NCBI GenBank assembly: GCA_003134695.1
Contig: PLCB01000044.1
Span: 50,900-83,534 of the forward strand
Reading direction: 5' to 3'
DNA from: Candidatus Zemynaea palustris
GTDB lineage: Bacteria; Vulcanimicrobiota; Vulcanimicrobiia; Vulcanimicrobiales; Vulcanimicrobiaceae
DNA length: 32,635 nucleotides
Under the pieces are notes generated by a model. The model saw only the letters and a list, made by a program, of their open reading frames with translations. It was not told the DNA's origin and did not search any database. A program made the position numbers and the translations under genes. Below are positions 1 through 32,635 of the stretch, piece after piece (positions within the stretch are counted from its first letter, which is position 1; the number at the start of each line of letters is the position of its first letter).

Positions 1-549
1 AAGATCTCGCAGCGCTACAACGCCAACGAGATCACGCACAAGGAGTGGTCGTACAAGTACAACGAGGACCCTGAGTTCGTGAAGGCGGTCGCCGCGGTCA
101 TCCAGCTCGCGCGCAAGCACCTGCGCGACCTCCCCGACAACGTCGCCTGCCCGCCCGGCTGCGCCGAATGCTGCAGCGGCTACGAGCCGTTCGTGAGCCG
201 CACCGACGTTCAACGCATCGCCGATTTCTTCGGAATCCGTTACGAAGAGGCGTTCAAGAACTACGTCATCCCGCGCAGCTCCGCTGACGGATTCGTCGTC
301 GGCCACCTGCGCAAGATCAGCGAGGACAGCGCCGACCAGTGCATCTTCCTCAAAGGAACCGCATCGGGGCGTCACTATTGCGGCATCTACGAAGCGCGGC
401 CGCATGACTGCCGCGAGTTCAGCCCGATCGGTTGCGACGACGTCGACACGTCGCTGCGACACGATCGTAAGTTCGCTCCCGGCTCGCCGTTCAGTCCGAA
501 GCATCCGCCGTCGCGGCCGAAGACGCGGCGCGCGCGCCGGCACCGCTAG
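1..549 (+). CDS. YkgJ-type cysteine-cluster protein (5' truncated)
   Basis: The frame is open from the first base, so the true start lies upstream; 182 residues are visible. Seen: a CPPGCAECC cluster (Cys-x3-Cys-x2-Cys-Cys) at about residues 49-57. Further cysteines follow in CIFLK, YCGIYEARPHDC and IGC. The C-terminal tail is basic and rich in Arg and Pro. Known: this pattern defines the YkgJ/UPF0153 family, thought to bind zinc or an Fe-S cluster; function is poorly known. The stop lies 15 nt before the GTG of the FAD oxidoreductase, so the two are probably co-transcribed. A GTG at 79 is not the start, because the frame reads well before it. Family call fairly sure; role unknown. Confidence 0.8.
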   Translation, partial: KISQRYNANEITHKEWSYKYNEDPEFVKAVAAVIQLARKHLRDLPDNVACPPGCAECCSGYEPFVSRTDVQRIADFFGIRYEEAFKNYVIPRSSADGFVVGHLRKISEDSADQCIFLKGTASGRHYCGIYEARPHDCREFSPIGCDDVDTSLRHDRKFAPGSPFSPKHPPSRPKTRRARRHR

Positions 550-564
550 CTGCGACGTCGCGCT

Positions 565-2148
565 GTGGCGCGCTACGATGCGATCGTCATCGGCGCAGGA
601 CATAACGGTCTGGTCGCCGCCGCCTATCTCGCGCGAGCCGGCCGAAGGACGCTCGTTCTGGAGCGGCGCGACATCGTCGGCGGCGCATGTGTCACCGAAA
701 CCGACGTTTTCCCCGGCTACAAAGTGTCCACCGCGGCGTACGTCAACAGTCTTTTCCGACCCGAGATCATCGAAGATCTGCGACTGCGCGGCTACGGCTT
801 CGAAACGCTCGAGCGTGAGCCCGCGTCTTTTTCTCCGTTCTTGGATGGAAGGCACCTGTTCCTCAGTGGCCGTCTGAGCGCAGATCAGGCCGAGATCGGG
901 AAGTTCAGCCAAAAAGACGCCGCAAACTTCTCGGGCTACGAAGCGATGTTGCAACGCGTGGCGTCGCTGATCGAACCCCTCCTCGACGAACGGCCTCCGA
1001 ACCTCGCGCGCCCCTCACCCCGCGACTGGCTCGATCTGGGAAAACACGGGCTGCGGCTGAGGGGCCTTGGCTCCGCCTTGGGCGAGACGGTCGACGTGCT
1101 GACCGGAGCGGCACGTCCGCTGCTCGACCGCTGGTTTGAGTCGGAAGAACTGAAAGCGACGCTCGCCACCGACGCGATCATCGGCGCGTTCGCCGCGCCC
1201 TCGATGCCGGGAACCGCCTACGTCTTGTTCCACCACGTCATGGGCGAAACCAACGGCAAGAAGGGCGTGTGGAGCTACGTCCGTGGAGGGATGGGAGGAA
1301 TTACGCAAGCGCTCGCGCGAGCCGCTTCGGATCTCGGCGCAGAGATTCGAACCGAGCGGGAAGTCGCGAGAATTCTCGTCCGAGACGGCGCGGCGTGCGG
1401 CGTAGCGCTCGCGAACGGCGACGAATTCCACGCGAAAACGGTCGCCAGTAGCGTCGATTGCCGCCTTACCTTCGAGCGATTTCTCGACCCGGCAGAACTT
1501 CCGCCGGAGTTCTTGGCCGAGATTCGCCGGATCGACTACAGCAGCGCGTCGGCGAAGATCAACGTTGCCCTCGCCGAGCTTCCGAACTTCACCGCGTGTC
1601 CCGGCGCAACCGTGGGACCGCAGCACCGAGGAACGATCCACCTCTGTCCCGATCAGGACTACATCGAGCGTGGCTATGACGACGCGAAGTACGGACGCCC
1701 CTCGGTGGAGCCGGTCGTCGAGTGCACGATCCCGTCCTCGGTCGATCCGACCGTCGCGCCTCCCGGAAAACACCTCATGTCGATGTTTTGTCAGTATGCG
1801 CCGTACTCACTGAAACGTGGCGCGTGGGATGAGCAAACCAAGGATGCTTTCGCAAATCGGTGCTTCGACATCGTGGAGCGGTACGCGCCGGGGTTCAAGA
1901 GCTCGGTCATCGACCGCCAAGTTCTTAGTCCGGTGGATCTCGAGCGGATCTTCAACCTCACCGGAGGCAACATCTTCCAGGGTGCTATGAACGTCAACAA
2001 TCTCTACGCTTTCCGCCCGGCCGTGGGTTACGCCGGCTACGCGACGCCCGTGAAAAACCTGTACCTTTGCGGGGCGGCCGCGCATCCCGGCGGTGGCGTG
2101 ATGGGAGCCGCCGGGAGGAACGCGGCGCGCGAGATGCTTCGAAGCTGA
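565..2148 (+). CDS. PYROXD2/CrtI-like FAD-dependent oxidoreductase
   Basis: 527 residues, GTG start. Seen: an N-terminal dinucleotide-binding motif, VIGAGHNGLVAAAYLARAG from residue 8, then GGACVTE, typical of phytoene-desaturase-type flavoproteins. The C-terminal FAD-closing motif is PGGGVMGAAGRNAA near residues 507-520. Length fits the PYROXD2/carotenoid-desaturase-like group. Known: CrtI members desaturate carotenoids, while PYROXD2-like members are broader NAD(P)/FAD oxidoreductases with unknown substrates. No phytoene synthase or other carotenoid gene is nearby, so a carotenoid role is not supported. The start is weakly defined, with no strong Shine-Dalgarno; translation may be coupled to the gene 15 nt upstream. 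The next gene follows after 12 nt, suggesting an operon with an AhpD-like protein. Confidence 0.87.
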   Translation: MARYDAIVIGAGHNGLVAAAYLARAGRRTLVLERRDIVGGACVTETDVFPGYKVSTAAYVNSLFRPEIIEDLRLRGYGFETLEREPASFSPFLDGRHLFLSGRLSADQAEIGKFSQKDAANFSGYEAMLQRVASLIEPLLDERPPNLARPSPRDWLDLGKHGLRLRGLGSALGETVDVLTGAARPLLDRWFESEELKATLATDAIIGAFAAPSMPGTAYVLFHHVMGETNGKKGVWSYVRGGMGGITQALARAASDLGAEIRTEREVARILVRDGAACGVALANGDEFHAKTVASSVDCRLTFERFLDPAELPPEFLAEIRRIDYSSASAKINVALAELPNFTACPGATVGPQHRGTIHLCPDQDYIERGYDDAKYGRPSVEPVVECTIPSSVDPTVAPPGKHLMSMFCQYAPYSLKRGAWDEQTKDAFANRCFDIVERYAPGFKSSVIDRQVLSPVDLERIFNLTGGNIFQGAMNVNNLYAFRPAVGYAGYATPVKNLYLCGAAAHPGGGVMGAAGRNAAREMLRS

Positions 2149-2160
2149 AAGGATCGACCG

Positions 2161-2742
2161 ATGCAAACTGAAACCGATCTCTATCGCCCTTCGCGTTTCG
2201 GCGAGCCGCCGGAGCGCGATCTGCCCGACGACGTCCGCGAAATCTACGAGAAGAACCGCGCGAAGATCGGCTTCGTCCCGAACGTCTTTCGGGCATACGC
2301 GCAGCGTCCGGAACATCTCCGCGCCTTCATGCACTATCACGACGTGCTGATGCGTGGCGACAGCGGCCTCTCGCGTCCGGAACGCGAGGCGATCGTCGTT
2401 GCAGTCTCGGCTGAAAACCGCTGCCTGTACTGCGTCGTCGCACACGGCGCCGCGCTACGCGTCCTCGGAAAGAACCCGATCCTCGCCGATCAGATTGCGA
2501 CCAACTGGCGTTCCGCCGACCTGACGCCACGCTGGCGCTCGATGCTCGCGTTCGCGTCGCGCGTCAACGAGCCGGGGTTCGTCGCCGGCGACGACGAGCT
2601 TGCGGAATTGCGCACCCACGGCTTTAGCGACGACGACATTTGGGACATCGCGGCGATCGCCGCCTTTTTCGGCTTCTCCAATCGCATGGCCGGACTGATG
2701 GACATGCGCCCGAACCCTGAATTCTATTCGATGGGCCGCTGA
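2161..2742 (+). CDS. AhpD-fold peroxidase-related protein
   Basis: 193 residues. Seen: the redox motif CLYCVVAHG with Cys88, Cys91 and His95. It sits in a helical region starting with LSRPEREAIVVAVSAENR, which is the alkylhydroperoxidase AhpD/carboxymuconolactone decarboxylase core. The C-terminus (IAAIAAFFGFSNRMAGLMDMRPNPEFYSMGR region) matches the 'uncharacterized peroxidase-related enzyme' subgroup. Known: the CxxC pair and the His form the active site for peroxide reduction in AhpD. The ATG is preceded by AAAGGA with about 7-8 nt spacing, a good ribosome site. It is the last gene of the plus-strand group and ends directly against the convergent DoxX gene (stops abut with no gap). It may reduce peroxides made by the upstream flavoenzyme (inference). 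Confidence 0.85.
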   Translation: MQTETDLYRPSRFGEPPERDLPDDVREIYEKNRAKIGFVPNVFRAYAQRPEHLRAFMHYHDVLMRGDSGLSRPEREAIVVAVSAENRCLYCVVAHGAALRVLGKNPILADQIATNWRSADLTPRWRSMLAFASRVNEPGFVAGDDELAELRTHGFSDDDIWDIAAIAAFFGFSNRMAGLMDMRPNPEFYSMGR

Positions 2743-3120
2743 TTATTGAACGCCCGGGCGCCGCTCGGCCGTCAGACCTGGAAAACGCGCGGAGCGCCAC
2801 GCGAAGAAGACCGCTAGCGCAAAGAGCAGGGGTGGTGCGATGAGCCACGGACCGCCGTCGATCCGTCCGGCCGTCAAGGTCGCGCCGACCATCAGCGTCG
2901 CGAGCAGGAGCCCAACCGGTCGCGTCAGCGCGCCGACCGCGAGAAGCGCCCCGCACACGATCTCGATGGCGGCGACCAAGACGACGATGATCCCAGGCAC
3001 CGGCAAGCCCCAGCGCGCGAAATTGGCGGTAAAAGTTCCGAATGCGATCAGTTGGAAGATGCCGGCCGCGACGAAGAAGAGGCCGAGCAGCGTGCGCAGG
3101 ACGGCGAGGGCGATGGTCAC
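2743..3120 (-). CDS. DoxX-family membrane protein
   Basis: 125 residues with a GTG start at 3120. Seen: four hydrophobic segments (about residues 4-22, 43-62, 66-84 and 91-109). The first helix carries LRTLLGLFFVAAGIFQL and the second and third AAIEIVCGALLAVGALTRPVG, with Glu in a membrane helix, as in the DoxX/DoxD family. Known: DoxX proteins are small four-helix inner-membrane proteins, linked in some organisms to thiosulfate or quinone redox and in mycobacteria to an oxidant-defence complex. It is the last gene of a minus-strand group with the Cys/His protein and DUF4142 upstream. The stop abuts the stop of the AhpD-like gene. Substrate unknown. Confidence 0.85.
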   Translation of the reverse strand: MTIALAVLRTLLGLFFVAAGIFQLIAFGTFTANFARWGLPVPGIIVVLVAAIEIVCGALLAVGALTRPVGLLLATLMVGATLTAGRIDGGPWLIAPPLLFALAVFFAWRSARFPGLTAERRPGVQ

Positions 3121-3180
3121 GAGCGCCCTATTTCTTGCGTCGAACGCCGCTTCCCGTGCGCGCTGCCTTGCTTGCGCTTT

Positions 3181-3375
3181 CTAGTTTTGGGGATTTTGAG
3201 GCAGCCACTGCCGGCGAATCTCATCGCGCTCGGCGCCGAGCGCAGAATCGAGGACGCCGTCGCGCGCCAAGCGGCACGCGCAGCGTTCGCCGCTTTTGTG
3301 GACGGTGCAGCCGTCGGCTCCGTGCTGTTCGATATCGTGACCGCAAGGGCAGACGACGAGACGCTGGAGTGCCAC
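3181..3375 (-). CDS. small Cys/His-rich protein (64 aa)
   Basis: Start taken as GTG at 3375. Seen: a compact cysteine/histidine pattern, CPCGHDIEQH, then GC, TVHKSGERCAC, followed by a charged helix. Five Cys and three His within about 35 residues suggest a zinc- or metal-binding knuckle. I do not recognise a named family. A competing open frame on the same strand (3117-3386) has low-complexity Ser/Ala sequence and no motif, so I prefer this one. No strong ribosome site is visible before the GTG. It lies between the DUF4142 gene and DoxX, behind a GC hairpin, and 60 nt before DoxX. Function unknown; gene call moderately sure. Confidence 0.6.
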   Translation of the reverse strand: MALQRLVVCPCGHDIEQHGADGCTVHKSGERCACRLARDGVLDSALGAERDEIRRQWLPQNPQN

Positions 3376-3422
3376 GGTAAGAACATCTTGCGCCGGACGC
3401 GGCGATCCTAAACCTGCCGGCA

Positions 3423-3446
3423 GCCGCGGCCCCCTCGGGCCGCGGC
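3423..3446 (-). terminator. GC-rich hairpin, possible terminator or attenuator
   Basis: A perfect 10-bp stem (GCCGCGGCCC paired with GGGCCGCGGC) with a 4-nt loop lies between the DUF4142 stop and the small Cys/His gene. No clear U-tract follows on the minus strand, so it may be a weak or factor-dependent terminator, or an mRNA-stabilising stem, rather than a classical intrinsic terminator. Confidence 0.45.
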
Positions 3447-3455
3447 CGCGGTCTG

Positions 3456-4100
3456 TCAACGAGGCGTATAGGTTCCGTCGAGATGCTGGAGGGCTAAATC
3501 GAAGTGCCGTTTCACGACCACCGACTGCTTGTCGGCGAGGGCGCGAAGCGTCGGATCGCTGCCATTGCGCATTTCGTCGTTCAGCAGATCCAGCGACTGC
3601 TTGTGTTCGACTGCGGCGTTCTGCCAGTACGCCCGAACCAAGTCGGAGCCCGACAAGCCGATAAGGGACACCCAGCCGTCGGCCGCAAGGGCCGTCCGCA
3701 ACGCGATCGCGGTCGGGGCCACCGGGCCGTACGGATTGATGTCGGAGACGGTGGTTGTCATCGCCACGGTCGTCACGGTACCGTCGGGATTGGTTTCGGT
3801 TAAGAACGAGATCGTCCGCTCCGCGGCAACCAGGTCCGGGAATCGCACGCCGGCGTTGCGCGCCGCCGAGCGCAATTCCACGTTCGCAAGGGAATGATCG
3901 TCGATCATCATCTGCGCGAACTCGCGCACGCGAGGGTACGTGCTCTGGCGAAGCACCAAGCGAGCTTCGCGGATCTCCAACAGGTTGGCGCGATATGCCT
4001 GGAGGACGTAGATTTCGTCGGTTGAGTTGGTCGCTGCTTGCGCGGAGAGCGTCGTGAAGCCGGCGAGCGCAAGGACGGCCGCCAAGAGCTTTTTCTTCAT
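3456..4100 (-). CDS. secreted DUF4142 protein
   Basis: 214 residues from the ATG at 4100. Seen: a classical signal peptide, MKKKLLAAVLALAGFTTLSA, with likely cleavage after AQA. A long helical domain follows with YVLQAYRANLLEIREARLVL, VREFAQMMIDDHSLANVEL and a C-terminal VEHKQSLDLLNDEM segment. Known: this arrangement with paired His/Glu-rich helices is the DUF4142 fold, a ferritin-like four-helix domain of unknown function in exported proteins. An upstream in-frame ATG (4130) would add ten residues ahead of a perfect signal peptide, so I chose the later one. It is transcribed divergently from the Liv operon across a 232-nt intergenic region and heads the minus-strand group ending in DoxX. 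Confidence 0.85.
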   Translation of the reverse strand: MKKKLLAAVLALAGFTTLSAQAATNSTDEIYVLQAYRANLLEIREARLVLRQSTYPRVREFAQMMIDDHSLANVELRSAARNAGVRFPDLVAAERTISFLTETNPDGTVTTVAMTTTVSDINPYGPVAPTAIALRTALAADGWVSLIGLSGSDLVRAYWQNAAVEHKQSLDLLNDEMRNGSDPTLRALADKQSVVVKRHFDLALQHLDGTYTPR

Positions 4101-4332
4101 AGTGTCTTGGTTGTTGCCAAACCGTCGCAAGCAAAACGCGCTCGCTTGCCCGATGCGTGCCGTCGCTATGAAGGGAATGAGCGAGCGTCCCCTCCTTACG
4201 GGCCGCCCGGGTGCCGAGGGGGCTAAAGGGGATAGCGGTCAGGGAAGGCGTATGCCATTCCCCCTAAGCTTCGCGGCGCTTCGCCGCGTCGGGGCTTTTG
4301 ATTCACTCGTCATCAACATGAGGAGGCGCGCC
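4101..4332 (+). promoter_or_regulatory. divergent intergenic region with structured leader of the Liv operon
   Basis: This 232-nt non-coding stretch separates the divergent DUF4142 and Liv operons and should hold both promoters. Seen near the Liv side: stem-loop AGGGAAGGC / GCC(A)TTCCC with loop GTAT at about 4241-4262, then a perfect 7-bp stem CGCGGCG-CTT-CGCCGCG at 4272-4288, followed by GGGGCTTTTG. The second stem plus CTTTT resembles a weak terminator, so attenuation is possible. A strong ribosome site, AGGAGG at 4321-4326, sits 6 nt before a GTG at 4333. I could not match the leader to a known riboswitch class and found no convincing -35/-10 pair. Confidence 0.4.
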
Positions 4333-5610
4333 GTGTCAGATTCTGCTTTCAATCGTCGTACGTTTGTGAAGGGAGCCGGCGTAGGCGCCGCCGCGCTCGT
4401 CATGGGCGTCCCTGCATTCATTCCGCGCCTCGGCGAAGCCGCCGACGCGATCAAAATCGGCATCCTCGAACCCGCGACCGGTACGTATGCGTTCCCGGGC
4501 GAGAACGAGACGATCGGCATTCAGATGGCGGTCGACGCCTGGAACAAGAAGGGCGGCGTCATGGGCCGCAAGATCGAGACCGTCAACGAAGACGAGCAGA
4601 GCGACCCGGGCGTCGGCGTGCAGAAGGCGCGCAAGCTCGTCAATCAGGACAAATGCGTCGCGCTCATCGGGACCGTCTCGAGCGCCGTCTCGCTCTCGGT
4701 CAGCGGCGCTGCGAACGCGATGAACGTGTTGTTCCTCGACTCAGGCGGCCACACCGACGACGTGACTGGCAAGGATTGCAAGTGGAACACGTTTCGGACG
4801 TGCCACAGCACTTGGATGGAAGGCCACGCGGTGGCCAACACGCTCGCCAAGAAGTACGGGAAGAAGTTCTATCTGATCACGCCGGACTACGCGTTCGGAC
4901 ATTCGCTCGAAACCTCGTTCAAGGATGCCATCGGCAAGCTCGGCGGCACGATCGTCGGCAACGAGTTGACGCCGTTGGGAACGACTGACTTCTCCTCGTA
5001 CTTGACCAAGGTTTTGCCCGCAAGACCTGACGCATTGGTCGTTCTCGTTCAAGGGAACGATTACGTCAATTGCATGAAGCAAGCCGATCAGTTCGGGCTT
5101 CTGAAGAAGGTTCCGGTAGGCGGACCACAAGCCGAACTCGAGCCGCTTTGGTCCCTGCCGCCGGAAGCCCGTCAAGGCTATTGGGGCATCGAATGGTACT
5201 ACAAGAGCGATAAGTGTCTCGGCGCGGGCAACAAAGCCGCGCACCAATTCGTCGCCGACTATAAGGCCCAGCATCCCGATAGGAAACCTCCGACCGCGCG
5301 CGAGTGCTTTGGTTACGTGAGCATGGACCGGTTGCTGCAGGCGATGGCCAGCGCAAAATCCACCGACGCGGTCAAGATCGCTAAGGCCATGGAAGGCGAG
5401 AAGTTCCAATCGATCTTCGCCGGTACGAGCTACTACCGCAAGGAAGATCATCAACTGATGTGGCCGATGTGGGTCGCGCAGATCCGGCCGAATGGGACGC
5501 CGGGCGATCCCTACGATCTCTTCGACGTCGTCGACACGCACGAAGCCGACGCGATCGAGCAGAGCGTCGCCGAAAAAGCTAAAGTCTGCACGATGAACTA
5601 CCCCTCGTAA
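4333..5610 (+). CDS. ABC transporter substrate-binding protein, branched-chain amino acid type (LivJ-like)
   Basis: 425 residues. Start chosen as GTG at 4333, because AGGAGG lies exactly 6 nt upstream; the frame stays open further upstream but no other start has such a site. Seen: a twin-arginine signal, NRRTFVKGAG at residues 7-16, then a hydrophobic stretch and a likely cleavage after GEA. The mature part begins IKIGILEPATGTYA, the hallmark of type I periplasmic-binding proteins of the HAAT family. Known: these capture amino acids, amides, urea or other small organics outside the membrane and deliver them to LivHM. Substrate cannot be read from sequence. Several extra cysteines (DKC, DCKWN, TCHS, NCM, KCLG) are unusual and could form disulfides. 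First gene of the operon. Confidence 0.9.
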   Translation: MSDSAFNRRTFVKGAGVGAAALVMGVPAFIPRLGEAADAIKIGILEPATGTYAFPGENETIGIQMAVDAWNKKGGVMGRKIETVNEDEQSDPGVGVQKARKLVNQDKCVALIGTVSSAVSLSVSGAANAMNVLFLDSGGHTDDVTGKDCKWNTFRTCHSTWMEGHAVANTLAKKYGKKFYLITPDYAFGHSLETSFKDAIGKLGGTIVGNELTPLGTTDFSSYLTKVLPARPDALVVLVQGNDYVNCMKQADQFGLLKKVPVGGPQAELEPLWSLPPEARQGYWGIEWYYKSDKCLGAGNKAAHQFVADYKAQHPDRKPPTARECFGYVSMDRLLQAMASAKSTDAVKIAKAMEGEKFQSIFAGTSYYRKEDHQLMWPMWVAQIRPNGTPGDPYDLFDVVDTHEADAIEQSVAEKAKVCTMNYPS

Positions 5611-5624
5611 ACCGGCTCCAACTG

Positions 5625-6593
5625 ATGCAGACGGCGCGCCCAGGCTCGACGATCGCGCTGCGACTCGCCGCGATCGTCGTAGGCCTGGGCGCTCTGCTTG
5701 CGATCGTCTTCCTGCTGTCCAAAAACGGCCAGGTCTCGACGCAACTCTTCAATGGGCTCGTCCTCGGCGCGTTCTATGCGATCGTCGCCCTGGGGCTATC
5801 TTTGATCATGAACTTGACCGGAACCATCAACATGGCCCACGGCAGCTTCATGACGCTCTCGGGATACCTCGCCTTCGCGATGGTCTCGCGCGGCACGAAT
5901 TTCTGGTTTGCCCTGATCGTCGCGCCCCTCATGACGGTCATCGTCGGCGTGCTCGTCGAGCGCACTTTGATCCGGCCCCTGTACCAAAAGGAGCCGATCT
6001 ACAGTCTCTTACTGACGTTCGGCCTCTCGCTGATGGCGGAGGAAATCTACCACATCATCTGGGGTGCGAACGGCGTGCCCTTCTCCCCGCCTCCTTCGCT
6101 CGCCGGAACAGTCGGACTCGGATTCATGAGCTTTCCGGCCTTTCGACTCTTCATCGCGCTCGTGCTGCTGCTGATGATTGCCGCGATTGCGCTGTTCCTG
6201 ACGCGAACGCGCTTCGGGTTGCGCTTACGGGCCGCCGTGCAAGACAGCGAGATGATCGCCGCACTCGGGACCAACACGCAGGTCCTCTACATGGTGAATT
6301 TCGCGCTTGGAATCTTCCTCGCGGGAGTCGCCGGCGTACTCGCCGCCGGGCTCCTTGGCCTCAATCCGACGAGCGGAAACACGCTGCTCATGCCCGCGTT
6401 CGTCACCGTCATCATCGGCGGAATGGGCAGCCTCTTCGGCAGTATCGTCGGCGGCGTGCTCGTTGGCCTCGCTACGTCGCTTACGACTCTCTGGATACCG
6501 GCGGCCAGCGAAGTGGCGATGTATGCGCTCATGGCGATCGTGTTGACGATTCGACCGCGCGGCCTCTTCGGCGAAGAGGGTTTGTTCGGATGA
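5625..6593 (+). CDS. livH: branched-chain amino acid ABC permease (LivH-like)
   Basis: 322 residues, largely hydrophobic, with about eight membrane segments. Seen: NGLVLGAFYAIVALGLSLIM near residues 43-62, followed by NLTGTINMAHGSFM. This is the signature start of LivH permeases, whose conserved N-x-A-H-G follows the second helix. The C-terminal GGMGSLFGSIVGG and RPRGLFGEEG motifs are also typical. Known: LivH and LivM form the membrane channel of the LivFGHMJ importer. It follows the binding-protein gene by 14 nt, and its stop overlaps the ATG of the next permease by 4 nt (ATGA), so translation is coupled. Confidence 0.93.
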   Translation: MQTARPGSTIALRLAAIVVGLGALLAIVFLLSKNGQVSTQLFNGLVLGAFYAIVALGLSLIMNLTGTINMAHGSFMTLSGYLAFAMVSRGTNFWFALIVAPLMTVIVGVLVERTLIRPLYQKEPIYSLLLTFGLSLMAEEIYHIIWGANGVPFSPPPSLAGTVGLGFMSFPAFRLFIALVLLLMIAAIALFLTRTRFGLRLRAAVQDSEMIAALGTNTQVLYMVNFALGIFLAGVAGVLAAGLLGLNPTSGNTLLMPAFVTVIIGGMGSLFGSIVGGVLVGLATSLTTLWIPAASEVAMYALMAIVLTIRPRGLFGEEGLFG

Positions 6594-7603
6594 GATTCGG
6601 CCCCACTCGGCTGATAACGGTCGGCGTCGTCATCTTGCTCGCACTCGCTCCCTTTCTCTCGCCGCTGATTCACGTCGACATCTCGATCGTTAATGAAGTT
6701 TTGCTGTTCACGTTGGCGGCGATGAGCGCAAACCTCTTGCTCGGCTACACGGGACTGCCACCTTTCGGAAACGCGGCCTTCTTCGGGTTGGGCACCTACG
6801 GCGCCGGGCTATCGATCAAGTACTTTCACGTAAACTTTATTGAAGCGACCCTACTTGGGACGGCGGCGGCCCTGCTCGGCGCCCTCGTCGTTGGTCCGTT
6901 TCTGGTGCGCCGGCGCGGCATCTATTTCGGCCTGTTGTCGATTGCTTTCGGCCAAGTCTTCTACTTCATCGCGTATCGCTTCACCGACGTCACGGGCGGC
7001 GAGGACGGGATGAACTTCGCGCGACCCTATCTCGGAATTTCGAACTTCCATGTGACGCTTCACGGGAGCGGTTTCTATTATCTGACGCTCGTGGTGTTCG
7101 TTGCGAGCATTCTTGCGTTTAAGTTGCTCGTGGAGTCGCCGTTTGGCAGAACTTTGGTCGCTATTCGCCAGAACGAAGTTCGTGTCCGATACCTCGGCCT
7201 CGATTCAAACCGCTTCGTCTTCGTCGCGATCCTCATTTCGGCGACGATGGCGGGTCTCGGCGGAGCCCTGTTCGGGATGCTCAACAATTTCGCGTGGCCG
7301 CTCTTGATGGATTGGCACCAGTCCGGCGACTTCGTGCTCAGCGTGATCTTGGGCGGGAGCGGAACGATTTGGGGCCCGCTGCTCGGCTCGGCGATCTACG
7401 TGATCGGGAAAGACATCATCTCGTCGTACACAAACCTGTGGCAGATCTTCATCGGCGCGCTGTTCGTGGCTTGCGTCCTCGGCTTCCCGCGCGGCATCCT
7501 GGGGTCGATCTTGGCGCGCTTCGGCACCGCGCCGCTATCGAATGAATCGGAAGAAGCGAACTGGACGCAGTCTCCGGCGATTGCGGCGGATCATCATGGG
7601 TAG
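6590..7603 (+). CDS. livM: branched-chain amino acid ABC permease (LivM-like)
   Basis: 337 residues. Seen: hydrophobic helices throughout, GYTGLPPFGNAAFFGLGTYG near residues 53-72, and the cytoplasmic-loop motif ESPFGRTLVAIRQNEVRVRYLG that contacts the ATPases in this family. GGSGTIWGPLLG and GFPRGILG lie near the C-terminus. The C-terminal tail, about 30 residues, is hydrophilic. Known: second channel subunit of Liv importers. Its ATG overlaps the LivH stop by 4 nt, with GAGGG upstream, and its own stop overlaps the LivG start by 8 nt. Confidence 0.93.
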   Translation: MRFGPTRLITVGVVILLALAPFLSPLIHVDISIVNEVLLFTLAAMSANLLLGYTGLPPFGNAAFFGLGTYGAGLSIKYFHVNFIEATLLGTAAALLGALVVGPFLVRRRGIYFGLLSIAFGQVFYFIAYRFTDVTGGEDGMNFARPYLGISNFHVTLHGSGFYYLTLVVFVASILAFKLLVESPFGRTLVAIRQNEVRVRYLGLDSNRFVFVAILISATMAGLGGALFGMLNNFAWPLLMDWHQSGDFVLSVILGGSGTIWGPLLGSAIYVIGKDIISSYTNLWQIFIGALFVACVLGFPRGILGSILARFGTAPLSNESEEANWTQSPAIAADHHG

Positions 7604-8369
7604 CACGCTGCTGCTCGAGGCGCAGGAGGTCTCGAAATACTTTGGCGGCGTCCACGCCTGCGAGGGCGTCTCGCTCGGCGTCCGCGAGGGCACGATCCAT
7701 GCCGTCATCGGTCCAAACGGTGCCGGCAAGACGACCTTCTTCAACGCGCTCTCCGGCTTTTATTATCCCGACCGCGGGCGAGTCTTCTTCGACGGCGAGG
7801 AGATCACGCGCATGCCGAACTGGCGGCGCATCGAACGCGGGATGGGCCGCACGTTCCAGACGCCGAGCATCTTCCCCGAATTGACCGTCCACGACAACGT
7901 CGCGCTCGGCGTGCGCAGTAAAGCCGGCCTGGCCTTCCGTGCGCGGCCTCCGTCGGGCGAGCAACAGGCGGTGCTTGAGCGGCGCGTCGACGAATTGCTC
8001 GGCTTCGTGAACCTCGTACGGTTCAAAGAGCGGCCCGTCGCCGAACTCTCTCACGGTAGCCAGCGCCTCTGCGAGATCGCGATGAGCCTCTCGACCGAGC
8101 CACGTTTGGTGCTGCTCGACGAACCGATGGCCGGCCTCGCGGAAAGCGAGACCGAGCGCATCATTAGCGTGATTCGCGGCCTGCACGACCGGCTCGGGCT
8201 CACGGTTCTGTTCGTCGAGCACAACATGCGCGTCGTGCTCGGCCTCGCCGAAATGATCACCGTTCTCGACCGCGGCCGCATTCTCGCCGAAGGGACGCCG
8301 AGCGAGATCGCGGCCAACGAAGCGGTGCGCGACGCGTACCTCGGCAAGGAGGTGCTCGAGCGTGTCTAG
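7596..8369 (+). CDS. livG: branched-chain amino acid ABC ATPase (LivG-like)
   Basis: 257 residues from ATG 7596. Upstream in-frame starts would add a basic 18-residue extension inside livM and are less likely. Seen: Walker A GPNGAGKT (39-46), RTFQTPSIFP around the Q-loop (85-94), Walker B LVLLDEP (171-177) and H-loop VEHNM. The ABC signature reads LSHGSQ (151-156), not the LS(Y/G)GQQ usual in LivG; Ser in place of the first Gln is notable but the helix is intact. The TPSEIAANEAVRDAYLG C-terminus is typical of LivG. Known: one of the two ATPases that drive Liv import. The last 8 nt overlap livF. Confidence 0.92.
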   Translation: MGSTLLLEAQEVSKYFGGVHACEGVSLGVREGTIHAVIGPNGAGKTTFFNALSGFYYPDRGRVFFDGEEITRMPNWRRIERGMGRTFQTPSIFPELTVHDNVALGVRSKAGLAFRARPPSGEQQAVLERRVDELLGFVNLVRFKERPVAELSHGSQRLCEIAMSLSTEPRLVLLDEPMAGLAESETERIISVIRGLHDRLGLTVLFVEHNMRVVLGLAEMITVLDRGRILAEGTPSEIAANEAVRDAYLGKEVLERV

Positions 8370-9081
8370 CGCGTTGCTCGAGGTCGAAAACCTCAACACC
8401 AATTACGGAAAGATCTCCATCCTGCGCGACGTCTCGCTGACCGTCGGGGCCGGCGAAGTCGTCGCGCTCCTCGGACTCAACGGCGCCGGCAAGACGACGA
8501 CGCTCCGCAGCATCCTCGGGCTCACGCCGCCGCGTTCGGGCTCGATTCGCTTCGAGGGTCAAGAGGTCGCGGGGCGCGCACCCTATCAGATCGCGCGCCT
8601 CGGCGTCGGCTACGTCCCCGAAGGCCGGCGGATGTTCAAGGATCTCACGACGATCGAGAATCTTCAACTCGCCGAGAACGGTCGCGCCGGCGAGTGGACG
8701 ATCGCGCGCGTCCTCGAGCATCTGCCGAAACTCGCCGAGCTGAGGAATCGCAAGGCCGGCCGGCTTTCGGGCGGCGAGCAAGAGATGCTTGCGATCGGGC
8801 GAGCGCTCGTCTCCAATCCGCGCCTGCTGTTGGTGGACGAGCCGTCGCAGGGCCTCGGGCCGTTAATCGTCGAGGAGGTCTACAAGATCCTCGGCGAGCT
8901 CAAAGCGCACGGCGTCGCGATCTTGCTCGTCGAGCAGAACGCCCTCTTGGCGCTAAAAATTGCCGATCGCGCCTACGTCCTCGACTGCTGCAAGCTCGTC
9001 TACTCGGGGAGCGCCGCCGATCTGCGGGCCGACCGCGAACGCGTCCGCACGCTGATGGGTCTCACCGAAGTTACTGTCTAG
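8362..9081 (+). CDS. livF: branched-chain amino acid ABC ATPase (LivF-like)
   Basis: 239 residues, GTG start overlapping livG by 8 nt, so coupled. Seen: Walker A GLNGAGKT (38-45), VPEGRRMFKDLTTIENL after the Q-loop region, canonical ABC signature LSGGEQ (135-140), Walker B LLLVDEP (155-161) and VEQN in the H-loop position. Gln replaces the usual His here, as is common in LivF proteins. The VPEGR motif separates LivF from LivG. Known: partner ATPase of LivG. It completes the five-gene importer. A 10-bp inverted repeat begins in its last codons (9063-9072 with 9092-9101) and may help end transcription. Confidence 0.93.
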   Translation: MSSALLEVENLNTNYGKISILRDVSLTVGAGEVVALLGLNGAGKTTTLRSILGLTPPRSGSIRFEGQEVAGRAPYQIARLGVGYVPEGRRMFKDLTTIENLQLAENGRAGEWTIARVLEHLPKLAELRNRKAGRLSGGEQEMLAIGRALVSNPRLLLVDEPSQGLGPLIVEEVYKILGELKAHGVAILLVEQNALLALKIADRAYVLDCCKLVYSGSAADLRADRERVRTLMGLTEVTV

Positions 9082-9101
9082 CTGAGGCGTGAACTTCGGT
9101 G
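9063..9101 (+). terminator. inverted repeat at the end of livF
   Basis: CACCGAAGTT at 9063-9072 pairs perfectly with AACTTCGGTG at 9092-9101 across a 19-nt loop containing the livF stop codon. It is followed by CGATTTTGG, a short T-run. Stem and position suit a transcript end or mRNA 3' structure, but the loop is long and the T-run short, so this is only a candidate terminator. Confidence 0.4.
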
Positions 9102-9156
9102 CGATTTTGGGGTAGAAATTTAGGGTCGGTGGGATTTTGGGGGTAGAAATTTGGGT
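9097..9156. repeat. two tandem 30-bp repeats
   Basis: Units at 9097-9126 and 9127-9156 are nearly identical. Both start CGGTG and share a core: GATTTTGGGGTAGAAATTT in the first and the same with one extra G in the second. Differences are one substitution and compensating one-base indels. The A/T-rich cores stand out from the GC-rich surroundings. They lie between livF and the ribosome site of the small membrane protein gene. They could be operator half-sites about three helical turns apart or part of a dispersed intergenic repeat; the sequence does not decide. Confidence 0.8.
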
Positions 9157-9167
9157 ATGGGAGGGCC

Positions 9168-9323
9168 ATGCAGCTGATTTGGACGCTCATCGTCATCCTG
9201 GTCGTCTTGTGGCTCGTCGGCTTCCTCGCGCACGTCGGGGGTGGCCTCATCCACTTGATCCTGGTCATCGCGCTCATCTTGCTTGTCTTCAACCTCTTGA
9301 CGGGTCGCGGCGCAAAAGTCTAG
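9168..9323 (+). CDS. small membrane protein, Lmo0937 family
   Basis: 51 residues. Seen: MQLIWTLIVILVVLWLVGFL, then AHVGGGLIHLILVIALILLV, then a short polar tail, GRGAKV. This gives two membrane helices separated by a glycine turn. Length, the GFLAHVGGGLIH turn and the tail match the Lmo0937/DUF5670-type mini membrane proteins, often stress-linked but of unknown function. A GGGAGGG purine run just upstream can serve as ribosome site, though spacing to the ATG is short. The stop overlaps that of the convergent PLP gene within a CTAG palindrome. Confidence 0.78.
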   Translation: MQLIWTLIVILVVLWLVGFLAHVGGGLIHLILVIALILLVFNLLTGRGAKV

Positions 9324-10288
9324 GCGATAATCGCCGCGTAGACGGCGGGATCCACGTTGCCGCCGCTGAGGACTACGCCGACGCGGCGGCCGCCTGCGCC
9401 GGCTTTGCCGGCAAGCAAGGCGGCGAGCGCCGAAGCGCCGCTCGGCTCGACGACGAGTTTGAGCCGCTCGAACGCAAAGCGCATCGCGGCGCGAATTTCA
9501 TCGTCGCTCACCGTGAAAAAGCCGGCGCACAATCGTTTCACGATCGGAAACGTCAACTCGCCGGGTGACGTCGTCTGCTGCCCGTCGGCGATCGTCTTCG
9601 GCACGGCGATTTCGATGCGCCGGCCTGCAGCGAACGAACGCGCGAAGTCATCGCCGGCTTCAGGCTCGACGCCGTAGAGTCCGATCCCCGGGCGGAGCGC
9701 GGTCGCGGCGAGCGCGCAGCCGGACAACAATCCACCGCCGCCGACCGGGACCAGCAGCATGTCGAGATCGGGGACGTCTTGGAGCAGCTCGAGCGCGACG
9801 GTCCCCTGACCGGCGATGATCTCCGGATCGTCGTACGGCGGGACGAGCGTCGCCCCGCGTTCGCGCGCGATTCCGCCGGCGATTTCGGCCCGGTTGTGCG
9901 TCGCGCGCTCGTAGAAGATGACGTCGGCGCCATATTCGCGCGTCGCCGCGACCTTTGCCGCGGGCGCGTCGCTCGGCATGACGATCGCCGCCGGCACGCC
10001 CAACAACTTCGCGGCCAGCGCGACGCCTTGCGCGTGATTCCCGCTCGAATACGCCACGACGCCGCCGGGGCGTTCTTCCGGCGTCAACTGTGCGATACGA
10101 TTATACGCTCCGCGAAACTTGAACGCGCCCATGCGCTGCAGGTTTTCGCACTTGAGAAACGCATGTGTCCCGGCCCGCGCGTCGAGCGTCCGCGACGTGA
10201 CGACGGGTGTGCGGTGCGCGACGCCGCGCAAGCGCGCGGCGGCCGCTTCGACGCCGGCGAAGGTGACCTCGCGCGACGCGATGGTCAC
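9320..10288 (-). CDS. PLP-dependent ammonia-lyase (serine/threonine dehydratase, threo-3-hydroxyaspartate type)
   Basis: 322 residues, GTG start overlapping the upstream stop by 4 nt (GTGA). Seen: Schiff-base lysine in FKFRGAYN (Lys57), substrate loop SSGNHAQG (81-88), phosphate-binding GGGG (183-186), then GVEPEAGDDFARSF and IADGQQTTSPGELTFP, and near the end SGGNVD. Known: this is fold-type II. The GVEPEAG and ADG-Q-T stretches are typical of the serine racemase/threo-3-hydroxyaspartate ammonia-lyase group and lack the C-terminal ACT domain of biosynthetic IlvA. It therefore probably has a catabolic role, deaminating a hydroxy-amino acid to a keto acid plus ammonia. A paralogue lies two genes upstream in the same operon. 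Exact substrate uncertain. Confidence 0.88.
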   Translation of the reverse strand: MTIASREVTFAGVEAAAARLRGVAHRTPVVTSRTLDARAGTHAFLKCENLQRMGAFKFRGAYNRIAQLTPEERPGGVVAYSSGNHAQGVALAAKLLGVPAAIVMPSDAPAAKVAATREYGADVIFYERATHNRAEIAGGIARERGATLVPPYDDPEIIAGQGTVALELLQDVPDLDMLLVPVGGGGLLSGCALAATALRPGIGLYGVEPEAGDDFARSFAAGRRIEIAVPKTIADGQQTTSPGELTFPIVKRLCAGFFTVSDDEIRAAMRFAFERLKLVVEPSGASALAALLAGKAGAGGRRVGVVLSGGNVDPAVYAAIIA

Positions 10289-10785
10289 CGGCTGAAATTC
10301 GCGCTCGGCGCGTGCACGTGGAAGGTGACGATCTTACCGTCGGATCCGGTCGTCATGTCCTCTTCCCACGTTCCCTTCGAAAACTCGGCCTGGAAATGAT
10401 GATAGCCGGCCGCTGAATTCTGGGGCGTATCCTCTTTGATCCGCTTGAGCTTGCCCAGTTCGTTGAGATCTTGCGAGAGCCGCCCGACAAGCATGCGATC
10501 CTCGAGTTTGGCTTTGTTGGCGGGGACAAACACAGCCTCGACCGGATGCATGTCGTTGTTGACGATCGCCGCGGTCACGCGCGTCGCAAGTCGTTCGTTC
10601 GGGTTGGCGCGCGGCATCAAGATCGCCCACAGAACCAAGACGATCACGATGAGCGTCGCCGGCGCGAGGCGGCTCCGAAGCGGATCCGGCCTGGGGACGT
10701 TCGCCGGCGGCTGCAGCGGCCCAGCCGGCACCGGCGGCGATGCCGACCCGGGCTGCGCGGGCACATTCGATTGATCTGAAGACAT
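10285..10785 (-). CDS. single-pass membrane protein of unknown function
   Basis: 166 residues. Seen: a Pro/Ser-rich cytoplasmic N-terminus (residues 1-38), one membrane helix at about 40-58 (LAPATLIVIVLVLWAILM), then a roughly 108-residue extracytoplasmic domain with NERLATRVTAAIVNNDM near its start and KIVTFHVHAP at its end. I recognise no family; the outer domain resembles NTF2/DUF4878-like small folds only loosely. The start is well supported by GGGAGG about 6 nt upstream of the ATG. It sits between two PLP lyase paralogues, 11 nt after one and overlapping the other by 4 nt, so all three are co-transcribed. Role unknown. Confidence 0.72.
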   Translation of the reverse strand: MSSDQSNVPAQPGSASPPVPAGPLQPPANVPRPDPLRSRLAPATLIVIVLVLWAILMPRANPNERLATRVTAAIVNNDMHPVEAVFVPANKAKLEDRMLVGRLSQDLNELGKLKRIKEDTPQNSAAGYHHFQAEFSKGTWEEDMTTGSDGKIVTFHVHAPSANFSR

Positions 10786-10796
10786 GGCGACCTCCC

Positions 10797-11774
10797 TTAC
10801 CGTTTCACTTGCGGAGAGTTTCGGCGTTCATCGAGCTCACCCAGCACGGCGCGCAGTTTGCTCACGTCGATGTTGCCGCCTGAAACCACGCACACAACCT
10901 TGCCGCTCCCTGCTTCGCCCGAAAGCGCGCACGCTACCGAACACGCGCCCGCGCCCTCGGCGATGATGCGGTTGCGCTCGGCCAATAGCCCCAGCGCCGC
11001 GGCGACGTCTTCCACGCTCGCGACCAGCGCACCGTCAATCAGCCCTTGCGCGCGTTCGAGCATTTGCGGAAAGACGGTCTTGCTGCCGATGCCGTCCACG
11101 AACGACGGCTTATAGTCGACCACCTGCGGCGATCCCGCGGCGAGAGACGCGGCGAGTGGCGCGCCCGTCGCGACCTCGGCGGCGAAGAGCCGGCAACTGG
11201 GCTTGAGCGCTCGCACCCCCACGGCGATCCCACACGCCAACCCGCCGCCGCCCCACGGAATCACGATCGCCTCCACATCCGGCAAGTCTTCCAAAATTTC
11301 GAGCGCAATGGTCCCGTTGCCGGCCATGACATACGGATCGTCAAAGGCGTGGATGAACGTCGCGTCAACGCCCGGGTACGCGCGCTCCGCAAACGTCTGC
11401 CACCACCGCTCGAACGGGACTTTGATCACGCGCGCGCCGAGCCGCTCGATGGCTTTGACTTTTGTCTCCGGCGCCGTGTCCGGCGCAACGACAGTGCAGG
11501 GGATGCCCAGCTCGCGCGCGCGCCATGCTACTCCCTGCGCCATGTTGCCCGCCGACGCTGTGAGCACTCCGCGCGCCAGTTGCTCCGGCGGCATGTGCGC
11601 CATCGCGTTCGTCGCGCCTCGAATCTTGAACGAGCCGATCGGTTGAAGGTTTTCGAGTTTGAGATAAATCTCTACGGGCGCGTCGAACACGTTGAGCCGC
11701 ACCAGCGGCGTGCGGATGGCGGAGCCGACGATACTTCGGCGGGCTTGCTGGATTTCGTCGAGCGTCGGTAACAT
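10797..11774 (-). CDS. PLP-dependent threonine dehydratase-like enzyme (second paralogue)
   Basis: 325 residues. Seen: lysine motif SFKIRGATN (Lys50), substrate loop SAGNMAQGVA (74-83), glycine loop WGGGGLACG, and SGGNID near the C-terminus. The usual SxGNH is SAGNM here: Met replaces the His conserved in classical threonine dehydratases, so substrate or mechanism may differ from the downstream paralogue. No ACT domain. Known: fold-type II PLP enzymes of this size deaminate Ser/Thr or hydroxyaspartate, or act on other beta-substituted amino acids. It starts 3 nt after the stop of the preceding small protein gene. Family sure, reaction unsure. Confidence 0.85.
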   Translation of the reverse strand: MLPTLDEIQQARRSIVGSAIRTPLVRLNVFDAPVEIYLKLENLQPIGSFKIRGATNAMAHMPPEQLARGVLTASAGNMAQGVAWRARELGIPCTVVAPDTAPETKVKAIERLGARVIKVPFERWWQTFAERAYPGVDATFIHAFDDPYVMAGNGTIALEILEDLPDVEAIVIPWGGGGLACGIAVGVRALKPSCRLFAAEVATGAPLAASLAAGSPQVVDYKPSFVDGIGSKTVFPQMLERAQGLIDGALVASVEDVAAALGLLAERNRIIAEGAGACSVACALSGEAGSGKVVCVVSGGNIDVSKLRAVLGELDERRNSPQVKR

Positions 11775-11777
11775 GCC

Positions 11778-12290
11778 TTACCGCTCATTCGTTGACACAA
11801 ATGTCACCTGTCCGTTCCCGAACAGATGATAGACGCGCAGTTCGGCCGTCGTCCCAGTCTGGCGGATTAGCGCAAAGCGCCGGCCGTCGGTGAAAAACGT
11901 CGCTTTGGGCGGAATGACGAGCCGCTCGGTGCCACGTTCGACGACGCCCGTACGCGGCAGGACACGCACCCGGCAATCGGCGGCGTCGAGGACGCTCGGC
12001 GCGATGACCGCGTGCATCCCAGCCGGAAGATGAGCCCGAACGAATGCGAGCGGCCCATGCGCTTCCGCTTCCTGTTCGAAACATTCGGGCAGCGCTGAAA
12101 GCGCCCACGGCGCCTCGCCATGGACGCCACGCGGCGGGACCGTGAAGGTCGCCTGAGCGCGGGGCGCGCTCGGCGTGCCGCTCGACTGCACCGAAGCGGT
12201 TTCGATGGGCTTCGCAGGCCGCGAAAAATGCGCGGCGACGACGAGCGATCCGACGACCAGCAGCATCGCCACGAGGTAATAGCGGAGCAT
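11778..12290 (-). CDS. membrane-anchored protein of unknown function
   Basis: 170 residues from the ATG at 12290. An open frame runs further upstream into the GH130 gene but has only low-complexity Arg-rich sequence. Seen: an N-terminal signal anchor, MLRYYLVAMLLVVGSLVVAA, then a Ser/Pro linker. A globular part follows with two cysteines (PECFEQ and AADCRV) and beta-rich sequence ending VYHLFGNGQVTFVSTNER. The two Cys may form an extracytoplasmic disulfide. No family recognised. It lies 23 nt after GH130 and 3 nt before the PLP paralogue, within the six-gene minus-strand run. Confidence 0.65.
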   Translation of the reverse strand: MLRYYLVAMLLVVGSLVVAAHFSRPAKPIETASVQSSGTPSAPRAQATFTVPPRGVHGEAPWALSALPECFEQEAEAHGPLAFVRAHLPAGMHAVIAPSVLDAADCRVRVLPRTGVVERGTERLVIPPKATFFTDGRRFALIRQTGTTAELRVYHLFGNGQVTFVSTNER

Positions 12291-12313
12291 CGACCCTGGG
12301 CGCGGCGGTTGCG

Positions 12314-13417
12314 CTATGCCGCGCTCTCCTCGGCTGCGGCGCTCGCGCTCGCGCCGACGTCGAGCCGCAAGAGTCCGATGCGCGAGTCGGCCATCCCGTA
12401 ATAGATGTCGTACGAGCGCGGTGCGTTCGGACGCGGGTCGATCCCGGTCGGAAAGACGACGTTGTTGACGACGCCGTGCGTCTCGTCGACCGTCTCCGGC
12501 CAAAAGACGGGCAGCGGCGAGCGATAGCGCACAACGTCGGGGCGCTCGAGATCGTGGACCACCATGCCGGCGCTATAACTCATTCCGATGCAGCGACCTT
12601 CGACGTCGTAGCGTCCGTCGACGCCGTGGAAGAGCGAGAACCAGCCTTCCTCGATACGCACCGGCGGCGTCCCCGCACCGTTCTTGATCGCCCCCCAACC
12701 CTGCGCGGGCTCGAGAACCAACACGCTTTCGGCGACCTTGAGCAGGTTGCGCCGATCGATCAGCGCCTGCTCGAGCGGAACGTAGGCGATGCGTGTGCCC
12801 TCGCGATCGCGCGGCGGAAGATCGAGAATGATGGGAACCGCGGCGCAGCCGTCGACCGACGAGATGTGCAACATCGGGCGGTGATAGAACGCGAAGCTCG
12901 GGACGCCGTTCGGCGAAACGACCGGCTCGGGGAAGAACGCGGCGTCTTTGTCGTCGCCGCACGGCAAGCCGGGCGCCGAGAAATCGGCCAAACCCAGACG
13001 TTCCCACGCGTAAGCGTCGTTCGAGATCGCGAACGCGATGCGCGGGCCATCGGGTCCGTACGCCGTGTACGCCATCACGTAGGCGTCGAGCAGGGGGATG
13101 AACGTGACGCGCGGATCTTCGCAGCCGTATCCGCCGGGTTTGTCGCGCAACTCGTACGGGGTCGACGGTTCGAGCGCGTAGCCGATGCGCCGAAACGTGA
13201 GCGACGCCCCGAGAGCGGCCGCTTCGGCGATTCCGATGCGCGAGTGATTTCCCGGCCCCACCATGCGTGGATAGAGCAGCAGTTTTCCGTCGCGATCGTG
13301 CGCCGTTGCCGGATTGAGGACGCCCTCGCGTTCGGCTTCGTCGCCGTTAGGCTGGAGCGCGACCCCGAGCCGCTTCACCGTTGCCTCGAGCGACGCGAGC
13401 GAAAACTGATTCATCAT
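12314..13417 (-). CDS. GH130 family glycoside phosphorylase
   Basis: 367 residues. Seen: the GH130 hallmark GYGCEDPRVTFI at about 97-108 followed by YVMAYTAYG, then repeated blade-like beta segments (FFPEPVV, FYHRPM, GWGAIKNGAGTPPVRIEEGWFSLFHGVD, YSAGMVVHDLERPDVVRYRS). These fit a five-bladed propeller. The Asp of the ED-P-R motif aligns with the catalytic acid of characterised members. Known: GH130 enzymes phosphorolyse or hydrolyse beta-mannosides, for example mannosyl-glucose or mannobiose. Start: tandem ATG-ATG at 13417/13414 preceded by AGAGG. No mannan transporter is adjacent, so the substrate is open. Three 11-bp direct repeats lie immediately upstream. Confidence 0.88.
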   Translation of the reverse strand: MMNQFSLASLEATVKRLGVALQPNGDEAEREGVLNPATAHDRDGKLLLYPRMVGPGNHSRIGIAEAAALGASLTFRRIGYALEPSTPYELRDKPGGYGCEDPRVTFIPLLDAYVMAYTAYGPDGPRIAFAISNDAYAWERLGLADFSAPGLPCGDDKDAAFFPEPVVSPNGVPSFAFYHRPMLHISSVDGCAAVPIILDLPPRDREGTRIAYVPLEQALIDRRNLLKVAESVLVLEPAQGWGAIKNGAGTPPVRIEEGWFSLFHGVDGRYDVEGRCIGMSYSAGMVVHDLERPDVVRYRSPLPVFWPETVDETHGVVNNVVFPTGIDPRPNAPRSYDIYYGMADSRIGLLRLDVGASASAAAEESAA

Positions 13418-13425
13418 CCTCTTGT

Positions 13426-13458
13426 TATCTCGGCTCTATCTCAGGTTTATCTCAGGAC
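13426..13458 (-). promoter_or_regulatory. three 11-bp direct repeats upstream of GH130
   Basis: Plus-strand units TATCTCGGCTC, TATCTCAGGTT and TATCTCAGGAC follow one another with exact 11-bp period; ATCTC begins at 13427, 13438 and 13449. On the coding strand they read CCTGAGATA-type. The outermost unit overlaps the stop codon of the upstream lipoprotein gene. An 11-bp period of direct repeats is typical of OmpR/PhoB-type regulator sites. The last unit is only about 9 nt from the GH130 ATG, so an RNA-level role or chance is also possible. Confidence 0.45.
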
Positions 13459-13914
13459 CGTCGACGCGATCGTCACGCCGTCGGGCGTCACGACGTCGAT
13501 CACCGAGCCGGTTCGGTAGACGGAGTTCGGGACGATCCAAAGCGTATAGGTGTGATACTCAGCGGTTGGTTCCCCACCATCGGCCGGCGCCCGTTCGAAG
13601 GCAACGATCCGAACGCGCTGTTCGTTCGCGCGAATCGAATCGATCACCTGACGCCAGCCGGTATGTGCATGGGGCCCCATGACCAGAATCACACCGAACT
13701 CGTGATTGAAACGAACCGGCGCGTGCAAACCAAACGCGTCCAAGTCTCGCCGGCTGCGGACGATGGCGACTTGGTTTCCGCCCGGCACGATTGTGTCGCC
13801 GGTTTGATACCTGTTGACCCGCACCTCGCGGCAGCCCGCCAGCACCACCGCCAGGGCGGCGGCGAGCAGGACGGTCCCTAAGCCGCGCCGGTGTGGGACC
13901 TCGCTGATCCCCAT
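13447..13914 (-). CDS. lipoprotein of unknown function
   Basis: 155 residues. Seen: a signal peptide with hydrophobic stretch TVLLAAALAVVLAGC and a lipobox LAGC (Cys28), so it is lipid-anchored outside the membrane. The mature part is beta-rich and ends in YHTYTLWIVPNSVYRTGSVIDV. The stretch from GVILVMGPHAHTGWRQV to the end faintly recalls the PrcB C-terminal domain of protease complexes, but I would not assign it. First gene of the six-gene minus-strand run; 29 nt separate it from GH130. Its start is close to the divergent two-cysteine gene. Confidence 0.72.
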   Translation of the reverse strand: MGISEVPHRRGLGTVLLAAALAVVLAGCREVRVNRYQTGDTIVPGGNQVAIVRSRRDLDAFGLHAPVRFNHEFGVILVMGPHAHTGWRQVIDSIRANEQRVRIVAFERAPADGGEPTAEYHTYTLWIVPNSVYRTGSVIDVVTPDGVTIASTVLR

Positions 13915-13994
13915 TATCCAGCACTTTCGAGGAAGGCCGGCAGCAGCCTAGCGAAGCCCAAGCCTCCCACAAACGCGGATTCGGAGACCCGGTC

Positions 13995-14708
13995 CTGATC
14001 GTTGCATCTCTCCTGGCAACCGCCCTCATCGGTGCGGCCAGCCCAGCGCCAACCGCGACCCCCGTGCTCAAGCAAATCGGCCGCACGACCCACTCGAACG
14101 CGGTCTGTGGCAACTTGGTCGTCCATGCCAACAGCGCGATCGACTCGGCGCTGCACGACGACATCCTCGTCGGTCGCGTCGTCGCGCGTTTACGTGACAT
14201 CGATCTCGAGAACAACGCGCTTTCGAAGCGCGGCGGACTCTCCGAACTCAACGGTCTGGCCGGCGAGCTGAACGACGAGTCGCTGCGCGGCGAGTCCGAG
14301 GTCAAACGTTTGCGAGAAGCCGCCGAACGGAAAGGCGGCCCCGGATTGAACTCCGATCTGCGTACGTTTTCGGATGCGCTCGGCGGGGCGCTCGGACGGC
14401 AACACCGGATCGGCATCGACTTGAGCAATTTCCTCGCATACCTCGACTATCGCGACATGCGAGAGATGTCGCGACCGACCGACTCGCCGCAACGGCGCGG
14501 CGTCGGAACCGATCCGTTTGGCTCGAACGGCTTCCCGAGTGCGTCGGCACCGACGCCGCAGCCCGGGACACCTTACTCGATCGCGGGGACGCCAAACCGC
14601 ATGGCGGTCGCGGCAGCCGTCGACTTCGCGGCGCGCAACGCCGATGTCCAGGGCGACGAAGCGCGAGCCGCCGAGCACAGCGAAGCGGCGGTCTCCGGAT
14701 GCACGTGA
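13995..14708 (+). CDS. secreted two-cysteine helical protein, paralogue A
   Basis: Start uncertain. The frame is open from 13908 with no ATG, GTG or TTG before the GTG at 14064. Yet codons 13995-14063 encode a clear hydrophobic signal segment, LIVASLLATALIGAASPAP. A GGAG at 13983 lies 8 nt before CTG at 13995, so a CTG start is possible; a base error or unusual start further up is the alternative, since HKRG upstream looks like a signal n-region. Mature part: helical, charged, with IGR-x7-C-x5-HA-x6-SAL, a middle Pro/Ser linker, and a C-terminal Cys two residues from the end. The same pattern occurs in the gene at 19286-20077. Family and function unknown to me; possibly a disulfide joins the two cysteines. 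Confidence 0.65.
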   Translation: MIVASLLATALIGAASPAPTATPVLKQIGRTTHSNAVCGNLVVHANSAIDSALHDDILVGRVVARLRDIDLENNALSKRGGLSELNGLAGELNDESLRGESEVKRLREAAERKGGPGLNSDLRTFSDALGGALGRQHRIGIDLSNFLAYLDYRDMREMSRPTDSPQRRGVGTDPFGSNGFPSASAPTPQPGTPYSIAGTPNRMAVAAAVDFAARNADVQGDEARAAEHSEAAVSGCT

Positions 14709-14720
14709 ACCCCCGCGTCT

Positions 14721-15395
14721 TTACCTCTCCGGGCACGCAGCCGCAAAACTGCGCGTCAACTTGTCGATGTTGGTAATCGCGCTCCCGACGACGATCGCGC
14801 TCGCACCCGCCGCAAAGGCAGCACCGGCCTGCTCGGGCGTTACGATCCCGCCCTCGCAAACCGCGAACGGATGGAGCGCGGCGAGCGCCCGCAGTAGCGC
14901 CAGGGCCGGAAGCGCGCAATCCCCCGTTTCGGACGTGTAGCCGGCGAGCGTCGTCGCGACCAGGTCGGCGCCGGCTTCCGCGGCTCGGCGCCCATCGTCC
15001 GCCGTCGCGCAGTCGGCCAGCGTGAGCCGTCCCCGCAAGCGCGCGGCTGCAACCAAGTCCGCCACCGTCGCGCCGCCGCGCCTTGTCCGCGGGGTCGCAT
15101 CGAATGCGATGACGTCGGCGCCAGCGCCGGCGAGTGCCTCGACTTCTTCCACCGTCGTCGTGATGTAGGGCGCCCGCGCCGAACGAACGCCTTTGAGCAG
15201 CCCGAGGATCGGCACGTCGACGGCGGCCCGCACCGCGCGAATGCGCTCAAGGCCCTCGATCCGCACGGCCGCCGCGCCGTTTTGTACGACGCAGCGCGCC
15301 AATAGCGCGATCGTCGCCGGCTCGCCGATCACGGAATCGTCCTCCGCTTGCACCGAGACGATCAGGCGGCCGCGCAAGCGTTCGAGATCGATCAC
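14721..15395 (-). CDS. nanE: N-acetylmannosamine-6-phosphate 2-epimerase (NanE-like)
   Basis: 224 residues. Start chosen as GTG at 15395, because it overlaps the kinase stop as GTGA and matches the family's N-terminus ([12 protein letters not shown]). Seen: TIM-barrel strands with [16 protein letters not shown] (catalytic Lys), [44 protein letters not shown] (catalytic Glu region) and the phosphate-binding [12 protein letters not shown]. Known: NanE converts ManNAc-6-phosphate to GlcNAc-6-phosphate in sialic acid and amino sugar use. Here it follows a sugar kinase, which could supply a 6-phosphate. No NanA, NagA or NagB is in the window. Last gene of the overlapping operon. Confidence 0.88.
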
Positions 15396-16330
15396 GCTTG
15401 CGTCTCGACGAGCGATCCGACGTCGAGCGCCGCATCGCGATACGCCAGCCGCAACGCGCCGACGACCGGATCGTATCTCGGCTTCACGATCGTCGCGGAA
15501 CGCTCGAGCGCGCGCATCGCCCACTTCCAATGTTCGTGAAACTCACTGTCGGAGAACATCCCGCCGAGCGGCGCGATGGGCAATTCGCGCGCGGCGCCGA
15601 GTCTATGATGCACGACGTGGACCAGCCGGGCCAGCGCATCGACGGCGCGCCGGCGCAGCTCGAGGGCGCCGCGCTCGCCCTCGCGCGCGGCCTGCAGCAC
15701 GACCGAGGCAAACCCGGCGAGCGCGCTCCGTGAAATCTCTCCGTGCGCGACGGCGTGCTGCAACGCTCGCAGCGACGCGACGCCGAAGTAGTCGAGTGCA
15801 CCCGCTCGCAAACCCGACGGGGAGCCGAAATCCTCGTCGCGCATCGCCCCGGCGATCGCCTCGCGCGCGATCCAAAACGCACTTCCTTCATCTCCGAAGA
15901 GATAACCCCAGCCGCCGGCCCGTGCGCGGTTGCCGTCGACGTCGATGCCGAACGCGACGCTGCCGGTCCCGGCGACGAGCGCGATCCCCGCCGAGCCGTC
16001 GAATGCGCCGGCGTGTGCGATCTCGGTGTCATGGACGACGCGAAAACGCTCGGACGACGCCGCCGGCGCCGGGACCAGCGATTCAGCCTCGTCGTAACCG
16101 CTCAGGCCGGCGACGATCGCCGCGAACCTCGTCTCCGCGGGGAGATTCGCGTGCGCCAGCGCGGCGCTCAGAACGTGGTCGAGGACCGCCGCTTGACGAG
16201 GCGAATCGCGGGATTCGCCGATCAGATCGGCCGGCGGCCCGCTCGCGCGTGCGACCACGATGCCGCGCTCGTCGCCGATCGCGCACACCGTCCCACTCTG
16301 CCCACCATCGACGCCGGCGCAGTATCTCAC
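15392..16330 (-). CDS. N-acetylglucosamine kinase-like, BadF/BcrA ATPase family
   Basis: 312 residues, GTG start overlapping the upstream stop as GTGA. Seen: N-terminal phosphate loop GVDGGQSGT (6-14), [12 protein letters not shown] with the catalytic-type Asp, then [30 protein letters not shown], and LGGMFSD in the C-terminal lobe. These are the ASKHA motifs of the mammalian-NAGK/BadF group. Known: members phosphorylate GlcNAc or related sugars at O6, while others are ATP-driven activators of dehydratases. The absence of Fe-S cysteines and the adjacent NanE favour the sugar kinase. Substrate may be GlcNAc, ManNAc or another hexosamine (inference). Confidence 0.86.
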
Positions 16331-16650
16331 GGCCGCAACGCGCGAACGGCGCGCTCGAAGAGGGCGGCATCGAGTCCCGTGTGGGCCATCGCGTAGGCAT
16401 GCGCTGCGCGTTCGTCGCGCACGGCGAAACGCGCGTGGTGAAGTTCGTGCCAGATCGCGAACGCGACGAAGCGAGCCGCGAAGGCGGCGCCACGCGCCGC
16501 GCGCAAGTCGGCGACCACACGGCTATCGATGGCGATGCTGCGCAGCACAGGATCGTACTCGGCGAGAATCGGGCGATGCCACGCGCCGGTCGCTACGATG
16601 CGGACGGCGACGCCGGCAGCGCCGGCTTCGCGCAGCGCGAGCGCGAGCAT
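16327..16650 (-). CDS. small HELHH protein, possible mini-zincin
   Basis: 107 residues. Its start overlaps the FAD oxidoreductase stop by 1 nt (TGATG) and its stop overlaps the kinase start (GTGA), so the frame is held by real genes on both sides. Seen: helix [19 protein letters not shown] with a HExxH motif, followed about ten residues later by [15 protein letters not shown], whose Glu could be the third metal ligand. The N-terminus has two beta-like segments ([19 protein letters not shown]). Known: HExxH plus a downstream Glu is the gluzincin zinc site. At this length it may be a minimal zincin, a non-proteolytic metal protein or a regulator. No signal peptide. No named family recognised. 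Confidence 0.72.
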
Positions 16651-18008
16651 CAGCGCGCCGCGACCGGCCGGCTTAGCGCACCGTCACGCGCCAGCCGGGC
16701 ACGCAACTCGTGCGTGTCGACCGCGCGCGGCTGGATCTTGCGCTCGGTGGCGATCGCCGCAGCCGTCCCGGCCGCTTGACCGAGCGTCATCACCGTCGGT
16801 GTCAGGCGCGTCGAGGCGAGCGCTTCGTGGGTCGTCGAGATGCAGCGGCCCGCGACGAGCAACCCGTCGATGCTCGCCGGCACCAGACACCGGTATGGAA
16901 TCTCGTACGCCGCGCCGGGCGGAAGGCGCTGCGTCGTCGTTCCGCTTCCCGAGGGATTGTGGATGTCGATCGGATACGCGCTGCGCGCGACCGCGTCGTC
17001 GAAGGAGTGCGCTTGCAACACGTCGTCGCGCGTCAACGTGTAGACGCCGACGATACGGCGCGACTCGCGGATCCCGACCTGAGTCGCCGTCGCGGAGAGC
17101 CGGCAATTCGCAAAACCCGGAACGTCACGCTTGAAGAACGCGAACAACTCCATGACTTGCGCGCGCGACTCGACCTCGGCGCGCGTCAGATCGTCCGGAT
17201 CGAGTGGATCGATGTCGACGACGCGCGTCATGTTGACGGTTACCTCGTCGGGATAGGGCGTCGCGAAAAACGACACCAGTTCGCGTTGAACGCTGACGTC
17301 GCCGCGCGCCCTGGCTCGTTCCCAGAGCGTGTAGAACCCGGCGACCGCCGTCAGCCGTTCGGGCGTTCGCTGCTCAACCGGAAGGCTCGTGCGCATCTCT
17401 TCGGGGTGCTCGCGCAAATAACGCGCCGTCTCGGCGAGATCGACGTGTGAAAGACGGAAGATCAAGGTCGCGGGCTGCACGCGTCCCTTGGCGTCGCCCT
17501 GCTGCACCGCGACGCCGGCGGAGGCCGCCACGTACGCGTCGGCGGTCGCGTCGATCGTCACCTTGGCGCGCTTTTCGCGCAAACCGCCAACCGTCGCGAA
17601 GCGCGCCCCGGCGATTGCGCCGGCGTCGTCGTGCAGCGCGTCGAGAAAGTAGGCGTGCAGGAGTAAATCGACGCGCGCCTCGCGCATCATCTCGAACAGC
17701 AACGCCTTGTGAATCTCCGGATCGAACGGCGTGATCGTCGCGACGTAATCGGAAGCGTCGTGGATGTGCCCGGGAGACGCTCCGCGCTCGGTCAGACGCT
17801 CGACGATCTCTTGCGCGATGCCGCCGACGATGCGCTCCTCGCCCGAATGGAAGGTCATCCACGGCCCGACCATCGCGGCGGTCGCCGTGCCGCCGAGAAA
17901 TCCGTAGCGCTCGACGAGCAGCGTGCTGGCGCCGTTGCGTGCCGCCGCAAGCGCCGCCGCGCATCCGGCATTTCCGCCGCCGACGACCAGCACGTCGTGA
18001 GATTTCAC
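16650..18008 (-). CDS. FAD-dependent oxidoreductase (PF12831 type)
   Basis: 452 residues from GTG at 18008. The open frame extends further upstream, but that part overlaps the divergent methyltransferase and shows no family sequence. Seen: DVLVVGGGNAGCAAALAAARNG at the N-terminus (FAD site; Gly10, Gly12 and Gly15), VERYGFLGGTATAAMVG, DATADAYVA, and C-terminal LLVAGRCISTTHEALASTR and QAAGTAAAIA. These are the hallmarks of the FAD_oxidored family common in polysaccharide-use loci. Known: biochemical roles are largely undefined; some relate to sugar or polysaccharide oxidation. It heads a four-gene operon with mini-zincin, kinase and NanE, suggesting oxidation of an amino sugar derivative (inference). 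Confidence 0.85.
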   Translation of the reverse strand: MKSHDVLVVGGGNAGCAAALAAARNGASTLLVERYGFLGGTATAAMVGPWMTFHSGEERIVGGIAQEIVERLTERGASPGHIHDASDYVATITPFDPEIHKALLFEMMREARVDLLLHAYFLDALHDDAGAIAGARFATVGGLREKRAKVTIDATADAYVAASAGVAVQQGDAKGRVQPATLIFRLSHVDLAETARYLREHPEEMRTSLPVEQRTPERLTAVAGFYTLWERARARGDVSVQRELVSFFATPYPDEVTVNMTRVVDIDPLDPDDLTRAEVESRAQVMELFAFFKRDVPGFANCRLSATATQVGIRESRRIVGVYTLTRDDVLQAHSFDDAVARSAYPIDIHNPSGSGTTTQRLPPGAAYEIPYRCLVPASIDGLLVAGRCISTTHEALASTRLTPTVMTLGQAAGTAAAIATERKIQPRAVDTHELRARLARDGALSRPVAAR

Positions 18009-18047
18009 GCGACAGGCTTTCGCCGTACGGCGCGCCAACGCCCGCGC

Positions 18048-18755
18048 ATGTTCACCGAGACCGCCGCCTTCTACGACGCGATCTATGCCGCGCGCGGCAA
18101 GGATTACGTACGCGAAGCCGACGCGGTGGTCGCACATCTTCGGCGCGTCCGGCCCGACGCGACCAGCCTGCTCGACGTCGGGTGTGGAACCGGCGCGCAC
18201 CTGGCGCGCTTCCAAGAGAACAATCTCGCCTGTCGTGGGATCGACAAGGACGTCAAGATGGTCGCGCTCGCCCGCGCGCGCTGCCCCGAGATCGAGATCG
18301 AGCCTGGTGACATGCTCGATTTCGTCTTACCCGAGCGTTTCGACGCGGTGACCTGTCTTTTCGGGGCGGCGGCGTATGCGCGCACGCCCGACCGGCTCGG
18401 GAGGGCGATCGCGAACATGTCCCAGCATCTCGGCGAACGCGGCGTTCTATTCGTCGAGCCGTTTATTGAACCCGACGCTTTTGAAGTCGGGAATCTGCAC
18501 TCGATCTTCGTCGACGAGCCGGACCTGAAGATCGCGCGGATGAACGTTTCGAAGCGCGTCGGCTCGATCGCCATCATCGACTTCCACTACTTGATCGCGA
18601 CCAAGCGAAGCGGCGTCGAGCGCCGCTTCGAACGGCACGAACTCGGGTTGTTTTCTGAAAACGATTACCACGAGGCGTTTCGCGCCGCCGGACTCAGCTT
18701 CGAGGCGCTCGACGAGCCGGCGTTTCCCCGCGGTTTCTATCTGGGTTCGAAGTAG
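18048..18755 (+). CDS. SAM-dependent methyltransferase, DesVI/TylM1-like
   Basis: 235 residues from ATG 18048. Seen: YDAIYAARGKDYVREAD at the N-terminus, SAM motif I LLDVGCGTG (41-49), GDMLDF, FDAVTCLFGAAAYARTPDRL, GVLFVEPFIEPDAF and FHYLIATKRSGVERRFERHEL. The combination of Y-D-x-I-Y-x-GKDY, FDAVTC-F and VEP-x5-F matches the dTDP-aminosugar N,N-dimethyltransferases (DesVI, TylM1). Known: those methylate a sugar amino group. No dTDP-sugar genes are in the window, so the substrate could be another amine. It is divergent from the FAD oxidoreductase with only 39 nt between starts. The frame is open upstream but no better start is seen. Stop is 1 nt from the convergent lipoprotein stop. Confidence 0.83.
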   Translation: MFTETAAFYDAIYAARGKDYVREADAVVAHLRRVRPDATSLLDVGCGTGAHLARFQENNLACRGIDKDVKMVALARARCPEIEIEPGDMLDFVLPERFDAVTCLFGAAAYARTPDRLGRAIANMSQHLGERGVLFVEPFIEPDAFEVGNLHSIFVDEPDLKIARMNVSKRVGSIAIIDFHYLIATKRSGVERRFERHELGLFSENDYHEAFRAAGLSFEALDEPAFPRGFYLGSK

Positions 18756-18756
18756 G

Positions 18757-19239
18757 CTACTTCCTCAAACAGAGGGAGCGGATCGCGGCCTCGCCGGCGG
18801 GATCGGCTGCGACGTTCGCCGGGTACGAGTAGAGTGCGATGTAAAGATCTTTGTTCCAATTGGTGAGAACGATTTGAGTCTGCGAGCGCTGACCGTTCTT
18901 GCTGGCCTTCGCCTCCATATACTCGGCATCGTGGTTGCCGCAAATCTTGATCCGCGACCGCTTCTCCACGACGCCGACGTTGCCGGAATACCCATTGCTG
19001 CCGATTTCCTTCGAAATGTCTTGATCGAGTTTGACGTCGGCTTTCCCGGACACATCCATCAAGACGACGACCTCATTGCTCTTACCGCCTTTGATCCAGA
19101 GCTTGAAGCCGAACATGCTCGGCGTCGACGTCCAGCCTGTCGGCGCCTTGAAGTCGAGACTATCGGTCGGATTCTTGCCGCAGCCGGCCGCAAACGGGAC
19201 GACGAGAGCGAGCGCGCACAGCGCGAAGCGACGCATCAT
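18757..19239 (-). CDS. lipoprotein of unknown function
   Basis: 160 residues. Tandem ATG-ATG at 19239/19236 follows AGAGGAG with 4 or 7 nt spacing, the clearest ribosome site on this side. Seen: signal peptide MMRRFALCALALVVPFAAGC with lipobox AAGC (Cys20). The mature part starts GKNPTDSLDFKAPTGW, and later has CGNHDAEYMEAKA and a C-terminal RSLCLRK. Two further cysteines may pair. It resembles the many 'photosystem reaction/DUF1795-like' surface domains (APTGW...) only in outline, so I assign no family. It lies 46 nt after the two-cysteine paralogue B, on the same strand, so they are likely co-transcribed. Confidence 0.72.
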   Translation of the reverse strand: MMRRFALCALALVVPFAAGCGKNPTDSLDFKAPTGWTSTPSMFGFKLWIKGGKSNEVVVLMDVSGKADVKLDQDISKEIGSNGYSGNVGVVEKRSRIKICGNHDAEYMEAKASKNGQRSQTQIVLTNWNKDLYIALYSYPANVAADPAGEAAIRSLCLRK

Positions 19240-19285
19240 TGTACTCCTCTTACCCCCTGGGTTTCGCGTGTGTTTCAAAAAGCAC

Positions 19286-20077
19286 CTAACAGCCGCCGAG
19301 GATCAGCGCGAGTTTCCCGTCGTCGGCGGCGCGCCGCAGGTCGCGACCGACCAAGTCGTCGCCGGGCATCGCATCGAAGAGGTCGTTGCGCAGTTCGAAA
19401 GCGCGATCGTCTGCCTGAGTGTTGAGGATATTGCCCGTCGCCATCGACGTCGGCGAGAGCGAGCCGCGCTTCGCAAAGGCGTTGTTGACGCTCTCGCTCC
19501 GGTCGCCCGGCAGCGTCACGTTCGTATAGACCGGCTGCTCCGCGATGATCGCGAAGCTGCCCGCAAGTTTGCGCGCCAGCTCCATCTGGCGGCCCTTGGC
19601 GCCGTTGAGCGCGTTGGCGAACTCCAAGAGCGCTTCGTGCCGTGCGGGGTCGGTCTCGAGCGATTTCAACTCTTCGAGTTCGGCCCTCCCCGCGAGCGAG
19701 AGATCGGCAAGCCGGTTGAGATCTTTCTCGAGCTGTTTCAACGACTTGTGTTTGTTCAACTCGTCGCCGAGTTTGGCCGACCGGAAATCGGCGAGCGTCG
19801 CGAGCAGCGACCGCTCGAAATCGAGCGCGCTGCTCACACCGAGCGAAGCGTGCGCCAGAAACGCCTTACAGAACGCGGTCCGCGCGCGGACGCGGCCGAT
19901 CTCCCGCAGCGGTTCGATGACGCTCGCCCCGAACGTCGTGGGAACTGGGCTCGGCGAAGCGCCCGCGGCCGCACCGCTCGGCATCCGCCCGAGCGCGAGC
20001 AGCAACGAAATCGCCGTCACCGTCGTGAAGGCGGGAGCGAAGCCTCGATCGATCCGCACGTCGGTAAGCTTCGCCAT
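19286..20077 (-). CDS. secreted two-cysteine helical protein, paralogue B
   Basis: 263 residues. Seen: a signal segment, FTTVTAISLLLALG, then Ala/Ser/Pro-rich sequence. A long helical domain follows, with REIGRVRARTAFCKAFLAHA (Cys70, His76), SAL at 83-85, and heptad-like LNKHKSLKQLEKDLNRLADL. The C-terminus is DLRRAADDGKLALILGGC, ending in Cys263. Only two cysteines occur. Core spacing IGR-x7-C-x5-HA-x6-SAL and the terminal RAA...GC are shared with the gene at 13995-14708, so they are paralogues. Function unknown. Likely exported, perhaps with a disulfide joining both ends of the helical bundle. It is upstream of a lipoprotein gene and divergent from the radical SAM gene. Confidence 0.75.
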   Translation of the reverse strand: MAKLTDVRIDRGFAPAFTTVTAISLLLALGRMPSGAAAGASPSPVPTTFGASVIEPLREIGRVRARTAFCKAFLAHASLGVSSALDFERSLLATLADFRSAKLGDELNKHKSLKQLEKDLNRLADLSLAGRAELEELKSLETDPARHEALLEFANALNGAKGRQMELARKLAGSFAIIAEQPVYTNVTLPGDRSESVNNAFAKRGSLSPTSMATGNILNTQADDRAFELRNDLFDAMPGDDLVGRDLRRAADDGKLALILGGC

Positions 20078-20133
20078 GCGCCCGCTCGAGCGCTCCGGCC
20101 GGCGTCAAAGCCCACAGGATCTCCGGCCCCCTA

Positions 20134-20151
20134 ATCGAACATACGTTCGAT
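20134..20151 (+). promoter_or_regulatory. LexA-like SOS box over the radical SAM start
   Basis: ATCGAAC-ATAC-GTTCGAT is a perfect 7-bp palindrome with a 4-bp centre. It matches the Gram-positive/actinobacterial LexA site (TCGAAC-N4-GTTCGA; Bacillus form CGAAC-N4-GTTCG). Its last two bases are the A and T of the ATG start of the radical SAM gene, so bound LexA would cover the start region. The gene on the other strand starts 57 nt away and could also be affected. Confidence 0.75.
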
Positions 20152-20965
20152 GCCGGCCCAGCGACCTCACTACGTCGAAATCGCCGCGAAATCCGTCCTC
20201 AACCGCGTGCGCGGCATGCCGTTCGAGTGGTCGATCAATCCCTACCGCGGCTGCTACCACGCTTGCGTCTTCTGTTACGCGCGGCAGACGCACACGTTTC
20301 TCGAGCGGGACGGTATCACCGAATGGGGCTCGACCATCTTCGTCAAGCTCAACGCGGCCCAGGTCTTGCGGCGCGAACTGGCCGAGCCGAGTTGGCGCGG
20401 CGAAGAAGTTGCGCTCGGAACTGCCACCGACCCGTATCAACCCGCCGAAGGTACGTATCGCATCACCCGGGCGATTCTCGTGGAACTCGCGCGAGCGGCC
20501 GGGGTCAGCGTTTGTTTCAGCATTCCGACGATCGAGGTGGACCTCGCGCGCTCGATCGAGCCCACGGTCGCGCCGCCGGCGCAACGCTTGCGCGCGCTCG
20601 AAACGCTCGCGACGGCCGGCGTGCGCGCCGGCGTCGCCATCGCCCCAGTGCTTCCGGGTCTGACCGACAGCGTCGAACAACTGCGCGCGGTCTACCGCGC
20701 CGCCCACGGCGCGGGCGCCAGCTTCGCTTGGACCGGCGTGCTCCATCTCGAAGAAGTCGCACGTGAAAGCTATTTCTCGTTCTTGCAAGAGCACCAGCCG
20801 GAGCTCGTGCAGCGCTACGAACAGCTCTACGGCACGAAATATGCGCCGAAAGCCTACGCCGCCGAGATCGACAAGCGCGCGCGCAGCGCGCGCGCCGGAA
20901 TTCAATTCGAGCCACCGCCCACGATCGAATTCGAGCCTTCGCTCGTCCAACTCTCGCTGATCTAA
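20150..20965 (+). CDS. radical SAM protein, Rv2578c/SPL-like
   Basis: 271 residues. Seen: radical SAM cluster motif GCYHACVFC (Cys35, Cys39, Cys42; C-x3-C-x2-C) preceded by NPYRG and followed by YARQTH. Later: VALGTATDPYQPAEGTYRITR, GVSVCFSIPTIEVD and AGVAIAPVLPGLTD. This is the Rv2578c/spore-photoproduct-lyase-related group. Known: the cluster cleaves SAM to a 5'-deoxyadenosyl radical; spore photoproduct lyase uses it to repair a UV lesion. The exact reaction of this subgroup is not known to me. The 20150 start keeps the conserved YVEIAAKSVLNRVRGMPFEW segment. A LexA-like palindrome on the start codon suggests a DNA damage-induced role. The stop overlaps that of the convergent GT39 gene. Confidence 0.88.
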   Translation: MPAQRPHYVEIAAKSVLNRVRGMPFEWSINPYRGCYHACVFCYARQTHTFLERDGITEWGSTIFVKLNAAQVLRRELAEPSWRGEEVALGTATDPYQPAEGTYRITRAILVELARAAGVSVCFSIPTIEVDLARSIEPTVAPPAQRLRALETLATAGVRAGVAIAPVLPGLTDSVEQLRAVYRAAHGAGASFAWTGVLHLEEVARESYFSFLQEHQPELVQRYEQLYGTKYAPKAYAAEIDKRARSARAGIQFEPPPTIEFEPSLVQLSLI

Positions 20966-22491
20966 ATATAGCGTTTTGTGCGAGGCCACCAGCTCGCAAA
21001 GTCTGTGATACGTTCCGTGCAAAGATAGATCGGCAGATTGTTTTCGTCGGGCAGCAGGTAATCGTTGTGGAAAACGGCGACGGCCTTGACGCTTCGCCAT
21101 TCGGTGCGCAGCAATCGTTCGTCCATGCCGACGGCAAGAACGACGTCGCCGGAATAGCCTTGCGTCCCGTATAGGAAGTAGTTGTTGTGGCCGCTCAGCG
21201 CATGCGGCAAGCCGTACGCCGGACCGTAGAAATCCAGCGCCGCCGCCTGACCGTAATCGTGAGCGAGAAGCGCGGCCTTCGCCCGTCGATCGCGTGGCAA
21301 GGCGTTGTATGCGCCCGCCATCGTCTCGGTCAGCGTATCCCAGCCGAGCATGTCGGCGAATTGCTGCGGAACCAAGCCTTCCGGATGTTTCTCCATCTTG
21401 ATTCCACGCACGTCGAAGATGTGTTGATAGGAGATGAACGTCTGCAACGGCAGGAGTGGGAACGCCTCGGGCGCGATCGCGAGGCCGGACAGAAACAGCA
21501 ACCCGGTATACACGACCGCAAGGGCACGGCGCGGCGCGAGCGCCCGTTCGACGACGACGCCGCCGGCGCCGAGCAGAACGGGGTAGATCGGCGCCAGATA
21601 ATACACCTTAGCCTGCAGTACGATGTACGTCACTGACAGGATCGCGTACGCGTACGCGAACCAGCGCAGACGCGCGCCGTCGCGAGAAAACGCGAGGAAT
21701 CCCAAACCCGCGATCCAGAGCGGCGCCGAGAACGGATTCATCATCATGATCTGCTGGAGGAAGAACCCGAGCGGCGTCGGCACGACGTTCTTCGCGGCGG
21801 CGGCGTTGCGCAGCACCTCGAGCTGCGGCCAACCATGGGCGGCTTGCCACCAGAGGCTGGGCGCGACCAGCACCGACGCCAGCGCGAGCGCCAGCCAGAA
21901 ACCGGGACGCCGAAAGGCCCTTCGCTGCGGTGTGAGAGCGATCGCTGCGCAGGAACTCGCCATATAGAAAAACATCGAGTACTTGTTGAGGAGGCCGAGG
22001 CCGATCACGAACCCGAGTGCGATCCAATGCCGCAGCCGGTCGTCATGCTCGGCTTTGAAAAAGAGATATGCCGCCGACATCCACAAGAGCGGCTCGAAAG
22101 CGTTCATCGTGAGCATGTTGCCGACGGCGAGATAGAACGGTGCGAGCGCCAGCGCCAGCATCGCGAGCCCCTGCGCCAACAGGCCGCCGCCGAGGCGGCG
22201 AGCGATCCGGCCCGTGACGACGACGGTCGCCGCGGCCGCAAGGGCCGGAAGCAGGCGTATGGCGAGCAGCGAGCTGCCGAAGAAAAAGACCGAGACTTTC
22301 GCGATCAGCGCGATCAGCGGCGGCTGGTCGACGTAGCCCCAGGCAAGATGCTGCGCGCACCACATGAAGTACAGCTCGTCGCGTTGATAGCCGTAGCCAC
22401 CGCTCGTCGCGATGTGCAGGACAAGGGTCGCCAGTCCCGCGACGCTCGCGAGCGCGAGCGACGCGTCCAAGCGGGACGATCCAACGCTCAA
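20962..22491 (-). CDS. GT39/ArnT-like membrane glycosyltransferase
   Basis: 509 residues. Seen: an N-terminal periplasmic loop with GGYGYQRDELYFMWCAQHL (acidic pair Asp38-Glu39, the GT39 active-site motif) and YVDQPPLIALIAK. About ten to twelve membrane segments follow, then a soluble C-terminal domain (roughly residues 365-509) with YGQAAALDFYG and GHNNYFLYG. Known: ArnT/PMT-type enzymes move a sugar from a polyprenyl-phosphate donor to lipid or protein outside the membrane. Acceptor and donor are unknown here. Its start overlaps the GNAT stop by 4 nt; last gene of the five-gene minus-strand operon. The stop overlaps the radical SAM stop in a convergent arrangement. Confidence 0.87.
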   Translation of the reverse strand: MSVGSSRLDASLALASVAGLATLVLHIATSGGYGYQRDELYFMWCAQHLAWGYVDQPPLIALIAKVSVFFFGSSLLAIRLLPALAAAATVVVTGRIARRLGGGLLAQGLAMLALALAPFYLAVGNMLTMNAFEPLLWMSAAYLFFKAEHDDRLRHWIALGFVIGLGLLNKYSMFFYMASSCAAIALTPQRRAFRRPGFWLALALASVLVAPSLWWQAAHGWPQLEVLRNAAAAKNVVPTPLGFFLQQIMMMNPFSAPLWIAGLGFLAFSRDGARLRWFAYAYAILSVTYIVLQAKVYYLAPIYPVLLGAGGVVVERALAPRRALAVVYTGLLFLSGLAIAPEAFPLLPLQTFISYQHIFDVRGIKMEKHPEGLVPQQFADMLGWDTLTETMAGAYNALPRDRRAKAALLAHDYGQAAALDFYGPAYGLPHALSGHNNYFLYGTQGYSGDVVLAVGMDERLLRTEWRSVKAVAVFHNDYLLPDENNLPIYLCTERITDFASWWPRTKRYI

Positions 22492-23000
22492 TCGGCGCTC
22501 TCGGCGCCGGGAAGCAGTTTTTCCATCGCCATCACGTCGACGTATTCGCCGTCGAGTTTTCCTTGGTTGCGGAAAACGCCGACTTCGCGAAAACCGCGCG
22601 AACGGTAGAGACGCTGCCCGGCTTCATTGAAGCCGAACGTGAACAGCACGATCTTGTGGAAACCGCGCTCGGGGGCGCCGCGTTCGAGCGCGGCGAGTAA
22701 GGCCGAACCGACGCCGGTGCCCCGCGCGTCGCGCGAGACGTACACCGAAAGGTCGCCGACGCCGCGATAGGCGCAGCGATTATTGTAGCGGTTGATCGAC
22801 GCCCAGCCGACGACCGCACCGTCGCATTCGGCGACGAACACCGCATGGTAGTCGTCGTGGCTGTGCCACCACTCGAGGATGTCGGCTTCGCTCTTCTCGC
22901 CTTCGTCGAGGGTGGCGACGCGATCGACGATTCCTTCATTATAAATGCGGCGAATCGCCGGCAAATCGTCCTCGGCGGCGAGCCGCACATGCGTGGCCAT
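22488..23000 (-). CDS. GNAT N-acetyltransferase (phosphinothricin acetyltransferase-like)
   Basis: 170 residues. Seen: VRLAAEDDLPAIRRIYNEGI at the N-terminus, as in phosphinothricin/PAT-like acetyltransferases. VVGWASINRYNNRCAYRGVGDLSVYV follows, then acetyl-CoA motif RDARGTGVGSALL (R-G-T-G-V-G at 93-98), and C-terminal LYRSRGFREVGVFRNQGKLDGEYVDVMAME. Known: this subgroup acetylates amino groups of small molecules such as phosphinothricin or methionine sulfoximine. It starts 24 nt after the hydantoinase stop and overlaps GT39 by 4 nt. In an operon with a hydantoinase it might modify a released amino acid (inference). Confidence 0.87.
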   Translation of the reverse strand: MATHVRLAAEDDLPAIRRIYNEGIVDRVATLDEGEKSEADILEWWHSHDDYHAVFVAECDGAVVGWASINRYNNRCAYRGVGDLSVYVSRDARGTGVGSALLAALERGAPERGFHKIVLFTFGFNEAGQRLYRSRGFREVGVFRNQGKLDGEYVDVMAMEKLLPGAESAD

Positions 23001-23024
23001 CGCCCCCCGATTCGGCGCCGTCAG

Positions 23025-25163
23025 TCAGGCGGCCCGCGGGATCATCACCACGTGGACGGCCGTCGCCGGCGGTAAGCCGCGCAGTTCTTCGCAGGCCAGC
23101 GCGACGACGTGTGCGATCTCGCCGAGCGTCCCGAGATCGGCGATGCGCGTTCCGTAGATCAGGTGCGTCTCGGGCAACGCGCGCCCGACGTCGCCGAATG
23201 TCGTCGCGTCCTCGAGCGCGTCGGCCAGCACGTTTTCGATGCGCGCCACCGTGGTCGAGCGCAGTTTCAAGCGGCGCGCCACCAGCCGCACGACGCCGGA
23301 TCTGTCGACGACGCAGCCGTCGCAAAGGCCGCGGCGTCCTTCCGTTACGTGGAGCGCAAGCGAACCGGTAGACGCCGCTATCCGCAGCGCTTGGGCAGGG
23401 ACGTGCAGCGCGCGAGCCGCGGCTTCACCGCGCTCGAACTCTGAGGCGTCGCGCCGCCCAGCGTCGCTTGCGACGCTCGCCGTCGCGCCCGATGCGGTCG
23501 CGCGCACAAGATTCCGTCGTACGTCGACGTCGACGACCGCCTCCACCGAGTCGGGCGCGGCTCCGGCGGCGACGACCCGCTCGATCGCTTCGCGCCGGAT
23601 GCGGACGATGTCCTCGGCCTGGGGATTGACGACGGTTCGTTCGACGACGTCGCGCACGAGCGCGAGCGCGACCCCGAGCGGCGAAATCACTTCCGCGTCG
23701 CGCGCGAGGCGGTACTGGTGTCCCCACCGACTCGCCGCGAACGGGATCAGCGCCGCGGCGCCTCCGCCGCCGCCGACCAATTCGACGTCGCGCCGGTCGA
23801 GTTCGTAATCGTCGATCAATTCGTCGATCGCGGCGCGCAACGTTTCGGCGGCGCGCGCGAGCATCGCCGTCGCCAGCGCTTCGGCTTCGCACTCGAACCG
23901 CTCGGCGACCAGCGCGAACGCGCGACGCGCGCTTTCGGCGTCGCCTTTCGCGAAGGCTCCGTCGGAAACGTAGCCGAGAAGGTTCGCCGCGCAGGTCGGT
24001 GTCGGCGCACAACGCGAGCCGTCGGCCAGTTCGAGCGCGACGTAATCGTCGGGATCGCCGTGCTGCGGTTGAACGAAAACGACGCGCGCCCTTTGGAGTT
24101 TTTCGGGGCCGGTGAAACACGCGTAGCCGAGGCCGGCGATGTGCGCCGAACGCGGACCCACGTCTCGCAACGCGGCGATCGAGCGACCCTGCGGATCGGC
24201 TCGCAGCAAACTGCCCCCGGCGACGCCAAGCGTGCGGACGTCGAGCATGCGCAGCATCGTGCGATGCCCGCCGACGCGCGCCGGGCGCATCTGCGGTATC
24301 CCGCGCCGGATGACCGAGCAGTCGGTGCTGGTCCCGCCGACTTCGACGAAGATGCCGTCGGTGACGTTTTCGTGCAAGAGCGCGCCGGCGATGCCGGCGG
24401 CCGGCCCCGAGAGCATGGTGAGAATCGGGCGGCGCGCGACCTCGCGCACGTCCATGACGCCGCCGTCGCTGCGCATGATCATGAGGGGCACCGCGATTCC
24501 GGCGCGCTCGACGGAGCCGGCCGTCATGTTCGCGGTGCGCAGCATCGTCGGTAAGATCGCCGCGTTGAGGACGGCGGTGCGCGTCCGCGCGCGTAGACCG
24601 TACATCGACGAAACCTCGTGCCCCGAGGTCGCGGGGAATCCCCGTTCGCGCGCGAGCGCGACCGCGGCTCGTTCGTGCGCCGGATGATCGACGCCGAACG
24701 CTTCGCTCGCGGCGATCGCTTCCACGCCGGCATCGGCGAGCGAGGCCGTCGCGCCGGAGATCGCGGCCGGGTCGTCGGCGCGAGCGAAGCGAATCTCGGG
24801 CGCCAGAACCTTGGCCGCGCCGAAGCGGATCGGCGGGACGCGGAGTTGCGCTCGCGCGAACGGGGCGAAGGGTCCGTGTAAGCCGACGATCCCGACGCGT
24901 GCGACGTCGCCTTCGAGCAACGCGTTGGTGGCCTGAGTCGTCGAGTGCGCGATGAAGGCGATCCGGCGCGCATCGATCGCCGGATTCTGCAGCAGACGCT
25001 GCAGCCCGTCGACGATCCCTGCGGCGACGCCCTCGGCCGCGCGGTGGGTCGTCGGAACTTTGATGCTCGCGACCACCTCGCGCGTCGCCGCATCGACCGC
25101 GACGACGTCGGTAAACGTTCCCCCAACGTCGATGCCGACGCGAAGCGTCGTCAGCGCCGTCAT
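23025..25163 (-). CDS. hydantoinase/oxoprolinase family protein (HyuA-like)
   Basis: 712 residues from ATG 25163, which overlaps the transporter stop as ATGA; upstream frame extension lies inside the transporter gene and is not used. Seen: N-terminal phosphate loop RVGIDVGGTFTDVVAVD, HSTTQATNALLEGD, YGLRARTRTAVLNAAI, RSDGGVM, LSGPAAGIAGA and VEVGGTSTDCSVI. These are the hydantoinase A N- and core domains (ASKHA-like ATPase). The second half departs from classic HyuA: it reads GPRSAHIAGLGYACFTGPE where the GPxSAGAxPGPAC stretch is expected. Known: the family opens cyclic amides with ATP, or forms one subunit of carboxylases. No HyuB partner is in the window, so it may act alone or use a distant partner. 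Substrate unknown. Confidence 0.85.
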   Translation of the reverse strand: MTALTTLRVGIDVGGTFTDVVAVDAATREVVASIKVPTTHRAAEGVAAGIVDGLQRLLQNPAIDARRIAFIAHSTTQATNALLEGDVARVGIVGLHGPFAPFARAQLRVPPIRFGAAKVLAPEIRFARADDPAAISGATASLADAGVEAIAASEAFGVDHPAHERAAVALARERGFPATSGHEVSSMYGLRARTRTAVLNAAILPTMLRTANMTAGSVERAGIAVPLMIMRSDGGVMDVREVARRPILTMLSGPAAGIAGALLHENVTDGIFVEVGGTSTDCSVIRRGIPQMRPARVGGHRTMLRMLDVRTLGVAGGSLLRADPQGRSIAALRDVGPRSAHIAGLGYACFTGPEKLQRARVVFVQPQHGDPDDYVALELADGSRCAPTPTCAANLLGYVSDGAFAKGDAESARRAFALVAERFECEAEALATAMLARAAETLRAAIDELIDDYELDRRDVELVGGGGGAAALIPFAASRWGHQYRLARDAEVISPLGVALALVRDVVERTVVNPQAEDIVRIRREAIERVVAAGAAPDSVEAVVDVDVRRNLVRATASGATASVASDAGRRDASEFERGEAAARALHVPAQALRIAASTGSLALHVTEGRRGLCDGCVVDRSGVVRLVARRLKLRSTTVARIENVLADALEDATTFGDVGRALPETHLIYGTRIADLGTLGEIAHVVALACEELRGLPPATAVHVVMIPRAA

Positions 25164-27181
25164 CCGCGGAACGGTGCGCCGAGAGCGACCGTCAGCGTTT
25201 GCTTCCCGCGCGTGACCTCGAAGGTGTGGGGCTGACCGTCGTAAGCGCGACGTTGCGTCTGGAACGTTCCGTATTCCCACCAATACTTTCCGTCGAGTCT
25301 CACGACGATATCGTCGGTACGCAAGCCGGCGAGATACGCCGGCCCGCCTGGTCGTACGAAGGCGCGCATCTGTCCATCGACGGTCTTGAACAACGAATAG
25401 AAATACGTCGGCGTCGAGCCGCCGACGTACGCGACGCCGCGCTCGAGCAGCGCGGCGGCGACGTCGGGATTCTCGACGCGCCAGGTGCGAAACCGGAAGA
25501 GCGCCGCCAGTCCGGCGCTTTCGAGCTCGGGCGTTGCGGGCGGCGCCATTTGAATGTCGCGAACGACGTGCCACTGATCGATCGGCCAGCCGGCGCAGTC
25601 GCGCAACTCGAGACCGGTGTCGAAAGAGGCCGGCGCACCGTCGCGCCCTCCGAGCAGTTCGACGCGGAAAACCAGCAGCGCGGCATAGGGCGAACCACTG
25701 CAATCGCGCGCCGGCGGAACGGCATCGAGCGCAACGGCGGCGACGTCTTTCCAGCCGCCGGCGATTTGGCGGTAGACGATCTTCGCGGCCGGCTTCGAAA
25801 GATCATCGGCCGGCGCGATGCCGAGCGTTCGCGCCGCGGCCGGCGGCGCATACAAACCCGGCGGCGCAGCGGAGAGCGGAGTTTGCGCGGCGGCCGGCTG
25901 GGCGAAGGCGAACGACGGGGCGCCGAGCAGCCTCGACCCGAAGAGTGCCACGGCGAGCGTCGCCAGCGTCGCGACGGCAACCTGGTAGGGCAGCGTCAGC
26001 TTGGTGATCTCGTCGACGCGGACGCCGGTGTAGTTCGCGACCCAGACGTTTTGCGTATTGGTCGGGTCGCAGACGTTTTGCACTTGCACCACCGCCATGA
26101 TCGCGGCGACCAAGGTCACGGCGGGAAAGACGCCGAGCCCCGCCAGCACCGTGTAGACGGCAATCCCCACGCCGAATGGATTGAGCGGCCCGCGATAGAG
26201 CGCGAGCGGGCTCAGCAAACCGAACAGCACCACGTACGCAATCGCGTTACGCGGTGCGAGTGCGCCGACGAGCGGAACGAGCGCGGCCTTCACGCTTGGT
26301 AAGCCGGTCGCCGCAAGCAACATGCCGATTCCGATGAACAACAGGACCGCCGGCGCGACGTCTTCGATTCCGCGGATCGCGGCGGCGACGAGCGTCTGGA
26401 CAGCCTGGCGCGGTCGTGTCGTGAGCACACCGTACAGTGCGGCGATCGCGAACGCGACGATCGGGTCGATCTTGAGCCAGAAGTAGAGCACGATCGGCAA
26501 GATCGGGGTCACGAGCGCAAAGGCCGGAACGCGGCGCTTCGCGAGCGGTTCGTCGCTTTCGAGTGCCCAGGTCGCGTAACCGCGGTCCGAACGAAACCGT
26601 ACGCAAGCAAAGATGACGAGCGCGACGAGATCGATCGCCGCCAGGACGTAGGCGTACGGCTGCAACTGCTCGCGCGCGACGCCGAAGGTGGTCGTGTAAA
26701 ACTTCCATTGCGTCAAGTTGAAGATGAAGCCGAGTGCGAACGCAAGCATGAACAGCGTCGCCGCCGTCCGGCGCGAGACGCCGATCGTCATCATGATCGG
26801 CAGCACGATCGAACCGACCATGATGATCGCGCCGAGACCGGTTAGCGACGTGAACAGCAGAGCGACGGCGGCACAGAGCGCCAGCCCGAGCAGCGCCGGA
26901 TTGTCACCACCGAACTCGGCGGCGTAATTGACGATCGTCTCGGCGATCCCGGTCGAGAGCGCGACGCGCGAGAGCAGCGCACCGAAGATCACGGTCACAA
27001 AGACCGGCGCGAGCTTCACCGACCCTCCAACGATGACCGCCGCCAGATCGCTCGGACCGGAGCCGGCGACCGCCGCCATCCCGAGCGCCATCAACGGCAC
27101 CGCGAGGAGTGCCGGCAGAATGCGAGCGTACATCAGCGCGGCGCAGATCGCGAAGATCGCGAGCATCGCCAGACCGATCAT
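25160..27181 (-). CDS. IT-superfamily-type transporter fused to a C-terminal PDZ-like domain
   Basis: 673 residues. Seen: residues 1-435 are hydrophobic with about eleven or twelve helices, including LLFTSLTGLGAIIMVGSIVL, GFIFNLTQWKFYTTTFGV and VQVQNVCDPTNTQN; the layout recalls citrate/gluconate/dicarboxylate carriers. From about 445, an Ala/Pro linker leads to a soluble part. The last 90 residues read as a PDZ core: MRAFVRPGGPAYLAGLRTDD, then IVVRLDGKYW and HTFEVTRGKQTLTVAL. Fusions of a secondary carrier to PDZ are uncommon. The topology should place the tail outside, as part of the linker looks like a secreted protein (FAFAQPAAAQT), but this needs testing. It is 1 nt from the GH20 gene and overlaps the hydantoinase, so co-expressed. 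Substrate unknown. Confidence 0.75.
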   Translation of the reverse strand: MIGLAMLAIFAICAALMYARILPALLAVPLMALGMAAVAGSGPSDLAAVIVGGSVKLAPVFVTVIFGALLSRVALSTGIAETIVNYAAEFGGDNPALLGLALCAAVALLFTSLTGLGAIIMVGSIVLPIMMTIGVSRRTAATLFMLAFALGFIFNLTQWKFYTTTFGVAREQLQPYAYVLAAIDLVALVIFACVRFRSDRGYATWALESDEPLAKRRVPAFALVTPILPIVLYFWLKIDPIVAFAIAALYGVLTTRPRQAVQTLVAAAIRGIEDVAPAVLLFIGIGMLLAATGLPSVKAALVPLVGALAPRNAIAYVVLFGLLSPLALYRGPLNPFGVGIAVYTVLAGLGVFPAVTLVAAIMAVVQVQNVCDPTNTQNVWVANYTGVRVDEITKLTLPYQVAVATLATLAVALFGSRLLGAPSFAFAQPAAAQTPLSAAPPGLYAPPAAARTLGIAPADDLSKPAAKIVYRQIAGGWKDVAAVALDAVPPARDCSGSPYAALLVFRVELLGGRDGAPASFDTGLELRDCAGWPIDQWHVVRDIQMAPPATPELESAGLAALFRFRTWRVENPDVAAALLERGVAYVGGSTPTYFYSLFKTVDGQMRAFVRPGGPAYLAGLRTDDIVVRLDGKYWWEYGTFQTQRRAYDGQPHTFEVTRGKQTLTVALGAPFRG

Positions 27182-27182
27182 A

Positions 27183-29207
27183 CTACTGACGCCGCACCGC
27201 TATGCCGAGAGCGTCCTCGAAGGCCGGCAGCATCTTGTGAAGCGTGTAGTCGCGGTACGTCACCGCATCGATCCGATCGGCGCGTACGATGGCGCGCTGC
27301 GCCGCGAGGTGGTAGCGCTCGAGGACGCTCGACTCGTGGCTCGACCGATTCTCGTACTCCCACGCGTGCTTCACGAGCGGCTCGAGTTCGAGCAACGCGT
27401 CGCGCTGCTCCCAAAAGGAATACTTGGCTACGTTGAGCGCTCGGTAGACCAGATCGTCGTGTTTGCCGTCGGCGTTCGTCCTTGCGTCGTCGTAATACGA
27501 GCGCGCCTCGGAAGCGATCTGGAAGTTGCGCCCGAGCAGGTCGTAGCGGCGCGCCGCGAACTGCATCACCGCGGCGGCGTTGGCGTGCAGCGGCGGAGGC
27601 GGCACGACGCGCGCGTGCGCGATCACGCGTTCCGCCGCGAGTCGCAGAGCCGCGAGGTCGACGGCCTTCGTCAACTCGGGGAACGCGAACGGATCCGACC
27701 AGAACAGAATGTCGCCGGCCGAGCGTGGGCTGTTCTGCAAGAGCGTGCGCGCCCGTCCTAGGTCGGCGAGATCGGCGGCGTAGCGCATGTCGTCCGTCCC
27801 AAAGAACGCGCGCGGAAAATCGCGCCGAAAGCGCGCGATGTCGACGTCGCCCTGTTCCCACGCACTCGCAGCGGCGTAGATCACCGGATACCACGTGGCT
27901 TCGAAGAGCGTCTCTCCGTCGTCGTGCCAGACGGTTTGAAATAACCCGAGGACGTGCGCGCGCTTTCCCTCGCCGACGAAACGGCCGATGTTGGGCAACG
28001 CCCGGTCGAGGTCGGGGTAGATCTCGTTCCAGTTGAGCGCACCGGGCGCGACCATCTGCTCGAAACCGCCCTTCTTGATCCGCTCGATGTACGGCAGGTA
28101 CGTCGGCTCGCTGCCGTAGTGCCAGTTGACGAAGACGAGCGATTTTGGCAGCACGCCGAAGAGCTCGGGATGCCGCGTGACCGCGTCATCCCAGATCATC
28201 GGCCGCGCGTGCGAGTGCGCGATGACGTACTTTGCCGTCTGTACCACGTGCTTGATGTAGACCGGGCCCTCGCCCGACGCGGCGACGAGCGGCTCCGCCT
28301 GGCCGTGGCCGAGATCGATCGGCTCGTCGGACCCGATGTGGAAGAAGGGTGCGTCCGGGACGGCGCGTAGCTCGTCTGCGATCAGATCGCGGACGTAGCG
28401 TTCGCCGCCTGAATTCGCCGGCGAGATCAGGTAGCCGTGCGGTAATTCCGCCAGCGGCGCGTAGCGTTCCCAGCGCAGCGTGTTGTGCATGTGCGCGAAG
28501 GTCTGCTGCTCGGGGATGAACGCAACGTGGAAACGGCGCGCGTACGCGTCGAGCTCGCTCAGTTGCGCCGGGGTGATTCCGTCGAGCGGTGCCGGCAGCG
28601 GATGCTTCGGGTCGGCGAAGACGTGCTCCATGTACGGCGAGTAACCGTTCATCTTGAAGGCTGCGATCGTGCGAATCCGCTCCTTGAAGTAGCGCATCGT
28701 GGGCAGCGGCCCGCGCGAAACGTCGTCGGAAAGAATACGCCACCGGAGCGCCGGCTCGTCCTCGACGTGCACGCAAGGCAGGCGCCACACCCCGTCGACG
28801 TTGCGCGCGAGCTGCGCGATGGTGGCGAATGCGTAGAATTCTCCTGCGTGACTGCGTTTGGAGATCGTCACGGCCTGCGGCGTTATGTCGAGCGTGTACA
28901 TCTGATCGTCGCCGCCGGACCGGTACGTGCCGCTCCACACGCGAACGCCGGGATCGAGCGAAGCCGGCGCTTCACGAATACCGAGCGCGTTCCAGCGTTC
29001 CGCGACGAGTTCGCGTGCCGCCGCGTCGTACGGCTTCATGGCACGCAGCACGACGTCGGCACGCGGGCAGAGCGAATCCGACGAGAGCCACACCTGCGAT
29101 GGACGCGGAACGATGCCCAGATCCACCTTATCGGTGGTCTCCACACTCGCTGCGACGCCAAGCGTGGAAAATACGAGCAACACCAGAAACGCGAGAGACT
29201 TTCTCAC
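27183..29207 (-). CDS. GH20-type beta-N-acetylhexosaminidase (secreted)
   Basis: 674 residues, GTG start at 29207 with GGAGAG close upstream. Seen: signal peptide VRKSLAFLVLLVFSTLGVAA. A small N-terminal alpha/beta domain (YTLDITPQAVTISKRS) leads to a TIM barrel: RWRILSDDVSRGPLPTMRYF, FKMNGYSPYMEHVF, FIPEQQTFAHM, and the catalytic pair in FFHIGSDEPIDLGHG (Asp-Glu near 293). ALNWNEIYPDLDRALPNI follows, then a helical C-terminal domain (about 430-674). Known: GH20 enzymes remove terminal GlcNAc/GalNAc by substrate-assisted catalysis, with Asp-Glu as the key pair. GSDE replaces the common GGDE. It heads the five-gene operon and is divergent from the symporter gene across 88 nt, which might import the product. 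Confidence 0.83.
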   Translation of the reverse strand: MRKSLAFLVLLVFSTLGVAASVETTDKVDLGIVPRPSQVWLSSDSLCPRADVVLRAMKPYDAAARELVAERWNALGIREAPASLDPGVRVWSGTYRSGGDDQMYTLDITPQAVTISKRSHAGEFYAFATIAQLARNVDGVWRLPCVHVEDEPALRWRILSDDVSRGPLPTMRYFKERIRTIAAFKMNGYSPYMEHVFADPKHPLPAPLDGITPAQLSELDAYARRFHVAFIPEQQTFAHMHNTLRWERYAPLAELPHGYLISPANSGGERYVRDLIADELRAVPDAPFFHIGSDEPIDLGHGQAEPLVAASGEGPVYIKHVVQTAKYVIAHSHARPMIWDDAVTRHPELFGVLPKSLVFVNWHYGSEPTYLPYIERIKKGGFEQMVAPGALNWNEIYPDLDRALPNIGRFVGEGKRAHVLGLFQTVWHDDGETLFEATWYPVIYAAASAWEQGDVDIARFRRDFPRAFFGTDDMRYAADLADLGRARTLLQNSPRSAGDILFWSDPFAFPELTKAVDLAALRLAAERVIAHARVVPPPPLHANAAAVMQFAARRYDLLGRNFQIASEARSYYDDARTNADGKHDDLVYRALNVAKYSFWEQRDALLELEPLVKHAWEYENRSSHESSVLERYHLAAQRAIVRADRIDAVTYRDYTLHKMLPAFEDALGIAVRRQ

Positions 29208-29295
29208 CTCTCCGTGATTCGCGCGACCGCGCACGTGTGCCCCTCGTCCGAGGCGAAGGCGGGAAGGCGTCACCGGCTGCGGAAACGACGCCGCG
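29208..29295. promoter_or_regulatory. divergent intergenic region, GH20 / symporter
   Basis: This 88-nt region lies between the starts of GH20 (-) and the symporter (+) and must carry or share both promoters. I see a near-palindrome GCACGTGTGC at about 29234-29243, but no clear -35/-10 boxes. Shared control would fit release and uptake of the same sugar, but is inference. Confidence 0.35.
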
Positions 29296-31104
29296 ATGAC
29301 GCTCACCGCCGTCGACTGGACCGTCGTCGCCGCGTTCTTCGCGATCAATCTCGGCATCGGTCTCTACTACGCGCCGCGCGGCGGAAAGAGCCTGAGCGAG
29401 TTTTTCTTGTCCGGCCGCAGCGTCCCGTGGTGGCTCGCCGGCATCTCGATGGTCGCGACCACGTTCGCGGCCGACACCCCGCTCGCGGTTACCGGTTTCG
29501 TTACGACTCACGGCATCGCCGGAAACTGGCTGTGGTGGTCGTCGGTGATGTCGGGCATCCTCACCGTCTTCTTCTTCGCGAAGTTGTGGCGGCGCTCGGG
29601 CGTCCTGACCGACGTCGAGTTCATCGAACTGCGCTATGGCGGAAAAGCCGCGGCGGCCCTGCGCTTCGTGCGCGCGATCTTCCAAGGCGTGCTCGTCAAC
29701 ACCATCATTATGGGTTGGGTCAATCTCGCGATGGCGAAGATCCTGACGCTGACCTTGCACGTCCCTAAACTCGAAGCGCTGGGGGTCTGCTTGGTGTTCA
29801 CGACGATCTACGTGATGCTGAGCGGTTTGTGGGGCGTGCTGGTCACCGACGTTCTGCAGTTCGCCGTCAAAATGACCATGGCGATCGTCCTCGCGGTCGT
29901 CGCCGTCGCCGCCGTCGGCGGGATCGGCGCACTCGAATCGAAGCTCGCGCTCGTCGACGCTGCGCGCGGCGGCGGCGGATCGGTGCTCGACTTCTTCCCC
30001 ACGACCAACTCGGCGTGGCTGCCGCTGTTGACGTTCGTGACCTACATTGCCGTGCAATGGTGGGCCTCGTCGTATCCCGGCGCCGAGCCCGGCGGCGGCG
30101 GCTACATCGCGCAACGCATCTTCAGCGCGCGCAGCGAGACCGATTCACTCGTCGCGACCCTGTTCTTCAACGTCGCGCACTACGCGCTGCGACCCTGGCC
30201 GTGGATCCTCGTCGCGCTCGCCGCGCTCGTCCTTTATCCGCACGGCGTCACCGGCACCGACGGTAAAGTCGATCCCGAACTCGGCTACATCCAAACGATG
30301 ATCGACTACTTGCCGGCGTGGTTGCGCGGGTTGATGATCGCCGGCTTCATCGCGGCCTTCATGTCGACGATCGGGACACACCTCAACCTCGGCGCTTCGT
30401 ATCTGACCAACGACGTCTATCGACGTTTCATCTCGCCGCAGAATTCAGAGCGGCATTACGTCGTCGTCTCGCGCCTCATGACGGTCGTCGTCATGGTGCT
30501 TTCGATCATCCCGGCAATGTTCAACGACCGAGTCGGCTTTCTGTGGATCTACTTGTTCAATCTCACCGCAGGGGTTGGGCTCGTGATGATCCTGCGCTGG
30601 TATTGGTGGCGAGTGAACGCATGGAGCGAAATTTCGGCGCTCGCCACTTCGTTCTTCGTTTCGAACGCGCTGCTCCTCATGCAGTCGCTCTTCCACGTGT
30701 TCAAAGAGGACAACGCGACATCTGAGATCTTGCTGATCACGGTCCCCGTGACGACGCTCGTTTGGCTGACGGTCACGTATCTCACCAGGCCTGAGTCCGA
30801 GGCGACGCTCGTCCGCTTCTACGAGCGCGTCCGGCCCAGCGCGGCCGGCTGGCAACCGATCGCGCGCGTCGCGCGACCGGGCAGTGGCAACGAATCGCTC
30901 GGCCTCAACGCGCTCGACTGGCTCGCCGGCTGCGGACTCGTCTACGGCGCGCTGTTCGGGATCGGTCGAGTCATCCTCGGCGACGTCATGCAAGGCGTCG
31001 GGTATCTCGGCCTCGCCGCGTTATGTGGCGGCCTGATCGCCTACAACGTTAACCGGACGCGCGAGCCGCAGCCGCGGGAACGATCGCAGGCTGCCGGGCC
31101 TTAA
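29296..31104 (+). CDS. sodium:solute symporter (SSS family)
   Basis: 602 residues with about 13-14 membrane segments. Seen: DWTVVAAFFAINLGIGLYYA in helix 1, then GKSLSEFFLSGRSVPWWLAG and ISMVATTFAADTPLAVTG. The latter is the conserved SSS segment that lines the Na+ site. Later: VQWWASSYPGAEPGGGGYIAQRI, MIAGFIAAFMSTIGTHLNLGASYLTNDVYRRF (the Na2-site helix, Ser/Thr-rich). The C-terminal tail is hydrophilic. Known: SSS carriers import sugars, amino acids or other small organics with sodium. Divergent from GH20; a sugar such as GlcNAc is a reasonable guess but unproven. The 3' end overlaps the convergent gene by 56 nt. Confidence 0.88.
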   Translation: MTLTAVDWTVVAAFFAINLGIGLYYAPRGGKSLSEFFLSGRSVPWWLAGISMVATTFAADTPLAVTGFVTTHGIAGNWLWWSSVMSGILTVFFFAKLWRRSGVLTDVEFIELRYGGKAAAALRFVRAIFQGVLVNTIIMGWVNLAMAKILTLTLHVPKLEALGVCLVFTTIYVMLSGLWGVLVTDVLQFAVKMTMAIVLAVVAVAAVGGIGALESKLALVDAARGGGGSVLDFFPTTNSAWLPLLTFVTYIAVQWWASSYPGAEPGGGGYIAQRIFSARSETDSLVATLFFNVAHYALRPWPWILVALAALVLYPHGVTGTDGKVDPELGYIQTMIDYLPAWLRGLMIAGFIAAFMSTIGTHLNLGASYLTNDVYRRFISPQNSERHYVVVSRLMTVVVMVLSIIPAMFNDRVGFLWIYLFNLTAGVGLVMILRWYWWRVNAWSEISALATSFFVSNALLLMQSLFHVFKEDNATSEILLITVPVTTLVWLTVTYLTRPESEATLVRFYERVRPSAAGWQPIARVARPGSGNESLGLNALDWLAGCGLVYGALFGIGRVILGDVMQGVGYLGLAALCGGLIAYNVNRTREPQPRERSQAAGP

Positions 31105-31468
31105 AAGACGCCGCAATTTCTTCGAGCAGCGGACGCAACTTGCCGGCCGACACCTTGGCCGCGCCTTCCGCCGCTACGACAATGCGGCGATCGATTTGGA
31201 CGAGTGCGGCGATCGTGGTGTCGTCGAGCCGCGCATCCTGCAGCGTACGTGCGTATTCCATGTCGGCAAACTGACATTCGAAGATCGCAGCATCGAGCAC
31301 GCGCGCCGTCGCTTCGTCGAGTTCCTTCCCGAGCCGCTCGCGTATCGCCGATAACTGCTCGCCGGCGAACGCGCGCGCCCGCTCCTCATTTTGGACGCGC
31401 GTGTCCGGGTCCGAGTAGTCGGTGTAGCCAGCGAGGCGATCCTCGAGAAACTTGCGGTCGTCATTCAT
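31049..31468 (-). CDS. hypothetical helical protein (139 aa)
   Basis: 139 residues from ATG 31468; a GTG at 31480 would add four residues. Seen: soluble, highly charged, mostly helical sequence with no cysteine except one (FECQF). Runs include RVQNEERARAFAGEQLSAIRERLGKELDEATARVL and KVSAGKLRPLLEEIAASFKARQP. No signal peptide or motif recognised. It lies 48 nt after the UspA-like gene on the same strand, so is probably the last gene of the ArsB operon. Its 3' end overlaps the symporter by 56 nt in the opposite direction. Clear coding amino acid pattern, but function unknown. Confidence 0.6.
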   Translation of the reverse strand: MNDDRKFLEDRLAGYTDYSDPDTRVQNEERARAFAGEQLSAIRERLGKELDEATARVLDAAIFECQFADMEYARTLQDARLDDTTIAALVQIDRRIVVAAEGAAKVSAGKLRPLLEEIAASFKARQPAIVPAAAARASG

Positions 31469-31516
31469 GGCGTGCAGCACGACCCGCCGGAGGGAGCCCT
31501 GGTTTCAGCGCCAACC

Positions 31517-31969
31517 TCAATCGAGCCGCACGATGACGACCGGCCCACGCGCGTGATCGATCACAAAACGGGCCACGTGGCCCACCGAATGCGGTCCGAC
31601 ACCTCCCCGGTGGCCCGCAGCCAGAAAGAGTGCGACGTCGGAGCCGCTGGCGGCCGCTAGGGCGTGGCCGGCGTCGCGTCCGCCCAAGACTTGAACGGTC
31701 GCTTCGATGTGACGGCCCCGCATCAACTTCGCACCGCGCTTGACGATCGCCTCGGCTTGCTCGCGGTCGATTTCGGCGTGACGATGGTGCGGGGGCGGTG
31801 GCCCCGGAGGACGACCGTGGCGCTCGCGCACGTGCTCCAATTCGCGCGCCGCTTCGTCGCCGTACGCGCACCAGAGTTCGATTCGCTCGAAGCGCGGCGT
31901 CCACGCCGCTGCGGCCGCAACCAGCTCGTCGTCTTGAACACCGTCGAGGCATATCGCGAGTCTCTGCAC
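31517..31969 (-). CDS. UspA-like universal stress protein
   Basis: 150 residues. Start chosen as GTG 31969, since CAGGAG lies 6 nt before it; an upstream GTG at 31987 lacks such a site. Seen: N-terminal strand MQRLAICLDGV, a Pro/His-rich insertion (PPGPPPPHHRH), then a middle GRHIEATVQVLGG. The C-terminus GHRGGVGPHSVGHVARFVIDHARGPVVIVRL matches the end of UspA domains (G-x2-G, then Gly-Ser/His loop, V-I-V-R strand). The nucleotide-binding loop is not canonical, so ATP binding is doubtful. Known: UspA proteins are cytoplasmic stress-linked proteins of mostly unknown action. It follows the ArsB-type gene after about 19 nt. Confidence 0.7.
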   Translation of the reverse strand: MQRLAICLDGVQDDELVAAAAAWTPRFERIELWCAYGDEAARELEHVRERHGRPPGPPPPHHRHAEIDREQAEAIVKRGAKLMRGRHIEATVQVLGGRDAGHALAAASGSDVALFLAAGHRGGVGPHSVGHVARFVIDHARGPVVIVRLD

Positions 31970-31988
31970 AGCAAACTCCTGGCGCACG

Positions 31989-32635
31989 CTAGCGCACGAG
32001 CCAAAGCCAGAGCGACGTGACGAGCAGCATCGCAGGCACGACGCTCAGGCCGAGGCGTAGGTATTCGAGCGAACTCACCGCGAGCCCGCGCTCGCGTAGG
32101 ATGGACATCCAGAGGATGGTCGCGAGCGACCCCGTCGTCGTGAGATTCGGCCCTAAGTCGACGCCCGCAATCAGTGGATAGGCGAGCCAGCCGTCGGCGC
32201 CCTGGCCGGCGATCGCGCCGGATATCGCCGCGACCGGAAGATTATTGAAAAGATTCGCCGCGAGCGCCGATCCGAAAGAGCCGGCGAGTATCGCCGCGAC
32301 GCGCCCCAAATTGGTTGCGTCGTGCAATGCAACGACCGCCCATTTCAGCAACCCCGCCCGCTCGATCGCATCCAACAGCACGAACAGCCCGGCAAGCAGC
32401 GCGAAGGTCGACCAGCCGATGCGCATCCCGGCCGCGCGCGGCCCCACGTTCGCCGCCAGCAGCACAAGGCCGGCACCGGCAATTGCAATCGGCCCGAGCG
32501 GCCAATCTACGATCAGCGCCAGGACGTACGCGACGGTGACCCCCAGCATCGCGACGAGCGCGCGCCGGGCGCGTGGCTCGAGCGCGGCCGCCGGCTCGAA
32601 CGTGTAACGCCCACGAAGGCTGGATCGGAAGATCG
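31989..32635 (-). CDS. ArsB/NhaD-type permease (5' truncated)
   Basis: The frame stays open to the window end, so the N-terminus lies outside; 214 residues are visible. Seen: four to six membrane helices including WSTFALLAGLFVLLDAIERAG. The ArsB hallmark is SALAANLFNNLPVAAISGA, followed by GVDLGPNLTTTGSLATILWM and YLRLGLSVVP. Known: the N-N-L-P and GPN-x-T-x-TGS motifs mark ArsB arsenite exporters within the IT superfamily; related members carry sodium or anions. No arsR or arsC is visible, so arsenite is likely but unproven. It is followed by the UspA-like gene 19 nt on. Confidence 0.85.
   Translation of the reverse strand, partial: IFRSSLRGRYTFEPAAALEPRARRALVAMLGVTVAYVLALIVDWPLGPIAIAGAGLVLLAANVGPRAAGMRIGWSTFALLAGLFVLLDAIERAGLLKWAVVALHDATNLGRVAAILAGSFGSALAANLFNNLPVAAISGAIAGQGADGWLAYPLIAGVDLGPNLTTTGSLATILWMSILRERGLAVSSLEYLRLGLSVVPAMLLVTSLWLWLVR

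Follow-up and report, generated by a model that had tools for sequence, protein, structure and literature searches.

Two genes of the window, by which we mean the whole stretch of 32,635 nucleotides analysed here, were originally predicted to encode secreted paralogues that share a helical body and a two-cysteine signature. We asked whether the two proteins are related, to which family they belong and what an exported protein with two cysteines might do. Both genes are present in the window, and the features to which we refer are the following:

13995..14708, + strand: P0001, clade-A member of the family; signal segment, Pro-rich linker and helical body; Cys 38 and Cys 236 of 237 residues
19286..20077, − strand: P0003, clade-D member; ATG start, 263 aa; Cys 70 and Cys 263
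13447..13914, − strand: P0004, lipoprotein with an LAGC lipobox, no family assigned; divergent from P0001
18757..19239, − strand: P0006, lipoprotein; follows P0003 directly on this strand
13983..13986, + strand: GGAG, likely ribosome-binding site of the P0001 CTG start, found by inspection

Homology of P0001 and P0003

The pattern IGR-x7-C-x5-HA-x6-SAL matches exactly in both proteins, and C38/C236 and C70/C263 are their only cysteines. Judged from the sequences, P0001 and P0003 are homologous and their likeness is not due to chance, because BLASTP aligned them with E = 7e-12, the Smith-Waterman score of the mature parts was 114 compared to a mean of 35.6 and a maximum of 59 for shuffled sequences (n = 1000, z = 13.4), and each protein retrieved the other in a search of their own genome (E ~1e-8).

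No ATG, GTG or TTG was found ahead of the P0001 signal segment. Because the CTG at 13995 lies 8 nt past the GGAG and is aligned with the GTG starts of the orthologues L037 and L122, the start originally assigned to P0001 is very likely correct on sequence grounds. With this apparent CTG start, where orthologues have GTG, standard ORF callers begin past the signal segment and the export signal of P0001 is hidden.

An unnamed exported family with two invariant cysteines

A first search with P0003 alone against 60 related genomes found members in 27 of them. The profile made from those members showed the family to be present in 99 of 149 Eremiobacterota genomes, distributed over three family-level groups of one class, and no members were listed for the other classes among these 149 genomes. 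The single profile retrieved both P0001 and P0003 and thus did not split the pair into unrelated families. A scan of genome contigs with P0003 returned just two close relatives, both from Eremiobacterota, whose names serve to assign the genomes above to this phylum; plasmids searched with P0001 contained none.

Profile searches over the loci collected yielded 109 family frames, 104 of which are complete. The mature part holds exactly two cysteines, in the same alignment columns, in all 104 full-length members, P0001 and P0003 being assigned to this Eremiobacterial two-cysteine bundle family by the profile and by exactly two cysteines at these places. The five exceptions to the two-cysteine rule are contig-edge, frameshifted or fragmentary frames. 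The first cysteine marks where helix 1 begins; the second was found 0-4 residues from the C-terminus in the 41 members that were checked singly. There are few other near-invariant positions (Leu, Ile, Gln, Glu, Pro and Ala). The exact spacing seen in the pair does not extend to the family, in which IGR and Cys are separated by x6 or x7 and His is found at Cys+6 in 89 members. As far as the alignment goes, the invariant feature of the family is the two cysteines and not the motif spacing. A very divergent member on a very long branch (L102, 1436-2404) has kept the signal, the Pro-rich linker and both cysteines. Members were also considered as bacterial lipoproteins, and this was rejected: the first mature cysteine stands well past the hydrophobic segment, after the Pro-rich linker and an I-G-R-like motif, and there is no lipobox.

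Searches of Pfam, NCBIfam, PHROGs and PADLOC gave scattered weak matches only and no family match, and sequence searches of the PDB gave coiled-coil or designed-helix matches only, so that the pair can still be placed in no known family. We conclude that this is a genuine, hitherto unnamed, apparently lineage-specific exported family, the structural idea itself being familiar. Most genomes of a single class of this little-studied phylum carry it, usually as 1-4 copies, and its strict two-cysteine architecture is not covered by any library searched.

Paralogue history

The family tree has four main clades, with some deep branches of moderate support. The window's genome carries one gene of each clade, namely P0001 (A), C45:121352 (B), C45:213273 (C) and P0003 (D); the paralogy of the two genes in the window stood, and their number in the genome has to be raised to four. 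Because P0001 and P0003 fall into separate tree groups, each with its own orthologues, their proximity in the window is not the result of tandem duplication, and this origin is ruled out by the age and difference of the two clades. They are old paralogues that were brought less than 5 kb apart by rearrangement. Two family copies lie close together in the loci L032, L033, L040, L127 and L158, and recent local duplication does occur there.

Conserved neighbourhoods

Clade-A loci typically show the order divergent lipoprotein, family gene, ctaA, ctaB and MFS, in which ctaA and ctaB were assigned by Pfam COX15-CtaA and UbiA. The lipoprotein is of the P0004 type and is divergently paired with the clade-A gene in about 40 loci of many genera; its family has a mean column identity of 66% over 18 members and no Pfam match above the cut-off. 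A PrcB-like identity for P0004 was considered and dropped for want of Pfam support. P0001 has kept the neighbours typical of clade A on its upstream side (P0004, GH130 and PALP genes), and downstream of it the operon carrying P0003 replaces the usual ctaA-ctaB-MFS. Two PALP-family (pyridoxal-phosphate) enzymes are encoded at 9320-10288 and 10797-11774 on the − strand of the window, with a short lipoprotein-like gene of no assigned family between them.

The strongest positional hint to a function comes from about 40 loci in which ctaA-ctaB follow the clade-A gene immediately on the same strand, most of the 41 gaps measured being 48-67 bp long. Clade-A proteins might accordingly help CtaA and CtaB as accessory factors, either in inserting haem A or in assembling cytochrome oxidase, and their cysteines might carry copper, haem or electrons. 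We regard this as improbable. The link is broken in the window's own genome, where P0001 stays with the lipoprotein and the cta block, rearranged to ctaB-MFS-ctaA, is on a different contig with no family gene beside it (G000:C12:121000-137000; locus L162, ~8005-10951). Many genomes without clade A possess ctaA, and together with the separate cta block this rules out an obligate partnership with CtaA. The link is also absent from the other clades, in which paralogues with the same cysteines adjoin dnaG-rpoD, transport or sugar genes. Moreover, conservation covers the whole region, RF3 and PALP genes included, so that the gene order may simply be inherited. Apart from the two cysteines, no motif for binding metal or haem was seen, and Pfam and NCBIfam gave no match to a known cytochrome oxidase assembly factor family.

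In clade B, dnaG and rpoD precede the family gene, and clade C is found with a TonB-receptor-like gene and other envelope or transport genes. The clade-D gene of the window's genome is accompanied by the P0006 lipoprotein, an FAD oxidoreductase, a BadF-type ATPase and NanE; in L050, too, the P0003 orthologue is followed by the P0006 gene. P0001 and P0003 do both adjoin a lipoprotein gene, as had been noted, but this carries little meaning: P0004 and P0006 are unrelated and belong to different conserved neighbourhoods, so they do not point to a shared system. The paralogues lie in different operons, and the lack of a partner gene shared by every clade speaks for a protein that is complete in itself.

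Predicted fold and probable disulfide

AlphaFold2 with family alignments predicted a four-helix bundle for both P0001 and P0003, the linker between helices 3 and 4 being uncertain. The P0001 model (pLDDT 82.6, pTM 0.73) has helices at 57-89, 96-134, 137-179 and 221-253 and cysteines at 59 and 257 in model numbering, and the P0003 model shows the same arrangement (pLDDT 79.0). Together with the family profile, these bundles bear out the original description of secreted paralogues with a helical body. Helices 1 and 4 of P0001 are both 33 residues long; one cysteine is the third residue of helix 1, and the other lies four residues past helix 4. From the topology of the models, both cysteines would lie at the same end of an up-down-up-down bundle.

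Because the cysteines of both models are found where helix 1 begins and where helix 4 ends, the disulfide originally suggested to join the ends of the helical domain is plausible, and we consider it likely, with good confidence, that the invariant cysteines form an intramolecular N-to-C bond. If they instead linked different chains, head-to-tail oligomers would be formed in the envelope; the two cysteines do lie at or close to the termini of the folded part, the C-terminal cysteine being outside the last helix. The predicted fold brings both chain termini to one end of the bundle, however, so that an intramolecular bond would be geometrically favoured, and we hold oligomers to be quite improbable. 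Alternatively, the protein could be a periplasmic redox sensor whose bundle is opened by reversible redox switching of the pair, a role with which the restriction of invariance to two cysteines and a few structural positions would agree. Such a switch seems highly improbable to us, given that there is no CxxC-like spacing and that no adjacent thioredoxin-like partner was seen in the conserved neighbourhoods identified.

An even number of cysteines was found in 76% of exported compared to 49% of soluble proteins in the loci of these genomes; counted by cluster, of which there are few, the values are 66% for exported, 98% for lipoprotein and 48% for soluble clusters. A bias of exported proteins towards even cysteine numbers is the usual sign of oxidative folding. 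The window's contig encodes a short homologue of the VKOR-family disulfide oxidases with a CAFC motif (G000:C4:18436-18783; locus L163, 5413-5805). This homologue is short, and the DsbB and Thioredoxin_4 (DsbA-like) profiles had no match in the window's genome, so that an oxidising route through it would be tentative.

Proposed role

The envelope of a cultured member of the phylum is Gram-negative and consists of an inner membrane, thin peptidoglycan and an outer membrane (PMC9758169). Family proteins would be exported to the periplasm via the Sec-type signal segment, which would then be cleaved. The mature protein would consist of a flexible Pro/Ala/Ser/Thr-rich linker of variable length followed by an antiparallel four-helix bundle, in which a long variable loop would connect helices 3 and 4 and a disulfide from the cysteine with which helix 1 begins to the C-terminal cysteine would close the open end. 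The protein might then act as a small periplasmic binding module or adaptor. Taken as a whole, an exported, non-enzymatic bundle with an N-to-C disulfide staple, probably binding a ligand or partner, is the reading that we favour with some reservation.

On sequence grounds, a non-enzymatic role is likely. A binding or adaptor role is favoured over catalysis because there are no conserved polar active-site residues, the linkers are variable and the contexts are varied; as a specific assignment, it is tentative. The small size, helical body and export of these proteins, the scarcity of enzyme-like conserved residues and the several paralogues per genome would also suit an envelope-protecting chaperone or stress protein of the Spy/CpxP type, which the disulfide would stabilise. 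We rate this as rather unlikely since Pfam, run over 39 members, found no Spy/CpxP (LTXXQ) family, just as it found no TarH/4HB_MCP.

Comparison with known systems

Foldseek returned nothing at E <= 0.001, either against the PDB or against viral models. In VIA, both models were aligned through their last residue to antiparallel bundles. The P0001 model matched the Tar sensor domain (Z 11.3) and the P0003 model that of PcaY_PP (Z 13.2, rmsd 2.2 over 130 residues), values of Z 11-13 against chemoreceptor sensor bundles being within the range given for unrelated helical bundles; as a model-based result, the likeness of P0003 to these domains is suggestive. De novo designed single-chain four-helix bundles (8gl3 and 6egc) have the same topology and reached Z 13.0-13.4 with P0001 (6egc 13.0), and being artificial they show only that the arrangement is generic. 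Spy/CpxP and LTXXQ proteins are likewise small, exported and helical, but differ in that the family has no Pfam match to them.

Like the chemoreceptor domains (Tar, Tsr and PcaY_PP), family proteins would be antiparallel four-helix bundles outside the cytoplasm whose two ends lie at one pole, and they would resemble sensor bundles released from the membrane anchors. As a speculation to which we give a low probability, the family members could be related to chemoreceptor sensor bundles or mimic them in a soluble form closed by the disulfide, and each paralogue could bind ligands in the periplasm as the partner of its own membrane or envelope system in the class Eremiobacteria. Unlike the chemoreceptors, to which there is no sequence match, family members lack a second membrane helix, a HAMP domain and a signalling domain: the chain stops 0-4 residues past the second cysteine, and the N-to-C cysteine pair would sit at the end which in receptors is fixed by the membrane.

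Follow-up and report, generated by a model that had tools for sequence, protein, structure and literature searches.

The locus analysed here raises the question of what a protein of 107 residues, carrying the metal-site pattern of a gluzincin, might do between a flavoenzyme and a kinase-like protein, and whether its gene is genuine. It lies in a stretch of 32,635 nucleotides from Candidatus Zemynaea palustris (GenBank assembly GCA_003134695.1, contig PLCB01000044.1, positions 50,900 to 83,534), referred to below as the window. The gene is real, as demonstrated by profile matches across families, purifying selection on the protein, and invariant metal-site residues.

The small zincin gene and its operon in the window

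The zincin gene (16327..16650) is read on the minus strand from 16650 to 16327, where an ATG start and a stop codon delimit a frame of 107 aa. The WHELHH sequence provides His68, Glu69, and His72, the downstream glutamate is Glu80, and an invariant Glu31-Tyr32 pair precedes them. The stop codon of the flavoenzyme gene and the ATG of the zincin gene have one base in common (TGATG), and at the other end the zincin stop and the kinase start share 4 nt; the frame length, both overlaps, and the WHELHH with its downstream Glu, all described in the first-pass annotation, were confirmed from the sequence. Longer plus-strand frames overlie the same bases; ranking by codon-position G+C chose the zincin frame and not those, and both the changes at codon positions and the dN/dS ratios given below agree with the minus-strand frame. 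The HExxH motif is present in 2 of the 224 stop-to-stop frames of at least 80 aa in the window, so that the motif alone is weak evidence. The highest 19-residue Kyte–Doolittle mean was 1.47, at the N-terminus (0.78 in the orthologue L054), and the protein is probably cytosolic.

Upstream, a minus-strand gene (16650..18008, with a putative GTG start at 18008) encodes a flavoenzyme of the FAD_oxidored family (PF12831, E 7e-128). Downstream on the same strand lies the gene for a kinase-like ATPase of the BadF/BadG/BcrA/BcrD family (15392..16330; PF01869, E 8.1e-27), which meets the PF01869 cut-off (94.8 vs. 31.5 bits) and resembles the GlcNAc kinase (NagK) model NF046058 at a score far under its cut-off (64.9 vs. 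370 bits). The next minus-strand gene (14721..15395, with a putative GTG start) encodes a protein of the ManNAc-6-phosphate 2-epimerase family, NanE, which scored over the curated cut-offs of both PF04131 (164.9 vs. 27 bits) and NF002231 (226.3 vs. 189 bits). Since the zincin gene overlaps both of its neighbours and NanE comes next, the four genes are probably translated together.

Farther upstream, positions 23034-31101 contain minus-strand HyuA, transporter-like, and GH20-like genes and then a divergent sodium:solute symporter gene (PF00474), which make up a second, amino-sugar-like cluster near the operon. HyuA (23034..25100, minus strand) is a hydantoinase/oxoprolinase matched by PF01968 and PF05378. 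The adjacent minus-strand gene (25163..27181) was read from its sequence as a putative membrane transporter; no transporter model matched its product, and PDZ matches were under the cut-off. Adjoining it is a minus-strand gene encoding a GH20-type beta-N-acetylhexosaminidase-like protein (27186..29357; PF02838 and PF00728 above cut-off). Downstream of NanE, a GH130 protein (PF04041) and a small gene are located at 12317-13914, and two PALP-family pyridoxal-phosphate enzymes (PF00291) at 9323-10288 and 10800-11774, with one frame between them. Relatives of the GH130 protein and of the small gene were seen at L047:15830-17319, about 5 kb downstream of NanE; L047 is one of the few loci that have no oxidase genes.

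Conservation, selection and gene order among relatives

A search with the single zincin sequence gave a match in 29 of 60 related genomes, the window's own counted. A profile built from 29 members (A1) matched a zincin in 99 of the phylum's 149 genomes; among the rows listed, these were 95 of the 99 genomes of the window's family (f1), its own included, and all four genomes of a second family of the same order (f2). No match was obtained in the 14 genomes of a third family of the same class (f3), and another 30 genomes lacking a match are not itemised by name. Two of the 95 f1 matches were weak: that in G005 (E 1.6e-6) is an unlinked zincin, described below, and that in G081 (E 7.5e-4) comes from a partial gene cut off where the contig ends. 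A second profile of twelve closer members (A2) identified 43 zincin loci in public genomes, of which 33 carry the title Candidatus Eremiobacterota or Eremiobacteria and 10 are labelled simply 'bacterium'. Being based on short conserved patterns, the A2 scan is limited to close relatives and does not prove absence from other lineages. A scan of public-genome contigs with the window zincin sequence alone gave no match where the closer-relatives profile succeeded, and a tblastn search of plasmids and phages with the orthologue L054 as the sole query gave no match up to E 0.01.

Seven residues, Gly22, Glu31, Tyr32, His68, Glu69, His72, and Glu80, were invariant in all 29 aligned A1 members, which upholds the gluzincin metal pattern proposed initially. 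When 74 rows (65 distinct sequences) were considered, HExxH and an upstream [SA]E[YF] motif were present in 65/65 and E-x-x-A in 64/65, the sole exception, L008, retaining the aligned Glu. Because 43 of the 74 rows were gathered with patterns that included parts of these motifs, the wider count is biased and the 29 aligned sequences are the fairer sample. The spacing from HExxH to the Glu is variable, with a longer loop in most members than in the window's branch. The first-pass annotation had named two outcomes that would tell against it, HELHH not being conserved in orthologues and the frame being absent there; both were looked for, and neither was found, given the invariance of the HExxH residues and the f1 and f2 matches reported above.

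The protein is under purifying selection. Among nine near relatives (L057, L058, L059, L061, L062, L063, L064, L066, and L068), dN/dS was 0.01-0.07 in 36/36 pairs, with dS above 1 in many; the ratio was 0.13-0.33 among four palsa-site sequences (6 pairs) and 0.03-0.13 among four others (6 pairs). Between the window and G001, the zincin genes showed 24, 28, and 49 differences at codon positions 1, 2, and 3, respectively (dN 0.29, dS 0.90).

The four-gene operon is near-invariant among relatives. The zincin is flanked in all 43 public loci, on one side by a flavoenzyme match ending no more than 64 nt away and on the other by a kinase match beginning no more than 27 nt away. The initial description of a zincin locked in a kinase/epimerase operon thus held, and the proposed check for the same operon in other genomes was positive. 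NanE follows in 40 of these loci, and the remaining three contigs end within 915 nt. In 20 of the 29 single-sequence matches (L030-L049, some of whose contigs are identical to those of public loci), the kinase adjoins the zincin throughout, NanE comes next in 19 (the last contig ends), and the flavoenzyme is adjacent in 18, the other two being a contig end and the interrupted locus of G012. In the latter, about 3 kb with three frames (L038:5901-8944) separates the flavoenzyme from the zincin, which is still 79 nt from the kinase despite the insertion. A further 16 loci (L162-L177) have the kinase within 132 nt in every case, the flavoenzyme within 74 nt in 15, and NanE following in 15, with one contig end accounting for each exception.

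Zincin presence also tracks NanE in the genomes tested. NanE was searched for in 28 genomes: G000, six of f1 in which the zincin match was weak or lacking, 14 of f3, and seven others of the phylum. Five were positive (G000, G005, G081, G098, and G128). G000 and G081 carry the operon zincin, and the G128 contig starts inside the kinase; G015 and G022 gave neither a NanE nor a zincin match. The remaining two, G005 and G098, belong to one genus (g5) and have a flavoenzyme–kinase–NanE operon that lacks the zincin, their flavoenzyme and kinase matches lying just 18 and 43 nt apart. Both genomes encode a divergent small zincin elsewhere (L158:8301-8654 and L190:1686-2012), matched by only these two of 148 genomes and bearing HECFH, SEF or AEY, and E-x-x-A-H motifs. 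It is situated between HyuA and a protein about 38% identical to the window's transporter-like protein. This arrangement fits a zincin that has left the operon and still accompanies the wider module, and it represents one event in one genus. Because the tree cannot place the g5 zincins and carries a long-branch warning, a relocated orthologue and a separate recruit both stand as explanations.

As for the wider surroundings, many relatives have HyuA and transporter-like genes upstream of the operon; HyuA precedes it on the same strand in 32 of the 43 public loci, and of the 11 others, four (L054, L060, L083, and L092) have 6 kb of room. HyuA and the transporter were rejected as strict partners of the zincin, as G015 has both and no zincin match, and G027 has a zincin and no close HyuA. 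Genes for an M20 peptidase and an amino-acid permease also occur nearby, in the window or in relatives. Together with the GH20, transporter-like, and HyuA genes, this setting suggests a putative role in the breakdown of amino-sugar-containing polymers. A term search of the main text of the paper on the cultured relative Vulcanimicrobium alpinum (PMC9758169) found no mention of N-acetyl, glucosamine, or chitin. A cox2 match was found within 4.3 kb downstream in 36 of the 43 public loci; of the seven remaining, six are on contigs that stop early. At L042, the one locus checked, cox2 with a cytochrome c domain and cox3 are accompanied by a putative cox1, so called by reading. Cytochrome oxidase was likewise rejected as a strict partner, given that L060 has no cox2 downstream despite 6 kb of room and no oxidase cluster comes after NanE in the window.

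Predicted fold and related families

AlphaFold2 models of the window zincin, computed with 31 relatives (pLDDT 90.6), and of the orthologue L054 (pLDDT 89.5) both predicted a short sheet, a helix carrying HExxH, and a later helix carrying the Glu. The structure prediction proposed at the outset as a check thus yielded models that resemble minigluzincins and IrrE. In the Foldseek list of PDB entries for the window model, selecase ranked first, with E values of 0.05 and weaker. VIA-align, which only re-aligns entries of the Foldseek list, gave selecase Z 8.7 (3.1 Å, 95 residues aligned) and 8.5, projannalysin 8.5, the abylysin zymogen 7.1, YbeY 6.7, and IrrE 6.7, the last under the caution level. 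For the L054 model, PprI came first (Z 8.8, 2.7 Å, 87 residues aligned, 23% identity), followed by a mycobacterial regulator at 8.2 and IrrE at 8.2 and 8.0; selecase reached 5.3. The entries with Z of at least 6 comprised minigluzincins, IrrE/PprI, CapP, a predicted zincin, a transcriptional regulator of M. tuberculosis, and YbeY. Because Z values of about 8 are modest and the two models differ on the nearest group, we describe the protein as a minimal gluzincin, IrrE-like, and assign it to neither family.

Sequence profiles lean toward M78. The window protein had no Pfam match up to E 10 and did not pass the gathering cut-off of PF06114. With E up to 1, PF06114 matched 10 of the 29 A1 members (best E 4.4e-5), the window protein not among them, and 14 of the 27 sequences in a partly overlapping set (best E 5e-6). 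In a PF06114 search of 21 genomes, one operon zincin (G011) reached the 22-bit cut-off, at 22.3 bits when its neighbours in the frame were counted in. Zincin profile searches of the PDB returned no significant match, and no minigluzincin at E up to 10; a viral structure library returned nothing at an E of 0.001 or lower, and the entries ranked highest there are IrrE-like phage proteins. A leucyl aminopeptidase model (NCBIfam, best E 0.0073) was rejected, as the window protein scored 15 bits against a cut-off of 471 and matched at the model's C-terminal end. The zincin is probably a distant relative of the ImmA/IrrE (M78) peptidase domain.

Three known groups invite comparison. Like the minigluzincins (selecase, proabylysin, and projannalysin; MEROPS M95), which aligned to the window model with Z 8.7 to 7.1 over 92-95 residues (11-16% identity in the full-length alignments), the zincin consists of one domain, some 105-110 aa long, that contains HExxH and a Glu; the tetrameric selecase 4qhh gave Z 5.1 over 67 residues. 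The L054 model, in contrast, scores Z 5.3 and below against the minigluzincins, and to our knowledge none of these occurs in a sugar operon. With the ImmA/IrrE peptidases (M78, PF06114; PprI, CapP) the zincin shares a similar HExxH followed by E-x-x-A, and its YDP strand motif is like that of 8slm (E 1.1). The usual partner of ImmA/IrrE peptidases is a DNA-binding regulator, whereas the immediate neighbours of the zincin are the flavoenzyme and the kinase in 43/43 loci, and its setting is metabolic. IrrE/PprI and ImmA have been described as repressor-directed proteases of the DNA-damage response and of mobile elements. The mini-zincin Acel_2062 (PMC3890501) is a minimal zincin of about 110 aa similar in size to ours (Z 6.6 to the window model), although its motif is of the Asp type and that of the window zincin of the Glu type. 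Minimal zincins are therefore already known, and it is the setting, not the kind, that is new: the small zincin had been called unexpected, which stands for its place in the operon and not for its size of about 100 aa. Among the titles and abstracts listed by literature searches on Eremiobacterota metalloproteases and on the operon genes, none dealt with the zincin or the operon, which does not prove absence in print.

Possible functions of the minimal gluzincin

The reading we favour, with a probability of roughly 0.45, is a free-standing minimal gluzincin, IrrE-like, that works as a narrow-specificity peptidase on one protein of the module. A single domain of about 100 residues would hold a catalytic zinc through His68, His72, and Glu80, Glu69 would act as the general base, and cleavage would mature or switch one module protein. 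The target may be a co-translated enzyme or an unlinked regulator, its membership in the module being presumed. As the ligands and the general base are invariant, a working peptidase is likelier than a relic, and a classical protease–repressor pair inside the operon is unlikely because the gene overlaps those of enzymes and none of the four encodes a DNA-binding protein. It is from the invariant site and the lack of a repressor in the operon that we infer narrow proteolysis of a module protein.

A silent or slow zincin could instead be a structural or regulatory subunit that binds, for instance, the flavoenzyme or the kinase. Such a complex would fit the overlap with both neighbours in the window and the tight adjacency in relatives, and the M. 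tuberculosis transcriptional regulator appears in the fold lists; we take this protein to be PrpR, in which an IrrE-like domain is used in metabolic control. A silent scaffold would nevertheless not need the general base Glu69, invariant in 29/29, and the g5 small zincin is linked to neither the flavoenzyme nor the kinase, which leaves a subunit role on balance unlikely. Decidedly unlikely is a peptidase serving as a catabolic enzyme of the pathway, whose substrate would be a small metabolite (for instance, the peptide amide within fragments of cell wall or glycopeptide taken up by the cell). Genes for GH20, HyuA, an M20 peptidase, and an amino-acid permease are found close by, in the window or in relatives, and the g5 small zincin comes after HyuA, but neither HyuA nor the transporter is a strict partner, as G015 and G027 show.

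A metal-dependent sugar-modifying enzyme, e.g., a deacetylase, is very improbable; the operon position is the one argument for it, none of the fold entries with Z of at least 6 is titled as sugar-active, and a NagA-model match exists elsewhere in 13 of the 14 genomes searched (over the cut-off in three). The weak NagA-model matches say little, since the model also matches all 14 control genomes. PF01182, found in 14/14 genomes, presumably also covers 6-phosphogluconolactonase, and matches to neither model track the operon, as the f3 genomes G041 and G044 match too. Of the two functions suggested in the first-pass annotation, a regulatory protein remains better than a sugar-modifying one. Scarcely credible is an operon serving the downstream cytochrome oxidase genes, with the zincin as an oxidase assembly factor, for despite the frequent cox2 match the four genes stay together in the window and in L060, where no oxidase cluster is found.

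A bolder proposal is that the IrrE-like domain has become an obligate, free-standing part of an amino-sugar pathway, fixed across two families of one order, which cleaves a metabolic enzyme as a switch with no repressor involved; we consider this rather unlikely. A single-domain version fixed in a metabolic operon would put the IrrE/ImmA-type domain to a new use, and the operon itself points to a handful of candidate substrates open to individual testing.
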